DNA from: an uncultured Methanomicrobiales archaeon
GTDB taxonomy: Archaea; Halobacteriota; Methanomicrobia; Methanomicrobiales; Methanospirillaceae
Length of the DNA stretch: 64,000 nucleotides
Assembly: GCA_903832665.1 (NCBI GenBank)
Contig: CAILCG010000022.1
Location: 1 to 64,000 of the forward strand
Reading direction: 5' to 3'
The notes beneath the pieces were generated by a model. That model searched no databases, was not told the DNA's origin, and saw only the letters and a program-made list of their open reading frames with translations. Below are positions 1 to 64,000 of this stretch, one piece after another (position 1 is the stretch's first letter; each line of letters begins with the position of its first letter). A program made the position numbers and the translations under genes.

Positions 1-153
1 TCTGTCCTGAAAAGAAAGTTCAGCGGCGATCTCAAAGCTCGAAGATTTCTGATTCAGACAAAAGAAATCGCTACCAAAATGATTGTTTGTAACATTCACA
101 CGTTCCTACAATTTCTCATCATTGAGGTTTTCTACAGAGCAAAAATTTCATAA
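1..153 (+). pseudogene. Transposase C-terminal fragment, cut by the window edge
   Basis: Frame 1 is open from base 1 to the TAA at 151-153 and reads VLKRKFSGDLKARRF, then KEIATKMIVCNIHTFL, ending EVFYRAKIS. Basic residues followed by a K-E-x-x-x-K hydrophobic helix and an N-x-x-x-(F/Y)L tail is how many IS4/IS5-type DDE transposases end. Only about 50 residues are visible, so catalytic residues and the family cannot be checked and it may be intact outside the window. It lies directly upstream of an AT-rich hypothetical gene, so this edge is probably an insertion-element boundary. Confidence 0.6.
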
Positions 154-181
154 AAGAGTTGTTTTCAATGATGAGTCATTA

Positions 182-874
182 GTGTCTAAGAAATTTGCAT
201 TTGTTGAAACTTGTAGAATTATTAAAAATAATATGAAAAAAACAACTTATAATTTATTTGAAATTGGTATTGATTCAAATTCCTACGTTCCCGAAGCAAA
301 AGACATGACAATAAACATCAATGGGAATATAATTCCAATTACAAATCTTATCAAACCAAAACTTTTGGCGCAATTTTCTTACCCCGTAGCAAACACAAAT
401 AGTCCCGACAAAATGATTAAGCAATTTTATTTGCCAGTTGATATCCCCCCAGGCGAATCTAGTTCAGCGGCTGTATCTTACAAAACGGGAGCGTACGAGG
501 CAGCGATCGCTTCAAAAAAGGATTGGCTATCATTGCATTGTAACAGACTAACAAAAGAAATGATGTTTGAGGTCAACTTAGAGGGGAATTTAAAAAATAC
601 ACATAAACTATCCAAAATAAATGAAAGAGATGATTATCATCAAATTATCGAATTTCTTGTATTCGATGCATCTAAAGAGAGAATGATAACGACCGAATTA
701 GAATTAAAAGAACAAAAAAATCAACCGAAATATTTGGATACTTACATTTCATGGAAAATACCCAATCCAAAAGTCGGTTATTTCTATAGATTATATTTCA
801 CTATTCTCCCAAAAAATAACAACGTACACTCGACGGTCTCTTCTTGTAATGCATGCTCAGAGAGACCCGAATAA
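182..874 (+). CDS. AT-rich hypothetical protein, possibly 5'-truncated
   Basis: A protein of about 214-230 residues with very AT-rich codons, unlike the GC-rich backbone. No family was recognised. It is mostly polar and beta-rich, and the last 40 residues contain a W-K-I-P-N-P-K-x-G-Y-x-Y-R pattern suggesting a C-terminal beta-sandwich. No signal peptide or membrane segment is seen. The start is uncertain: a GTG at 182 and an ATG at 233 are possible, neither with a convincing ribosome site, and the frame stays open upstream to about 83, where it overlaps the transposase end. An insertion may have removed the true 5' end. Composition suggests horizontal transfer. Confidence 0.5.
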   Translation: MSKKFAFVETCRIIKNNMKKTTYNLFEIGIDSNSYVPEAKDMTININGNIIPITNLIKPKLLAQFSYPVANTNSPDKMIKQFYLPVDIPPGESSSAAVSYKTGAYEAAIASKKDWLSLHCNRLTKEMMFEVNLEGNLKNTHKLSKINERDDYHQIIEFLVFDASKERMITTELELKEQKNQPKYLDTYISWKIPNPKVGYFYRLYFTILPKNNNVHSTVSSCNACSERPE

Positions 875-1020
875 AATCTTCGTTTAATAGAGTAATTTTT
901 TTTATTATATGTGGGGCAAAGAGTAACAAAATCATATTACTATTGTCCGAACATTTCTATCCCCCCCAGGGTCCCTGCCCCTTGCGCGAAAAATAAGCCA
1001 CCCCCCTCTCTTGTCCAAGG

Positions 1021-1032
1021 GGGGGTACCCCC
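1021..1032. repeat. G-tract/C-tract palindrome in the 875-1125 gap
   Basis: GGGGGTACCCCC is a perfect 12-bp palindrome inside a very C-rich stretch (about 961-1040) that separates the AT-rich gene from the GC-rich backbone. A similar C-rich stretch with GGGTATACCC lies near 28014, beside another AT-rich gene. Function unknown. Confidence 0.4.
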
Positions 1033-1079
1033 ACCCCCCCGGAAAAGGCTCCGGCGTGAGCGACATGAATTTTGTCAAT

Positions 1080-1123
1080 TGTACATTTGATAATCAACTG
1101 TACAATTGATTATCAAATGTACA
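1080..1123. repeat. 44-bp perfect inverted repeat with three TGTACA sites
   Basis: The left arm is 1080-1097 and the right arm 1106-1123, 18 bp each and perfectly complementary, around an 8-base centre. TGTACA occurs at 1080, 1099 and 1118, spaced exactly 19 bp apart. The inner TGTACAATTGA also pairs with TCAATTGTACA at the left edge. It sits between two convergent genes, two bases beyond the stop codon of the CARF-like gene. It could be an RNA hairpin ending that transcript, or a DNA-binding site. It is not a classical bacterial terminator, because no T-run follows. Confidence 0.6.
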
Positions 1124-1125
1124 TC

Positions 1126-1980
1126 TTACTCGCGTTTTGGAGATTTGATCTCTGCGAGCTGCAAAGCGAGGGCTCCTGAGGGAGTGATCGCGTAGTATTT
1201 TTCCTTCTTATTGCTGACCGAGCCTTCCGGTAATTCCTGTATAAGGTCCAATCCAACAAGGGTATTCAGGAAGCTGGAGCAGGTCCCCTGGCTTAGCGAG
1301 TGCATGATCGCCTTCTTCCCGGTATAAAGGTTCGTCTTGCCCATCGTGTTCGGGGCCACCTTTACACCCTTCTTCCGTAGGGAAATGTAGGCAGCAGTGA
1401 GCTGGTTGAAAAGATACGAACGTGGCACGACCCTGAGCGGGTGATCCTGTTTCCCCGGGGTGTTGTAGAGCGTCTGGAGGATTTTGAGATAGTTCGGGTT
1501 TGCTGCAACGGTCTCCGCCGCGATCTTCGGCACCGCGAGTTTTGCGCCGGCCGACGCCTCCATCCGGTCGGCAAACGCGAAGTACGCATCACCCTGCACC
1601 CAGAGCGAGAGGGTGAACAGGGCCAGGCACATCTCCTTGGAACCGCCGGAGAGATCGAAAGAGAACCGTGCGTCCGGATGGGCTTTCCGGATCTTCAGGA
1701 TCACCTCGCGGGCTGATGAATCAGCCGGGGGAGTGACATAGACCAGCGCCACCGGGATCTTCAGCGATCCTGCGAGACTCTTGACCTTCTCCACTGCTTC
1801 CCGGGCACTCTCCTTCCCTGCCCGGACTGCCCCTGCATCCTGTTCACGATTGGTATAAAGTTCGATGTCGGCAACAACGAAGGTATGCGAGATATCGGGG
1901 TTGTCCCGCAGGGCTGCCGCAAATGCCGGGAAGCTATTCTCGCCTGCGGTAATGATGTGGACACGCTCCTGCCGGGCCAT
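1126..1980 (-). CDS. CARF-like/winged-helix protein, paralog 1 (DUF6293/HFX_2341-like)
   Basis: About 284 residues. The N-terminal Rossmann-like half opens with HIITAGEN and contains DARFSFDLSGGSKEM near residue 125, followed by a hydrophobic helix. This matches the D-x-T-G-G-T-K signature of CARF domains, which bind cyclic oligoadenylates in CRISPR-linked proteins. The C-terminal 100 residues look like a winged helix (SSFLNTLVGLDLIQELPEG, then a beta-hairpin), as in Csa3-type and haloarchaeal HFX_2341-type regulators. Two paralogs lie at 5658-6470 and 62676-63532. The start at 1980 is chosen because both paralogs begin just before this domain; an in-frame ATG at 2028 is the alternative. It lies 22 bp or more downstream of a sensor kinase gene, probably in one transcript. 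Ligand and DNA target are unknown. Confidence 0.65.
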   Translation of the reverse strand: MARQERVHIITAGENSFPAFAAALRDNPDISHTFVVADIELYTNREQDAGAVRAGKESAREAVEKVKSLAGSLKIPVALVYVTPPADSSAREVILKIRKAHPDARFSFDLSGGSKEMCLALFTLSLWVQGDAYFAFADRMEASAGAKLAVPKIAAETVAANPNYLKILQTLYNTPGKQDHPLRVVPRSYLFNQLTAAYISLRKKGVKVAPNTMGKTNLYTGKKAIMHSLSQGTCSSFLNTLVGLDLIQELPEGSVSNKKEKYYAITPSGALALQLAEIKSPKRE

Positions 1981-2050
1981 GATCAGCATCCGGGGCGCAA
2001 TGATAAATGCCTGCTGGAGGGCTCTCATTCATCCGGTATTCCTGCCCGGA

Positions 2051-3728
2051 TCATTCCGGCTTAAACCGGTACGCCCCTTTCGGGACCACCATCTCGAACC
2101 GTGCGCCTTTTCCCGGTACCCCGGTCTCGTTGATGGTGATACCCGTTATTGCTCTCGCGGGAAAGGAAGAGGCCGAGGCCGGTATTTTTCCCAAAGCCCT
2201 GGTTGAAGAGGTGTTTCTTATCCGCATCCGTAACCCCGATCCCGTTATCCTCGCAGATGATGACGAGCCCCTGGCCGGTCTCATGGGAGGAGATGCGGAT
2301 ACTCGTCATGCCGGGGCCACCGTACCTGATGGCATTATCGATCAGGTTGTAGAAGACCTTCTCGCATAACGGGTCACCATACACCGACAAGTCCTTCCGG
2401 TCAACCTCCACTTTTACCTCCCGGATGGGCAGGGCAGCAACGGCCCGCCGGACACTTGCAGAGAGATTCAGCCACACGGGGGCAGTGGTCCCCATATCCT
2501 CGTAAATGCTCGTGAATTCGATCTGGCGCCCGATAGTCTCGGTAATCTCCCGCTCTTTCCGGAGGAATTCAGCGGCTTCGGGGACACTGTTGAGGGACGA
2601 TGCCGAGAGTTCCAGATAGGCCGAGAGGGCCGTGAGCTGGTTTTGGATATCGTGCCGGGTTATCGACGAGAGAATCGTGAGTTTCTTATTCACCCGGGAG
2701 AGGGCATCTTCTGCAGCCTTCCGCTCAGTGATATCGGTGATAACGGACAGGAATGCCAAAGCCCCCTTGTCTTCAATCGGGACGGTCTTGATCAGGCAGT
2801 GCCGGACGGTGCCGTCCCGGAGCTGGATTGCCGTTTCACTGAGGGGAGCCGGGGATGCCCCGCTCCGGAAGCCTTCGATAAACGCCCGGAACGCCTCAGC
2901 ACTTGCCGCCGTCAGGAACGTCCCGATCGGTTGCCCGGCAAGGGTCTGCCGGGAGGGTTCCATGAGCCGGGCCGCTGCCGGGTTGGCGTACCGGATGATC
3001 TCACCATCGTGGACGAGAACATAATCCGGGAGGTTGTCGGCAAGGTTCCGGTACCGCTCCTTGGTCTGCCGGATCTCGGTCTGGGACCGGGCCATATTGA
3101 GCATCATAAACGAGACCGTTGAGACGACATCCATGAGGATAGCGACGGTAAAGAAGATCGGGTTGATAGGATCCGGGCCGGATAACGAATGATCCCCGGG
3201 GGTGATGACCGCCCGGACGATGACCACAGCCCAAAAGAGTGCCGTAACCAGGAGGGCCGCGGCAAAGCCGTACCTGAGCGGCCGGGTTTCCGGGTCCCGG
3301 AATTGTATCGCAGTGAGGGCAGTGTAGAGGAAGCAGGGAACAATAAGCAGCCCGATAACCACGCCCCGCATGACAACCGAATCGACCTGGTACGTAAACC
3401 AGAGAAACAGGAGCGCTGCGGGAATGAGAGCGGCGTAGACGACCGGGGGAAGCGGCCGTGACCAGAAATATCTCCGGGTGCTGTCCAGTCGCATCATGAC
3501 CGAGAAGGCGATCAGGAGATCTCCGGCAACGGTATTGATCAGAACCGGCACGGATGCACTGATGATATAGATGAAATAGACACTGGTGATGACCAGCAGG
3601 CTGAGCATCCATGTCCGGAACCCGTTATAGGTTTTCTGGGTCTTCCAGAAGGTAAAGAGCATCAGCGTGAGACAGACATTCACGAGGAAGAGGATCAGAA
3701 AAAGGGTTTTTAAATCGGGGGTCCACAT
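2051..3728 (-). pseudogene. Membrane sensor histidine kinase (7TM-PAS-HATPase), frameshifted near its end
   Basis: The N-terminal 210 residues hold about seven hydrophobic segments. A PAS domain follows (about 225-345, ending VITDITERKAAEDAL), then the phosphoacceptor helix SSITRHDIQNQL near residue 360, an N-box LIDNAIRYGG, and G-boxes EDNGIGV and GLGLFLSRE. After SRE the literal frame reads nonsense to a stop at 2061. The neighbouring frame reads AITGITINETGVPGKGARFE to a stop at 2051, the normal kinase ending. Compared with the usual SREILAITG, five bases are missing around 2150-2156. The lost frame covers only the last ATPase strand and helix, so the gene is either recently damaged or mis-sequenced. 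It is upstream of, and co-directional with, the CARF-like gene; no receiver gene is adjacent. Confidence 0.8.
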
Positions 3729-3897
3729 GGTTTATCACGTTCTTGCCCGGTGTTACCCGTCCGGACAGCTGAACAAAATGAATTATGGGTATCTTTCCTG
3801 TGATGTTATGAATATTTGTTTACGGTGAGGTGGTCTTACAGTCTCTGCCCGCCGGTATCAGGTGTGAACGACATTTCGTATCCTACGAACAAACCCG

Positions 3898-4071
3898 TTA
3901 TTTCTTTAGCCCGAGCAGCTTCCGAATCTTCTGCCAGAAGGATAATGGCGGCTCCCTGCAGAATGGTACCATACCTTTGGCCTCCCGGAATGCCTCGCAC
4001 TCATCGCAGAGCGTGAACCGTGTGCACGTTGTTTTGGGGCAGGGACAATCTTTGCGGATGGTCGGAGACAT
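3898..4071 (-). CDS. Small cysteine-rich protein, DUF6485-like
   Basis: Fifty-seven residues beginning MSPTIRKDCPCPKTTC, then T-R-x-x-x-C-x-x-C and a later C. The C-x-C-P-x-x-x-C-x-R-x-x-x-C-x-x-C arrangement resembles the small cysteine-rich proteins of methanogens grouped as DUF6485, presumed to bind zinc or an iron-sulfur cluster. The basic tail ends LLGLKK. Upstream in-frame ATGs exist, but the conserved part starts at 4071, 28 bp after the flavodoxin stop, so the two genes probably share a transcript. Function unknown; a redox or metal-binding role is inference. Confidence 0.6.
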   Translation of the reverse strand: MSPTIRKDCPCPKTTCTRFTLCDECEAFREAKGMVPFCREPPLSFWQKIRKLLGLKK

Positions 4072-4099
4072 GAGTGATCTACCTGAACCGGGCAGGGGC

Positions 4100-4621
4100 T
4101 TAATCCTTTTGAGCAGGGGATATGCCCATCTTTTCGGGCAGGCCGCGGGCCCAGGCTGTGATGAGGTCCCAGTCCCGGAAGTCACCGGCAGGGATCTTTG
4201 CCATCTCGAGGAACTTGCGCATCAGGAAGTTTACCTTCGCAGGGTCAAGTTTTCCCGCAAAGAGGGCCAGCTCCACCGGAGTTAACGGTTCGAGAGACTT
4301 TTTCAGGGCTCCCATTGCCTGCTCAACGGCCCTGGGGTCGGGGTTCTTCGGTGCCAGCCCGGCAGCAAAGGCAGCAACGGGCACTTTCTGGAGATGCTCG
4401 TGGTACGTCCCGGTAAATTTCCCCACGGCACCATCGACACTGCCCATATAGAGCGGTCCCCCGATGATCACTGCTCTGTACCCCGCGATGGTGGAGATGG
4501 TCTTTATCTCGTCCACATCCACGTCAAATCCGGCGGTTGTGAATTCCTTCCCAATAGCCCGGGCGATCTCCGCAGTCGAGCCGTTCCGCGTTGCATAGGC
4601 AACCAGTATCCGTGCATCCAT
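4100..4621 (-). CDS. Flavodoxin-domain protein (HemG-like)
   Basis: A protein of 173 residues starting MDARILVAYATRNGSTAEIA. T-R-N-G-S-T-A-E matches the FMN phosphate-binding loop of flavodoxins, and IIGGPLYMGSV near residue 55 is the second flavin loop. Length and layout match the flavodoxin-like protoporphyrinogen oxidase/menaquinone-dependent HemG group, which transfers electrons through FMN in the cytoplasm. The start at 4621 is preceded by AAGGATC; a longer in-frame start at 4705 would add 28 residues unlike flavodoxin. It is divergent from the coiled-coil gene at 4717 and followed by the cysteine-rich gene. The electron partner is unknown. Confidence 0.75.
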   Translation of the reverse strand: MDARILVAYATRNGSTAEIARAIGKEFTTAGFDVDVDEIKTISTIAGYRAVIIGGPLYMGSVDGAVGKFTGTYHEHLQKVPVAAFAAGLAPKNPDPRAVEQAMGALKKSLEPLTPVELALFAGKLDPAKVNFLMRKFLEMAKIPAGDFRDWDLITAWARGLPEKMGISPAQKD

Positions 4622-4716
4622 GATTGATCCTTGAACAGGGTAATGGACTGGATCGGTAATAAAACCGGGCAGAAACAAATAAGTCGATCCATCGCCAGTC
4701 AACATAGAGTATTTTC

Positions 4717-5520
4717 ATGAAACCTGAAGAGGATCCCTGGCTCATCAATGCCCATAAAAATGCAGAACTCCTGGACCGGGAGATCAAGAAACTCTCGGTG
4801 TTAACCAGCCCGATCAAGGAAAACCGCCCGCTCATCACCAAGTACCAGGATTTCTGGAACCAGGCAAAACACGTTACCGCGTTGTTCAAGGAGCTCAAGC
4901 CCCTTGCCCAGAGCGACCGGGATCTGCTCTGGAAGCAGTTTAATGCCCAGTGCTGGAAGGTCAAGGAGAAGCAGAAGTCCGAGTACGGGACGATCGAATC
5001 CCTCTCCCAGGCCCATTTCGACGAGATCATGACGCTGGTGGAACAGGCACAGCTCCCCCCCGGAGCCCCCGCCCCCAAGATCCACGAGCTGGTGGAACGC
5101 GGGCAGGCCCTCAAGACCGCCGGCGACCTGCTCGGCAAGTTCAAGCACGAGATGATTGCCAAGCACAAGAAGACCAGCTTTGACCGCATCCAGAAGATCC
5201 GCGAGACCCATGATGCGGCCTGGGAAGCGGTAAAAGCGGGCAAGTCCCCCCGGCAGCAGTCAGAGACCGAGACCCGGATCAGGAAAAATCTTGAGACCAA
5301 TTACGAGCGCAACCGGAAAGCGGTGATTGCGCTGGAGAATTACCAGATCGGCAGAGGCCACATCCGCAACTTCCTTGCTACGTGCGAGATTCCCGAGAAG
5401 ATCGCATCGGCCAAAGCCCAGCTCGAGGAGACCGAGCGGCGGATCAGGGATATCGAGGAAGGTATCCGGAAACTGGAAAAATGGATTGAGATCGACGAGC
5501 AGCTCATCAGGGGAGAGTAA
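4717..5520 (+). CDS. Coiled-coil protein with DUF349-like helices
   Basis: A protein of 267 highly charged, almost entirely helical residues. Around 45-85, WNQAKHVTALFKELKPLAQ followed by DLLWKQFNAQCWKVKEKQ resembles the W/F-spaced helical pairs of DUF349 repeats. The last 60 residues (QLEETERRIRDIEEGIRKLE) form a clear coiled coil. No signal peptide, membrane segment or catalytic motif is seen. It stands alone, divergent from the flavodoxin gene. The function cannot be assigned; proteins of this build are usually cytoplasmic scaffolds or nucleic-acid-associated. Confidence 0.55.
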   Translation: MKPEEDPWLINAHKNAELLDREIKKLSVLTSPIKENRPLITKYQDFWNQAKHVTALFKELKPLAQSDRDLLWKQFNAQCWKVKEKQKSEYGTIESLSQAHFDEIMTLVEQAQLPPGAPAPKIHELVERGQALKTAGDLLGKFKHEMIAKHKKTSFDRIQKIRETHDAAWEAVKAGKSPRQQSETETRIRKNLETNYERNRKAVIALENYQIGRGHIRNFLATCEIPEKIASAKAQLEETERRIRDIEEGIRKLEKWIEIDEQLIRGE

Positions 5521-5657
5521 CCCCTCGCTTTTTTAGATCCGCTTCTTCGCTTCCCACCTTTTTCTGGTCAGTTGTCCCGTCACAGGACCCGGATCGTGGT
5601 CCTTGCGGGGGTCATCAAGCCGGCTCTCTAGACAACCGGCTCTCCGGATCCCGGGAA

Positions 5658-6470
5658 TTACGAGAGACCGGGGGTGCTGGCGACTCCCCGTTTCTTCATG
5701 CGGGCTGAATAGACGAACAAGGCCAGTTCACCATCCGGGGTGATGCTGTAGAGTTTCTCCTGTTCATGGTCCGGGTTCTGCTCCTCCCGGATCAGGTTCC
5801 ACCGCATCAGGGCCGCAATGAGTCGGGAAAATCCCGAAAGGGAGAGTTCCTGCATGGCAGCACCCTCGTCTGCATCCTGAACCGGGATCTTCCAGATCTT
5901 TGTCTCGTTGAAGAGGGTCTCTTTGGGCATGAGGGTCCGTTCCTCTTTGCCCCGCTCCTGTCCCCGGAAAAGGATGGTGAGGATCACGAGATAGTGCGGG
6001 TTGGCCGGCAGGGTTCTCGAAGGAAGGGTTGGGACGGGCACCCGCCGGGTGGGGGAACTGCCGAAGGCATAATAGGAGTCCCCCTCGACCCAGAGTGACA
6101 TGGCAAAGAGGCCCATCGAGAGGCGCTTCGATCCGGCAGAGATATCGAACGAGAACCGGGCCTCGGGGTGTTCGCTGAAGATGCCCAGCACCGGGTCGCG
6201 GATCGCATCGAAGGTGTCCGCATCGATCGAGACCAGGGCGCAGGAGATCTTCCGTGAAAGGGAGAGGGTATTGACCTCGTCGATCGCATCGCGGATGGCG
6301 CATTTCCATGCCCGTTTCTTGTTGTCATCCCGGGACGAATTGGTGTAGATCTCCTTCTCGGCAAAGATGAAGGTGTGCGTGATGGTCCGGAGATCCGTAA
6401 GAACAGCCGCATAGGTCTTGTGGATACTGTCACCCGCGCTGATGATGTGGATATGTTCCTGCGGATCCAT
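5658..6470 (-). CDS. CARF-like/winged-helix protein, paralog 2
   Basis: A protein of 270 residues starting MDPQEHIHIISAGDS, with the same architecture as the genes at 1126-1980 and 62676-63532. The CARF-type loop reads PEARFSFDISAGSKRLSM near residue 120. The second G of the usual GG is A here, while the lysine is kept. A linker rich in P/R/T follows (about 150-165), then a winged helix (FSRLIAALMRWNLIREEQ and a YSITPDGELAL wing). It is the intact, unambiguous member of the three and stands alone, with the next gene divergent. Role inferred from fold: ligand-responsive transcription factor. Confidence 0.65.
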   Translation of the reverse strand: MDPQEHIHIISAGDSIHKTYAAVLTDLRTITHTFIFAEKEIYTNSSRDDNKKRAWKCAIRDAIDEVNTLSLSRKISCALVSIDADTFDAIRDPVLGIFSEHPEARFSFDISAGSKRLSMGLFAMSLWVEGDSYYAFGSSPTRRVPVPTLPSRTLPANPHYLVILTILFRGQERGKEERTLMPKETLFNETKIWKIPVQDADEGAAMQELSLSGFSRLIAALMRWNLIREEQNPDHEQEKLYSITPDGELALFVYSARMKKRGVASTPGLS

Positions 6471-6606
6471 GGGTAGTATCTATCCGGCGCCGGGCAATAA
6501 AAAAGGCTGCCCGGTCTGCCGGAAACGAACAACAACACAGGAACAAAATGCGATAACACTTAAAGGAAAAACACGATTCTAGTACAGTTGAACGAGGTAA
6601 AAAAGC

Positions 6607-6789
6607 ATGGCCACCGATCCCGTCTGTCTGATGATAGTAGATGAAGAGGATGCGAAATACACCAGCGTCCATAAAGATGTGAAATATTACTTCTGCTGCA
6701 ACTGGTGCAAGAAGCAGTTTGATGAAAATACCCGGAAGTTCACCCGCATCTCCAATGATGTCTGCATCAATTTAAAAGAAGTGAGATAA
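6607..6789 (+). CDS. YHS-domain protein
   Basis: Sixty residues: DPVCLMIVDEEDA at the start, then KDVKYYFCCNWCKKQFDEN. The D-P-V-C-x-M, YYFC and C-K-K-x-F elements define the YHS domain, a small metal-binding (often copper- or iron-associated) module found alone or in heavy-metal ATPases. The usual G after C in DPVCGM is L here, and a second C precedes the CxxC, giving CCNWC. The run AGGTAAAAAAGC sits just upstream of the ATG. It stands alone; a metal-binding role is inferred from the family. Confidence 0.85.
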   Translation: MATDPVCLMIVDEEDAKYTSVHKDVKYYFCCNWCKKQFDENTRKFTRISNDVCINLKEVR

Positions 6790-6932
6790 TCCCGGAGTGG
6801 CCGGGCAACCGGCACGCAGACCTTTTTTACATCGTAACAATAAGTACCCCGGTTATTCGGTGTCTCCTTTTTACGTACATTTCACCGGTGAAAAAGCTTC
6901 AAAACCGCGAAAATATCGATAATTCTCAATAA

Positions 6933-7764
6933 TTATTTTGATCTTCCGGTTATCTCCGGCGTATGCATAATACCCCCATGGTAATCCGTCTGCATCGAGT
7001 CTTTGAGCGTGTAAATCGGGATGGCAAACAGGGCGAGTGAACCATAGTGCATGAAGGCGGGCAGGTCCAGGAGCAGGCATACTACCCCGAGGCTGATGAG
7101 TGCCAGGCAGAAAAACACGGCAAAGATTCTCCATCCCTGTCGCTTCCCGATACGCACGATGGTCGTGGGGGAGCAGTTGAGATCTTCTGCATAATCGGAC
7201 ATCTGGTGCACGATGAGTGCGAGGCAGCCGATGATGGTAAAGAGGGCGCACAATGCCAACGGCCGGACATCGAAGAGTGCAATCCCCAGGGTGAGCAGTG
7301 TGTACCCGATAAGGAAGGGAAACGCACCAAACATCAGGCCGTGCGTTGCGATATCAGCGATATAGCGCTCTTTCGAGCGGATGGGCGGGAGAGAATAGGC
7401 AAGGAGAAGGATGAGGGCACACGCGGTAAAGAAAAATGCCGGCAGGCTCAGGAAGAGACAGACGGTCAGGGGTATTGCGACGAGCAGGGCCATCAGCAGC
7501 CAGGTGCCATTGACACTGACGATGTTCGACACCAGGGGATTTTTATTGGTCTTCTGTTTGCAGGAGTGGCACCGGTCGATCTCGATATCCGCGAAATTAT
7601 TGATGACAAAACCAAACGCGATGGTAGAAGGCAACAAGGGCAGTCCAGAGAAGGGATTCGGAGAGCCCGGTTGCGGCAATGCTGCCAATGATAGGGATAA
7701 AAAAATAGCCAAAGATCCAGTCTTCGACCCTCATCATCTTAACATAGTTCCGGGCAAGCCCCAT
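6933..7764 (-). pseudogene. UbiA-family prenyltransferase, frameshifted near the N-terminus
   Basis: From the ATG at 7764 one frame reads MGLARNYVKMMRVEDWIFGY, then FFIPIIGSIAATGLSESLLW, a normal UbiA opening. Around 7615-7650 the sense moves to the next frame, which continues TIAFGFVINNFADIEIDRC to the stop at 6933. The first N-x-x-x-D-x-x-x-D Mg-diphosphate motif is in that segment, and the second (SDYAEDLNCSP) is near the middle. About eight membrane helices are present. The family moves isoprenyl chains onto aromatic or lipid acceptors; this is not a clear match to the ether-lipid DGGGP synthase, so the substrate is open. The one-base disruption is not in a long homopolymer. Without repair, the protein would lack its first two helices. 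Confidence 0.75.
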
Positions 7765-7893
7765 GATTCACAACGTATTATATTTTCACCATTAATCTGT
7801 TCCCATTTTGTCCTGCAGGGGAGAGACCGGGAAAAGAGACCATGCCGTACCGGTGTAAAAACAGCAATGAAAAAGAAAAGAAATGTGTATTGT

Positions 7894-9954
7894 TCAGATG
7901 AAGAGCGGCGCGAGCACGAGCGTCAGGGTAGCGAGGAGCTTGATGAGCACGTGGAGTGACGGGCCGGCGGTGTCCTTGAACGGGTCGCCGACGGTATCAC
8001 CAATAACTGCTGCCTTGTGGGCCTCGCTCTTCTTGCCGCCATGAACACCGGTCTCGATGAATTTCTTGGCATTGTCCCAGGCACCACCGCTGTTGTTGAG
8101 GATGAGTGCCATGAGGATACCGGTGATGGTTGCTACCATGAGGAAACCAGCGAGGGCTTCGTACTTCATGGTGACACCGATGACAATGGGGAACAGGATC
8201 ACCAGGGCGCCGGGAAGAATCATGTTCTTGAGCGCACCCTGGGTCGTGATATCAATGACACGGGCATAGTCGGGCTTCTTGGTTCCCGTCATGATACCGG
8301 GGTCCCTGAACTGGATGCGAACCTCTTCGATCACATATTGTGCGGTCTTGGAGACGGCACGGATGGCAAGGCTTGTAAAGAGGAAGACGAGCATTGCGCC
8401 GATGAGTGCTCCGACAAAGACGTTCACGTTTGCCAGGTTGACGACATCGAATGCCTTGCCGGTGAGCTTGGAAATGTCGGCCATGTAGGCATTGAAGAGC
8501 AGGAATACTGCGAGGGATGCGCTGCCGATGGCATACCCTTTGGTAAGTGCCTTTGTGGTGTTACCGGCTGCATCGAGTTTGTCCATGCGGTGGCGGACTG
8601 CATCCGGTGCACCGCTCATCTCGACGATACCGCCGGCATTGTCAGCAATCGGGCCGAAGGTGTCCATGGTAAGGACGTAGGCGCAGACCATCAGCATACC
8701 GATGGTTGCAACGGCAGTGCCGTAGAGACCGCCCTGGGGGATACCGGTCTGGAGCCCGCACCAGTATGAAGCGAGGAGCGACACGCCGATAAGTACTGCC
8801 GGGATCGCGGTGGTCTCGAGACCGACCGAGAATCCCATAATGATGTTGGTTCCTGCTCCGGTCTCGGAGGCGTCAGCAATATCCTTCACCGGCCGGTAGT
8901 GGTGGTCGGTATAGTAGAGGGTGACCCTAAGGAAGGCGACAGAAAGTGCGATTCCAATGAAACCTGCAAGCACGAAGTATATCCAGCCTGGGGTTGCCCC
9001 GAGGAGGTAGTAGACTCCGCCGGCGAGGAAGATCGCTGAGATGAAGGCGGTGATATAGTATCCGCGGTTCATGGCGTCCATTGGGTCGGCATTATCGACA
9101 CCCTTGACGGAAAGGATACCGATCATGCTTGCGAGGAGACCGAGTGAACACATGACGATGGGGAAGAGGATCCCGTTGACACCGAAGATCGGGAAGAGGG
9201 CGACACCGAGGATCATTGCACCGATGTTCTCGGCTGCAGTGGACTCGAAGAGGTCAGCGCCACGGCCTGCACAGTCACCGACATTGTCGCCGACAAGGTC
9301 TGCAATGGTGGCCGGGTTCCGGACATCGTCTTCGGGGATACCTGCCTCGATCTTGCCGACAATGTCTGCACCGACATCAGCGGCTTTCGTGTAGATACCG
9401 CCACCGAGCTGGGCGAAGAGTGCCACGAATGAGGCACCAAACGCGAACCCGATGATGACGAACGGGGTGTGGGTCGGGTCTGCACCGAGCGCGATATACG
9501 TCAGCGAGACACCGAGGAGTGACATCGAGGTGATGATCAGACCGGAGATGGCCCCGCCGCGGAACGAGAAGTCAAGTGCTTTCCCGTCGCTGGTCTGGGC
9601 TGCTGCTGCCGTGCGGATGTTGGTCCGCACCGCAATCCACATGGCAACAACGCCGGCAACTGCGCTGCAGGTTGCACCGACGATGAAAGCAGCTGCCGTA
9701 GCAAGGGCAATCGCCTGTTGTTCGGTGAAATAGTAAATCGCAAAGATAACCACTGCAGATACAATGGCAAGCACGGCGATAGTCGAATACTGGCGCTTGA
9801 TGAATGCTTCTGCACCCACCCGGATCGCATCGGCAACCTCGCGCATTTTGGGCGTTCCCTCATCCTGTGAGAGGAGGTTACGCGTCAGGATTGCTGCGAG
9901 TCCCAGTGCGATGATACATATCGCAATTACGATGAGTAATACAAAGTCGATCAT
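7894..9954 (-). CDS. hppA: Membrane proton-translocating pyrophosphatase, K+-independent type
   Basis: A protein of 686 residues with about 16 membrane helices. It couples pyrophosphate hydrolysis to ion pumping. Signature loops are DVGADIVGKIEAG at about 193, GDNVGDCAGRGADLFES just after, and GDTVGDPFKDTAGPSLH at the C-terminus. At about 461 it reads GNTTKALTKG; lysine in GNTTKA marks the K+-independent H+-pumping subfamily (K+-dependent enzymes have A there). The ATG at 9954 follows GGAGGT with good spacing; an upstream ATG at 9993 is less likely. It is divergent from the Ech operon across a 480-bp gap, linking two membrane energy-coupling systems. Confidence 0.95.
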   Translation of the reverse strand: MIDFVLLIVIAICIIALGLAAILTRNLLSQDEGTPKMREVADAIRVGAEAFIKRQYSTIAVLAIVSAVVIFAIYYFTEQQAIALATAAAFIVGATCSAVAGVVAMWIAVRTNIRTAAAAQTSDGKALDFSFRGGAISGLIITSMSLLGVSLTYIALGADPTHTPFVIIGFAFGASFVALFAQLGGGIYTKAADVGADIVGKIEAGIPEDDVRNPATIADLVGDNVGDCAGRGADLFESTAAENIGAMILGVALFPIFGVNGILFPIVMCSLGLLASMIGILSVKGVDNADPMDAMNRGYYITAFISAIFLAGGVYYLLGATPGWIYFVLAGFIGIALSVAFLRVTLYYTDHHYRPVKDIADASETGAGTNIIMGFSVGLETTAIPAVLIGVSLLASYWCGLQTGIPQGGLYGTAVATIGMLMVCAYVLTMDTFGPIADNAGGIVEMSGAPDAVRHRMDKLDAAGNTTKALTKGYAIGSASLAVFLLFNAYMADISKLTGKAFDVVNLANVNVFVGALIGAMLVFLFTSLAIRAVSKTAQYVIEEVRIQFRDPGIMTGTKKPDYARVIDITTQGALKNMILPGALVILFPIVIGVTMKYEALAGFLMVATITGILMALILNNSGGAWDNAKKFIETGVHGGKKSEAHKAAVIGDTVGDPFKDTAGPSLHVLIKLLATLTLVLAPLFI

Positions 9955-10435
9955 TCTATTGACCTCCCTGCAGTTGCAGGAATGATCCCCCATGAACCCG
10001 TGCTGCTGTACCGCACAGCATCAGCAACAAAGATGAGAGGACGTTTCTTGCAACATCAGGTATGATATACTGGTGTCGAGCAGTAACCTGCTCTTTTTTG
10101 GAACCAAAGGATGGCGCAACGGTTCCCGGGATGCCCCCGATCTTCTCCACAACCCATCCTATGAGAGTATTAGTGCTTTTTTGGAACATTAAACTTTTAT
10201 TATTTATTCCGGGTCTGCACCACCCCGGGGTTTACGTCGGTGGATGACATAAGTTCCCCTTTTTTACTGTTTTTTGAACACTTTTGGGGGATTTTTTGTT
10301 ACTTTTCCTCTATTTTCCGGTATTTTTTCCCGGATATCGGGACTTTTTGCAATTTTTCCGGGAGGACGCCGGCCATGCACAATTCAATATGATTAATAAT
10401 GCTAAATTCCCATATTCAGACTGGGAGGGTATCTG
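9955..10435. other. Intergenic region between hppA and echA
   Basis: About 480 bp between divergent genes. The hppA-proximal part is GC-rich; 10250-10400 is AT-rich with long T runs and a GATTAATAATGCTAAATT stretch before echA that could supply TATA elements. A GGGAGGG ribosome site precedes the echA GTG. No gene or strong palindrome was seen. Confidence 0.5.
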
Positions 10436-12352
10436 GTGCAACTTGCGCAGCTGTTAATATTTCTCATCCTGTTTCCGCTCATCGCCGCGTTCTTTTTATT
10501 CCTGGCAAAAAAAGACCTGGAACGCGCCTGGATTGTGAAACTTTCCGCACTGGCTATTGCCATTGTCAGTGTCTACCTGTTGATATCGACCTATAATATG
10601 GGGGGCCTTCTGTTCTCCGTAGTTCCGGCAGAACCGACCGGCATCATCATGTTCTTCCTTGAGATGCTCATTGCCCTTGCGATCCTGTATCTCGGTATTG
10701 TGCACAAGAAGTGGCTGGTCGTGGGGCTCATCCTCATCCAGTCCGTCATGATGCTCTGGTTCGAACTGGTGTATGCCCATTCGGTCGAGGTCTCCTCCAA
10801 CCTGTTCATCGATGAGTTCTCCAATATCATGGCACTCATCATCGGGATCATCGGCAGTCTCATCTGTGTCTATTCTCTCGGGTACATGAAATTCTTCCAT
10901 GAGAGTCACCCCGAGATGAAGGACCGGCGGCCATGGTTCTTTGCCATCATGTTCGTCTTTATTGCCGCGATGTTCGGGCTGGTCTTCTCCAATAACATCC
11001 TCTGGGTCTACTTCTTCTGGGAAGTCACTACCCTCTGTTCATTCCTGCTGATCGGGTACACAAAGACCGAGGAAGCCACCACCAATGCCTTCAACGCCCT
11101 GTGGATGAACCTGCTCGGCGGGGTTGCCTTTGCGGGTGCGATCATCTACCTTGCCATGTTCGGCAACGGTATCATGGGACTCGACACCCTGCTCACCTCC
11201 GGTAAGGTTATTGCCCTCATACCGGCCGCGCTCATCGGGTTTGCCGGACTCACCAAGGCAGCCCAGCTGCCGTTCTCCTCCTGGCTGGTAGGCGCAATGG
11301 TTGCACCTACCCCCGTTTCGGCCCTCCTTCACTCCAGCACGATGGTCAAGGCCGGTGTTTATATTCTCGTCAGGCTTGCCCCCATCTTCCAGGCCACCTT
11401 CACCGGCTACCTGCTCGCCATGATCGGGGCGCTCACCTTCCTCATTGCGTCCGGTATTGCGATCTCGCAGAGCAATGCCAAGCGGGTGCTTGCCTACTCC
11501 ACGATAGCAAACCTTGGTCTCGTTGTTGCCTGCGCCGGCATCGGAACGTACGAGGCGATCTGGGCAGCAATTCTCTTAATCGTCTTCCACGCCATCTCCA
11601 AGTCCCTGCTCTTCCTGTCGGTCGGAACGGTCGAGCACCGGATCAGGAGCCGCGAGATTGACGATATGAACGGTCTGATCGTCCGGATGCCGAAGATCGC
11701 CGCGATGATGGTGATCGGTATTGCGGGCATGTTCCTCGCACCGTTCGGTATGCTCATCTCGAAATGGGCGGCCATCCGGGCATTTGTCGATGTGCCCTAT
11801 GGTTTTGTCTTCATCATCATCCTGGCCTTCGGCAGCGCAATGACGCTCTTCTTCTGGGCCAAGTGGATGGGCAAGATCATCACCGTCACGTCCGACAGCA
11901 AGAACATTGAAGGCGAGGTCGATCACAGCGAATGGACCGCCCTCACGTCCCTGGCCGGGCTCTCGCTCATCACGACCCTGGTCTTCCCCCTCCTCTCGAC
12001 AAAGCTTCTCGAGCCGTTCCTTATGGAGAATTATGGCCACGTGGCCCAGCTCTCACAGGACAATATCATCATCATGATCATGATGCTCCTCCTGCTCGTC
12101 ATCATGCCCCTCAGTATCCTGATACCCCAGAGGAAGGACAAACATGTCCAGGCCTACATGGGTGGCAGGACTACCACGCACGATATGTGGTTCTCGGGAT
12201 CGCTTGGGGTCCAGAAAAAGACGGTGCTCTCCAACTACTATCTTCACGAGTACTTCGGTGAGGCAAAACTCAGGCCCGCGGGGATCTGGATCTGCACCGC
12301 CCTCATCTGCATCATGTTTGCAGCAACCGCGTTGCGGGGGGTGTTCCTGTGA
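10436..12352 (+). CDS. echA: Ech hydrogenase subunit A (NuoL/Mrp-like proton channel)
   Basis: A protein of 638 residues and about 16 membrane helices, related to NuoL and MrpA antiporter subunits. It forms the proton or sodium path of the energy-converting [NiFe] hydrogenase. Family motifs include WVYFFWEVTTLCSFLLIGYT near 190 with the ion-path Glu, a KAAQLPFSSWLVGAM segment near 270-285 with the conserved Lys, and LHSSTMVKAGVY near 300. The start is a GTG preceded by GGGAGG. It is the first gene of a tight operon, and its end overlaps echB by four bases (GTGA). Confidence 0.93.
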   Translation: MQLAQLLIFLILFPLIAAFFLFLAKKDLERAWIVKLSALAIAIVSVYLLISTYNMGGLLFSVVPAEPTGIIMFFLEMLIALAILYLGIVHKKWLVVGLILIQSVMMLWFELVYAHSVEVSSNLFIDEFSNIMALIIGIIGSLICVYSLGYMKFFHESHPEMKDRRPWFFAIMFVFIAAMFGLVFSNNILWVYFFWEVTTLCSFLLIGYTKTEEATTNAFNALWMNLLGGVAFAGAIIYLAMFGNGIMGLDTLLTSGKVIALIPAALIGFAGLTKAAQLPFSSWLVGAMVAPTPVSALLHSSTMVKAGVYILVRLAPIFQATFTGYLLAMIGALTFLIASGIAISQSNAKRVLAYSTIANLGLVVACAGIGTYEAIWAAILLIVFHAISKSLLFLSVGTVEHRIRSREIDDMNGLIVRMPKIAAMMVIGIAGMFLAPFGMLISKWAAIRAFVDVPYGFVFIIILAFGSAMTLFFWAKWMGKIITVTSDSKNIEGEVDHSEWTALTSLAGLSLITTLVFPLLSTKLLEPFLMENYGHVAQLSQDNIIIMIMMLLLLVIMPLSILIPQRKDKHVQAYMGGRTTTHDMWFSGSLGVQKKTVLSNYYLHEYFGEAKLRPAGIWICTALICIMFAATALRGVFL

Positions 12353-13212
12353 TCAATATCGTATGGGGAATTGTCTTTGTCCTCCTGGCACCCGTTATCG
12401 GGGGACTGGTTGCGGGAATTGACCGGAAGATCACTGCCCGCATGCAGGGCAGGGTCGGTCCGTCCATCCTCCAGCCATTCTACGACGTGGGCAAGCTCTT
12501 TGAAAAGGAGCAGGCCGTAGTCAACGAGACGCAGATCTTCTACGCGATCTGCTACTTCATCTTCATGATCTTCACCGGGGCCCTCTTCTTTGCCAGCGGT
12601 GACCTGCTGCTCGTAGTCTTCGCCCTTACGCTGGCGCAGATCTTCCTGGTACTGGGTGCGTTTTCCGCCAACTCTCCCTACAGTTATGTCGGGGCAGAGC
12701 GGGAACTGCTCCAGATCATGGCGTACGAACCGATGGTGATCATCACAGCGGTCGGTATGTATGTGGCAACCAAGAGCTTCAACGTGGGCGATATTGCAAC
12801 AACCACGGTGCCTATTGTCCTCCTCCTCCCCGGTATCTTCCTCGGGTTCCTCTACGTGCTGACCATCAAGCTGCGCAAATCACCGTTCGATATCTCGACC
12901 TCGCACCATGCCCACCAGGAGATCGTCAAGGGCGTGACCACCGAGTTTTCCGGCCCGTCACTGGGACTTATCGAAATCACCCACTGGTACGAGACGATCT
13001 TCTTACTGGGTTTTGTCTACCTCTTCTTCGGGTTCAACCCGTTGATAGGAGTCGTTGCGGTCATCATCGTGTACCTGCTGGAGATCCTCATTGACAACAC
13101 CAATGCCCGTGTCAAGTGGCAGCTTGCGGTGAAGAGCTCCTGGCTGATCGCCATTATTGTCGGGGTTGTCAACCTGGCTGCACTCTACTTCCTTGCCGGA
13201 GGCGTACCATGA
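12349..13212 (+). CDS. echB: Ech hydrogenase subunit B (NuoH-like)
   Basis: A protein of 287 residues and about eight membrane helices, related to complex I subunit NuoH. It anchors the hydrogenase arm to the membrane and couples electron flow to ion movement. GRVGPSILQPFYDVGKLFEK near 35 and the cytoplasmic loop KSPFDISTSHHAHQEIVKG near 185 are the hallmark quinone-loop-like segments of this family. The GTG start overlaps the echA stop. Its own stop overlaps the echC start (ATGA), so translation is probably coupled. Confidence 0.95.
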   Translation: MINIVWGIVFVLLAPVIGGLVAGIDRKITARMQGRVGPSILQPFYDVGKLFEKEQAVVNETQIFYAICYFIFMIFTGALFFASGDLLLVVFALTLAQIFLVLGAFSANSPYSYVGAERELLQIMAYEPMVIITAVGMYVATKSFNVGDIATTTVPIVLLLPGIFLGFLYVLTIKLRKSPFDISTSHHAHQEIVKGVTTEFSGPSLGLIEITHWYETIFLLGFVYLFFGFNPLIGVVAVIIVYLLEILIDNTNARVKWQLAVKSSWLIAIIVGVVNLAALYFLAGGVP

Positions 13213-13703
13213 CTTATCTTGCCAAATCCCCCTGGATCATCCATTACGATGCCTCGAGCTGCAATGGGTGCGATATCGAGATCCTTGCCTGTCTCACCCC
13301 CATGTATGATGTCGAGCGGTTCGGTATCATCAACACGGGTAACCCGAAGCATGCGGATATCTTTGTCGTGACCGGATCGGTCAATGAACAGAACCGCGAG
13401 GTGATCTTAAACATCTACAACCAGATGCCGGATCCCAAAGTCGCTGTCGCGGTCGGCATCTGCGCCACGTCCGGCGGGGTGTTCCGGGAATGTTACAATG
13501 TCGCCGGGGGAATCGACAAGCTGATTCCCGTTGACGTATACGTCATGGGATGCGCTGCCCGGCCCGAGTCCATCATCGACGGGATCGTCACGGCACTCGG
13601 GATCCTCGAGAAGAAACGAAGCGAAGGTGCGAGTGCCCCCGTGGTAACGGATCACCATATGAATAAAGAACATCACAAGCACGCGGAAGGAGGTGTACAA
13701 TGA
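13209..13703 (+). CDS. echC: Ech hydrogenase small subunit C (NuoB-like, [4Fe-4S])
   Basis: A protein of 164 residues starting MTYLAKSPWIIHYDASSCNG. Cluster-binding cysteines are in CNGCDIEILAC, GICATSGGVF and MGCAARPESI, the arrangement for the proximal [4Fe-4S] cluster of group 4 [NiFe] hydrogenases. It carries electrons between the EchE active site and EchF. The ATG at 13209 overlaps the echB stop; a longer frame back to 13116 lies inside echB and is not used. A histidine-rich stretch (HHMNKEHHKH) near the C-terminus is unusual and may bind metal. Confidence 0.95.
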   Translation: MTYLAKSPWIIHYDASSCNGCDIEILACLTPMYDVERFGIINTGNPKHADIFVVTGSVNEQNREVILNIYNQMPDPKVAVAVGICATSGGVFRECYNVAGGIDKLIPVDVYVMGCAARPESIIDGIVTALGILEKKRSEGASAPVVTDHHMNKEHHKHAEGGVQ

Positions 13704-14077
13704 TGGAACCACAGACGATCCTACCGATAGGTGTCGGGGATGTTGTCCCCAAGGCTGAACAGGCAAAGCGGGACGGTAAACGCCTCGTCCAGATCGGGTG
13801 CACAAAGATCGGCGATGATTTTGAGATCATCTATGTCTATGACAAGGATTACCAGCTGACCAGTTACCGCATCACGGTAAAACAGGCAGACGAGATCCCC
13901 AGTATCAGCAGCGTATACTTTGGTGCGTTTGTGTACGAGAACGAGATCCACGACCTGTACGGTATCCACGTAACGGGCATCAATATTGATTTCAAGGGCA
14001 CGTTCTACAAGACGACCATCAAGCATCCTTTCAGCGTGACCATTGTCAAGGAGGACGACTCATGTCAAAACAAATAA
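13700..14077 (+). CDS. echD: Ech hydrogenase subunit D (NuoC-like)
   Basis: A protein of 125 residues. It matches the 30-kDa NuoC-type subunit, including the late ENEIHDLYGIHVTGINIDF segment that typifies the family. It bridges the small and large subunits and carries no cofactor. GGAGGTGTACA precedes the ATGATGG start, and the gene overlaps echC by four bases and echE by 16. Confidence 0.93.
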   Translation: MMEPQTILPIGVGDVVPKAEQAKRDGKRLVQIGCTKIGDDFEIIYVYDKDYQLTSYRITVKQADEIPSISSVYFGAFVYENEIHDLYGIHVTGINIDFKGTFYKTTIKHPFSVTIVKEDDSCQNK

Positions 14078-15141
14078 CCATCCCGTTCGGACCCCAGCAC
14101 CCGGTGCTCCCCGAACCGCTCCATCTTGACCTGGTGCTGGAGGACGAGAAGGTCGTGGATGTCATCCCGACGATCGGGTACGTCCACCGCGGCCTGGAAA
14201 AACTCGTGGAGAAGCGTGAATACACCGAGTACGTCTTCATTGCAGAGCGCATCTGCGGTATCTGCAGCTTCATCCACAGCCAGGCGTACGTGCAGGGCAT
14301 CGAGCAGATCATGGGACTCGAGATCCCCGAACGGGCCCAGTACCTGAGGACCATCTGGTCGGAATACTCAAGGCTGCACTCGCACCTGCTCTGGCTCGGG
14401 TGTTTTGCCGACAGCATGGGTTTTGAGAGCGTCTTCATGAACTCATGGCGGCTCCGCGAGCATATCCTCAATGATCTCGAAGCAACCACCGGCGGCAGGG
14501 TCATACAGGGCGTCTGCAAGGTTGCCGGGGTCAGGCGCGACATTACCCCGGAGAAACTCGATGAGATGGTAAAGGGACTCCGTGGCATTGAGCACGAACT
14601 CCAGGATCTCACCAACGTGTTCCTGCACGACAGCTCGATCCAGCACCGCCTCAAGGGGATAGGTGTGCTTAAGAAGGAGGATGCCTATCAACTGGGTGCC
14701 GTAGGTCCGACCGCCCGGGGCAGCGGGGTTGCGATCGATATCCGCGAGACCGGTTACGCAGCATTCGGGAAGATCAACTTCAGGCCCGTGGTGGAGCATG
14801 ACGGGGACTGCTATGCCCGCTGTGCCATCAGGGCAAAAGAGATGTTCACATCGATCGATATCATCGAGCAGTGCGCCAAAAAGATTCCCGACGGGCCGGT
14901 TGACATGAAGGTGACCGGTGCACCTGATGGGGAATACTTCTCGCGGGCCGAGCAGCCCCGGGGAGAGGTCATCCACTACATCAAGGGCAATGGGAAGAAG
15001 AACCTTCTCCGGCACCGGGTAAGGACTCCGACATTTACCAACATTCCGCCCTTGATCACCCTCCTGAAGGGATGCGATCTGGCAGATGTGCCGGTGATTG
15101 TCCTGACGATTGATCCCTGTATCGGCTGTGCGGAGAGGTGA
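14062..15141 (+). CDS. echE: Ech hydrogenase large subunit E ([NiFe] catalytic)
   Basis: A protein of 359 residues and the catalytic subunit. Both Ni-Fe-binding cysteine pairs are present: ERICGICSFIHS near residue 62 and DPCIGC five residues from the end. It is therefore a true hydrogenase, not the cysteine-less NuoD form. The complex couples reduction of ferredoxin by H2, or the reverse, to the membrane ion gradient, giving methanogens low-potential electrons for CO2 fixation. Unlike many hydrogenases, it ends only three residues after the second pair, as expected for Ech, so no long C-terminal extension needs cleavage. Confidence 0.97.
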   Translation: MSKQITIPFGPQHPVLPEPLHLDLVLEDEKVVDVIPTIGYVHRGLEKLVEKREYTEYVFIAERICGICSFIHSQAYVQGIEQIMGLEIPERAQYLRTIWSEYSRLHSHLLWLGCFADSMGFESVFMNSWRLREHILNDLEATTGGRVIQGVCKVAGVRRDITPEKLDEMVKGLRGIEHELQDLTNVFLHDSSIQHRLKGIGVLKKEDAYQLGAVGPTARGSGVAIDIRETGYAAFGKINFRPVVEHDGDCYARCAIRAKEMFTSIDIIEQCAKKIPDGPVDMKVTGAPDGEYFSRAEQPRGEVIHYIKGNGKKNLLRHRVRTPTFTNIPPLITLLKGCDLADVPVIVLTIDPCIGCAER

Positions 15142-15148
15142 CGGGACA

Positions 15149-15553
15149 ATGACGTTCTTCCAGATGACAAAAACGGTCCTAAAGAGCCTCTTTACCCGTC
15201 CCGCTACCCTGATGTACCCGGCGAAACCTGCCAATATCACTCCTATCACCCGGGGGCATGTCTCGATCAATCCCGAGGGGTGCATCACCTGCCGTTCCTG
15301 CCAGCGCAAGTGCCCTACCCAGGCGATCTGTGTCGAGGTTAAAGAGAAGACCTGGGAGATCGATAACATGCGGTGCGTTGTTTGCAGCGTATGTGTGGAT
15401 GTCTGCCCGACCAAGTGCCTCACCATGGAGACCCAGTACCGCAAGGTGCTGACCGCTCGTGGCGCAAAGGACAAGTTCCCCGTAGCGGGGCCAAAGAAGC
15501 GGGATCCGGTTGCAGCGCCCGCAGCTGATGCCGCAAAGCCGGCAAAAGAATAG
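15149..15553 (+). CDS. echF: Ech hydrogenase polyferredoxin subunit F (two [4Fe-4S])
   Basis: A protein of 134 residues with two ferredoxin motifs, CITCRSCQRKCP near 45 and CVVCSVCVDVCP near 75, for two [4Fe-4S] clusters that pass electrons to and from soluble ferredoxin. The start at 15149 (MTFFQMTK) is preceded by GAGAGGTG and lies seven bases after the echE stop; an upstream in-frame ATG at 15110 lies inside echE and is rejected. The C-terminal 25 residues are rich in A, P and K. It is the last gene of the operon. Confidence 0.95.
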   Translation: MTFFQMTKTVLKSLFTRPATLMYPAKPANITPITRGHVSINPEGCITCRSCQRKCPTQAICVEVKEKTWEIDNMRCVVCSVCVDVCPTKCLTMETQYRKVLTARGAKDKFPVAGPKKRDPVAAPAADAAKPAKE

Positions 15554-15858
15554 TTTTTTAGATTCATTTCTTACGATTATTTTTTTTAGATTATTGGAAA
15601 CCCCTCTCTGGAGAGATCATAGTTTTCCCGTTACTTGCCAGTCCATTTTGGGTTATAGGATGGTGACCCCCTCTCCCCCCATAGGGGGAGGCAGCCCAAG
15701 GGGAGGACCTCCTTGACCCCCATTTCTGAAATTCTCATCGACCTTCTGAAATTATCACTCTATGGGGGGATTCCCGGGCAGCGGGGTGGAAATACAAAGT
15801 GCGTGAGCCCCTATGAGAGACACCTCAATTCACTGCACCCATGCAAAAGCCTCCGCGT
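15554..15858. other. Intergenic region after the Ech operon
   Basis: T-rich just after echF (TTTTTTAGATT at about 15589), fitting archaeal termination on U-runs. Near 15670-15690, CTCCCCCC and GGGGGAGG can pair around ATA, and a second GGGGG run lies at about 15764. No gene was seen. Confidence 0.45.
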
Positions 15859-17736
15859 TCAGCAGGGGGTTGGGTCCCGTTTCATCGGCCGGACATTGGC
15901 CCCTTCCATCTCCCCCTGTGCCCATGCAAACCTCTCCCGTATCGTGGGGGGGAGTTCTTTCTCGTCGATAGCGATAAATCCGAAATGACCGTAGAATTTC
16001 GCCAGGTCCCAGACCGAATGCATGTAGAGAATATCCTGCCCGCAGGCCTCCACGAGCCCCCAGACGGCTGCATTCGCGTACCCGTGACCCCGCTGGTCGC
16101 CCGGCGTAAATACCCCGTTCACCTCGTACCCGTCCACGTGCCGCCGGCACCGGGCAACCGAGACCAGCTGTCCGTTATTGAATGCGGCAAATATCCGGTC
16201 GGTCTTTGTGTCCCCTTTCGTGTTGTGGTAATCCGTCCAGAGGGCCTCTGCCAGGGAAAATTCCCGGGCAGCCAGTTCCCGTACTGTCGCACCGGTACTG
16301 TGTCTCACCGGGTGCCGCGTCTTCACATCCGGTACCGGGAGCGAAGGCGCATCCTCACTGGTTCCCTCGATGCGATATCCACCGGGCGGGACATGGATGG
16401 TGAACCGCGCTCCGCTTCCCTCAGTCCCGGTCTCCTGAATCGTCATGCCCGTAACTTCCACTATCTGGCGGCAGATGAAGAGCCCGATTCCCGCACTCCC
16501 CCCGGCATCGTACTCAAAGATCTGCTGTCGCTTCTCTGCCGGGATCCCCCTGCCATTGTCCCGGAAACAGAGGTCAAGACCATCCGGGGTCTCGTGATGC
16601 GTAATCACGATCTGCGTTACCCGGCCCCCGCTGTGCCGCAGCGAATTCTCCGGGAGGTGGGTCAGGACATCGGTAAAGAGCGGATCGGCGTAGATTTCCA
16701 GACGCCCGGTCCAGCACCGGATCGGGACTGTGCCATCATCCGAAGGAAGGCGGGCGGAATCGAGCACCCGCTGGACGCTCATCCAGACCGGGGGAAAAGA
16801 ACCGAGATCCTTGTAGGTCTCGGTGAGGAAGAGCTGGCGTGCCACGTTCCAGGTCAGGGTCCGGATCCGCTCGAAATACGCGTGCAACCCGGTATCCCGG
16901 AGATTGGTATCCGCCTCATCCACGGTATCGAGGATCTGGTCCACCGACCGGTGCAGGTGGTCTGCCGAGAAACGGGAGAGGAGGTTGAGCTTCTCGTTTG
17001 CCTTCTTCAGCGCATGCTCGGCGTGGACGCGGCTGGTGATATCGAAGAAGGTCAGGACTGCCCGCTCCCCGGGAAGGATGGCCGCCGAGACCAGCACGAT
17101 AAACGAGTTCTCATCCGGTAGGGAGAACGTTGCCTCGGTGGCGTAGACCGCCTGTTCCCGGGAGAGCCGATCAAAAAATTCCTGTTCTTCTGTCCCGTGC
17201 CACAAGGTTGTAATGGAGCTGCTTTCGAGATCCGCGGTGGTCCGGTGGAGAAGAGAAGCAGCCTTCCAGTTGCACTCCTCAATCGTCCGGCTGCCCCCGA
17301 TATTGGCAATCAGGATGCTGCCTCATTCGGAATGGTCAAAGACTGCCTTGTAGAGCAGTTCCTGTTCCCGGAACCGGAGCGTGAGGAAGGCGACAAGCCC
17401 CCCGATCACCACGATGACCAGGGTCCGCACCACTGCTTCGGCAAGAATAGCAGTCGAGGTACCGGCAATAAACATTACCATCAGGAGGTAGACCGCCCCA
17501 ATGCCCCCGGCAATGACGGCCCCCCGGCGGGGGTACTTGTAGGCAGCGAGTACCACCGGGATGTAGAGGAGATGGGGGGCGATGCTTGCGAATCCAAACA
17601 GGAGCCCGAGAAGGTTTGCAAGAAGGGCGGCGACGGCAGTTCCGAGGATTGCTGCGTTCCAGAGAAGCATGCGCTTCCCAAAGAGGCCCAGGTTCATCGA
17701 TCGCTCCCGTACTTCTCCGCCCTTCTTTCCATTCAC
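15859..17736 (-). pseudogene. Membrane histidine kinase fused to a GNAT acetyltransferase, with an in-frame TGA
   Basis: The frame from 17736 encodes about five membrane helices, then RFREQELLYKAVFDHSE, a TGA at 17323-17325, and in the same frame GSILIANIGG, continuing the PAS domain. A PAS-like domain, a helix KLNLLSRFSADHLHRSV (His kept, but the usual H-D is H-L), an N-box PENSLRHSGG and G-boxes DNGRGIP and SAGIGLFICRQ follow. The last 120 residues form a GNAT fold: DQRGHGYANAAVWGLVEACG is the acetyl-CoA loop and LAKFYGHFGFIAI the final strand-helix. The TGA could be a G-to-T nonsense change in GGA. Translation of the distal part might restart at 17205 as a soluble kinase-GNAT. The gene before it encodes DP1, 38 bp away. 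Confidence 0.75.
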
Positions 17737-17774
17737 GGATATTGCGGATCAAAATACTTGAGAGTTGTGATTTA

Positions 17775-19190
17775 TTACAGGAAGGAGAAGGTCTCGGGAA
17801 CCAGGGTCTCCAAATCCACGACGACTGCAAGGGCCGGGGTCGGATCCACGTTCATCTGTTTCTGGAACTTGGTCTGGGACTGCCAGGTACCGGCATTGAT
17901 GCCCAGCACGCCACGGTACGTCGTGATGCCCTTGATATGGACATGGCCGGTATGAAGGATCTCGGGCAGCGGATCGATGATCATCCGGTCGATCTTTCCT
18001 GCGGCAATCGGGGTCCTGCGGCCATACGCGGGGGCAAGGTGGCGGCGCTGGAGCATCTCCTGCATCATCTGGCCGCTCTGGGCATAGGATGCCCCGGGGA
18101 TGAGGCCGATCATATCATCGATCGACCGGCCGTGGTACATCAGCACCCGCACGCCCTGGAGGTTGACCATGCCGGGATTTTCCAAGAGCACAACATTCTC
18201 CGGGAAGTTCCGAGTGAAGGCTTCGGGCAGGACCGGCTGGGGTTCGGCCCCCCGGACCACGTCGTGGTTGCCCGGCGATACGATGATCTTCATTCGCGAG
18301 GGAAGCTCCTTCATCATCTCGCCGAAGGCCTCGTACTGCTGGTAGATGTTTTTTATCGTCAGTTCGTTCTCATGCCCCGGGAAGATACCAATACCATCGA
18401 CCAGGTCGCCTGCAATGAGGAGGTACGAGAAATCCGAATCTGCAAGCCATTCGGAGAACCGGCGCCAGCTGTCTGCCAGGAAAGTGTCACTGCCCACATG
18501 GACATCGGAGATCAGGACCGCTTTTCCCGGTGTCTCGCTCTTGAACGGGGTGTTGTCGATCCGGATATCCGGGCGGTAGAGGAGCTCGGAAAAGAAGAGT
18601 TTCCCATCACTGGAGAGCTTCCCCTTTACCCCGATTACTTCGTCGTGGATGATCCGTTCTGCGTCGGAGAAGGCCGGGCGATCCTTCCTAAAGAGGACGG
18701 AAATATTTGCCGTGGTATCTTCGAGTTCTGCGATACGGTGTCCGTTGGTGGTGGTCTTGACTTCCGTGACCATGCCGATGATAGTGCACTCTTCCTGCCG
18801 GTACCGGTTGGATCGCGTCAGGGCCTCGATGGGCATGGTACTGGTCCGGCTCCGGATCATGCCACCGAGCCGGGTGAACCGGTCGCGGAAATAGTAGAGG
18901 TAATCACCGGTTCCGTTGATCGGCCCGGAGGTGCCGGCAGAGCCGCTTACTATTTCCACGCTGGGATCGGTGAGGAACCGGGTCCCGTCGCGGGTGGCGG
19001 TCATACCGGGGATGTGCTCTGCCGAGACCACGATCGCATGGTCCGGTACTCCGGCGATGATACGCTCGATCAGCTCGGGTTCGCCCTGCTCCAGGATATA
19101 CCGCACTACATCGGGATGCACCTGCAGCCGCGCATCTAAAAAAGCGAGGGTGATCTGCTGTACATCAAGCATGAGGAGTATATCGTTCAC
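17775..19190 (-). CDS. polB: DNA polymerase D small subunit DP1 (3'-5' exonuclease)
   Basis: A protein of 471 residues, the proofreading and processivity subunit of the archaeal replicative polymerase PolD. An OB-fold covers about 135-195 and a calcineurin-like phosphodiesterase domain follows, with metal ligands in LISDVHVGSD (229), GDLVDG (261), SPGNHD (about 307) and HTGHVH (about 414). All catalytic residues are intact, so the nuclease should be active. The first start is GTG at 19190; ATG at 19172 (MLDVQQITLAF) is also possible. The large subunit DP2 is not in the window. The damaged kinase-GNAT gene lies downstream. Confidence 0.95.
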   Translation of the reverse strand: MNDILLMLDVQQITLAFLDARLQVHPDVVRYILEQGEPELIERIIAGVPDHAIVVSAEHIPGMTATRDGTRFLTDPSVEIVSGSAGTSGPINGTGDYLYYFRDRFTRLGGMIRSRTSTMPIEALTRSNRYRQEECTIIGMVTEVKTTTNGHRIAELEDTTANISVLFRKDRPAFSDAERIIHDEVIGVKGKLSSDGKLFFSELLYRPDIRIDNTPFKSETPGKAVLISDVHVGSDTFLADSWRRFSEWLADSDFSYLLIAGDLVDGIGIFPGHENELTIKNIYQQYEAFGEMMKELPSRMKIIVSPGNHDVVRGAEPQPVLPEAFTRNFPENVVLLENPGMVNLQGVRVLMYHGRSIDDMIGLIPGASYAQSGQMMQEMLQRRHLAPAYGRRTPIAAGKIDRMIIDPLPEILHTGHVHIKGITTYRGVLGINAGTWQSQTKFQKQMNVDPTPALAVVVDLETLVPETFSFL

Positions 19191-19315
19191 TGAGAAAATA
19201 TAGGAACCGTTTATGGTGCAGATTCCCGCTCTCCCCCTGGAATCTCACCGGTAATCCGGGGGATTTATTGCCCTCGCCCGCCCACGTGATCTTACCCCCC
19301 GGGCGGATTTTTCTC

Positions 19316-19839
19316 ATGTATGACGTACTCCAGACCTTTCTCCTCGGGCTCGTGATCGGCCTGACGGGGGCCCTTGCGCCCGGGCCCACGCTGGTCGCCA
19401 CCATCAATGCATCCATCGCCGGAGACTGGAGGATCGGACCGAAAGTGACCCTGGGCCACATGATCGCCGAGACGGTCATCTTTCTCCTCATTGTCCTCGG
19501 GCTTGCCGCCTTTGCCCTCCCGTACACCCATGCGATCGCCCTTGTCGGGGGAGTTGCCCTGATCGCGTTTGGGGCACTCACGATCACGGGGAGCCGAGGA
19601 GCATCCCTGAATGGCCCGGTAACGGGAATCGCCGGCAACCCGTACCTGGCCGGGCTCGTCACCAGTGCTGCAAACCCCTACTTCTGGATCTGGTGGCTCA
19701 CGATCGGCAGCGCCATGGTGATCGCCGGCCTTGCGGGCGGGATTGTGCTTGCAGCGGTCTTCATGCTGGGACACTGGTGTGCGGGATCTTCCTCATCCTC
19801 TTCGGGGTATATTACCTCTCTTCTCTCTTTGTCCGCTGA
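19316..19839 (+). pseudogene. LysE-family exporter with an internal deletion
   Basis: The start MYDVLQTFLLGLVIGLTGAL, then PGPTLVATI and TSAANPYFWIWWLTIG, are LysE/RhtB-type features of small amino-acid exporters with six helices. After FMLGHW (about 19777) the frame breaks. Another frame reads VCGIFLILFGVYYLSSLFVR to a TGA at 19837-19839, exactly how family members end. The penultimate helix and loop, about 35-40 codons, are missing between. This is a deletion of roughly 100 bases, not a single-base error. The literal frame runs on to 19894 as serine-rich nonsense. Probably non-functional. Confidence 0.75.
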
Positions 19840-19896
19840 TCCCAGGCATGACCGGTGCGCTATATTAACAAAAAATCCAATACAGTGTAGCTAGAG

Positions 19897-20850
19897 ATGA
19901 CAGACACGGACAAACCGCGGGATATCCGCACCTTGGTTAACCAGTTCCGGACCAGCGATCACTGGGGTATATCCCTGGCCCGCGACCTGATCTGGGTGGT
20001 GGCAGTGGTCGGCTGCATTGCACTCGCCCTCTATTTGATCTGCGGTACCTGGCCGGCAGTGGTCACGATCGAGTCCGAGAGCATGGTGCCCAACATGAAT
20101 GTTGGTGACCTCGTGGTGGTGGTCCAGAAGGACCGGTTTGGGGATCTCCAGACCTGGGACGACGGGGTGAAGTCCGGGTATAAGAAATTCGGCGATTACG
20201 GGGATGTGATCATCTACCGGCCGAACGGTGCCACCGATATGTGGGCCTCGATAGGTCTTCTCCCGCTCTCAAAGGCGCAGCACCCGATCATCCACCGGGC
20301 CATGACGTGGACAGAGGCGGGACAACCGATCCCCTCGTATCTCAATATCTACCGCGGCAAGGTCACGCCCACCGGGTATCTCCCCCTCACGGTCAGCGGT
20401 GAAACCGCCGGCGGGTTCCAGATCCTCTCAACGGGTGCCCGGACGCCTGCGGCGAATTACACGCCCGGAACAGCCGATATCACCATGCGAAGCCCGCAGG
20501 GCAACTATATCCTCCCGGCAGATGCGATCGTCCCGAACTCCGGCTATGTCAGGAGTACCAGCACCGTCACTGCCCACGGAGGCTACATCACCAAGGGGGA
20601 CAACAACAACTTCAGCGACCAGGGATACCTCACCATCCCCGGGACAGGTTCCGTCGAACCCGTGAAGAAGGAGTGGGTGGTCGGCAAGGCACTCTTCACG
20701 GTCCCCTACGTGGGTCTCCTGCCGCTCCACATCGCAGAAGTGGTCATTGCCGTCATCGTCCTCATGGTGCTCCATGAACTCTATCTCCGCAGGAAAAAGA
20801 ACAAGGTACCTGCAAAACCGTTAAAGAAGAGCGGAAAGAACCAGCGGTGA
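19897..20850 (+). CDS. Type I signal peptidase (S26B, archaeal Sec11-like)
   Basis: A protein of 317 residues: an N-terminal helix at about 32-55, then ESESMVPNMNVGDLVVV with the nucleophile Ser in S-E-S-M, then GDVIIYRP, HPIIHRAM (the archaeal/eukaryotic His replacing the bacterial Lys), and the late YITKGDNNNFSDQG box. A C-terminal helix (about 275-295) and a basic tail follow. It removes signal peptides outside the membrane. A larger insertion than usual lies between the His box and the TKGDNN box (about 120-220). cofH follows seven bases downstream, possibly co-transcribed but not functionally linked. Confidence 0.9.
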   Translation: MTDTDKPRDIRTLVNQFRTSDHWGISLARDLIWVVAVVGCIALALYLICGTWPAVVTIESESMVPNMNVGDLVVVVQKDRFGDLQTWDDGVKSGYKKFGDYGDVIIYRPNGATDMWASIGLLPLSKAQHPIIHRAMTWTEAGQPIPSYLNIYRGKVTPTGYLPLTVSGETAGGFQILSTGARTPAANYTPGTADITMRSPQGNYILPADAIVPNSGYVRSTSTVTAHGGYITKGDNNNFSDQGYLTIPGTGSVEPVKKEWVVGKALFTVPYVGLLPLHIAEVVIAVIVLMVLHELYLRRKKNKVPAKPLKKSGKNQR

Positions 20851-20857
20851 CGAAGAG

Positions 20858-21949
20858 ATGACGACCCTGCAAATATCAACCCTGCTATCCGATGTGCTGG
20901 ATGGCCACAGGCTTACCGGAACCGAAGCGGAACAACTCCTGAATGCCCGGGGACCCGGCGTGCTTGCGATCCTTGCTGCCGCCGATGAGATGCGCGAGCG
21001 CCGGGTGGGAAATACCGTCACCTATGTGCGGAACCAGAACCTGCACGTGACCAATATCTGCAAGAACCTCTGCGGGTTCTGCGGCTTTGGGAGGAAAGTG
21101 ACGGACGAGGGCGCGTACTGCCATGACAAGGCAGGTATCCAGGCACAGGCGAAGCTGGCATACGAGCGGAACGTGACCGAGATCTGCCTGCTGTCGGGAG
21201 TGCACCCCGGCTTTACGCTGGACACTTTTGTCGATCTCCTGCACTGGGTCCACGAGGCTGCGCCCGGCGTCCATATCCACGCGTTCAGCCCGGACGAGGT
21301 GGCCCATGCCGCCCACCGGGGCGGGTTATCCTCCCCCGACGTGCTCGCCCGGCTCAAGAAAGAGGGACTCGGCACCATCCAGGGTACCGCGGCTGAGATC
21401 CTCGTCGATTCCGTCCGCCAGGTGATCTGCCCCCGGAAGGTATCCACCGCAGACTGGGTCCGGATCATCAAAGAGGCGCACGGCATGGGACTCCGGTCAA
21501 CTGCAACCATCATGTACGGGTCGTACGAGACTGCCGCCGACCAGGTCGAGCATCTCGGTATCCTCCGGGCGATACAGGATGAGACCAAAGGGTTTACCGA
21601 ACTCGTTACCCTTCCATTTGTCCACACGAATACCCCGCTTTACCAGCAGGGGATTGCCCGGGCGGGACCCACGGGCAGGGAAGATCTCCTGATGATCGCG
21701 GTATCGCGGCTCTTCCTCGACAATTTTGTCAATATCCAGGTTGCCTGGGGCAAGGTGGGCTTAAAGATGACCCAGCTCGCCCTTCTATCGGGTGCAAACG
21801 ATCTTGCGGGAACCATGTTCACCGATGATGTGACGGGCGATGCCGGCGCCTCGGGTTCGGATTATCTCGACCCGAAGGATATGGAACGGATCGTCACCGA
21901 TATCGGGCGGAATCTCCGGCAGCGGAACACGCTCTATGAACTCCTGTGA
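20858..21949 (+). CDS. cofH: FO synthase subunit 2, copy 1
   Basis: A protein of 363 residues, a radical SAM enzyme. C-x-x-x-C-x-x-C is present as NICKNLCGFCGFGRK near residue 68, binding the [4Fe-4S] used to cleave AdoMet. The family joins tyrosine-derived hydroxybenzyl to the ribityl-uracil to make the FO precursor of coenzyme F420, together with CofG. GIHP-type GVHPGFTLDTF and GTAAEILVDSVR are typical. A paralog lies at 22466-23554; cofG is not in the window. The GAAGAG start context is weak. Both copies keep the cluster ligands, so neither is obviously inactive. Confidence 0.93.
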   Translation: MTTLQISTLLSDVLDGHRLTGTEAEQLLNARGPGVLAILAAADEMRERRVGNTVTYVRNQNLHVTNICKNLCGFCGFGRKVTDEGAYCHDKAGIQAQAKLAYERNVTEICLLSGVHPGFTLDTFVDLLHWVHEAAPGVHIHAFSPDEVAHAAHRGGLSSPDVLARLKKEGLGTIQGTAAEILVDSVRQVICPRKVSTADWVRIIKEAHGMGLRSTATIMYGSYETAADQVEHLGILRAIQDETKGFTELVTLPFVHTNTPLYQQGIARAGPTGREDLLMIAVSRLFLDNFVNIQVAWGKVGLKMTQLALLSGANDLAGTMFTDDVTGDAGASGSDYLDPKDMERIVTDIGRNLRQRNTLYELL

Positions 21950-22054
21950 GTGTCGCGGTACAACCCCGCGAAATCCTAAAAAACGATTTTTGTATTTTTT
22001 TTAAATTTTTTAATTTTTTTTCTGTCCTGATCTGTCCTGGAGCGGTATCCTGTG

Positions 22055-22354
22055 TCAGAGCAGTTCCAGCGCGGCACGACCGGTCATGCCGTTCTTGATC
22101 CCTCGCCCCATGGCAGAGCGGTTGGCCTCTTTCACGATCCCCTTCAGGAGATCCTCGGTGTCGACAATGGACGGGCCAATGGACGGCCGGATCTTTACTG
22201 CCGGGTAACTGAACGAGTCGAGCGCCGAGACATCGAACGCGCCACACCCGATCATGCCCACATCTGTCTTGATCGCGACAAGGTTCGCCGGGCCAAGGGG
22301 GATAATGAATCCCTCGGCCACCTTTCTGGTAAGTTGAATGTCTACCTGCTGCAT
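22055..22354 (-). CDS. DUF1805 protein
   Basis: Ninety-nine residues, with GFIIPLGPANLVAIKTDVGM and IGCGAFDVSALDSFSYPA typical of DUF1805 (YunC-like), a small alpha/beta family of unknown role found in methanogens and Bacillus. It lies between the two cofH genes on the opposite strand. The stretch before it (21950-22054) has T-rich runs (TTTTTTTAAATTTTTT). The function is unknown; its position next to F420 genes is suggestive only. Confidence 0.8.
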   Translation of the reverse strand: MQQVDIQLTRKVAEGFIIPLGPANLVAIKTDVGMIGCGAFDVSALDSFSYPAVKIRPSIGPSIVDTEDLLKGIVKEANRSAMGRGIKNGMTGRAALELL

Positions 22355-22465
22355 ATCTCTCCTGTAGTGATGGTTGGCGCGAGGGAATAATAATCATGTG
22401 GCATGGGAATACGATACAATCACAATGCTCCGGATCGTTCCGGGCAGGAAATGGGGGAATGGATC

Positions 22466-23554
22466 ATGGATCAGGAACTGTGGACCCTGCTTAAGGATGT
22501 CAGGAACGGCCACCGGCTGAGTGAAGAGGAATGCCTTAGGCTGTTCTCGGTCAATGACCGGCAGGTCTGGGATGTTGCGGCTGCGGCCGATGCCATGCGG
22601 GAGCAGCGGGCCGGTCCTGCGGTCACCTGGGTCCTGAACCAGAACATCAATGTGACCAACCTCTGCATCAACACCTGCGGGTTCTGCGGGTTCTCGAAAA
22701 AACCCGGTAACGACGGGATCTATTTCCACAACAAAGAGGAGATCCAGAAGAAAGCGGCCCTTGCTAAGGAGCGGTGCGTCTCGGAGATCTGCACGGTCAG
22801 CGGCCTGCACCCGGCCTTTACTGCCCGGTCCTATATCGATGTGTACCGGTGGATACGGGAAGCGGCACCGGGGGTCCACCTCCACGCGAGCAACCCGATG
22901 GAAGTCGCTTATGCAGCGGAGAAGAGCGGGATGAGCACCCGCGAAGTGATGGTTGCGATGAAAGAGGCAGGGCTGGGATCGATGTGCGGGACTGCTGCCG
23001 AGATCCTGGTGGATTCCGTGCGGGATGCGATCTGCCACGAGAAGATCCCGACCGCGGAATGGGTGCGCATCATCCGGGAGGCGCACGGGCTCGGGATCTG
23101 CACAACGGCCACCATCATGTACGGCCACTGCGAGACGAATGCCGACCGGGTGCGCCACCTCGCGATCCTCCGGGAGATCCAGGATGCCACGCACGGGTTT
23201 ACCGAATTCGTCCCGCTCTCGTTCATCCACATGAACACGCCCATCTACCGCGCCGGTGTTGCCCGGGCGGGGGCGACCGGAAGAGAGGATCTCCTGATGG
23301 TGGCAGTCGCACGCCTGTTCCTCGACAATTTCACCAACATCCAGGTCTCGTGGGTGAAAGAGGGGATCAAGATGGCCCAGCTGGGACTCATCGCGGGGGC
23401 AAATGACCTTGGCGGGACCATGTTCGAAGAGAGCATCTCCAAGGGTGCCGGGGCAACCAATACGGATTATCTCGATCCCAAAGAGATGCAGCGCGTTGCA
23501 GAAGATATCGGGAGACCTCTCCGGCGCCGAACGACCCTGTACGGGTCGCTCTGA
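22466..23554 (+). CDS. cofH: FO synthase subunit 2, copy 2
   Basis: A protein of 362 residues. Radical SAM motif CINTCGFCGFSKK near residue 70. It aligns along its full length with copy 1 (shared GTAAEILVDSVR, TATIMYG, NTPxYxxGxARAGxTGREDLLM, YLDPK) but differs at many positions, so it is an old rather than recent duplication. Two CofH copies are known in other Methanomicrobiales and Methanosarcina. The start at 22466 (MDQELWTLL) is chosen because GGGGG lies about ten bases upstream; in-frame ATGs at 22403 and 22451 would add unmatched residues. Confidence 0.92.
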   Translation: MDQELWTLLKDVRNGHRLSEEECLRLFSVNDRQVWDVAAAADAMREQRAGPAVTWVLNQNINVTNLCINTCGFCGFSKKPGNDGIYFHNKEEIQKKAALAKERCVSEICTVSGLHPAFTARSYIDVYRWIREAAPGVHLHASNPMEVAYAAEKSGMSTREVMVAMKEAGLGSMCGTAAEILVDSVRDAICHEKIPTAEWVRIIREAHGLGICTTATIMYGHCETNADRVRHLAILREIQDATHGFTEFVPLSFIHMNTPIYRAGVARAGATGREDLLMVAVARLFLDNFTNIQVSWVKEGIKMAQLGLIAGANDLGGTMFEESISKGAGATNTDYLDPKEMQRVAEDIGRPLRRRTTLYGSL

Positions 23555-23655
23555 CGTGCAGGAAACGGGAACGGTATACAGCGAAACAGGAAACGGGTAA
23601 ACTGAAACGATACGTGGTTAAGCGGAGAAAAGGGGAAAAGAGGAACGGATTTACT

Positions 23656-24114
23656 ATGCGAAGACATGACCGTGAGATGACCGATCGCTCCGAGATGGAG
23701 GCGCTCCTTAACGAAGCGAAGGTCTGCCGGCTCGGGTGTGATGACAACGGCATGCCGTATATCGTGCCCCTCTCATTCGGGTACCGCGAAGGCGTGATCT
23801 ACATTCATTCCGCCCATGAAGGCCGGAAGATCGAGCTCCTGAAGAAGAACCCGGCGTGCTGCATTGAAGTTGACGAATGCAAAGGAGTCCTGCGGGATGA
23901 CAAGCCCTGCAAATACGAGATGCACTACCGGAGTGTCATCTGCCAGGGAAGAGCGTACTTTGTCACCGATCCCGGGGAGAAACAGGAAGGGCTCGACTGC
24001 ATCCTGCTGCACTATGGTGCCACCCCTCACGCCTTCTCCGAAAAAGAGTTGCAGGCGGTCTGTGTCCTCAGGATCGAGATTGCTGAAATGACGGGGAAGA
24101 AGTACGGGGACTGA
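23656..24114 (+). CDS. Pyridoxamine-phosphate-oxidase-like flavin-binding protein
   Basis: A protein of 152 residues. EMEALLNEAKVCRLGCDDNG, then MPYIVPLSFGYREGVIYIHS and HEGRKIELLKKNPACCIEVD, match the split-barrel FMN-binding family related to pyridoxamine 5'-phosphate oxidase and NimA-type nitroreductases. YEMHYRSVICQGRAYFV is the second strand pair. It probably binds FMN or F420 and reduces small molecules; the substrate is unknown. The start at 23656 has AGGAAC upstream. It is convergent with the iron-sulfur flavoprotein gene; stops are only a few bases apart. Confidence 0.85.
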   Translation: MRRHDREMTDRSEMEALLNEAKVCRLGCDDNGMPYIVPLSFGYREGVIYIHSAHEGRKIELLKKNPACCIEVDECKGVLRDDKPCKYEMHYRSVICQGRAYFVTDPGEKQEGLDCILLHYGATPHAFSEKELQAVCVLRIEIAEMTGKKYGD

Positions 24115-24119
24115 TCTCC

Positions 24120-24674
24120 TCAGCCCCGATCTTTTTTCACGAGCCGGACGATCTTATCCCCGATCTTCCGGGCCTTCTCCATAGCTTCTGTGTCGGTGAG
24201 CACTTCGCCCTCCCGGTACCCGTTGCCCTTTACAGAACCCAGCGATGCAAACTCGTGCGTGCTCAGGAAACCTTCCAGGGTCTGGATCGTCCGGCTGGCA
24301 CCCTTGTTGGCCTGGACCGCAACGGCGACACCCTTTCTTCCCGCCAGTTTCCGGTCATGGTAGAGCGAGTACGTGCGGTCGATGAAGTTCTTGAGATGCC
24401 CGCAGACATCGTAGTAATACGTGGGTGAACCGATTATGAGCACATCGCAGTCGAGTATCTTTTGGGCAATGCTGTCCCAGTCGTCGTTTGCGATCACGCA
24501 CCACTTCTTCTCTTTGCATTTCTCGCAGCCCAGGCAGGGGTGGATCTTCTTTCCCGCGAGGGAGATGAACTCGGTGGTGATGCCTGCACCCTGACAGCGT
24601 TCGAGAATGACATTGACCAGATCCGCGGTGTTGCCATTCCTGCGGGTGCTCCCGGAAATTCCCAGCACGTTCAT
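24120..24674 (-). CDS. Iron-sulfur flavoprotein (Isf-like NAD(P)H/FMN reductase)
   Basis: A protein of 184 residues. GISGSTRRNGNTADLV is the FMN-phosphate loop, GSPTYYYDVCGHLKNFIDRT is the second flavin loop, and CLGCEKCKEKKWC near 47-60 is the compact cysteine motif that binds [4Fe-4S] in methanogen Isf proteins, which pass electrons from ferredoxin to O2/H2O2 or other acceptors. It starts four bases inside the end of the DUF123 gene and so is translationally coupled to it. Confidence 0.88.
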   Translation of the reverse strand: MNVLGISGSTRRNGNTADLVNVILERCQGAGITTEFISLAGKKIHPCLGCEKCKEKKWCVIANDDWDSIAQKILDCDVLIIGSPTYYYDVCGHLKNFIDRTYSLYHDRKLAGRKGVAVAVQANKGASRTIQTLEGFLSTHEFASLGSVKGNGYREGEVLTDTEAMEKARKIGDKIVRLVKKDRG

Positions 24675-25126
24675 ATGCTATCCTGCACGCCCGGGTTCAT
24701 GATGGTTTTGGTGGTGGGCGAGAGACCCAGGTGCCGGAACGCGGCCAGGATCTCTTTTCCGGGATCGCGTTTCCGGTAAAAAAGGTGGGATGTGCAGGTG
24801 CAGTCGCTGCACCCGAACTTCGGAACCCCGCCATCGCTCAATTCCCGGGCCAGCGGGCATTCCAGGCGCTCGTCCGTGACGGCAGAGACCGCGTACGCGA
24901 GAGAAAAGCAGGACGACGTGTGGAGATAGTCCACATGCCATTTCGGACGCTTGTCCCGCAGGGCCGAGAGGCTGATGTGGCGTTCAAGGCGTTTTAAGCC
25001 TCCGCTGCCCAACGCGGACCCGACGTAGCAGTGCCAGCCGGGCTCGAACGGGATCTCCCCGAGGGCACCGACCCGGACCGTGCAGCCGGGATTTTTGAAA
25101 ACGAGGCAGTAGATTCCCTTATCCAT
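24671..25126 (-). CDS. DUF123 GIY-YIG-type nuclease-fold protein
   Basis: A protein of 151 residues. MDKGIYCLVFKN opens with the G-I-Y strand, and WHCYVGSALGSGGLKRLERHIS holds the Y-V-G-S-A element of DUF123, a GIY-YIG relative. KPKWHVDYLHTSS-like text (RPKWHVDYLHTSSC) and the CPLARELSDGGVPKFGCSDC stretch complete the family pattern. It is a putative structure-specific nuclease of unknown substrate. It overlaps the metallo-hydrolase gene by eight bases upstream and the flavoprotein gene by four downstream, forming a three-gene unit. Confidence 0.85.
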   Translation of the reverse strand: MDKGIYCLVFKNPGCTVRVGALGEIPFEPGWHCYVGSALGSGGLKRLERHISLSALRDKRPKWHVDYLHTSSCFSLAYAVSAVTDERLECPLARELSDGGVPKFGCSDCTCTSHLFYRKRDPGKEILAAFRHLGLSPTTKTIMNPGVQDSI

Positions 25127-25721
25127 AACCGCTCTTGATCAGGCTGAGTGCTGCGGCGATATGCCGGCTCCCGCCCTCTTCTACGGGTGACCCGTGGCCC
25201 GGGAAGAGCCCTTCGATAGCGAGCGGCGCGAGGCGTTCGAGCGATCGCTGGAGTTCGGCCCGGCTCCCGCCCGGGAAATCATAGCGCCCGAAGGCCCCGT
25301 CGGTAAAGACCGTATCGCCGCTGATGAGCAGCTGATCCTTCTCGCTGAAGAGGCAGATGCAGCCCGGTGTGTGGCCCGGCGTATGAATGACGGTGAAACC
25401 GCCGATGATATCCCCGTCTTTGAGCGTAATGTCGGGCAGGATGCCGGGCGAGCGGGCGCCGAAGTGCATGGAAAGGCTCTGGGAATCGTCCACGAGTCCC
25501 CGGGCATCGCTCTTGTGGATCGCCACCTTGGCTTTGCACATGTGCGCGATCTCTTTTACCCGTGCCGTGTGGTCGAAATGGCAGTGGGTAAGGACAATAG
25601 TCTCGATCTGCTCCTTGTACGGTGCGATCTCCATCGGCATGACGCCGGCATCCACGAGGATGTTTCCCACGATGTAGGAGTTTGCCCAGACATCACCGTT
25701 TGTTATCCACTCGACCTGCAT
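25119..25721 (-). CDS. Metallo-beta-lactamase-fold hydrolase (glyoxalase II-like)
   Basis: A protein of 200 residues starting MQVEWITNGDVWANSYIV. Zinc ligands: LTHCHFDHTARV (H-x-H-x-D-H), HTPGHTPGCIC, ISGDTVFTDGAFGR and GLFPGHGSPVEEGG. The layout is that of small glyoxalase II-like thioester or ester hydrolases; the substrate is unknown. The frame stays open far upstream on this strand, but that is the shadow of thiC; the start at 25721 coincides with a GCATGC palindrome shared with the divergent thiC leader. Confidence 0.88.
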   Translation of the reverse strand: MQVEWITNGDVWANSYIVGNILVDAGVMPMEIAPYKEQIETIVLTHCHFDHTARVKEIAHMCKAKVAIHKSDARGLVDDSQSLSMHFGARSPGILPDITLKDGDIIGGFTVIHTPGHTPGCICLFSEKDQLLISGDTVFTDGAFGRYDFPGGSRAELQRSLERLAPLAIEGLFPGHGSPVEEGGSRHIAAALSLIKSGYG

Positions 25722-25746
25722 GCACAATAATAAGGACTCCGCACAG

Positions 25747-27048
25747 ATGTGTCTTATGGATTTGCTGGTCCGCAGGTGTTCCCGCGGTGTTCCGGAAGAG
25801 GTGGCTGCGGCAGCCAGAGTTGAGGGCATGGATCCCGCCCGCATGGCACGGCTGGTTGCGGCAGGCAGAGTTGTCATCCCCGCAAACCCCAACCGGAAGC
25901 ACCAGCGGTGTGCAATAGGTGAAGGGTGTACGGTCAAGATCAACGTGAATGTCGGGACATCGGGCAGCCGGTGCGATGCCGCGATGGAGCAGACCAAAGC
26001 GCAGGCAGCGCTCGATAACGGTGCCGATGCCCTGATGGATCTCTCGACCGGTGGCGACCTTGTCGCCATCCGGAAGAAGATGCTCACGCTCGATACCACG
26101 GTCGGCACGGTCCCGGTGTACGAAGCGGTGCGCCGGGCCGGGAATGCGGCCGATGTGGATGGCGACCTGCTCTTTAAGGTCATCCGGGAGCACTGCCAGC
26201 AGGGTGTGGATTTCTTAACCCTCCACTGCGGCGTGAACCGCCAGGCCCTTGCAGCGCTCAAAAGCGATCCCCGCCTGATGGGGGTCGTGAGCCGGGGCGG
26301 TTCGTTCCATTGCGCGATGATGATGCAGCGCGACGAGGAGAACCCACTCTATGCCGAATACGATTACCTCCTGGAGATCCTCGCAGAATACGACGTGACG
26401 GTCAGCCTCGGGGACGGGATGCGACCCGGTTGTTTGCAGGATGCAGAGAAGCTCGCCAAGTCGGTGGAGTATATCGCGCTCGGCACGCTGGCAAAGCAGG
26501 CACACGCCAAGGGAGTCCAGCGGATGATCGAGGGACCGGGCCATATGCCGCTCGACCAGGTGGGCTACAATGTGAAGATGATCAAGGAGATCACCGACCA
26601 TGCCCCGCTCTACCTCCTGGGACCGCTGGTCACGGATATCGCGCCCGGCTACGACCACGTGGTTGCGGCCATCGGGGGAGCAACTGCGTGTCTCAACGGG
26701 GCCGACTTCCTCTGCATGGTCTCGCCGAGCGAGCACCTTGCCCTGCCGGATGTTGCAGATATTATCGAAGGAACCCGGGTGGCAAAGATTGCTGCCCATG
26801 TCGGGGACACCGTCCGGAAGCATGAGGGCTGGCGGATGGACCGCGAGGTGCAGATGGCAGAGGCCCGGCATGAGCTGGACTGGGACGAGCAGTTCCGGCT
26901 TTCGCTCTATGGGGATCATGCCCGGAAGATCCATGAGCGGGACGGGGAGACGGAGACCTGCTCGATGTGCGGGGATCTATGTGCGGTCAAGATGGTGAAT
27001 GAGCTGTTCGGGACTGCGCCTAAGGGCAAAGGGAAGGAAGGGAAGTAA
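25747..27048 (+). CDS. thiC: Phosphomethylpyrimidine synthase ThiC
   Basis: About 433 residues. ThiC converts aminoimidazole ribotide to HMP phosphate for thiamine using AdoMet and a [4Fe-4S]. CSMCGDLCAVKM at the C-terminus holds the C-x-x-C-x-x-x-x-C ligands, although the last spacing is C-x-x-C-x-x-x-C here. Other signatures: DLSTGGD, FLTLHCGVN, SRGGS, MIEGPGHMPL and PLVTDIAPGYDH. The start is ambiguous among ATGs at 25720, 25747 and 25756; 25747 has AAGGA about 12 bases upstream. The first in-frame ATG overlaps the start codon of the divergent hydrolase, so no room exists for a riboswitch leader and each promoter must lie in the other gene. Confidence 0.93.
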   Translation: MCLMDLLVRRCSRGVPEEVAAAARVEGMDPARMARLVAAGRVVIPANPNRKHQRCAIGEGCTVKINVNVGTSGSRCDAAMEQTKAQAALDNGADALMDLSTGGDLVAIRKKMLTLDTTVGTVPVYEAVRRAGNAADVDGDLLFKVIREHCQQGVDFLTLHCGVNRQALAALKSDPRLMGVVSRGGSFHCAMMMQRDEENPLYAEYDYLLEILAEYDVTVSLGDGMRPGCLQDAEKLAKSVEYIALGTLAKQAHAKGVQRMIEGPGHMPLDQVGYNVKMIKEITDHAPLYLLGPLVTDIAPGYDHVVAAIGGATACLNGADFLCMVSPSEHLALPDVADIIEGTRVAKIAAHVGDTVRKHEGWRMDREVQMAEARHELDWDEQFRLSLYGDHARKIHERDGETETCSMCGDLCAVKMVNELFGTAPKGKGKEGK

Positions 27049-27070
27049 AAAAATTAACAATCCTCACTGA

Positions 27071-27772
27071 TTATTGGGACATATTTTTTGCCTCTTTTAT
27101 TATATTTTCAATATCCTCATAGGTGGAATCAACTTGAAAAGATTTCAAAAAAATACATCGGTAATAAACAAAAATGACAATGCTCACAATTAAAATCACT
27201 AAAATTACACCAAATAATGGAACATAATTGCAAAAAAACTCACACGTTTCACTCTCAAATTTACATGAGAGCGTTAATGGAATCATTACAACACAAAAAC
27301 ATATGATAATGTAACTTACACCATCCCAAAAACGGTGTCCACGAGACCCCATTAATTTATTCTCATAAAGTTGATTGATTAACCAAATTCTTTGATCGCT
27401 ACATAAATCACTTACCTCCTCTAAAAGTTGTTTATTTTTCAAATGTCCCATAATTCCCCGAATTAACCCCGGATAAATAGAACAATTTTTCTGAATTTTT
27501 AATTCCTTTTCAATTTGCAGAATTCGTGAGTAATTTTTTGCAATGTCATCGTCAATATAATGTGCAAAATATCTCCAGAATACGAGGAGAACGATTGAGA
27601 TCAAACATAACAACAGGATATTAAAATCTTCATTTAACTTGATTGAAATGCCCCATAAAATGCCTAAAATTTTGGGTATCGCAAGCGTTGCTTCGTTATT
27701 GATTTTTACAAGATTTTCGTTTCGATCTAAAATATTTTGAAGAAGAAGTTGGAGTGTTTCATCACTTGCCAT
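27071..27772 (-). CDS. AT-rich multi-span membrane protein, unknown
   Basis: A protein of 233 residues with AT-rich codons in a GC-rich setting. Hydrophobic segments at about 48-66 (ILLLCLISIVLLVFW), 155-172 (YIIICFCVVMIPLTL) and 188-208 (LFGVILVILIVSIVIFVYY). Between them lies a charged helical cytoplasmic stretch (RILQIEKELKIQKNC). Cysteines cluster around 165-185. No family was recognised. It is convergent with thiC with a 22-bp gap. Composition and isolation suggest acquired DNA. Confidence 0.6.
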   Translation of the reverse strand: MASDETLQLLLQNILDRNENLVKINNEATLAIPKILGILWGISIKLNEDFNILLLCLISIVLLVFWRYFAHYIDDDIAKNYSRILQIEKELKIQKNCSIYPGLIRGIMGHLKNKQLLEEVSDLCSDQRIWLINQLYENKLMGSRGHRFWDGVSYIIICFCVVMIPLTLSCKFESETCEFFCNYVPLFGVILVILIVSIVIFVYYRCIFLKSFQVDSTYEDIENIIKEAKNMSQ

Positions 27773-28073
27773 ATAGGGTATTGTATATTATGGATGCCTT
27801 AAAGCCTCGGGTTTACTCCCAAAAACCGTAATCCCTGCACCATCACAATGCGCAGGGTGGTGGGGGTAGGACCCTATCCTAAACAAGACGGGATCCCCCA
27901 CCCTCCCTTACCGGCATCTGCTTTACCCTTGCTTCGCGTGGAGTCCCATACGAAGAACCGTTTACCGGTCCGTCCCGGGGAGTGGGGAGGTACCCTTTCT
28001 AAAAAGTGAGCGGGGGTATACCCACCTTCCCACCCCCACTCCAAAACCCGGGATCCCCCTTCTCTGCTGCGCG
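27773..28073. other. C-rich intergenic region with palindromes
   Basis: A 300-bp C/G-tract-rich stretch between an AT-rich gene and a secreted hydrolase. GGGTATACCC at about 28014-28023 is a perfect palindrome, and GGTGGGGGTAGGACC near 27855 resembles the C-rich element at 1021-1032. No gene was seen. Confidence 0.4.
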
Positions 28074-28967
28074 ATGCTCATCCTCATGCTGGTCGCGTGC
28101 GGATGTACCGCTCCTCCTCCCCAGAAGGAACTGACCGGTTCAGGCAACGGACCAATGGGCATCCCACAGGGAAGCGGGCAATATGTATTCACGGACCTGC
28201 TCGGAAACGCGGATCGCCCGATCACGGTCTACACGTATCGCCCGGCCTCCTGGAACACCTTGGGTCCGGTACTGATGGTGATGCCCGGGGCGGGTCGCGA
28301 CGGGCGATCCCCCCGGGATACCTGGATACGCTATGCTGAACAGTATTCCAGTCTCGTGGCGGTACCGGAATTTTCCCTGGCGAACTATCCCGGGGATCTC
28401 TGGTACAATGCCGGCAATACCTACGATGACAACAACTGGAACCCGAAGGCGAACTGGACCTATACGGCAGTTGAGCATCTCTTCGATGATCTCCGGAACA
28501 AGAGTGGCGCCACCCGGAATACCTACCTGCTCTTTGGGCACAGTGCGGGAGGCCAGTTTGTCCACCGGATGGCAACCGTGCTGCCGGAAGCCCGGTACAG
28601 CCGTGCCGTAGCAGCGAATGCAGGGTTCTACCTCTTGCCGGTCTCTACCATCGAGTATCCGTTCGGTCTCAAAGGCTCTCCCCTGTATGAGAACGAGCTT
28701 CCAAGCGTTTTTGCACGGAAACTCATCATCATGTCGGGCGGCAGCGATACGGATCCCAATGCCAGCGGCCTTGCAAATTTCCCCGAAGCAGAAGCCCAGG
28801 GGAGCACCCGGTTTGAGCGGGCCCGGTTCTATTTCACGACTGCCCAGGCAGAAGCAGAGCGCCGCCATATCCCGCTGAACTGGGAATATCATGTAGTGCC
28901 GGGTATCGGACACGATGAAGCGGGGATGGCCGGAGCTTCAGCAGCATTGCTCTTCAATGAAACGTGA
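28074..28967 (+). CDS. Secreted lipoprotein alpha/beta-hydrolase
   Basis: A protein of 297 residues. MLILMLVACGC carries a short hydrophobic stretch and a lipobox-like L-V-A-C, so it is probably anchored outside the membrane through Cys9. The hydrolase fold has PVLMVMPGAGRDGRSP (oxyanion strand), LLFGHSAGGQFVHR with the nucleophile Ser in G-H-S-A-G, MSGGSDTDPN for the acid and VPGIGHDEAG with the His. It resembles secreted esterases of the PHB-depolymerase type; the substrate is unknown. The start context is weak, and the leader is unusually short, so the true start could lie a few codons upstream. Confidence 0.75.
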   Translation: MLILMLVACGCTAPPPQKELTGSGNGPMGIPQGSGQYVFTDLLGNADRPITVYTYRPASWNTLGPVLMVMPGAGRDGRSPRDTWIRYAEQYSSLVAVPEFSLANYPGDLWYNAGNTYDDNNWNPKANWTYTAVEHLFDDLRNKSGATRNTYLLFGHSAGGQFVHRMATVLPEARYSRAVAANAGFYLLPVSTIEYPFGLKGSPLYENELPSVFARKLIIMSGGSDTDPNASGLANFPEAEAQGSTRFERARFYFTTAQAEAERRHIPLNWEYHVVPGIGHDEAGMAGASAALLFNET

Positions 28968-29020
28968 AAATGGGGGCCATTCGTTCCTCCATCGCTGGTA
29001 TTGATGCCTTCCCGACGCCC

Positions 29021-30664
29021 TTACAGGAACGTGATCGGGTGAAGTTCAGGCGCCGGTTCCGTGCGGGATTTCAACCGCTTGATCAGGGCAAGTTCGGCCT
29101 TGAGCCCGAGTTCCCTGCTGAACCGCTCGGCATGTTCGAGTTTGTCGGCCGTGACTGCATACTTGTCCGGGAATTCTTCTGATGAGGCGTGGAACAGCAG
29201 CACCTCCGACAGGAATGTCTGGACGATCCCCCACCGGGACGAGATCTGGCAATAGACCTCGAACGCATTGGCGTATTTTGTATCAAGATTTTTGGGAAGC
29301 GGTGTATTGCACTTCAGGTACGCGACCCGGGCCAGTTCGCATTCCCCGATAAGGTCGTGGGCATACCAGTTGATGCTCCGCACTCTCTGGGTCATTATCT
29401 TTGCCTCGTCATACGTTGCGGTGGCAGCATCCAGGTACTTACGGGCAGCAGCGGCATCGGCATTGAACGCCCGAGCCCGGAGAAGCTCTGCCTGCTCGGG
29501 CAGCAACTGCATGAGCCCCCGGATCATGCCGGTACGGCCAATCTGTTCTGCTTCCGCGTAACAGGTGTCGGCCAGGTCCAGGTGTCCCAGGAAGCGGTGA
29601 ACCGTTCCGGTCCTTCTGAGGATGTCCATCCTGAGTTCCTGGACATTGGAGGTCTCCGGATCAGGGTCCGGGATCCCGCACAATGAGAGGGCCTGGGCAA
29701 ATCTCGATGGTGCATAGGAAGAGGCGATATCTCCGTAGAAGAGCTCCGCTTCACCCACTCCCAGGAGGCTCCTTGCCAGTTCAAAGGGAGGGTTGTTCTT
29801 GTCCCGGCTTCTCTCTAAGAAGGCCTCTTTTGCCCCCTCAAAATCATTGAGATGGAGCATGATATGCCCGCGGGAGATCCGGCTGTCGGCGAGGATCGCG
29901 GGGAGGCCGAGTCCACCCTGGCCGGCCCGGTTCACCCCCTGCATGAAGGCATCATAGGCTTCCTGGTACCGGTCGAGAATATGGAAAAAGTCCGCATACC
30001 ACAGGAAGAACCGGACCTCCCGTTCTTCATCGGGAGCCGTAGCCACAAAACGCAGGAAGTCGCGGGCTATAAGGCCGTCAATATCACTCTCGGGTATTTT
30101 TCCCTCGTAGATATCTTCATAGATGCCCTCGAGGTAATCGCTGATCGCCGTCTTGTTGCCGAGAATTTTCTGGAATGCCCCGTACGCTGTTTGGATCTGG
30201 TGACCCCGCTCTGTTCGGTCACCTGCTGCAGAGAGATACCGCGGGTGGGGGAGATTTGCATCCCCCTCCGCACCCATGCGGGATAACTGGTGAAGGAGAA
30301 TGGTAAGGTCGAGGAGACCGCTGGAGGGCCCGTCCCGGCACTTGGCGAGTATATACTGGTTGAAGATCCACGGTCGGCGGATGTAATAGTACGGGTTGGT
30401 CCGTTCGCTGCCGGCCCGTGCGATGATCCCCCGGGTGATAAGTACATCCAGTCGTTTCCTGAGGGCGGACTCCGAGATATTCTGGTCCTTTGCCCCTTTA
30501 TCGATCTCGAGATGATCCGATGTATTGATGATGTCCAGAATCTGCCGGAAGTGGAGCGGGCCATCGTACAGGGCAAGCAGGGTCTCCCTGCCTGGAGCTG
30601 AGAGGCTCGGCTCTTCTTTAACCATCCGCTGGAACATTGCCCGGTCTGGATACATGGTATACAC
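29021..30664 (-). CDS. Winged-helix regulator with TPR-like helical repeats
   Basis: A protein of 547 residues. The N-terminal 110 residues form a winged helix: LLALYDGPLHFRQILDII, then ISESALRKRLDVLITRGIIA and a YYYIRRPW wing. From about 190 to the end are helical hairpins of TPR spacing (RYQEAYDAFMQGVNRAG, DFEGAKEAFLERS, HLDLADTCYAEAEQIG, ATYDEAKIMTQR). No catalytic domain is seen. It is likely a protein-binding transcription regulator, as are other large helical-repeat proteins of Methanomicrobiales. Start at 30664 or 30655. It is divergent from the STAS gene across 260 bp that contains TATA-like TTTATATA near 30741. Confidence 0.65.
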   Translation of the reverse strand: MYTMYPDRAMFQRMVKEEPSLSAPGRETLLALYDGPLHFRQILDIINTSDHLEIDKGAKDQNISESALRKRLDVLITRGIIARAGSERTNPYYYIRRPWIFNQYILAKCRDGPSSGLLDLTILLHQLSRMGAEGDANLPHPRYLSAAGDRTERGHQIQTAYGAFQKILGNKTAISDYLEGIYEDIYEGKIPESDIDGLIARDFLRFVATAPDEEREVRFFLWYADFFHILDRYQEAYDAFMQGVNRAGQGGLGLPAILADSRISRGHIMLHLNDFEGAKEAFLERSRDKNNPPFELARSLLGVGEAELFYGDIASSYAPSRFAQALSLCGIPDPDPETSNVQELRMDILRRTGTVHRFLGHLDLADTCYAEAEQIGRTGMIRGLMQLLPEQAELLRARAFNADAAAARKYLDAATATYDEAKIMTQRVRSINWYAHDLIGECELARVAYLKCNTPLPKNLDTKYANAFEVYCQISSRWGIVQTFLSEVLLFHASSEEFPDKYAVTADKLEHAERFSRELGLKAELALIKRLKSRTEPAPELHPITFL

Positions 30665-30924
30665 TAATAGGTGAGGGGGGATCTATAAAATCCCGCTTGT
30701 CATTGGAAAAATATCGCCCCTTTTTTCCGAACTCCCCTTCTTTATATAGCCCTGGATGAAACAGGCATACAACAACAAGACGATCCCCAGGGTAAAGCTA
30801 GGGAAAGGACAGGCTCGTTTTGAGGGCCTTCCTTGTCCCGATACTCCTCTGGTTGTCAGAATCAACGATTATGCCGCCGGAGCAGCAGGCACGATCATAC
30901 AAATCCGGTACACGGAGGAACATC

Positions 30925-31269
30925 ATGGAAATTCACCAGAGCATATCAGAGGGAGTGACGATTGTGGCACTGATAGGGAGGCTGGATACGACCAGTACCT
31001 CTGAGTTCGAAGAGCACAGCAGAGCACTGCCGCCGGGCCCGATCATCCTTGACCTGAGCCGGCTGGAATATATCAGCAGCTCCGGTCTCCGGGTATTTCT
31101 CCAGCTGAAACGGGATTGCGCGAAGAAAAACATCCCCATCGTCTTTGCCGGCAGCTGGGGGAGTGTTGCCAAGGTCATACGGGTGAGCGGGTTTGAGAAT
31201 ATCTTCTCGCGGTACCCCTTGGTGGCAGACGCCCTTCTGGGGGTTGCTGCGGAAGGTGCCGGATCATAA
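30925..31269 (+). CDS. STAS-domain anti-sigma-antagonist-like protein
   Basis: A protein of 114 residues. EGVTIVALIGRLDTTSTSEF and IILDLSRLEYISSSGLRVFL are the SpoIIAA-type STAS signatures; the S in Y-I-S-S-S-G is the phosphorylatable position. Archaea lack sigma factors, so such proteins probably act in phosphorylation-switch partner systems with PP2C phosphatases or HATPase kinases, none adjacent here. The start at 30925 follows GGAGG closely; an in-frame ATG at 30820 lacks a site and adds unmatched residues. Confidence 0.85.
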   Translation: MEIHQSISEGVTIVALIGRLDTTSTSEFEEHSRALPPGPIILDLSRLEYISSSGLRVFLQLKRDCAKKNIPIVFAGSWGSVAKVIRVSGFENIFSRYPLVADALLGVAAEGAGS

Positions 31270-31289
31270 CGGGTACATAGGTGGATAAC

Positions 31290-31460
31290 CTTCGGTGATC
31301 CAATCCCCCCATGTGCAGGGGGAATCGTGAGCATGGGACATGTGGTATGGGTAGGCCAGGTAGTGCAACGGATAGTGAAGTTGCCCGACTGGGGTACGAG
31401 GACACTCCCGCAGGATGATTGCGGGAGGTTTATGATGAGCTGATGGTGAGGCCTTTGGCT
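31290..31460 (+). ncRNA. Possible structured leader RNA before the B12-binding gene
   Basis: This gap contains several short stems: CCCCC with GGGGG near 31303-31322, GCAAC with GTTGC near 31368-31393, and CTCCCGCA with TGCGGGAG near 31412-31434 (8 bp, perfect, 7-base loop). It lies 100-280 bp upstream of a B12-binding protein gene on the same strand. No known riboswitch consensus was recognised, including the cobalamin B12-box. A weak call based on hairpin density alone. Confidence 0.25.
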
Positions 31461-31464
31461 GGCT

Positions 31465-31495
31465 GTTGGAAAAAAATGCCCAGTTTTTTTCCAAC
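31465..31495. repeat. Perfect 12-bp inverted repeat GTTGGAAAAAAA / TTTTTTTCCAAC
   Basis: Arms 31465-31476 and 31484-31495 are perfectly complementary around TGCCCAG. The T-run on the plus strand could help end transcripts coming from the STAS side; alternatively it is an operator 70 bp ahead of the B12-binding gene. A related TTGGAAAA/TTTTCCAA element lies behind that gene at 33453-33481. Confidence 0.5.
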
Positions 31496-31568
31496 GTCCT
31501 GTCCTTTTTACCCGCCATCAGAGAAGAGTACGATAACGTCCGGAACTACCGGGTGAGTGTGAGTTGGT

Positions 31569-33299
31569 ATGACGCAGGTTTCACCGATCGGAAAAGAGAG
31601 TACGGGTCCGATAGCACTACGTGAAGGGAGCAGAAAAAAAATAACCGGTGGGGCGATAGGAGACTGCGTCCATGGTACGGGTGTCTATGAATTTTTGAGA
31701 ACCGCAGATCGTTTTGGTTACCAGACCTTCTTCCTGGGAGCCGCAATCGAAACCCCAGCGTTTGTCCGGGCGATTGAAGAGAACAAGGCAGAGATCATCT
31801 GTGTCAGTTATCGCAATAACCCTGACAGCCTCGCAGGGATCCTGGAGAAATTCTTCCAGGAATTGTCTGAGAAGAACCTGATCCGGGGAAAGGTGTTTTA
31901 TTTCGGCGGAACTCCCTCATGTATAGCGGTTGCAAAAAAATTCGGCCGGTTCGGTCATTTTTTCCAGGGCAGGGAAAATTCTTCAGTGATCCGCGAAACC
32001 CTGTTTGTCAGGGATCCGGCGATATCCCCGGTTCGCAGGGAATACGAACGACTTCCGCTCCATGCTGAAGCACTGACCCCCACTGACATGAAGTGGATCA
32101 TGTCGGTGGATTGGTACGTCCCGATGATACGTTCTCATTTCGGGCTCCCGTCGCTCGATGATACCATCGATGGCGTGAAAAAAATCGCTGAATCCGGAAC
32201 CGTGGATCTCATCTCCATCACACCCGACCAGAATGCTCAGGAAAATTTTTTCGAACCCGAGAAGATGGATTCCGTCCGGGACGGGTTCGGGGGAGTCCCC
32301 GTAAGGACCGAAGAAGATCTGCGCAGGATCGGGACAGCGGCCCAATGCGGAAATTTTCCCCTCCTGAAGATGTCTGCGGGAACAGAGGACCTGATGAAAT
32401 GGGCATCTATGGGAATAAGCACTGTCAATAATGCATGGGGAGCGGTCCCGCTCTTCTGGCAGAGCGAGCTTGATGGCCGATCCACGCGACCGCTTGCTGC
32501 GGCGATCCGGGAGAACCGGGAAGTAGTGCGGTGGTACGCAAAGCAGGGAATACCGGTCTCGGTGAATGATTCGTACCAGTGGAGCCTGTGGGACTCATCC
32601 GATGTGATTTCCGTTGCTGCGTCGTACCTTGCAGCATACAATGCAAAGAAACTGGGAGTAAAGACGTACATTGCCCCGTTCGTGTTCCACACGCCCCGGC
32701 AGCTCTCGGCAAAGATGGATCTTGCAAAAATGCTGGCGAACCTGGAGATGATAACGAGACTTGAGGATAATTCGTTTGTCTGCCTCAGGGAAGTCGGGGT
32801 CACCCATTCCTCCCCCGATCAGGATATCGCCAAAGGAGAACTTGCCGCTTCTGTGCTCCTGGCTCTCGCACTCAAACCCCAGATTATCACCGTTGTCGGA
32901 TCCAGCGTAACGGACCATGCAGCAACTGCTGAAGAGGTGATCGCGAGTTGCAAGATCGTCCGGAGTGTAGTACAGAACACCGGCCGGGATTTCCCGGCTC
33001 TTGTTCCGGATAAAGACGTGATCGCCCGCAAGAATCACCTGGTCAAAGAAGCTGCCTATCTTCTCGACAAGATCGCCGGGGCGTTTCAGGCAGAATCCGC
33101 TGACCCCCTTTCCGATCCCCGGATCCTTGCAAAGATCGTGACCTGCGGCTACTTTGATGCACCCCAGTTAAAGAACAGTCCGGTTGCGCGGGGGGTTCTT
33201 CGCACGATGCCGGTGAACGGCGGTATTGATGCGGTGGATGCACGGGGAAAGCCCCTGTTGGAGCAGGAAAGGATCGCAGATCTTCTCACTTCCTCTTGA
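31569..33299 (+). CDS. B12-binding-domain protein with mutase-like C-terminal barrel
   Basis: A protein of 576 residues. N-terminal about 30-160 resembles a cobalamin-binding Rossmann domain: GGAIGDCVHGTGVYEFLRTA, then GYQTFFLGAAI and AEIICVSYRNNPDSL. The canonical D-x-H-x-x-G is spaced D-C-V-H-G-T-G here, as in an uncharacterised cobalamin-binding group. Residues about 200-480 look like an alpha/beta barrel similar in layout to glutamate mutase or methylaspartate mutase E chains (MSAGTEDLMKWASMGISTVN, SVNDSYQWSLWDSSDV). The C-terminal 80 residues contain KIVTCGYFDAPQLKNS. No operon partner or reactivase is adjacent. The reaction is unknown; B12-dependent isomerisation is inference, and the odd motif could mean weak or no cobalamin binding. 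Confidence 0.6.
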   Translation: MTQVSPIGKESTGPIALREGSRKKITGGAIGDCVHGTGVYEFLRTADRFGYQTFFLGAAIETPAFVRAIEENKAEIICVSYRNNPDSLAGILEKFFQELSEKNLIRGKVFYFGGTPSCIAVAKKFGRFGHFFQGRENSSVIRETLFVRDPAISPVRREYERLPLHAEALTPTDMKWIMSVDWYVPMIRSHFGLPSLDDTIDGVKKIAESGTVDLISITPDQNAQENFFEPEKMDSVRDGFGGVPVRTEEDLRRIGTAAQCGNFPLLKMSAGTEDLMKWASMGISTVNNAWGAVPLFWQSELDGRSTRPLAAAIRENREVVRWYAKQGIPVSVNDSYQWSLWDSSDVISVAASYLAAYNAKKLGVKTYIAPFVFHTPRQLSAKMDLAKMLANLEMITRLEDNSFVCLREVGVTHSSPDQDIAKGELAASVLLALALKPQIITVVGSSVTDHAATAEEVIASCKIVRSVVQNTGRDFPALVPDKDVIARKNHLVKEAAYLLDKIAGAFQAESADPLSDPRILAKIVTCGYFDAPQLKNSPVARGVLRTMPVNGGIDAVDARGKPLLEQERIADLLTSS

Positions 33300-33452
33300 A
33301 TCCTGTGGCCAGCCCCGGATTCCCTGGTCACCCGAATGGTTTTGAGGGGCTCCTTTGGTTCCGCCGCGAACCGTCCCTCACCTTAATGGAGAACCGGCGA
33401 CTTTCCGGCCCCCCCGAAAAAAATTCCACCCGCGGTCAAAAAGTTGTGCCGG

Positions 33453-33481
33453 TTGGAAAATTTTTCCATCTTTTTTTCCAA
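33453..33481. repeat. Nested TTGGAAAA / TTTTCCAA palindromes
   Basis: TGGAAAA at 33454-33460 pairs with TTTTCCA at 33462-33468, and TTGGAAAA also pairs with TTTTCCAA ending at 33481. It follows the B12-binding gene by about 150 bp and shares its core with the inverted repeat ahead of that gene, so the gene is bracketed by related elements. Confidence 0.45.
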
Positions 33482-33557
33482 TTTCCAGCCCTTCATAACC
33501 TCCCGGAGTCTAGTATGTGATCAGGCCCGGAAACACCCGGGCAGGACTTGAGTAACC

Positions 33558-33722
33558 ATGAAGGCACGAAAGTCTGGCCAGGAATCCGATGCAGATGAGG
33601 ACTTCTTCCACTCTCCTGTCGGGAGTTGTAGTGGGGATCCCTCCCTGTATTCGCTCTGGCAACTGCTCAATACGACACCCCTCCCGTCGTTGAAGGCAGG
33701 GATGAAAGATCCCGATCCGTGA
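33558..33722 (+). CDS. Possible small acidic protein, unknown
   Basis: A 54-residue frame starting MKARKSGQESDADEDF and ending LKAGMKDPDP. It has backbone-like GC codon use and sits in an otherwise gene-poor 1-kb stretch. No ribosome site is convincing and no family was recognised. It could be noncoding or part of a decayed gene. Confidence 0.2.
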   Translation: MKARKSGQESDADEDFFHSPVGSCSGDPSLYSLWQLLNTTPLPSLKAGMKDPDP

Positions 33723-33892
33723 ATGAAACCATCATACCTCTCAAACCGCCTTTAGACTCCATGCAATGCCATGTAAGGGAAAAACAAAGGCAAAACCAGG
33801 ATATGGGCAGATCCTCTCAGGGGGATTTTTGCCCCTCTTTTCATTGTTATTTTAACCCGTCTGTATCACGGAATCAGCAATGTGAAGTTTAA

Positions 33893-34117
33893 TTCACCGG
33901 GGGCATAACCCTTTCGCCCGGGCTTCATCTCACATCGAAAAATTACCAGGAAGACCCTGACCCCGCAATGATGCTGGGTGGTGGCGGGATGCAGACCTGG
34001 GGGATGTATGCAGCTGGACTCGGCGACCAGAAATTCTCGGCAATACTTACCGGACCCGGACCAATGCACGAAGTAGCGGACACATTTGTCGTTCACCTGC
34101 ATGTGGTAGAAGCATGA
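33893..34117 (+). pseudogene. Remnant of a chagasin-like (I42) protease-inhibitor domain
   Basis: The open frame after the TAA at 33890 reads GGITLSPGLHLTSKNYQ, then GGGGMQTWGMYAAGLGDQKF and EVADTFVVHLHVVEA before the TGA at 34115-34117. The G-G-x-x-T-W, A-A-G-x-G-D-Q-x-F and D-T-F-V-V-x-L-x-V elements match the second half of I42/chagasin domains, common in methanogen surface proteins. The first half, including N-P-T-T-G-Y, is absent, and no start codon suits it. It looks like a 5'-truncated relic. Confidence 0.45.
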
Positions 34118-34339
34118 CCCCCCATACCTTGTCAGGAGTATAACGATTCTCCCTGCCCGGACCTTTTTTTTAATCAAACCTCCGGACCGCGGATGATCCC
34201 GGTCGGTAACAACCTGCAGGATTCGTTGTCACCACTTCATGGATTGAAAGAGAAGACCGGTAACGCAGCGATATGAGGATTTTCATCAGCTGCTACCCTA
34301 TCTCCGACCACAAAGCACTCAAAACCCCCCTTCCAACCA

Positions 34340-35095
34340 ATGAGATACCATGATACCAGATCAGTTTTTTACCAGATCTTCGAATCTCTCCCCCGGCAGG
34401 GCCCGGGCTGTGCAGGTGCGACGAAGAACGTGTTCTCACTTCTCCCCCCTCTTCCGGATGACGCGAAGATCCTCGATGTCGGGTGCGGCAGCGGAACCCA
34501 GACCCGCGACCTTGCGGGCCTGACCACTGGTACAATAATGGCTGTCGATAACCACCAGCCGTTCCTGGACATACTCAACGCCCGGTCCGGGGAAGCCGGC
34601 CTGCAGGGAAGGATCTGGACCGTGAATGCCTCGATGGCTGCCCTTCCCTTTGAGCCGGGGCAGTTCGACCTCATATGGTCCGAAGGGGCGATCTTCATTG
34701 TCGGGTTTGAACTGGGCCTCTCCCTCTGGAAGCCCTTCCTCAAAAAAGGCGGTTACATGGTTGTATCCGATGCCGCATGGTTTGTACCAAATCCCCCGCA
34801 GGAGCTTATGGAGTGGTGGGAGAAGAAAGGGTATGTTCCCAAAACGGAGGACCAGCTCAGAGAGCAGGTTGACAAAGCCGGGCTCCGGCTCATCGCAAAG
34901 TACCGCCTGCCTGAAGCCGGCTGGTGGGAGAACTATCATGTCCCGATGCTCGCCCGCATCGATGAATTGAGGAAGACCCATGGGGCCGATCCGGCTCGCG
35001 CTGCCCTCCTCGACTCCTTTGTGGAAGAGGCGAAGACCTACCAGAAGTACAAGAGGTATCAGGGGTACACGTTCTTCATCATGCAGTTGCCATGA
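34340..35095 (+). CDS. SAM-dependent methyltransferase (class I)
   Basis: A protein of 251 residues. AKILDVGCGSGTQTRDLAGL (about 43-62) is motif I, MAVDNHQPFLDILN motif II, and FDLIWSEGAIFIVGFELGLS motif IV. The C-terminal third (WWEKKGYVPKTEDQL, WWENYHVPML) is substrate-specific and aromatic-rich. It resembles the UbiE/SAM-dependent small-molecule group; the acceptor is unknown. An 8-bp hairpin follows nine bases after its stop. Confidence 0.85.
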   Translation: MRYHDTRSVFYQIFESLPRQGPGCAGATKNVFSLLPPLPDDAKILDVGCGSGTQTRDLAGLTTGTIMAVDNHQPFLDILNARSGEAGLQGRIWTVNASMAALPFEPGQFDLIWSEGAIFIVGFELGLSLWKPFLKKGGYMVVSDAAWFVPNPPQELMEWWEKKGYVPKTEDQLREQVDKAGLRLIAKYRLPEAGWWENYHVPMLARIDELRKTHGADPARAALLDSFVEEAKTYQKYKRYQGYTFFIMQLP

Positions 35096-35103
35096 CAAGA
35101 ATA

Positions 35104-35132
35104 GCCAGCGGTTTGTAAAGCTCTCCGCTGGC
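35104..35132 (+). terminator. Hairpin after the methyltransferase gene
   Basis: GCCAGCGG at 35104-35111 and CCGCTGGC at 35125-35132 form a perfect 8-bp stem with a 13-base loop. A T7 run follows about 20 bases later (35150), which suits archaeal termination on U-runs. Confidence 0.45.
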
Positions 35133-35242
35133 AGGAATGTATCCCTCACTTTTTTTAACATGGTATAATCCCTCGGTAATCCCTTTCCGCTGACCACTAT
35201 TCTGAAATATCCGTACATCCTTCCGGAACATACCTGATATTC

Positions 35243-35665
35243 ATGGATCTCGATGCAGACCTCAGAACCCTTTCTCTCTCCCTCGATGCCGACTATTTTG
35301 GTGTGGCTGATCTTGCCCCTGCCCACGATGCTATTCTGGCTCAGGGAGGGGAACGGGTTGCCCGGTACCCGAGAGCAGTTACCATCGGTATTGTGTTGCA
35401 GGACAGCCTCGTGGATCTCCTGCCGGATGACGACAAGGCTGGAGCGATTCTCTACAAACACAACAGTTACGATGTAGTCAACCTTGCCCTTGACCAGCTA
35501 GCGCTCCGGGTTGCGAATACCCTCCGGAGGGCCGGTTTCGATGCAGCGGCCTGCGACCGATATTTCAAAGAAATGGAACGGGAAAAGGGCGTTGCTGTCT
35601 GCGGTCTTTGCCTGTACATCTGCCCGCATGGAAGGAATGCCGGAAAAGGAATGACCCGCAGGTAA
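35243..35665 (+). pseudogene. Epoxyqueuosine-reductase-like iron-sulfur protein with an in-frame internal deletion
   Basis: A protein of 140 residues. The first 105 (LSLDADYFGVADLAPAHDAI, RYPRAVTIGIVLQDSLVDLL, YDVVNLALDQLALRVANTL) match the N-terminus of QueG-like reductases of about 260 residues. At about residue 108 it jumps to CDRYFKEMEREKGVAVCGLC and LYICPHGRN, which is how these proteins end. The central part, with the first ferredoxin C-x-x-C-x-x-C-P motif, is missing, so neither of the two clusters can be complete. The junction is near 35550-35560. The reading frame is kept, suggesting a clean deletion of very roughly 120-130 codons. Probably inactive. Confidence 0.7.
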
Positions 35666-35709
35666 AAGCGGGTTTTTCTTAATTATCGGTGTAAAAAAGA
35701 GAACGGGAA

Positions 35710-36102
35710 TTACGATTTCATCAGGTTCAGGATCCGGATCGCCAGCCACGCCGCGTTATCCCCATTATCCACCCCGACACATGCCACGGGAACACCTTTG
35801 GGCATCTGGGCGATCGCCAGAAGGGCATCGAGCCCGTTGAGTGTCCCGCTGACCGGTACCCCGATCACCGGCTTATCGGTTTTTGAAGCGATCACCCCGG
35901 GCAGGGCTGCCGAAAGACCGGCAATCGCAATGAAAATTTTCGCATTGCTGGTCTTGATATATGCATCCAGTTTGTCGGGATCCCGGTGAGCGGATATAAC
36001 CTGGGCGTCATATGACACCGTATTCTCATCAAGGACTTTTCTGACCTTGTCCGTGATGCTTGCGTCCGATGCGGAACCCGAGATGATAGCTACGTCAGCC
36101 AT
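35710..36102 (-). CDS. purE: N5-carboxyaminoimidazole ribonucleotide mutase-like PurE
   Basis: A protein of 130 residues. [17 protein letters not shown], then [32 protein letters not shown] and [17 protein letters not shown] are the PurE signatures: substrate phosphate loop, S-A-H-R-x-P and the A-G-x-x-A-A-L-P-G loop. It acts in purine synthesis on carboxylated aminoimidazole ribotide. The start is MADVAI at 36102; an ATG three codons upstream (36111) is equally possible. It is divergent from the aminotransferase gene with 55 bp between. Confidence 0.92.
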
Positions 36103-36157
36103 ACTTGCCATCCAAACATATATTGTGCCTTTATAGATATACTATGAGCAGATCCAC

Positions 36158-37746
<1,589 letters not shown>

Positions 37747-37820
37747 GGCCGCAAAAGAGAAAGGTCCGTAACAGAAGCGTACGGGTTTATGAAGTTCAAT
37801 AAAAAAAGAGATGATCAGCT

Positions 37821-38240
37821 ATGTGTGACACACAACCAATAAAACTGGGATTTGTTGTTGCGGAATTCAACCGCGACATCACGTACATGATGGAGATCGA
37901 AGGCAGGGAACACGCCGCATTCCTCGGCGCTGAAGTAACGGACTGCATCTATGTGCCGGGCGCGTACGACATGCCGCTGGCGATCAAGAAGATGCTCCAG
38001 GCAGGAAAAGTCGATGCAGTCATCACGATCGGGTGTGTAATCGAGGGCAATACCCAGCACGACCAGATCGTTGTGCAGCATGCCGCCCGGAAGATCATCG
38101 ACCTCTCGCTGGAGTTCGGCAAGCCCGTAACTCTCGGCATCTCGGGGCCCGGTATGACCCGGCTCGAGGCAAATGAGCGGATCGATTACGCAAAGCGTGC
38201 CGTTGAATCTGCAGTCAAGCTTGTCAAGCGATTGAAATGA
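37821..38240 (+). CDS. ribH: 6,7-dimethyl-8-ribityllumazine synthase
   Basis: A protein of 139 residues. [15 protein letters not shown], then [15 protein letters not shown] and [19 protein letters not shown] with the catalytic His in the Q-H-D segment, match lumazine synthase, which condenses ribityl-aminouracil with a four-carbon phosphate. The same ribityl-aminouracil is the CofH substrate, so riboflavin and F420 synthesis share a precursor. It overlaps the next gene by four bases. Confidence 0.95.
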
Positions 38241-39370
38241 GACCGCTCTCGGAGAAGATTGCCGGTGTTGTCGAGTCGGCAACGATCGCCATCTCCAACA
38301 GGGCCAAGAAGATGCAGGGAGAGGGTATCGATGTCATCAGCATGTCGATTGGCGAGCCCGATTTCGATACTCCCCGGCACATCACGGACGCCTGCATCGC
38401 TGCCCTGAACCGGGGCCAGACGCATTATGCTCCGAGCAATGGCATTCCCGAACTGACGGGTGCCATTGCCGAGAAGATCGTCCGGGAGAATAAATTCCCG
38501 TGCACCCCCCAGCAGGTGATCGTTGCCAGCGGGGCCAAGCAGGCTATCTACGAGGCATGCGAAGCCGTCCTGAACCCCGGCGACGAAACCATCATCCTCA
38601 CCCCGGCGTGGGTCTCCTACAAGCCCTGCGTCCAGATCGCCGGCGGGAAGGTCGTGAAGCACGCGATCAACCAGAAGACCTTCCAGCTCGACGACTCTCT
38701 TCTCGAGCGGATAAATGCAAATACCAAGATGATCGTAGTCAACTCCCCCTCGAACCCCTCCGGGGCCGTCCTCGACATGAAGTCCATGAAGCTCGTTGCG
38801 GACCTCTGTACGGATTATGACCTGTATGCCATGTCCGATGAGATCTACGAGAAGATGGTGTACGGGAAGGAGCACGTCTCTCTTGCGTCCATCGGCGACA
38901 TGGCGCAGCGGACCATCACCATCAACGGGTTCTCGAAGGCCTATGCCATGACCGGCTGGCGGCTAGGGTATGCGGTTGCCCCCAAGCAGATCATCACCGA
39001 GATGTCCAAGGTGCAGCAGCACACGATCAGCCAGGCCACTACCTTTGCGATGTGGGGCGGGGTTGCAGCGCTCAAAGGCGACCAGCAGTGTGTTGAAGCA
39101 ATGCGCCTTGAGTTTGACAAGCGGAGAAAATACGTCATTTCCGAACTGAACCTGATGGGCTACGAGACGGCTCCCGCAGACGGAGCTTTCTATGCGTTTG
39201 TCAAAGTCGGCGGGGATGATATGGAGATTGCCACCCGCTGGCTTGAACAGGGTCAGGTGGCGGCAACCCCGGGCAGTGCGTTCTATGCTCCCGGGTGGAT
39301 TCGGGTTTCGTACGCAGCGTCGATGGACCGGCTGAAGGAAGCGATGGGACGGATTAAGAGAGTTGGGTAA
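38237..39370 (+). CDS. Class I/II PLP aminotransferase (aspartate type)
   Basis: A protein of 377 residues. [20 protein letters not shown] and [20 protein letters not shown] are the N-terminal family signature; [12 protein letters not shown] binds cofactor; [19 protein letters not shown] near 235 has the PLP Lys; WIRVSYAAS holds the carboxylate Arg. It is most like archaeal aspartate or aromatic aminotransferases. It ends a four-gene unit with ribC and ribH. The link to riboflavin is not obvious; the unit may simply be growth-regulated. Confidence 0.9.
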
Positions 39371-39436
39371 GAGGGGATCCTTTTTTTAATAACACATTGT
39401 TGACTGTTGAAATTTGAAAAAACGTTTTTTTTGGAT

Positions 39437-40080
39437 TTATCCCTGTCTTGGACGCAAGAGGGTATCAAGTACTAATGCAATAACTCCACCAATAACGGCG
39501 GCAATAAAGTTGATTGTTCCATCTCGCATATATTGGGGTGCTGTTGGGAAATAAGTACTAACGATGTCGAAGGAAATGATCATCAAGAAAAATAATATAA
39601 TTGTAATAGCAACCAATCGAATTCCAAAACGCCATTCTTGGTTCACTACTCGATAAAGGATGAGAAGTGGCAAGGCAACAGCTAATGCAGCTGCAAAAGC
39701 ATACGAAAATAACCGCTTCGAATAAAATTTTTTAGTCCATTATTAGGTAAATATCGATAATAATCCGTTGCAACGGTATCATTTTTTTCTGTGAGAGTCC
39801 AAATTGAGATTACTTTAGCAAAACCAATCCATTCGAATTGGTGCTGATTTTCGATATCTTTATTCCAAATGTTTTTCATTCTGGCAAATTGGTCATTTAA
39901 TTTGACATTCTGCATTTTGGAATAATTATCATCAATTTCATCACATAAATTGTAAAAACATTTTAAAAAATTAAAGAAATCATAGAGAAAAATTACGACT
40001 ATTGGTAATAAAATAAATTCGCAAAGTAACTTAACCGGTTCAAAAAAATCTGATATTTCCACATCAATGAAATAAATCAC
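39437..40080 (-). pseudogene. AT-rich membrane protein with a homopolymer frameshift
   Basis: The first 132 codons encode a helix at about 14-34 (PVKLLCEFILLPIVVIFLYD) and a charged region ending in LPNNGLKNF. At A6T4 (about 39720-39735) the sense shifts one base to KFYSKRLFSYAFAAALAVAL, which runs in frame into LPLLILYRVVNQEWRFGIRL and two more helices to the stop at 39437. Read across the break it is a protein of about 215 residues with four or five helices. No family was recognised. A one-base homopolymer indel is the simplest cause and may be a consensus error. Confidence 0.5.
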
Positions 40081-40159
40081 GTTTGATTATAAATCATTTG
40101 AGTAATGAAAATTTTAAACGTTGAGCACATTGTCGTGATAAATTTTTTATAACTCATTG

Positions 40160-40920
40160 TTAAAGATGTAATTTTTCTTTTCGATGATAATCATCGAGTC
40201 CTTCTTCGACATATTTTATTCTGTTTGCTTCACCGTAGAGTTGTCTAGTTATATCGTACATCAATGAATAAGTGAAAAATGCAATCTTACTCCATTCGGT
40301 GTTATCTAATAGGAAACTCAAATCCGGTAGAAAATCAATTTCTTGAAACTCCTCAATTACAGTACCATCTGCAGATCCAACAATAGAATTGTTAAACATC
40401 ACGCTATCTGACTGGTATAGTTCTTTTCCAATTAAAATTAAAGCGTCACGTAATTTTTTGGGATTGTAATGGAACATTCCATTCCTTAGAGTATGGGTAA
40501 TGTCGAGTCTGGGTTTATATTCGCTAAGGCCCAACTTGTCAATCTGTTCAATCGCTTTAAACAGGGTAAAATTTCCTTCTTCAAGTTTCGATGGCTCGAC
40601 TATTTTATTCCGAAGTAATTCATACTTCAAAGTCAATTCCAAACAATTTGTGGAAAGAGTGTAAGAAGCAAAATACAATCCGTTATGATATGAGACAAAA
40701 GACTGATCTGCAAATTCTTCAATTAATTCACTGATGTGATACCAATCTTGAGGGTTGTCGTACAAATCGGTGATTAAAATGTGTGGCTCAGCTGGAGGAA
40801 CATATGCAATAGCCGGTATAGGGATTTTTTTGGATAGAATGTCCCATCATCATCCTCAGTTTGACTATAATCTGGTGACTGTCGTTTATAGAATCTTAAC
40901 AGGTCTTTCTTATTAACCAT
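40160..40920 (-). pseudogene. HEPN-like protein, frameshifted in an A7 run
   Basis: From the ATG at 40920 the frame reads MVNKKDLLRFYKRQSPDYSQ, then DDDGTFYPKK. At the A7 tract (40825-40831) the sense moves to IPIPAIAYVPPAEPHILITD, then LYDNPQDWYHISELIEEFAD, ending at 40160. The main 200 residues are helical. YFASYTLSTNCLELTLKYEL and LDITHTLRNGMFHYNPKKL carry an R-N-x-x-x-H motif, the catalytic signature of HEPN ribonucleases of toxin and defence systems. Expression could start at the in-frame TTG at 40765 without the N-terminus. AT-rich codons suggest transfer. Next to it, on the same strand, is the broken membrane protein gene. Confidence 0.5.
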
Positions 40921-41115
40921 CCACAACCAATAATTTTACTGTTGCTCTTTCTCTTCTAATTTTCGAGCTCTACATTACATTGCATTTTACGAATGTTTTC
41001 TATTGGGGTTCATAATGTTCCCCTATCGTAAACCCTTCAGTATCTCCCTCAAGGTCCAACTCCCCTCCCGCAGCACGCCCGATGGCCACTTTTCACGCTC
41101 AATTGATTTCGAATT

Positions 41116-41660
41116 CGCGATTAGAATCCTGATCCGGATCGATCATACCTTGATTTTATTTTTTTAACCAGACTTTTATTGAAAAAAATAAATCAGACCA
41201 TGCTCAAAAATTTTCAATCAACCCCTCAGCCCCTGTTTGAAAATCATTCGCAGATCAACCAGACTCTGCTTGAAAATAAAAAAACGCGATCTGTTTTTGA
41301 TTATTTCAACCGAAAGGGAGAGAAACCGGTCATCACCTCCGATGTGAACCCGCTCCCGCCTCTCACCAAGACAGTACCTCCGGCCACTCAGCCAAATCAA
41401 CCAGACCCTGCTCAAAATTTTTTAATCAGGTACGCGATCGCGATTGAAAATCATTTCCGGATCAATCAGACTTTGCCTAAAAATTTTCAATCGGACCTTG
41501 ATTAAAAAATTTCAACCACACTTTGATTTTTATTTTTCAACCACACTTTGAATAAATTTTTTTCATCGCGATCGCAATCGCATTTGAAAATCAACTTTAG
41601 ATCAATCAAACCTTGATGTAAATTTACAACCGGACTTTGAATTAGATTTTTCGACCGGAT
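41116..41660. repeat. Degenerate AT-rich repeat array, copy 1
   Basis: Built from units of roughly 24-28 bp around TTTTCAAYCRGACYTTGATT, with A/T-rich ends, in irregular succession, and GCGATCGC-type palindromes at about 41433 and 41571. The stretches 41116-41175 and 41464-41660 match copy 2 at 44101-44160 and 44176-44374 almost base for base, in the same orientation; about 290 bases between are present only here. An open frame through it (INQT, KNFQ repeats) is a by-product of the repeat. No CRISPR-like regular spacing. Confidence 0.65.
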
Positions 41661-42364
41661 CCCTTGTCGCGTCACTCTGGGGTTTGATTCTGATGACCCT
41701 TGGGGTCTCCGGCATTCACAAAAGATCTCCCTTGGGAAAGCGGCTGTATCCGTGGGGGTGCCGGTCCTGGTGTTCGTGATCTTCTCAAACCTGAAGTACC
41801 TGGTACCCACATGACCATTGATCCCCTTCCCTTTTCCCCCTCTCCCGACGGTAAAAATCCGGGCCCGTATCGTGCCCCGTTGTACGAGTTTTGCCTCACC
41901 CCCCATTTTGGCAGAGGCAATGGATCGGAAAAACGCGGTAATTCTCCCGGAACGAATCCCCATTCTCCGGCGGGAATCAGTGAGGTAATATGTAGCAACG
42001 TTACAATCGCTTCCGCCCGGAGCACACCGGCATCTGCAAAGCCCTGCGACCCAGGAGGGGGTGTGCCAGGCTGGTGGGGTCAGGGTTCCGGCAGTCCACC
42101 CTTTCCAGACAGACTGGCAGTCCTTCTGAAAGGACCATCCGTGCTGTTTTGCCGGGATCTCCTATGCGGAATTGCGGCTCGGATTCTATGGAATTTTTTT
42201 AGTCCCGCCATTATTAATTTTAAAAAATTTTCCGTACCCGCGTATGCAACCTCCACAGATCCCCGCAACTCATTTCTAGGGGTCCACTCTTACCATTATC
42301 CATTGTGAAATGAAACGGCGGTTTCCTCTGCGGCATCCCCCCGCCGCGATTTCAGGAGATTAAC
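41661..42364. other. Gap between repeat copy 1 and the decarboxylase gene
   Basis: About 700 bp without a convincing gene. Open frames on both strands lack family resemblance and ribosome sites. The final 150 bp are T/A-rich and end in TTTCAGGAGATTAAC, which contains the decarboxylase ribosome site. Confidence 0.4.
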
Positions 42365-43839
42365 ATGAAGAATAAATCTGACAAATCCCGGGAAGAGACG
42401 CTGGACCCGGAAGACTGGGAAGCCATGCGGGCCCTCGGCCACCGGATGGTGGATGACATGATGGACTATATGGAGACCCTCCGGAACCGGCCGGTCTGGC
42501 AGCATGCACCGCCGGCGATCAGGGACCGGTTCAGCGGGCCTCCCCCAACGGGTCCAGAACTGCCGCAGGAAGTATACAACGAGTACCGCCGTTCCATCCT
42601 CCCCTACCAGCTGGGTAACAGTCACCCGAGGTACTGGGGCTGGGTCACCGGTTGCGGGACGATCATGGGCGCGTATGCCGAGATGCTGGCGGCTTCGACA
42701 GACTCCGTCAGCGGGGCGTTCTCCTACATGAGCAACAACTACGTGGAGAGGCAGGTCGTTGACTGGTGCCGGCAGCTCCTCGGGTTCCCGCAAAGTTCAA
42801 CCGGCCTTCTCACGAGCGGCTGTTCGGCCTCGACCCTCATCGGGCTCGCCGTGGCCCGGAACACGATGGCCGGGTATGACGTACGGGCAAAGGGGATGCA
42901 CGTTTCAGGAAAACAGATGACCGTATACTGTTCCGAGGAAGCCCACTCATCGGTCCAGAAGGCGGTCGAGCTGCTCGGCTTCGGGAATGAGGCACTCCGC
43001 CGGGTTCCGGTGACCGAATCTCTGCAGATCGATGTGCCGGCCCTGAGGGATATGATCACGACCGATCGTGCAGCCGGCTGCAATCCGGTCTGCATTGTGG
43101 GGGTTGCCGGGACCACGAACACCGCCGCCATCGATGACCTGAATGCTCTTGCAGATATCTGCGCAGAGGAGCGGTGCTGGTTTCATGTCGATGGCGCATT
43201 CGGTGCCTGGGCAGCCATCGCCCCAAAGTCCCGGCATCTCGTGAGTGGCATGGAACGGGCGGACTCACTCGCATTTGACCTGCACAAGTGGATGTACCTG
43301 GCATACCCCGTTGCCTGCGTCCTCATCAGGGACGGCCAGGCCCATCGCAACACCTTCTCCCTGACGCCGACCTACCTTGCCCATGGGGAAGGAGATCGCG
43401 GCCTGACCGGGGTTGATGTGCCGTGGCTGGCCGATTACGGCTTCGAGTTATCGCGGGGATTTTGGCCCTCAAGGCATGGATGACCATCAAAGAGCAGGGC
43501 ACGGAAAAGTACGGCCGGCTGATCCAGCAGAACATCGACCAGGCACAGTACCTGGCCGGGCTCGTGAATGAATCGCCCGACCTTGAGCTGGCCCTCCCGG
43601 TCTCACTGAACATCGTGAACTTCCGTTACATCCGGGCCGGTCTTGCGGATGCGAAGCTCAACGACATCAACAAAGAGATCGAAGTCCAGCTCCAGGAGCA
43701 GGGGATCGCGGTCCCCTCGACCGTAAGTATCCGGGGCAGGAAGTACCTGCACGTGGCTGTCACCAACCACCGCAGCCGGCGGGAGGATTTCGAGCTGCTG
43801 GTGCGGGAAGTGATCCGGATCGGGAACTCTCTGGCCTGA
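42365..43839 (+). pseudogene. Group II PLP decarboxylase (aromatic-amino-acid/glutamate type), frameshifted
   Basis: Residues 1-367 read as a clear decarboxylase: YRRSILPYQLGNSHPRYWGW, GLLTSGCSASTLIGLAVARN, FHVDGAFGAWAAI and SLAFDLHKWMYLAYP with the PLP Lys. At GFELSRGF (about 43461-43466) one base is missing. The other frame then continues ALKAWMTIKEQGTEKYGRLI, the normal segment, to a stop at 43839. The total is about 490 residues, as expected. GGAG lies before the ATG. Decarboxylates an aromatic or related amino acid; specificity unknown. It is flanked by two direct copies of the AT-rich repeat array. Confidence 0.82.
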
Positions 43840-43979
43840 TGGTGCGTGAAATCTATTGGCAACGATGATCTTCCCTGTCCGCGGGTCATGGCCGGCCATC
43901 GCTATTTCCGGCCGGGGTTTTGGTCAGCGACCGGTGTACCTCAGCTGTACGATTTTTGTTGTGGCGGCCATACTTTTGC

Positions 43980-44390
43980 TCGAAAGTGTTATTTTCAAAA
44001 TTATATTTGAAACCGGATCCCGATTCAAAAATTCCGGGCAGACTTTGATTGAGAATTTGCAACCGGATCCCGATTGAAAAATTTTCAGCGCAAGCGTGAT
44101 CGCGATTAGAATTCAGATCTGGATCGATCGGACCTTGATTTTATTTTTTTAACCAGACTTTGCTCAAAAAATTTCAATCAGACTTTGCCTAAAAATTTTC
44201 AATCGGACCTTGATTAAAAAATTTCAACCGCACTTTGATTTTTATTTTTCAACCACACTTTGAATAATTTTTTTTCATAGCGATCGCAATCGCGTTTGAA
44301 AATCTATTTTAGATCAACCAAATCTTGATGATAAATTTACAACCGGACTTTGAATTAGATTTTTCAACCGGATCCTTCTCAAAAAATTTC
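43980..44390. repeat. Degenerate AT-rich repeat array, copy 2
   Basis: Same units and orientation as copy 1. 44101-44160 and 44176-44374 are nearly identical to parts of copy 1; 43980-44100 adds AACCGGATCCCGATTSAAAAAT-type units. A GCGATCGC palindrome lies at about 44280. Together with copy 1 it brackets the decarboxylase gene. A fainter relative with TTTTTCAATCGCGATCGC lies at 63740-63765. Confidence 0.65.
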
Positions 44391-44452
44391 AATAAAACCA
44401 TCATTGAACCATTCAGTTTACCTTAGAAAACTTGTGTTCCATCCTGTTTCTT

Positions 44453-45856
44453 TCATGCCCGGATCTCCCGCCCCCGCATCCACGAAAGGATCCCGGCGAT
44501 ACCCATGAGCAGGATCGATGCCCAGAGGGACATGTCAATCCCATAGTGGAAGGCACTCGATACACCTCCAACAAGGCTCTTGGTCCCGATAAATACCTCA
44601 AAGGCTACGTCCCGGGGAATTGAAGCGGAAGCGACTGTTATTGAAAGGACAAAACTTCCCAGGATGCCGATATTCTGCATTGTCCGCATAATTCCTGACA
44701 TTGCCCCAAATGAGCCGGCCGGTGCATTTGCCATAACGGCGCTGCTGTTGGAGGGAAAGAACATTGCCGAACCGATACCCGAAACCCCGGATGCGAGAAG
44801 GACGACCGTGACCGGGGTATCGATCCGGAGCGTAAGGTAGATGGGTGTCGCAAGGATCAGGGCACCGGCACCCGACGTGGCAAGCACCCGGGCTCCATAC
44901 CTGTCTGAAAGTTTTCCCATCATCGGGGACAGGAGACTTCCCACTACATACCCGGGAATAAGAAGAAGTGCGGCATCAAGGGGTGAGAACGCCCGGATAC
45001 CCTGCAGGTACATGGTGATCAGGAATACCACCGAGAGGTATCCCAGCGAGAGGAAAAAACCTGCAAGCATGGAATATTTCAGGATCCGGTTTTTCAGGAT
45101 AGAAAAATCCACCATGGGTTCCGGAATCCTCATCTCGTACCATACGAATACCACACAGACAATGAGTCCAAGCAGGATCGAAAGAATGTTTGAAAGAGCG
45201 ATCCCCTGGCCCGCAAAATCGACTGCTCCAAAAGACACGAGTGAGAGGGCGATACCGAGAAAGATCATGCTCTTGAGATCCAGTGCCGCCTTGGTCCTTA
45301 CCTCATCCTTCAGGTACCGCATGCCCAGGAGCGTTGCCACGATCCCGATGGGGATGTTGATGAAAAAGATATATTCCCACCCGACAAAGGTCGTGATAAC
45401 ACCTCCCAGGACTATCCCGAGCATTGCACCGCTCGTCCACCCGAGAGAGATGTACCCGAACGCCCCACCGCGCTCATGAGGCGGGAATATGTCAGCGATA
45501 ATTGCCCCGCTGTTTGCCTGCATCAGGGCACCACCGATTGCCTGGATCCCCCGGGAGAAGATCAGCCATGAGATATGCGGCGAAAATCCGCAGAAGAGCG
45601 ATCCCAGGGTGAAGATGCCAAAACCGGTATTGAACATCCTGCTCCTGCCATAGATATCCCCCAGGCGCCCGAACTGGGTGGTGAAGACTGCCACAACCAG
45701 CAGGTAGATCAGGATAATCCAGAGGATAGAGAGGAGATCGGCATGCAGGCTGGTAGAGATCGTGGGAAACGCCAGGATCACGATCGTAGAGTCGAGTGAC
45801 CCCATCAGGGTTCCCAGCATCAGGATAGCTACAATGATCTTTTGTCGCGAGTCCAT
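44453..45856 (-). CDS. MFS drug/metabolite exporter, 14-helix DHA2-like
   Basis: A protein of 467 residues with about 14 helices. LGTLMGSLDSTIVILAFPTI is motif D1 of the 14-helix exporters, GRLGDIYGRSRMFNTG is motif A between helices 2 and 3, and SRGIQAIGGALMQANSGAII followed by LGWTSGAMLGIVLGGVI is motif C, typical of proton-driven exporters. The substrate is unknown. A single gene with AT-rich repeat array 2 beyond its 3' end; no regulator is adjacent. Confidence 0.88.
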   Translation of the reverse strand: MDSRQKIIVAILMLGTLMGSLDSTIVILAFPTISTSLHADLLSILWIILIYLLVVAVFTTQFGRLGDIYGRSRMFNTGFGIFTLGSLFCGFSPHISWLIFSRGIQAIGGALMQANSGAIIADIFPPHERGGAFGYISLGWTSGAMLGIVLGGVITTFVGWEYIFFINIPIGIVATLLGMRYLKDEVRTKAALDLKSMIFLGIALSLVSFGAVDFAGQGIALSNILSILLGLIVCVVFVWYEMRIPEPMVDFSILKNRILKYSMLAGFFLSLGYLSVVFLITMYLQGIRAFSPLDAALLLIPGYVVGSLLSPMMGKLSDRYGARVLATSGAGALILATPIYLTLRIDTPVTVVLLASGVSGIGSAMFFPSNSSAVMANAPAGSFGAMSGIMRTMQNIGILGSFVLSITVASASIPRDVAFEVFIGTKSLVGGVSSAFHYGIDMSLWASILLMGIAGILSWMRGREIRA

Positions 45857-46031
45857 GGATCACCAGAATGGATTTTCGGTAATGTCTCTATCCATCACCA
45901 ATTTTTTTAAAACATTGGATAGTGCCATTTTAGATTGTTCTGGACATATGAGTGCCTCGTTTTCCTGTGAAATGATTGTTCAGAGGGTAGTAAAAAATCA
46001 GGGTGAGATGATAATTTACCGGTCGTTCGAT

Positions 46032-46904
46032 TCATTTCTTCTTCCACCAGATATGGGCAAATGTTGAATCTCCCGAAACTACGACTCCCTCCCCCTGTTT
46101 TTTGAGAAGTGGTTCGATGTACCTCTCAACTATCATTACCTGCTCCGGGGTTTTTGCACCAAAACGGCGATTGAAGAATGCAAATGTCTCGTCCCTGCCG
46201 GTAAACCGGTACTCTTTCTGCAGGGGTAGCATCTGGACGTTGGCATAGATCCCCATCTGGTAGAGTACCCCGAAGAGACAGTCCGTTTTCGGCCCTGCGG
46301 AGTACGGGAGTCCATGAAGGGGTTCCCAGAGATCGGCATACATCCGTTCCCAGAACGGCATGTCGACGAACCAGAACAGGTGAACTGAACCCGATGAGGC
46401 GGTATCCATCTTCGCCAACGCCTCGCGGATGTCATGCATAGTCAGCGAGAGTGAAGCAATAACAACATCGTACGGACCGGTAAGATCGAGGGAGAGATCG
46501 ATATCCTCCCATTGTTTCTGGATACAGGTTATGTTCCGGATCCCCTCCCTCTTTGCATGATCGTTCAGGATCTCCACCATACCCGCCCCGGGCTCCACTG
46601 CCGTTATCTCCCGGACCAGCGGGGCCAGGGGTATTGCGAGGGTACCCGGCCCCGAACCGATATCCAGCACTCGTGAATTTTTCGTGATATCCAGTGCCGC
46701 AAGAGAAGTCCTGACCCGGTCATCATATTGACTATTTGCGTTCTTGTCGTACCGCTCCGCATTCTCTTTGTTGTTCCAGTTGTGGGAAGGATCATCGCCG
46801 AGTTTGGTGGTCTCGTGCCGCTTCTGCCGGGCTTTCCAGATCTCGTTCCAGTCCGGATCAATAGCAGGAGGTAGTGTCAGGCTCATACGTTTCACTATGG
46901 ACAT
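46032..46904 (-). CDS. SAM-dependent methyltransferase
   Basis: A protein of 290 residues. NSRVLDIGSGPGTLAIPLAP near 80 is motif I, EITAVEPGAGMVEIL motif II, and GPYDVVIASLSLTMHDI motif IV. The N-terminal W-rich lead (DPDWNEIWKARQKRH, NWNNKENAERYDKN) resembles a family common in methanogens and clostridia. The acceptor is unknown. ATGs at 46904 and 46886 (MSLTLPPAI) are both possible starts. It is downstream of nothing obvious; the ABC permease gene ends 50 bp before its start on the same strand. Confidence 0.82.
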   Translation of the reverse strand: MSIVKRMSLTLPPAIDPDWNEIWKARQKRHETTKLGDDPSHNWNNKENAERYDKNANSQYDDRVRTSLAALDITKNSRVLDIGSGPGTLAIPLAPLVREITAVEPGAGMVEILNDHAKREGIRNITCIQKQWEDIDLSLDLTGPYDVVIASLSLTMHDIREALAKMDTASSGSVHLFWFVDMPFWERMYADLWEPLHGLPYSAGPKTDCLFGVLYQMGIYANVQMLPLQKEYRFTGRDETFAFFNRRFGAKTPEQVMIVERYIEPLLKKQGEGVVVSGDSTFAHIWWKKK

Positions 46905-46953
46905 AACCGGTTAAAATGCCTACTTAAAAAAATGGGGATTGAAGTTGCTGCGA

Positions 46954-48147
46954 TTATTCATGCCGGAGTGCATCGATCGGGTTCAAGTTGGCTGCACGCC
47001 AGGCCGGGTAAAAACCACAGGCCAGGCAGATCACGATTCCAAATCCCATACCTTCAGCAACGGAGAATGCATTTGCTATCGTGAACAGGTGCTTGGTTGT
47101 GTTCAGGACCAGGGCGCTGATGGCATAACCGGCCATGATACTCATGACACCGCCGATAGTACTCCCAACGACTCCTATAATCGCAGCTTCGTAGATGAAC
47201 ATACTCATCACTTCTTTTTTCTGCGTGCCGATGCTCCGCATGATGCCGATCTTTTTTATCCGTTCCGTTACGGACATCATCATGACGTTGAAGATCGAGA
47301 CGCCCGCGACAACCATCGAGATGCCGCCAATAGCAGTGACGAATGTCGTTACCATGCCGAATGTCGAATAAATGGTCGCCAGTGTCGCCTTACTATCCAT
47401 CACATTGACGATCTTCATGTCCTTGCGCTTGTTGAGTTGTTTCTCTATCGCTATTTTCATAGCCGCTGTGTCGCCGTCCTTGACTTTCACGACAACTTCG
47501 TCATAATCAGCATCCCGGTTATAGGTATTTTCAAACCACTCTTTGGTAACGACAAGGGCACTATCGGTGCTGATATCAAAACTCATTCCCCGCTCTTCGA
47601 TAATTCCCATAACCCTAAGTGTTCCCTTGTCACCATTGGTACCGATAGTGATCCGGGATCCCACCTTGAGATTGTGGTCCTTGGCAAAGGTGGGTCCAAT
47701 GAGACAGCCGGAATTCCCGTTGTTATAAACTCCATCCTGGAGTTTGAGCAGGTCCGGAACATCCGCGGAAGGAAGGCCATAGACGACTGCCACGATATCA
47801 TCGCTGCCGACACCAATTTTCATATGTTCGGCAGTCTGGTATACGGGTATTGCTACGTTCGGAGCGGCGACCCGTTTGATCTGCTGGAAATTCTGGTCGG
47901 TGATCTTTAAGTTCACTGAACGGCTCCCTCCCCCGCCTCCAAAGCCACCACCACCTCCACTATAGGGAGTAACGATTACACTGTCCCCGACAGAACTCAG
48001 GCTGTCAGAGACTGATGCCACCAGGCTGTTGCCCAAAATTCCCATGGATGCAATAGCAACCACGCCAATGACAATTCCCAGCATAGCAAGGGAAGATCGG
48101 AGTACGTTGATCCTGATATTGCGCTTGGCGATCTCCCAGAAGATCAT
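46954..48147 (-). CDS. ABC transporter permease (MacB/FtsX family)
   Basis: A protein of 397 residues: one helix near the N-terminus (LRSSLAMLGIVIGVVAIASM), a large extracytoplasmic MacB-core domain of about 220 residues beginning with a glycine-rich stretch, then three C-terminal helices with SVTERIKKIGIMRSIGTQKK, the FtsX coupling helix that contacts the ATPase. Such permeases use ATP to pull on extracytoplasmic domains or export peptides and lipids rather than import. It overlaps the ATPase gene by four bases. Confidence 0.92.
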   Translation of the reverse strand: MIFWEIAKRNIRINVLRSSLAMLGIVIGVVAIASMGILGNSLVASVSDSLSSVGDSVIVTPYSGGGGGFGGGGGSRSVNLKITDQNFQQIKRVAAPNVAIPVYQTAEHMKIGVGSDDIVAVVYGLPSADVPDLLKLQDGVYNNGNSGCLIGPTFAKDHNLKVGSRITIGTNGDKGTLRVMGIIEERGMSFDISTDSALVVTKEWFENTYNRDADYDEVVVKVKDGDTAAMKIAIEKQLNKRKDMKIVNVMDSKATLATIYSTFGMVTTFVTAIGGISMVVAGVSIFNVMMMSVTERIKKIGIMRSIGTQKKEVMSMFIYEAAIIGVVGSTIGGVMSIMAGYAISALVLNTTKHLFTIANAFSVAEGMGFGIVICLACGFYPAWRAANLNPIDALRHE

Positions 48148-48821
48148 GCTACGATCCTCCCGTCAGCAATGCGGATAGTCCGCCGCGAGTATTCAGCGAT
48201 ATGCGGATCATGCGTGACCATGATGATGGTGGTACCTTTTTTATTCAGCTCGGTCATTAGGTCCATGATTCCGGCCCCTGTTTTTGAATCGAGATTTCCG
48301 GTGGGCTCATCGCAGAGGAGAATATCGGGATCATTGATGAGTGCCCGCGCAATGGCAACCCGCTGCTGTTGCCCCCCCGAGAGTTCTGTCGGGGTGTGGG
48401 TGAAAAGTTTCTCCTCCAGCTGAACTGACCGGAGCACTTCTTTACCCTTTTCCGGATCCACGGCTCTCTGGGATTTCAGCATCATGGGAAACGTGACGTT
48501 CTCGATGATGTTGAGAAGGGGGAAGAGGTTGAAATACTGGAAGATAAACCCGATACGATCCCGCCGGAGATTGGTCAGTTCGACATCTGACATATCCCCT
48601 ATACGGGTGCCGCTGATGTAGATGTCCCCGGTGGTTGGGATATCGAGGCATCCCATCAGGTTGAGCAGCGTGGACTTCCCCGAACCCGAAGGCCCCATGA
48701 TAGAGATGAACTCGCCCCGGTCAACCTGGAAAGACACCCCTTCAAGGGCAGTAACGTCACCCGCGGGTAAAGGGTACACCTTTACCACATCCTTAAACAC
48801 CATGACCGGCTGTTCGTCCAT
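48144..48821 (-). CDS. ABC transporter ATPase (LolD/MacB type)
   Basis: A protein of 225 residues. Walker A GPSGSGKSTLLNLMGCLD, Q-loop FIFQYFNLFPLLN, signature TELSGGQQQRVAIARAL, Walker B ILLCDEPTGNLD, and H-loop MVTHDPHIAEY are all intact. The DEPTGNLDSKTG form is typical of the LolD/MacB family that pairs with FtsX-type permeases. The start is 48821 (MDEQPVMVF), six bases after the repaired stop of the surface-protein gene; an upstream in-frame ATG at 48860 lies inside that gene. Confidence 0.95.
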   Translation of the reverse strand: MDEQPVMVFKDVVKVYPLPAGDVTALEGVSFQVDRGEFISIMGPSGSGKSTLLNLMGCLDIPTTGDIYISGTRIGDMSDVELTNLRRDRIGFIFQYFNLFPLLNIIENVTFPMMLKSQRAVDPEKGKEVLRSVQLEEKLFTHTPTELSGGQQQRVAIARALINDPDILLCDEPTGNLDSKTGAGIMDLMTELNKKGTTIIMVTHDPHIAEYSRRTIRIADGRIVA

Positions 48822-48826
48822 GGGGT

Positions 48827-49992
48827 TCACTTCTTGTGTTTTCTCAGGTAGATTACCCATCCACCGATGAATATTGCGAGGATCACGACAGCCGCAATGA
48901 TGGGGGTCATGGAAGAGCCTGTACCCTTCTGGGCCGTTGCATTGGTTGCGGAGACCTTTACATCCTGACTGAATTGTATACGTTTCCGTCCGCGTCTTTG
49001 TAGGATAACTGGAGGGGAACGTTCTCAGTGTTAATTGCAGAGAATGTCACTTCGAAGCTGCCGAAATCATCGGGTTTGAGGGCACCCACTACGTAGGCTT
49101 TGTACGGATCCTGGGGGATTGCCGGTGAGAGAGCAGTAACCATTACCGTATTTGCCGTCTCGAGACCGGCATTATTGACATCCCCGGTAATATGGTACGT
49201 GCCGAGATCATTCTTTACCTGTACATTGCTGATAACGGGGTTTGCCTGTTTCTTATCATTGCCAAACGTGATGGGGAGGTCCATATTCACTGAATGGGGG
49301 TTGTCACCATTATCATAATTCAGGACGAGGTGGAGTGTTGTTGGCTGATCGGCAGAAACGGAAAAGTTCACCGGAACGGTAGCACCGGATTCAATCTTGC
49401 CGACAAACACCCTGGATGGCGTTGTGGTAACACCGGTACCTGATATATTGAGGATTACATTCTTCACAGCGTTTTCCCGTGGATTTGCCACCTGTGCATA
49501 GATGGTCTTTTTCTTGCCCTGCGAATAGGCATCGGGTTTGTCAAGAATGGTCAGAACAAGCGGTGTGTTATCGATCTTCACCATTGCCCGGTAGAACAGG
49601 CTGTCCGAATCGCGAAAACTCAGGGAAAATGTCGGGAAGTACGTCCCTTCCAAACCGTTGACAGCTACAGAAAACGTAAACGATTGTTTTTGGGCAGGAC
49701 CAACACTGATGGAATAGTCAAACGGGCTGCTGGTGGTTTTTACCGTGTCGCTGGACAGAACGGCATGATTTACGTTGACACCGGTATCTGTGTTACCATT
49801 TGTTATGTCAACGGTAAGCGTTCCCTTATCGCCCGAGAAAAAAACGGCAGGATCGTAGCTGACCCCGGATACGTATACTTTGTCCGCTGCGATGATCGAT
49901 TCGGGGGTGGTGAAATCGGCTGCAACAAAGCCAACCATCCCACTCGCGAGAAGAATCAGACCTATGAGTGAAATGAATCGAATACTTTTCAT
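48827..49992 (-). pseudogene. COG1361-type secreted protein with C-terminal membrane anchor, frameshifted near its end
   Basis: Signal peptide IRFISLIGLILLASGMVGFV, then about 300 residues of beta-sandwich repeats (SVGPAQKQSFTFSVAVNGLE; SRVFVGKIESGATVPVNFSV) typical of CARDB/COG1361 proteins of methanogens. The literal frame ends YNSVRM at 48958. One base earlier in phase reads QDVKVSATNATAQKGTGSSM and then a membrane helix (PIIAAVVILAIFIGGWVIYL) and RKHKK, with the stop at 48827, five bases before the ATPase start. One base, probably a C, is missing near 48963-48968. The anchor belongs to this gene, which likely presents the substrate or sensor domain for the ABC pair. Confidence 0.8.
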
Positions 49993-50661
49993 TTACATCA
50001 CCGTTACCGAGTAGACCATATAGAGGATATAGAGGACGACAGGAATCCCTACACACAGCGCTGCATCCCTGGCTGAAAGTTTGCGGGAGTTCTGCATGCC
50101 GAAGATCCAGATATTGGCACTCCAGAGGAGAAAGACCATCGAGATGATCGTGGCGATCTGGCTGAGTTCCATCATCACGGAATCCTGCATGAGTGCCTTC
50201 ACCGCGGCAGTAACGAGTTCAGGATTCTGGGCCGCTGCAGCAGAGAGCTGGGGGACATGAATCCGGGGAATATAATCCAGGGCAATGACGAAGGTGATGA
50301 GGGTCCCGAATACCTGTGGCAGGTAGCCATAACCTACGAATTCAAGTGTTCGCCGGAATGTCCCTTCGCCTTTGAAAATGTATGAGAATGCATACATCAC
50401 GCCAGCCCATATCACCCAGAAAATGAACGTGCCAATAAGGGCACCGAGCACTGTTGAAAGGGTAATTATCGTACCCATGCCGGGCATGATACCGTTCAGC
50501 AGTTGTCCGGTCAATCCACCGATGAGGTAGCCATACATTGCGCCGACAATACCGCCGGCGAGAATTATAAGGGCCGGGAATTTAAGGCTCTCGTTTTCCT
50601 TCATTACATTCTGGAAGAATGCACCGGGTCTGATGAGTAGATCAATAGTTGAATGGTTCAT
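49993..50661 (-). CDS. Yip1-domain membrane protein
   Basis: A protein of 222 residues with five hydrophobic segments. STIDLLIRPGAFFQNVMKEN at the start is the Yip1 lead-in, followed by FPALIILAGGIVGAMYGYLI, FIFWVIWAGVMYAFSYIF and FVGYGYLPQVFGTLITFVIA. Yip1 proteins with COG1361 and MacB-type ABC genes form a recurrent methanogen operon; the role is unknown. The start at 50661 has GGAG about nine bases upstream, better than the ATG at 50676. Its stop abuts the surface-protein ATG. Confidence 0.85.
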   Translation of the reverse strand: MNHSTIDLLIRPGAFFQNVMKENESLKFPALIILAGGIVGAMYGYLIGGLTGQLLNGIMPGMGTIITLSTVLGALIGTFIFWVIWAGVMYAFSYIFKGEGTFRRTLEFVGYGYLPQVFGTLITFVIALDYIPRIHVPQLSAAAAQNPELVTAAVKALMQDSVMMELSQIATIISMVFLLWSANIWIFGMQNSRKLSARDAALCVGIPVVLYILYMVYSVTVM

Positions 50662-50676
50662 CTGAATGTACTCCAC

Positions 50677-50966
50677 ATGATGTTGAACACATCTGTTGTT
50701 GTAGAAATAACAACTTCAATACAGATACTATTCTGAGAATATTAATGATATGGCTGAAAAGCAAAAGTTGTTGCCCGCCGAATTCGTGTTTTTTTGATCG
50801 GCTCATCAATGGAAAAACCAGATTTTCGCGTTCATTGTTTGTAATTTGAGCATCATCTTGTTAATACGGGCTCGTTTTCTGCATGATTCGGACGCCCCCG
50901 GACACTCCAGTCAAAATTCCATGTTTGTGCAACAATGTATATATTTGTACAATACAATGATTATGT
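50677..50966. other. Divergent promoter region between the Yip1 gene and trpB2
   Basis: A 290-bp AT-rich gap. Near the Yip1 start, TGTTGAACACATCTGTTGTT and following A/T runs could serve that operon. The trpB2 side holds the TATA and operator-like repeats described separately. No gene was seen. Confidence 0.5.
50924..50952 (+). promoter_or_regulatory. trpB2 promoter with paired TTTGTRCAA repeats around the TATA box
   Basis: TTTGTGCAA at 50924-50932 and TTTGTACAA at 50944-50952 are direct repeats spaced 20 bp, each holding a (near-)palindrome TTGTRCAA. Between them is GTATATATT (50937-50945), a good archaeal TATA box about 27 bases ahead of the ATG, so the mRNA may be nearly leaderless. TGTACA at 50946-50951 equals the published TRP-box consensus of TrpY in Methanothermobacter. 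Sites straddling the TATA box fit tryptophan repression; no trpY-like gene is in the window. Confidence 0.55.
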
Positions 50967-52325
50967 ATGCAGACGAAAATCCTCCTTGATGAGGAGCATA
51001 TACCAAAACAGTGGTATAATGTCCAGGCGGACTTAGCATCCCCCCTCGATCCACCGCTCCATCCTCAAACGCACAAACCGATCGGTCCTGCGGATCTTTC
51101 AGCTATTTTCCCAATGGAGTTGATACGGCAGGAAGTGACCACTGATCGCCATATCGATATTCCCGAAGAGGTACGCGAGGTTCTCCGCCTCTGGAGACCC
51201 AGCCCCCTGTACCGTGCCCACCGGCTCGAAAAATTCCTGAAAACCCCGGCGAAAATTTACTATAAATGGGAAGGCGTCAGTCCGGCCGGCAGCCACAAGA
51301 CCAATACCTCCATTCCGCAGGCATATTACAATATGAAGGCCGGAATCGAGCGAATCGCCACTGAGACCGGTGCTGGGCAATGGGGTTCTGCAATGTCCTT
51401 TGCGACAATGCTCTACGGTCTCGAATGCACCGTCTACATGGTCCGTTCGAGCTACACCCAGAAACCGTACCGGAAATCCATGATGCATGTATGGGGAGCT
51501 GAATGTATTCCCAGTCCGAGCACAAAGACGAATGCCGGTCGTTCTATGCTGGAGAAAGATCCCGAAACCCCGGGAAGCCTGGGTATGGCGATATCTGAAG
51601 CCGTAGAGGATGCAGCCAGCCACGGCAACACCAATTATGCCCTGGGCTCGGTGTTGAACCATGTCTGTCTTCATCAGACGGTGATCGGTCTCGAATGCCG
51701 CGAGCAGCTGGCAATGGTCGACGATTACCCGGATGTCGTGATCGGTTGCGTCGGCGGCGGATCAAACTTCGCCGGTATCGGATTCCCGTTTGCCGGTGAC
51801 AAACTGACCGGTAAACACAAGGATGTGGATGTCATTGGGGCCGAACCGGCTTCCTGCCCGACACTGACCAAAGGGTTGTACACCTATGATCTTGCTGATG
51901 AAGCCGGCTACACTCCGCTCCTCAAGATGTTCACGCTCGGACATGATTTTGTCCCCCCCTCCATGCATGCAGGCGGACTCCGGTATCACGGGGATTCACC
52001 GATCGTCTCCCGTCTTGTGCATGACGGCGTAATGCGGGCAGTATCTTATCACCAGAGTGAAGTCTTCGAGGCTGCCCAGACCTTTGCCCGGACGGAAGGC
52101 ATTATTGTTGCCCCCGAAACGTCCCATGCGGTAAAATCCGCCATAGATGAAGCGCTCAAATGTAAAAAGAGCGGTGAGGATAAGACGATCCTGTTCAACT
52201 GTTCCGGCCACGGGAATTTCGACATGACGGCGTATGATGCCTACTATTCGGGGCAACTGGTAGATTATGAATACCCGGACGCACTGATCAAGAAATCCCT
52301 GGCCCGGGTACCGAAGATACAATAA
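50967..52325 (+). CDS. trpB2: Tryptophan synthase beta chain, TrpB2 type
   Basis: A protein of 452 residues, longer than TrpB1 and with its typical N-terminal extension ([19 protein letters not shown]). [20 protein letters not shown] near 105 has the PLP Lys, [20 protein letters not shown] the substrate loop, and [16 protein letters not shown] the phosphate-binding glycines. It joins indole and serine to tryptophan, often without TrpA. It stands apart from other trp genes; a COG3199 kinase follows 24 bp later. The upstream TATA/operator arrangement is described separately. Confidence 0.95.
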
Positions 52326-52349
52326 GTTATACCCGATAACACTTTTTTC

Positions 52350-53465
52350 ATGAAGCGGATTGGTCTCATCGTTAACCCGGTTGCCGGTATGGGTGGGGCG
52401 GTGGGGCTGAAAGGCACTGACGGGAATGTGGAAGAGGCACTCCGTCGGGGAGCCGTTCCGCATGCGATGGAGCGGACCCGGATAACGCTCTCCCGGCTCG
52501 CACGTGAACAGGAATTACATTTCGTCACCTGTTCCGGCTCCATGGGAGCTGATATCCTTCAGGAGACCGGTTTTAAGGAATTCGAGATCCTGTATTCTTT
52601 TTCCGGTCAAAGCAGTGTACTTGATACGAAAGCTGCGGCCCGGCGGTTTAAAGAAGCCGGTGTCGACCTGATCCTGTTCTGTGGCGGCGACGGCACCGCC
52701 CGGGATATTTTCGAAATTACAGGTAGGGACGTACCCTTGCTCGGTATTCCCGGGGGGGTGAAGATGTATTCCGCTGTTTTTGCTGTTGATCCGGTCATAG
52801 CGGCTGAACTGGTTGTAGCATTTGATCAGAGAAACCTCCGGGATTCGGAAATCCTTGACGTAGACGAGTCAGCCTATCGGGCGGGTATCCTGAAAACCCG
52901 GATATTCGGCATTGCCCGGACACCTGCCAGCGCAGGTAAGGTACAGGTGGCAAAGCAGGTATACGAGGAACCCGATGAGGAACGGGCAAAACAGGAGATC
53001 GCACGGTTCATACAGGAGGTGATGCTGCCTGGGACGGCCTACATCATGGGTGCCGGGACAACGACTGAGGCCATTGCTCATCGTTTCGGGGTGCAGAAGA
53101 CTCTTCTCGGTGTGGATATCATTAAGGATGGCACGCTGGTAGCGTCTGATGTCGATGAAAAAACGCTTCTTGATCTTGTCGAAAGGGAAAATGAGGTGCG
53201 GATTATTATCAGCCCGATCGGTGCACAGGGATTCCTTCTTGGGAGAGGTAACCAGCAGATCAGCGCGCGGATTGTCCGGATGGTGGGATTGAAGAATCTT
53301 ATCATTGTTGCTACCCCTCACAAACTTGCAGAAATTCCGGCGCTCTATATCGATTCCGGCGACAGTGATCTCGATGCAGAGTTCGGAGATTCGATTCAGG
53401 TAATCTCCGGGTATCGTATTGCGCAACGGAAAAAGATTCACCAGTCCCAAAACACGACCGGTTAG
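52350..53465 (+). CDS. ATP-NAD/AcoX-like kinase (COG3199)
   Basis: A protein of 371 residues. RIGLIVNPVAGMGGAVGLKG at the start, LILFCGGDGTARDIFEI near 110 (the G-G-D-G-T nucleotide-binding motif of NAD/diacylglycerol kinases), and LLGIPGGVKMYSAVFAVDP. The C-terminal half (MGAGTTTEAIAHRFG, IISPIGAQGFLLGRGNQQIS) is specific to COG3199. It may phosphorylate NAD or an unknown small molecule; function unproven. Short spacing to trpB2 suggests co-transcription. Confidence 0.88.
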   Translation: MKRIGLIVNPVAGMGGAVGLKGTDGNVEEALRRGAVPHAMERTRITLSRLAREQELHFVTCSGSMGADILQETGFKEFEILYSFSGQSSVLDTKAAARRFKEAGVDLILFCGGDGTARDIFEITGRDVPLLGIPGGVKMYSAVFAVDPVIAAELVVAFDQRNLRDSEILDVDESAYRAGILKTRIFGIARTPASAGKVQVAKQVYEEPDEERAKQEIARFIQEVMLPGTAYIMGAGTTTEAIAHRFGVQKTLLGVDIIKDGTLVASDVDEKTLLDLVERENEVRIIISPIGAQGFLLGRGNQQISARIVRMVGLKNLIIVATPHKLAEIPALYIDSGDSDLDAEFGDSIQVISGYRIAQRKKIHQSQNTTG

Positions 53466-53522
53466 TCTGCCAACAGAATTTTTTCAAAAAAGGAATGAAT
53501 CCTTTGCTTCCCCTGTCAGGAA

Positions 53523-54122
53523 TTATCCCAAGGGTGCAACGGTCTTCTTGTACATCTCGTTGAGCACCTGGGCCAGACCGGCATAAATCGCAGAAAGCCC
53601 GCAGAGGATGCCTTCGTATCCTGCGATCACCGTGATGGTGCTATTCCCCGTGATGTCACCGATTGCCAACAGGAAGAATAGGATCGTCAGGGATCCAAAG
53701 ACGAACTGCAAAGCCCGGTTGGTTTTCAGCGTCCCGATGAACATGACTGCTGTGAAAATGCTCCACATCGCGAGATACGCAGCCATTGCAGTCTTGTCAG
53801 TAGCTTCTGCAAGCCCCATCTTTGGAAGGACCAGCAGGGCTACGAGACTCAGCCAGAAGAACCCGTATGAGGTGAATGCGGTTGCCCCGAACGTGTTGTT
53901 CTTCTTCCATTCCTGGATACCCGCGATGACCTGGGCAAGACCCCCATAGAAGATCCCCATTGCGAGGATCATCGAGCCCAGTGCAAAGAATCCTGCATTG
54001 TGCAGGTTCAGGAGCACGGTCGTCATACCAAAACCCAGAAGCCCGAGGGGGGCAGGGTTTCCCGTTACATCGAGATTTTTTATCTGTGTGATTATACCAC
54101 TAGCCGTTTCGTTTGTCATCAT
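53523..54122 (-). CDS. Acetate uptake transporter (SatP/GPR1/YaaH family)
   Basis: A protein of 199 residues with six helices. The N-P-A-P-L-G-L motif is at about 21 and [20 protein letters not shown] in helix 2. The family moves acetate or succinate with protons. Co-directional with and 60 bp downstream of acs, so uptake and activation are probably co-expressed. Methanomicrobiales often need acetate as a carbon source, which explains the pair. Confidence 0.93.
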
Positions 54123-54185
54123 CTCCTCTCCGAATTTTTTTTAAGTAGTTCCAAAGATTGTTCTGTATAAATCATCAAACCCCGA

Positions 54186-56081
54186 TCACTCTTCGAGGGT
54201 CGAGATGTCGCCGGGATCCATTCCCATCTCTTTTGCTTTCAGGACCCTGCGCATGATCTTTCCGCTCCGGGTCTTGGGCAGTTTATCGACAAACTCGATC
54301 TCCTGTGGTACTGCGACAGGCCCCAGGGTCATTCGCACGTGATACATCAGATCCTGTTTGAGCTTATCGTTGGGCGAATTGCCGACCCGGAGGATCACGA
54401 ACGCCTTGATGGAGTTGCCCTTCAATTCGTCGGGTTTCCCGATGACTGCCGATTCTGCCACCGCGTGGTGGGAGACCAGTGAACTCTCCACCTCTGCAGT
54501 GCCGATGTTGTGGCCAGCGACCACGATGATATCGTCAGAACGACCGAGGATCATGATGTACCCGTCTTTGCCTTTCACCGCGAGATCGCCGACGGTGTAG
54601 ACCCCTTTAATTGTCTCCCAGTATTTGCGGTACCGCTCATCATCCTGCCAGACCGTCCGGAACATGGATGGCCACGGTGATTTGATGACAAGCAGCCCTC
54701 CGGTTCCCGGCTGGACAGGAATCCCGTCTTTGTCAACCACATCTACTTCAACACCGGGAATGGGTCTGCCGGCAAAACCCGGGCACATGGGTTCACCAAT
54801 TGTGGTTGTGATCATATGCATGCCGGTCTCGGTCTGCCACCAGGTGTCGAGGATGGGAATTTTATTCTTTCCAATGACCTGATAATACCACTCAAACGCC
54901 TCCGGGTTCAGAGGTTCCCCGACGGATCCAATGATCCTCAGCGAGCTTAAGTTGTACTTGTTTGGCCATTCCTCGCCCAACTTCATGAACATTCGGATCG
55001 CTGTCGGTGCAGTGTAGAAGATTGTTATTCTCTGTTCTTCGATCAGTTTCCAGTAACTGCCTGCATCCGGATAGTCCGGGGTGAGTTCGGACATGAATAC
55101 CGTTGCTCCAACTGCAAGCGGACCATATACCATGTAACTGTGACCGGTGATCCAGCCCGGATCTGCAGTACACCAGAAAATATCCTGGTCCTTGAGATCG
55201 AAGATGTATTTACAGGTGTAATACGTCCCGACCATGTAACCGCCACACATGTGCACGATCCCTTTGGGCTTGCCGGTGGAACCGCTCGTATAGAGTGTGA
55301 AGAGTGGATCTTCTGCATCCATGACTTCAGCCGGGCATTCCTGCGGGGCACTTGCCAGGATCTCGTTGAAATCCAGTTCAAGACCGGGTCTCAGATCAAC
55401 CTGGGGATCCTGCCTCCGTAGCACAACAACATGTTCCACTGAGGAACAATCAACGATAGCTTCATCCACAATCGATTTCAGCTGGATTGTTTTACCGCGG
55501 CGCATACCTATGTCTGCGGTGATAACGATTTTTGCTGAAGCATCCTGGATTCGCATCTTGAGTGCTGCAGCTCCAAATCCCCCGAATACCACGCTGTGCA
55601 TTGCACCGATCCGGGCGCAGGCAAGCATAGCAATCATCTGCTCGGGTACGAGCGGCATGTAGATGCAGATGCGATCACCTTTCTTAACTCCCAGTTTTTT
55701 GAGTGCATTTGCAAACCGCATCACTTTGCTGAGCAGCTGCTGGTAGGTAAAGACACGTTCTGTCCCCTTCTCTCCCCGCCAGATGAGTGCCGCTTTGTTG
55801 CGCCGCTGACTTTTTACATGGCGATCAAGACAGTTTTCGGTGATGTTGAGCTGAGCGTTGACGAACCACTTTGCATACGGGTAGTTCCACTCCTTCACTG
55901 CAGACCAGGGCCGGATCCAATCGAGCTCTAAAGCGATTTTTGCCCAGAATCCGTCCTTATCAGCCAGAAAATCAGCGTAGGCTTTCTGGTAGTCTCCCAT
56001 CCATGCATTTTTTTTATACTGGGGGTCGGGTGTGTATGATTTCACATCCTCGACGAGTCTGACGTTAAAATCTTCGGTCAT
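54186..56081 (-). CDS. acs: AMP-forming acetyl-CoA synthetase
   Basis: A protein of 631 residues. Activates acetate through acetyl-AMP. FTLYTSGSTGKPKGIVHMCG near 255 is the P-loop, DTWWQTETGMHMI the adenine-binding core, GRSDDIIVVAGHNIGTAEVE the hinge, and PKTRSGKIMRR near the end carries the catalytic Lys. The start is 56081 (MTEDFNVRL); an ATG four codons upstream is possible. With satP it forms an acetate-assimilation pair. Confidence 0.96.
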   Translation of the reverse strand: MTEDFNVRLVEDVKSYTPDPQYKKNAWMGDYQKAYADFLADKDGFWAKIALELDWIRPWSAVKEWNYPYAKWFVNAQLNITENCLDRHVKSQRRNKAALIWRGEKGTERVFTYQQLLSKVMRFANALKKLGVKKGDRICIYMPLVPEQMIAMLACARIGAMHSVVFGGFGAAALKMRIQDASAKIVITADIGMRRGKTIQLKSIVDEAIVDCSSVEHVVVLRRQDPQVDLRPGLELDFNEILASAPQECPAEVMDAEDPLFTLYTSGSTGKPKGIVHMCGGYMVGTYYTCKYIFDLKDQDIFWCTADPGWITGHSYMVYGPLAVGATVFMSELTPDYPDAGSYWKLIEEQRITIFYTAPTAIRMFMKLGEEWPNKYNLSSLRIIGSVGEPLNPEAFEWYYQVIGKNKIPILDTWWQTETGMHMITTTIGEPMCPGFAGRPIPGVEVDVVDKDGIPVQPGTGGLLVIKSPWPSMFRTVWQDDERYRKYWETIKGVYTVGDLAVKGKDGYIMILGRSDDIIVVAGHNIGTAEVESSLVSHHAVAESAVIGKPDELKGNSIKAFVILRVGNSPNDKLKQDLMYHVRMTLGPVAVPQEIEFVDKLPKTRSGKIMRRVLKAKEMGMDPGDISTLEE

Positions 56082-56300
56082 ATGCCAACCCATTTTACAT
56101 TATTAATCATGTTAAACTACCATAAATAATTTGTCGAAGAATCGTTCGACTAATCTGATGGACAAAGATTGTTTATCGACATATCAAGGGAAAAACCTGA
56201 TGATCGTTCTCAGGTTGGGGGGGCAGGGATGGCAGAAATCTGGGATCAGCAGGTTGGATATAAAAAGGGTTATCTGTCCAGGTTTTTCAATATAGGATTG

Positions 56301-57215
56301 ATGCTCGATAAATTCAAGGGGTGCCTGTTGGGTGCGGCAATAGGTGATGCGCTGGGTATGCCCAACGAGAGCGGTGCTCCTAACCTGAACAAGATGAAGT
56401 ACGGGTACCGCCGCCCTTACAAAGGTCATCCCAACGAGGGCTTGAACCTTGGACAATATACCGATGACACTCAGATGATGATCCTCGTCGGGACCCTTCT
56501 CGCAGACGGGAAATTCACTGAAGAGCGGTACATGACCGCTCTCAGGGAGCTCTGCACGAGAGGAAAACTCCGTTTTCCCGATGGCTCAGTTTCCACGGCG
56601 TGTGAGCACCCGGTACAAGAGAATGTTCCCCAGAAAGGAGTAAAATCCACCACCTCCGGATGTCTCCCTATAGCAATACCGTTCGCTCTCGCATTTCCCG
56701 ATATGAGCGAGGGTTGTGAGCGGGCTGTCCGGGCATGCAATGTCACTCACTCCCACCCGGCAGCACATGCTGCGGTCTCCACCGTCGTTACCCTCCTCTA
56801 CCACGCCCTCCACGATAGCCCGGATCCGGTGGGAAAGGCCATGCACAAGGCCCAGGCAGAGGATGAAGTGCTGGGCGGGAAGATCCGGAACGCGATCCTC
56901 TTGGAAAAAGAGGGCATGGAAACGGAAACCGCCCTGCTCAAAATTGGCAACGATGTTTCCGTATTCCAGACCCTGCCTATGGCTTTTTTCCTGATCAGCC
57001 GGTATTCCCATCCCCCGGATCTCCTCACTGTCGCCGCAAATACCGGTGGAAATACTGATACCATCGCCTGTATCTGTGGTGCATATCTTGGTGCAGCAAA
57101 AGGGATCGGGGCACTTCCTGCGGATCTTCTCGAAGGTCTCGAGGATCGCCAACGGATCGAATTGCTCGGTCAGCGGCTGCACAATGTCTATTCCCGCAAG
57201 ATGGAAAAGTTGTAA
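56301..57215 (+). CDS. ADP-ribosylglycohydrolase (DraG/MacroH-like)
   Basis: A protein of 304 residues from MLDKFKGCLLGAAIGDALGM. GQYTDDTQMMILVG holds the T-D-D-T metal ligands and AANTGGNTDTIACICGAYLG the second metal site (G-G-D-T-D in many, G-N-T-D here). It removes ADP-ribose from proteins or other targets; no ADP-ribosyltransferase is seen nearby. An upstream in-frame ATG at 56229 follows a G-run and would add 24 unmatched residues. Divergent from acs. Confidence 0.88.
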   Translation: MLDKFKGCLLGAAIGDALGMPNESGAPNLNKMKYGYRRPYKGHPNEGLNLGQYTDDTQMMILVGTLLADGKFTEERYMTALRELCTRGKLRFPDGSVSTACEHPVQENVPQKGVKSTTSGCLPIAIPFALAFPDMSEGCERAVRACNVTHSHPAAHAAVSTVVTLLYHALHDSPDPVGKAMHKAQAEDEVLGGKIRNAILLEKEGMETETALLKIGNDVSVFQTLPMAFFLISRYSHPPDLLTVAANTGGNTDTIACICGAYLGAAKGIGALPADLLEGLEDRQRIELLGQRLHNVYSRKMEKL

Positions 57216-57308
57216 CCCATTTTTTCGCTCTTTTATTCAGGCACAACTGGCATTCCGCCCCGGGTCACCTCAACAAGCATTAAATTTTGACAATCGGATA
57301 CTCTTGTT

Positions 57309-58295
57309 ATGAAAATTGCGATTATCGGGGCCTCCGGCTATGCCGGTGGTGAACTGGTTCGCCTGCTGGTTCATCACTCAACGGCGAAAGTCACGTGTGC
57401 CACTTCCCGCAAACTGGCAGGAACTCCTCTTGACCAGATCCATACCCACTTAAAAGGGTTTACCAATCTCAAATTCGAGAATCCCGAGATGGATGCCATC
57501 GACGCCGATGTGGCATTCCTTGCCGTTCCGCATACTGCCGCGATGACGTATCCCGGCAAGTTGCTGGAGCGGGGGATCAAAGTCGTAGATCTGAGCGCAG
57601 ATTACCGGTTGCCCAAAGATATCTACGAGAAGGTGTATGGCGTAACCCACACCGATTACTTCTGTGCCCCTTATGGAATCCCGGAACTCCATCGCAAGGA
57701 GTGTATCAATGCAAAGTTCGTTGCAAACCCCGGATGTTTCCCCACGGGAGCGACCCTTGCAGCGGCACCTTTGGCAAAATATGCCCACACGGTCATCTTC
57801 GACTCCAAAACCGGGGTAAGCGGTGCGGGTGACAATCCTTCCGCAACTACCCACTACCCGAATGTCGGGGATAATGTCGGTCCCTACAAACTGACGACTC
57901 ACCGCCATCTCGCCGAGATGAAGCAGGAGATCGCCTGTCTGGGCTCTAAAGCGAATGTCTACTTTACTCCACACCTTGTGCCGGTAAACAGGGGAATCCT
58001 GACAACCGCCCATATCCTCCTCAACGAACCTCTGGAGCAGAAAGAAGTAGAGAAACTCTACCAGGATTACTATAAGAATGAATATTTCGTCCGGTACCAG
58101 AAACCATCGCTTGCCGCAGTCCGCGGAAGTAACTTCTGCGATATGATGGTGGAGAGCGAAGGGATGCGTGTCGTTGCAGTCTCTGCTATCGACAACCTGG
58201 TAAAAGGGGCAAGCGGACAGGCAATACAGAACATGAATCTCATGTGCGGGCTTCCTGAAACAGACGGGCTCGCCAGCGCAGGGATGCTTCCCTAG
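57309..58295 (+). CDS. argC: N-acetyl-gamma-glutamyl-phosphate reductase
   Basis: A protein of 328 residues. [20 protein letters not shown] is the NADP loop, [20 protein letters not shown] has the catalytic Cys near 145, and [19 protein letters not shown] plus [13 protein letters not shown] the substrate site with His. Third step of arginine synthesis. First gene of argC-CBS-argJ-argB; the next gene starts directly after the stop. Confidence 0.95.
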
Positions 58296-58799
58296 GTGAC
58301 TGATATGCTGGTAAAAGACGCAATGACAAAAAACCCGGTGGTTTGCTCTGCCGAAACACCTCTCCGCGATGCGGTCAGCCTGTTCCGGAAGCATCACATC
58401 GGGGGCCTTCCCGTTATGGAAGGCAAAGAGCTCGTCGGGATGCTTACCGAGTCGGATCTCATCTCGCTCCTGGAATCAGAACGAATCTCTGACGATCTCT
58501 GGCTGCCTTCGCCCTTTGAGATCATCGAGATCCCTATCCGCGAGTATGTGAACTGGGAAAAGACCAAGCATGCCCTGCGCAATATTGGGGATATGCCGGC
58601 AAAGAAAGTGATGACGCACCATGTGATCATCGCAACGGAAGATATGGGTGTTGAGGCGGCTGCATCCCTGATGCTCAAAGAAGGTGTCACCCGTCTTCCC
58701 GTGATGCAGGGAAAGAAACTGACCGGTATCCTTACCCGGTCAGATATCATCAATGCAATCGGTGCCTCCAAGGATACCAACGGAGCAGGAGAAGAATGA
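58296..58799 (+). CDS. CBS-pair protein within the arg operon
   Basis: About 165 residues consisting of two CBS domains (LVKDAMTKNPVVCSAETPLR; PAKKVMTHHVIIATEDMGVE) and little else. CBS pairs bind ATP, AMP or AdoMet and usually regulate partner proteins. The start is GTG at 58296, immediately after argC, or ATG at 58305. It overlaps argJ by four bases, so it is translated with the arginine enzymes and may sense energy state for them; that role is inference. Confidence 0.9.
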   Translation: MTDMLVKDAMTKNPVVCSAETPLRDAVSLFRKHHIGGLPVMEGKELVGMLTESDLISLLESERISDDLWLPSPFEIIEIPIREYVNWEKTKHALRNIGDMPAKKVMTHHVIIATEDMGVEAAASLMLKEGVTRLPVMQGKKLTGILTRSDIINAIGASKDTNGAGEE

Positions 58800-59953
58800 C
58801 ATTACGAAGTATCTGTGCAGTCAAAGGTGTAACTGCGTATGGCATGAAAGAGGGGAAGTTCGGTCTTGCCCTGATCCGTGCAAGCGGCACTGCCGCCGGA
58901 GTTTTTACGGAAAACCTGGTTAAGGCAGCACCGATAGAACTGATGCGGAAACAGATCAGGAAAGGTACGATGGAAGCCGTTATCGCAAACAGCGGCTGTG
59001 CCAATGCCTATACCGGTAAACGCGGGTATGAGGATGCAGTTTCGATGACCCGGTTTGCCGGGGAGACTCTCGGTGTCGAAGCAAACCAGGTCGGGATCGC
59101 GAGCACAGGTGTGATCGGGCGATATCTCGACCTCCCCCTTATCGAACGCCAGTGCAAAGTGGTTGCCCCGAAACTCGATCGCACTTACGAGGCCGAAACC
59201 CTCACCGCACAGGCTATCATGACGACCGATCTCTACCCGAAGCACGCGCAGGTGGAGAAGGAGTCATTTTCTATCGGTGGAATAACGAAAGGCAGCGGGA
59301 TGATCGCTCCCAATATGGGCACGATGCTCGCGTTCCTCTATACCGATGCTGAGATTGGGGCAAAACCGCTTGCCGATGCCCTGAAACTGGCGACAAAGAG
59401 GACCTTCAACCGCGTAGTTGTCGATGGCGACATGAGCACCAATGATATCGCCCTCTGTACGGCAACCGGCGCTGCTGGGAAAGTTAACCCGAAGGAGTTC
59501 GCAGCGGCCCTTGAGGAATGCTGCCGCTCCCTTGCGATGCAGATTGCGGCCGACGGAGAAGGGGCCTCGAAACTGCTCGAAGTGACCGTTACAGGTGCTC
59601 CCAAAGAGGATGATGCAGCAAAGGTTGCCCGCACCGTTATCGAATCTCCGCTCGTCAAGACGGCGGTATACGGCGAGGACCCCAACTGGGGCCGTGTCGT
59701 TGCCGCAGCAGGCCGGGCTGGCGTGAAGTTCGATCCCAACGCGGTCTCACTCTGGATCAGCGATGGCAACGTGAAGTATCCGCTCGTAAAATACGGCGAG
59801 ATCATCGCCGATCTCAAGAATGCAAAAGCAGCCATGCATGGCAAAAAAGTGATCTTCATTCTCGATCTTGCAGCAGGGAAAGCCGAAGCAACCACCTGGG
59901 GCTGTGATCTGACCGAGAAATATGTGGAGATCAATGGGAGGTACACCACATGA
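58796..59953 (+). CDS. argJ: Bifunctional glutamate/ornithine N-acetyltransferase
   Basis: A protein of 385 residues. [20 protein letters not shown] near 170 holds the self-cleavage site; Thr in G-T-M-L becomes the N-terminal nucleophile of the beta chain. [17 protein letters not shown] and the end [20 protein letters not shown] are family signatures. Recycles the acetyl group in arginine synthesis. Overlaps the CBS gene and argB by four bases each. Confidence 0.95.
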
Positions 59954-60825
59954 TGAAACGCGAAGACGTACTTATGGAAGCTCTTCCCTATATCCAGCAG
60001 TTCCATGGCAAGACCATTGTGATTAAGCTTGGCGGCCACGCGATGGTGGACCCGGTAGTGCTGGAGAACGCGATCCGCGATGTCGTGCTCCTGCACTACG
60101 TCGGTATCCGCGTGGTCCTCGTCCACGGGGGTGGCCCGGAGATCTCCGAGAAGATGAAAGCGATGGGCAAGGAATCAGTCTTTGTCGGGGGACTGCGGGT
60201 GACCGACCCGGAAACCCTCGAGATTGCCCAGATGGTGCTCGTCGGCAAGATCAACAAAGGGATCGTCTCGCTTATCGCCAAATGCGGAGCTCGTGGGGTC
60301 GGGCTCTCGGGCAGTGACGGTAACCTGATCATCGCCAAGAAGATGGAACTCCAGAAAATAGAGGTCGGAGGCGTGCAGAAAGAAGTCGATCTCGGCCAGG
60401 TTGGCGAGATCGAATGGATAGATCCGGCCATCCTGAACACGCTGCTCGACACGCGTTACATCCCGGTTGTCTCACCGATAGCGATAGACCGGCTGGGTGC
60501 GAGCCTGAATATCAACGCCGATACAGCAGCCGGCGACATTGCCGTTGCCCTCAAGGCCTACAAACTCGTGAATATGACAGATGTGGACGGGGTCATGGAT
60601 GCCAAGCGGACGATGGTCTACCGTAAACTGACCATCAGCGAAGCAAATGCCATGCGAAAGTCAGGGGCAATTGGGGAAGGAATGATCCCGAAGGTGAGCT
60701 CGGTTATCAAGGCTGTGGAAAATGGCGTAAACTTTGCCCATATCATCAATGGCAACATAGAGCACAATCTCATTCTCGAACTCTTCACTCGCGATGGTGT
60801 CGGGACGATGATCTCCTTAAAATAA
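59950..60825 (+). CDS. argB: Acetylglutamate kinase
   Basis: A protein of 291 residues. [16 protein letters not shown], then [18 protein letters not shown] and [20 protein letters not shown], are the nucleotide and acetylglutamate sites; [20 protein letters not shown] the second lobe. Second step of arginine synthesis. No long N-terminal helix typical of arginine-inhibited forms is evident beyond [18 protein letters not shown], which may still serve that role. Last gene of the operon. Confidence 0.95.
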
Positions 60826-60894
60826 CTTTTTTAAAAGCAGCCGGACAGGTATTTTATCCGTGGATAATCAATACTACCACAACGAGGTTTGGTG

Positions 60895-61311
60895 ATGGAC
60901 AAAACAATAAAAATCGCAGTCGGACTCTTCATGGTAGTGGCTCTCGCGTGTGCAATTTTCTTTGTCATGCCCCATCCGGCTGAAAAAACACCAGTACCGT
61001 GTCCGGGAGATTCTGTGTCGGGTAATGTGACTGTCTATTTCTTCTATGGTGAAGAATGCCCGCACTGCCATGCCATTATGCCGTTTATCGAGTCTCTCAA
61101 GACAAAATACCCGGCTGTGGATTTCCAGATCCTTGAAATCTGGCATAATCCGACAAACCAGGAGCGTTCTGATTCCATGAACAAGAAACTCGGCGTAAAA
61201 GGCGTCGGCGTTCCCGAAGTGATCCTCGGGAACGTTGTCCTGGTTGGCAACAAGGATATTCCTGCAAAACTGGAAGCGGCAATTACCGCGGAATTAGAGA
61301 AACGCACCTGA
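60895..61311 (+). CDS. Membrane-anchored thioredoxin-like protein
   Basis: A protein of 138 residues: an N-terminal membrane anchor (IAVGLFMVVALACAIFFVM), then a thioredoxin fold with FFYGEECPHCHAIMPF, i.e. an active-site C-P-H-C as in DsbA-type oxidases, and cis-Pro in GVPEVILGN. It faces outward, probably making or reducing disulfides in surface proteins. The next gene is a thioredoxin-CcdA fusion, its probable electron donor. Start at 60895 (MDKTIK); ATG at 60889 is also possible. Confidence 0.85.
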   Translation: MDKTIKIAVGLFMVVALACAIFFVMPHPAEKTPVPCPGDSVSGNVTVYFFYGEECPHCHAIMPFIESLKTKYPAVDFQILEIWHNPTNQERSDSMNKKLGVKGVGVPEVILGNVVLVGNKDIPAKLEAAITAELEKRT

Positions 61312-61388
61312 TCGAAGAGGCTCCACAAAGATGCCTCCCGTCAAAAACATCATGATGTCTCATAGACCCCCCGATTCATGAGATGAAA

Positions 61389-61410
61389 AGCCCCTTTTTC
61401 ATACGGGGCT
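61389..61410 (+). terminator. Short hairpin between the thioredoxin genes
   Basis: AGCCCC at 61389-61394 pairs with GGGGCT at 61405-61410 around a ten-base loop that contains TTTTT. It may attenuate or end transcription between the two genes. Confidence 0.35.
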
Positions 61411-61441
61411 GGACCCCAATCTTCTTCTGTCATTCTGAATA

Positions 61442-62632
61442 ATGGGTACTGAGCATTCCATTATGGAAAAAACACAGAAATTTTTCCTTATACTACTGGC
61501 CGTTGTCATCATTGGCGCTGCTTTTTTTCTTGCCGCCCCCTCGTTCAAGTCCATCAATCCCTCAACCCCTCTGTCTTCCGCCTCCCCCTCCCCTTCCTCC
61601 GGCCCCATAACCGCATTCTATTTTTACGGTGATGGTTGCAGCAACTGTGAAAAAGTAAAACCCCGTCTCGCCGAACTTGAAGCAAGGTATCCGGAACTCA
61701 ACCTCATCCGGCTTGAAGTGTACAACAATGCGTCAAACGCGCAGAGATTTTCTGAGATGAAAAGAAAATATGGTCTTGCCCCTGAGGTGGGAATCCCCTT
61801 AATATTCATCGGAAATGTGTCCCTTTCCGGATCCGTTGAGATTCCCAACCGGCTCGAATCCGAGATCCTGATCGAGAAACAGCGGCTCGCATCCTGCAAT
61901 ACTACTATCCAGACCGCAATCCCGGAAAAGGAACCCGTCTGTACGACGACCGAATCTCCTCCGTTCAGTCTGCCGCTGGTGATCGGCGCCGCAATTGCAG
62001 ACAGTGCCAATCCCTGTGGTTTGTCCGTACTGGTCTTCCTGTTGATCCCGATGGCAGCAGCCGGAAGCAGGAGGCGTATCCTGCTTATCGGCGGTGCCTA
62101 CATCCCCGCGATGTTCTTGTTCCATCTTCTGGTGGGAATGGGACTTTTCTCGGCCATCTCCTCCACCGGGCTTTCACGGGAATTCGCCACTATAGGGGGA
62201 GCCATTGCCCTTCTCCTTGGGATCATAACCATTGCCGATGTGCTCTGGAACAAGGAACATTTTATCCTGTCCATACCGGAATCCCAGAAAGGAATGCTCG
62301 GGAATTATATCCGCGCCGCATCCATTCCGGCAGCATTTGTGCTGGGGATCCTTGCCGGCATTCTTGGTTTTTCCTGTACCGGGGGGATCTATATCAGCAT
62401 CGTTGGTCTTATAAGCCAGAAGATGACGTTCATGACCGGGCTGCCCTGGCTCGTGTTGTATAACCTGATCTATATTCTCCCCCTGGTCCTGATCACCCTC
62501 ATTGTTGCGTATGGCATATCCCCGGAACGGGCTGACTGCATGAGGGAAAAGTACAAGCGGCCTGTCCGGATGATCATCGGTTTGATCCTGGTTGCTCTAG
62601 GGGCGGTTATCCTGCTCGGGTGGATTGGATAG
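61442..62632 (+). CDS. Thioredoxin-CcdA fusion (DsbD-like thiol transporter)
   Basis: A protein of 396 residues. Membrane anchor at about 12-30, a thioredoxin domain with FYGDGCSNCEKVKPRL (C-S-N-C), then six CcdA helices from about 180 with the paired cysteines in DSANPCGLSVLVFL and GFSCTGGIYISIVG. CcdA/DsbD proteins carry reducing power across the membrane to extracytoplasmic thiols. The fused order, thioredoxin first, differs from DsbD, where it is last. Start at 61442 or 61463 (MEKTQKFFL). Confidence 0.85.
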   Translation: MGTEHSIMEKTQKFFLILLAVVIIGAAFFLAAPSFKSINPSTPLSSASPSPSSGPITAFYFYGDGCSNCEKVKPRLAELEARYPELNLIRLEVYNNASNAQRFSEMKRKYGLAPEVGIPLIFIGNVSLSGSVEIPNRLESEILIEKQRLASCNTTIQTAIPEKEPVCTTTESPPFSLPLVIGAAIADSANPCGLSVLVFLLIPMAAAGSRRRILLIGGAYIPAMFLFHLLVGMGLFSAISSTGLSREFATIGGAIALLLGIITIADVLWNKEHFILSIPESQKGMLGNYIRAASIPAAFVLGILAGILGFSCTGGIYISIVGLISQKMTFMTGLPWLVLYNLIYILPLVLITLIVAYGISPERADCMREKYKRPVRMIIGLILVALGAVILLGWIG

Positions 62633-62675
62633 ACAGACAAACAACCATTTAACCCACTACCCCCGACACTTATCC

Positions 62676-63532
62676 ATGCCTCCGGGCGAACACGTCAATA
62701 TCATCAGTGCCGGTGAAAACATCCATACCGCGTACCCGGCCATCTTTCGTATACTTCCGACCATTACCCGGACGTACGTCCTTGCGGACAACTCCGTGTA
62801 CGAACTCTCATCCAACCCTGAAGTGGAGAAGGGACGAGCCGCAACCCGTGAGGCGGTCGCGGCGGTGAAGGAGATCTCCGCATCGCTCTCCATCCCATTC
62901 TCCCATGAACTCATCTATCAGCCCATGTATCCTTCTGTCCGCGATACGGTCATTAAGATCCATCACGGGTGCCCGGAGCGAGATTTACGTTCGACATCTC
63001 GGGCGGGTCAAAACCCCTCAGCAACGCACTTTTTGCAATCTCATCCTGGCTGGAGGGGGATGTGTATTCTGCCTTTGATCAGAGGACCCCGCGAAGCATC
63101 CCGCTCCCAAAGCGTTCTGTGCGGACCCTGCTTGCCAATCCCAACTACCAGATGATTCTCGCCATCCTGCTCCGGACGGGAAAGAAGAATGCGACGGTTG
63201 TTCCTGCGGAATGGGTATCCCGGCAGTATATTTTCAAACAGCTCTTCACGTTCTATGTCCCATCCCGCACCAAAAAAGCAAAACCGGATGATCCACTGGT
63301 GCAACCCGCGAAGCTCAGGAAAGGCCGCAAGCCGTTTGCCGAGCTCACGCATGGTACATTCTCGGATTTCATGCGGACGCTGGTTGATACAGAGCTGATC
63401 GATGAGGAGGTCTCTCAGGAGGCTGGCCGTGAGAAGATGTTCAGGATCACGGAAAGTGGCGAGATCGCATTCCGGTTCTTTTCCGATCCTTCCACAAATT
63501 CCCTTATCCAGACACTACTGAACAAAGTCTGA
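62676..63532 (+). pseudogene. CARF-like/winged-helix protein, paralog 3, with a one-base frameshift
   Basis: From MPPGEHVNIISAGENIHTAY the first frame runs to IKIHHGCP (about 62975). The second frame continues GARFTFDISGGSKPLSNALF to the stop at 63532. Aligned with paralogs (KIRKAHPDARFSFDLSGGSK; EHPEARFSFDISAGSK), the junction loses exactly one base and no residues. The GGSK loop, a YSAFDQRTPRS linker and the C-terminal winged helix (FMRTLVDTELIDEEVSQEAG) are present. It lies 43 bp downstream of the thioredoxin-CcdA gene. Either recently inactivated or a consensus error. Confidence 0.65.
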
Positions 63533-64000
63533 ACCGGTCCCGGCCGCTTTTTTTATCAGGGTCCAGCAAAAAGTTCCGGCAAATTTTTTTCAATCGCGCA
63601 CTGGGGTGTCAGTTAACGAACCATGACACGGATAATTATCCGCGGCGCGGATGTACAACTGACACCAGATTTTTTTTACCGACGTGAACGTTTTGACCGG
63701 ATTGCGTTTTCTCCGGAAAAATTGCAACTCGTGCAGAATCGAAAATTTTTCAATCGCGATCGCAGCTCCGGTTTTTTTATTTCAATCGATCCCTGACTTT
63801 CAAAAAATTTCCGGAAATCGATCCGTAACGTGACTCATATTCGCTAAAAAAGCCGGTCTGTATTTTTGGGAAGTGGACCCGGATAAACCGCAGGATGATG
63901 CAAAAACGGTGGGATAGATCGGGTAACGGTCTGAATACCCAGAATAATCAGGGTAGATTTCCATCCCCGGAACACTCCCGCTGGCGCTCCTCGCTCATGG
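63533..64000. other. Gene-free right end with repeat-like AT segments
   Basis: About 470 bp with no convincing gene. AT-rich pieces such as TTTTTCAATCGCGATCGC (about 63747-63765) and TTTCAATCGATCCCTGAC resemble the arrays at 41116 and 43980. GTGTCAGTTAACGAAC near 63606 and AACTGACACC near 63658 form a loose inverted pair (GTGTCAGTT / AACTGACAC). Confidence 0.4.

Follow-up and report, generated by a model that had tools for sequence, protein, structure and literature searches.

The protein P0001, encoded in a contig of an uncultured Methanomicrobiales archaeon, is probably a horizontally gained, divergent and solitary copy of a single-chain AdoCbl mutase family of the glutamate mutase type that carries a CxHxxG motif and is paired with an opine dehydrogenase; it would bind a cobamide and would no longer run the reaction of the family. 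The gene is rare in its host group and common elsewhere. In the open literature (subscription journals and preprints were outside the scope of the search) no account was found of the family, of its pairing with the opine dehydrogenase, or of the CxHxxG cobalamin motif, and the family is apparently unnamed and undescribed. Carbon-skeleton B12 mutases are few, and each marks a distinct pathway. P0001 points to what may be an unexplored B12-dependent pathway.

The features of P0001 are listed in Table 1 by their positions in the window, that is, the whole stretch of 64,000 nucleotides that was analysed. The gene is present in a single copy in its own genome (assembly 98.8% complete, 28 contigs). 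Its GC content is 0.541 versus 0.538 for the window, and its GC3 of 0.60 is slightly lower than that of eight neighbouring genes (0.63–0.78). A STAS-domain gene (30820–31269, plus strand; PF01740, E 1.7e-15) lies 300 bases 5' of P0001 on the same strand. Two further open frames of the plus strand, 28074–28967 and 35243–35665, have no Pfam match at E 0.001. By eye, the genes surrounding P0001 look archaeal and the remaining MutE carriers of the phylum haloarchaeal, which would fit a methanogen-like host.

Table 1. P0001 and its parts, with positions in the window and residue numbers of the protein.
Feature	Position	Strand	Basis
P0001, open reading frame of 576 aa; B12 domain and mutase-like barrel on a single chain	31569..33299	+	open frame
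B12-binding Rossmann domain, N-terminal, residues 22–135	31632..31973	+	PF02310 in aligned members; fold matches
Cobalamin motif G-D-C-V-H-G-T-G, residues 31–38; CxHxxG, with Cys33 in the Asp place of DxHxxG	31659..31682	+	alignment of relatives
TIM-type barrel, residues 181–478, nearest to glutamate mutase MutE	32109..33002	+	AlphaFold2; 1cb7_B, Z 32.0; PF06368
Stretch with nine changed pocket-mouth residues, residues 267–447: R267K, Y269S, E331S, H336Y, R341W, Q370P, M372V, H441T, E447V	32367..32909	+	alignment; AlphaFold2 secondary structure
C-terminal helical part, residues 479–576	33003..33296	+	AlphaFold2

The structure of P0001 was modelled by AlphaFold2 using 18 aligned relatives (mean pLDDT 82.6, pTM 0.73); the model built without relatives reached a pLDDT of only 33.4 and was unusable. 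The best solved match to the model is MutE, the barrel subunit of glutamate mutase (Foldseek E 9e-16): residues 167–571 superimpose on 1cb7_B with a VIA Z-score of 32.0 and an rmsd of 3.1 over 370 aligned residues at 15% identity. It is followed by lysine 5,6- and ornithine 4,5-aminomutase (Z 27–30) and by methylmalonyl-CoA mutases (Z about 17–22). The barrels of IspG, ThiC and dihydropteroate synthase, also present in the list of fold matches with Z 15–18, were read as generic. The first 150 or so residues match B12 domains and corrinoid proteins (4jgi_B, Z 16.2; 1y80, Z 15.8). The model, the Foldseek search and the Z-score matches thus agree with the original prediction of a B12 domain and a mutase-like barrel on one chain, and the predicted structure has both the Rossmann domain and the barrel, the lack of either of which would have spoken against that prediction.

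P0001 alone matches the B12-binding family PF02310 weakly, with E 0.0014 and 18.9 bits, under the cut-off of 32.1 bits, and its matches to MutE (Pfam, 10.5 bits) and MutS (NCBIfam, 15.3 bits) are also below threshold, whereas PF02310 is found in all 18 aligned members (best E 9e-12) and PF06368 in nine of the 18 (best E 2.4e-9). The profile of the family aligned by hhalign with nine haloarchaeal MutE sequences gave a weak match (E 0.14; 0.34–0.98 for five column shuffles), for which reason the residue equivalences between the family and MutE given below are tentative; the match to MCM was no better (E 0.073).

The cobalamin motif was originally read as a variant of DxHxxG with an extra residue. 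This reading was rejected, as alignments to 4jgi, to 1be1 and within the family keep the His and Gly of DxHxxG in register as His35 and Gly38 and set Cys33 at the Asp place. His35 and Gly38 are found in 71 of 71 relatives each. At position 33, 65 of 69 relatives have Cys and the remaining four Asp, a count that omits the 10 of 79 rows having no letter there, mostly of the Bacteroidales variant. The preceding residue, D32 in P0001, is variable (N 34, D 20, S 6, E 5, H 3, Q 1; n = 69). The family motif, as judged from the alignment, is thus C-x-H-x-x-G, in which the Asp is replaced and nothing is inserted, and this is the norm of the family.

The Asp of DxHxxG proteins forms a bond with the cobalt-binding His, as described in PMC3727330, where the residues named for CobDH (4jgi) are Asp100, His102 and Ser147. 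When the family profile is aligned with 4jgi, Cys33 corresponds to Asp100 and S80 to Ser147; of 76 relatives, 61 have Ser and the other 15 Gly at position 80. P0001 keeps C33, H35, G38, S80, G113 and G114, and so the strict DxHxxG is absent from it, while the base-contacting Ser and the GG loop of the base-off/His-on class are present. The near-invariant residues kept within residues 22–135 are H35, G38 and R82 (C33 is 94% conserved), with no conserved lysine. The exchange of Cys for Asp, with Asp kept in four of 69 members, provides a natural experiment on the influence that the residue behind the cobalt-binding His has on cobalt–carbon chemistry.

Relatives were sought with a single degenerate DNA pattern for the peptide N-N-x-W-G-x-x-P-x-F-W. 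It yielded 33 loci, of which 18 encode relatives (tblastn E 0.0 to 6e-66, identity 37–54%) from Syntrophomonadaceae, Bacteroidales, Chlorobiota, Omnitrophota, Firmicutes, Methanofastidiosum and Asgard archaea. The 18-row family profile, in which P0001 is itself a row, matches P0001 at 2.8e-237. At E 1e-20 this profile matched 86 of 398 genomes of the Firmicutes phylum that includes genome G386; 8 of 393 Bacteroidales genomes were matched at the same threshold, six of them over the barrel only, and 4 of 35 genomes in the phylum of G387 at E 1e-10. Closer to the host the family is scarce. Only the genome of P0001 itself was matched among 39 genomes of its genus. Searches with the single sequence matched 2 of 100 genomes sampled from its family, the second being a short match to the B12 domain, and 5 of 294 genomes of its phylum including its own, the other four being partial. 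Two of the partial matches were set aside: L003 is a fusion of corrinoid and methyltransferase-like parts, and at L005 the opposite strand carries a PLP-type enzyme (by eye). No close relatives were found by exact-peptide patterns in genome contigs or viral contigs, and no relatives by tblastn in plasmids or phages or by a scan of viral sequences with a designed alignment. Calling P0001 an orphan, as was done originally, is right for its own genome only; the family as a whole is common (the 86 Firmicutes genomes) and has a conserved partner. One Syntrophomonadaceae relative (L084, 5010–6818, minus strand) has an in-frame TAA in the metagenome-assembled genome, which is either a true break or an assembly error.

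This partner is an opine dehydrogenase of the octopine dehydrogenase family, which adjoins the mutase gene in 73 of 79 loci, on the same strand and within 400 bases. The 79 loci represent 77 genomes (G395 and G933 were counted twice). They include all eight Bacteroidales genomes and 55 of the 86 matching Firmicutes genomes, picked down the hit list and hence non-random. Pairs were counted by six-frame search, since simple ORF calling lost genes in GC-rich loci. The nearest dehydrogenase is located 5' of the mutase in 64 loci and 3' in 10, and in several pairs the stop of one gene overlaps the start of the other. Five neighbouring dehydrogenases were tested against PF02317, and all matched (E 2e-43 to 1e-48). 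Trees with 18 rows each, built for the mutases and the dehydrogenases of the first pairs, have their main groups in common.

Six loci are unpaired. In L088 the two genes are 466 bases apart with a run of N between them, L098 and L176 are at contig ends, and L135, L156 and L173 have sequence on both sides and no dehydrogenase in the stretch, yet keep the pocket residues. The last three loci show that the partner is not strictly required and that loss of the partner alone does not entail loss of the pocket. In the genome of P0001 there is no PF02317 match at E 0.01, and tblastn with partner, ligase or channel seeds found no match in the window. The absence of partner genes noted originally thus holds for the window, and for the opine dehydrogenase in the genome, but is not a property of the family.

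The closest solved relative of the dehydrogenase is 1bg6, N-(1-D-carboxylethyl)-L-norvaline dehydrogenase (E 1e-111, median identity 40%). His202 and Asp297 are kept in 74 of 74 adjoining dehydrogenases. Position 111 is Arg in all 74, position 198 is Gly in 70 and Ala in four, and position 35 is Arg in 66. PMC10787698 reports that mODHs from hot springs, whose identity to 1bg6 is near 40%, favour L-aspartate and L-glutamate in combination with pyruvate, that the pair A111R/N198G switches the preference of 1bg6 from Phe to Asp, and that Arg at 35 is tied to NADPH. Because the partner dehydrogenases carry this acidic-preference Arg/Gly pair, they are predicted to make an acidic opine that carries three carboxylates. 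Such an anion would be well matched by the many cationic residues conserved in the mutase barrel (R188, H190, R267, R304, H336, R341 and H441).

In the mutase fold, the C-terminal ends of the barrel strands form the pocket that faces the cofactor. It is here that P0001 departs from its family. We defined as near-invariant the 52 columns at least 97% identical in relatives. P0001 is altered at ten of these, L83N and the nine listed in Table 1, whereas other rows, each left out in turn, have at most four changes (L180) with a median of zero. Nine of the ten changes map to strands 3, 5, 6 and 8 of the barrel in the AlphaFold2 model, at their C-terminal ends or just past them. Of the residues lost, H441, E331, H336, R341 and Y269 are each invariant in 77 or 78 rows of relatives. 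Family residue E447 (77 of 77 rows) aligns with Glu330 of glutamate mutase and is V447 in P0001; PMC4413051 and PMC3958899 describe Glu330 as contacting the adenosyl ribose. Besides, position 298 is Y in 69 and F in 9 of 78 relatives and Q in P0001, and one Arg of the family is deleted. The other 42 of the 52 residues are retained, including R188, H190, Q221, Q224, W290, D302 and R304, as well as both near-invariant residues of the C-terminal helical part.

The tree places P0001 inside a bacterial clade at 100/100, on its longest end branch (0.81), and the gene may well be an old horizontal gain. P0001 is similar to the family over both domains and lacks the adjoining dehydrogenase and the pocket residues. 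It would keep the fold and the presumed cobalt-binding His, while the Glu expected at the adenosyl ribose and other pocket residues are gone together with any dehydrogenase in the genome; because the fold and the His are kept and the pocket Glu and the partner are missing, cobamide binding is likely and the family reaction is likely lost. With its pocket lost and its cofactor site kept, P0001 is a natural contrast to the rest of the family.

Most likely, P0001 is now either a remodelled enzyme or a B12-binding protein that is not an enzyme; the odds of these two and of an early pseudogene are similar. As a working mutase with a new substrate, P0001 would have a rebuilt pocket, would still make the adenosyl radical and would rearrange a different compound. 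Such a protein would account for the intact frame, for the 42 retained near-invariant residues and for the host-like GC content; it would have to work with Val in the Glu330 position and without five residues that are invariant in the relatives, and we regard it as a tentative possibility.

It is likewise a tentative possibility that P0001 is a cobamide-binding protein without catalysis, serving as a sensor, store or carrier. The kept B12 site (C33, H35, G38, S80 and the GG loop) next to a barrel that has lost pocket residues is what one would expect of it, and the STAS-domain gene upstream on the same strand may also be in its favour. However, no DNA-binding, signalling or other output domain was matched in P0001, and no Rfam family, including the cobalamin riboswitch, in the window. 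The E-H signature of light-sensor cobalamin proteins, as given in PMC11796333, is absent, His35 being preceded by V34. CarH-type photoreceptors combine this signature with an output domain and differ from P0001 in both respects. The cobalamin sensor suggested in the original prediction is weakened by these observations, although the loss of the pocket leaves room for a non-catalytic role with B12.

An early pseudogene of a gene acquired without its partner seems slightly less probable still: there is no stop or frameshift in 576 codons at about 50% identity to the nearest kin, and most invariant residues are retained. The absent partner, the presence in one of 39 genomes of the genus, the longest end branch and the lost pocket residues are nevertheless all consistent with it.

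P0001 and its family were compared with known B12 enzymes. Glutamate mutase (MutE/MutS, methylaspartate mutase; 1cb7, 6h9e) has the same barrel fold and B12 domain as the predicted model. The family shares with it the equivalent of Glu330, which P0001 lacks, and the link to MutL in loci L180, L181 and L192. It differs in that a single chain begins with the B12 domain, that Cys stands at the Asp place and that the partner is an opine dehydrogenase. Arg66, Arg100 and Arg149 of glutamate mutase, which we take to be the arginines binding the substrate carboxylates, align with H190, Q224 and S269 of P0001 and are not kept. A simple fusion of MutS and MutE into an otherwise ordinary glutamate mutase would agree with the nearest fold of P0001, MutE (Z 32.0), and with its MutS-like B12 domain. 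This was rejected on the substrate residues, and the low identity over the fold match and a TIGR01503 score of 11.4 against a cut-off of 390 likewise make it highly improbable.

Lysine 5,6- and D-ornithine 4,5-aminomutase (8t0v, 3kow) share the barrel, and in 3kow the barrel and the B12 domain are on one chain, as in P0001; the B12 domain of 3kow is C-terminal (residues 602–722) versus N-terminal in P0001. The PLP/B12 aminomutases (LAM, OAM) have the PLP lysine in the B12 domain, whereas the B12 domain of the family has no conserved lysine. Methylmalonyl-CoA mutases have the same AdoCbl barrel fold with a weaker match, and no acyl-CoA context was seen for the family. By sequence the partner belongs with the opine dehydrogenase of the Arthrobacter 1C type (1bg6) and with the hot-spring mODHs, whose Arg/Gly pair it has; the sections of PMC10787698 that were consulted mention no B12 mutase gene beside such enzymes.

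The family is most likely an AdoCbl mutase in the metabolism of acidic opines, with the substrate read from the partner alone and the tested mODHs possibly being other proteins. The dehydrogenase would join an acidic L-amino acid and pyruvate, or would split the product. By means of a 5'-deoxyadenosyl radical, the mutase would rearrange the carbon skeleton of either that amino acid or the opine with its three carboxylates. An amide would then be formed by an ATP-dependent ligase in some genomes; other genomes have a transporter and MutL, which suggest breakdown. More specifically, one may tentatively propose a new class of AdoCbl mutases acting on a three-carboxylate opine from the partner dehydrogenase, e.g., N-(1-carboxyethyl)-aspartate or -glutamate. 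The Cys that replaces Asp would tune the cofactor, and P0001 would be an isolated archaeal side branch in which the cofactor site has survived and the chemistry has been lost. In an alternative version, the imine of the 2-oxo acid would play the part of PLP in aminomutases. If true, opine metabolism would for the first time be seen to include a B12-dependent step, one present in roughly a fifth of the sampled Firmicutes genomes. Since the mutase and the acidic-type opine dehydrogenase form a unit of two genes, the reaction is testable with two purified proteins. The new isomerase proposed originally fits the family as a working hypothesis.

The neighbourhoods of relatives were inspected for other genes. 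MutL is the reactivase of glutamate mutase. In L180 it is fused to the C-terminus of the mutase (PF13941, E 7.5e-82), in L181 a fusion 74% identical to that of L180 was identified by BLAST, and in L192 MutL is a separate gene (E 7e-167) beside the dehydrogenase–mutase pair. This link is the best evidence for radical chemistry in the family. The fusions, 1214–1233 aa long (L180, 5809–9507, minus strand; L181, 1739–5380, plus strand), are located beside a more distant opine dehydrogenase, and both adjoin genes of an oligopeptide-type ABC transporter (by eye) and a Peptidase_C26-like gene; GntR-like regulators accompany all three MutL loci (by eye). The L180 and L181 loci look like opine uptake and breakdown.

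Asparagine-synthetase-like genes were found in 12 loci, in all 12 less than 3 kb from the mutase, most stretches being 10–20 kb long. D-Ala-D-Ala-ligase-like genes are within the same distance in eight loci (the match in L140 is weak and may be a housekeeping Ddl); another ATP-grasp gene occurs in four loci and a CofE-like ligase in one. The loci with MutL and transporters would be breakdown operons, and those with ligases, synthesis operons. In the asparagine-synthetase class the N-terminal Cys is catalytic; in L090–L092 the asparagine-synthetase-like protein begins with AGIAG and lacks this Cys, and a lactam- or solute-forming cluster is possible there. In these loci of the Omnitrophota group (L090, L091, L092), and also in L089, a gene for an MscS-like membrane protein follows the dehydrogenase. 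An Rfam search of ten relative loci gave a tRNA only and no cobalamin riboswitch.

Several Bacteroidales loci (L174, 7386–9254, plus strand, and the similar L175 and L177–L179) encode a variant of about 620 aa with the opine dehydrogenase adjoining. In L174 the motif is the canonical D-A-H-T-L-G, and D-Ala-D-Ala-ligase-like and alanine-racemase-like genes follow. In another Bacteroidales locus (L085, 10473–12703 and flanks) the pair and an ATP-grasp gene lie among polysaccharide-like genes, with glycosyltransferases and a flippase (by eye). Sulfotransferase-like genes in L086 (10457–12515) and an APS-kinase-like gene in L087 (7850–8470) were seen by eye beside the pair.
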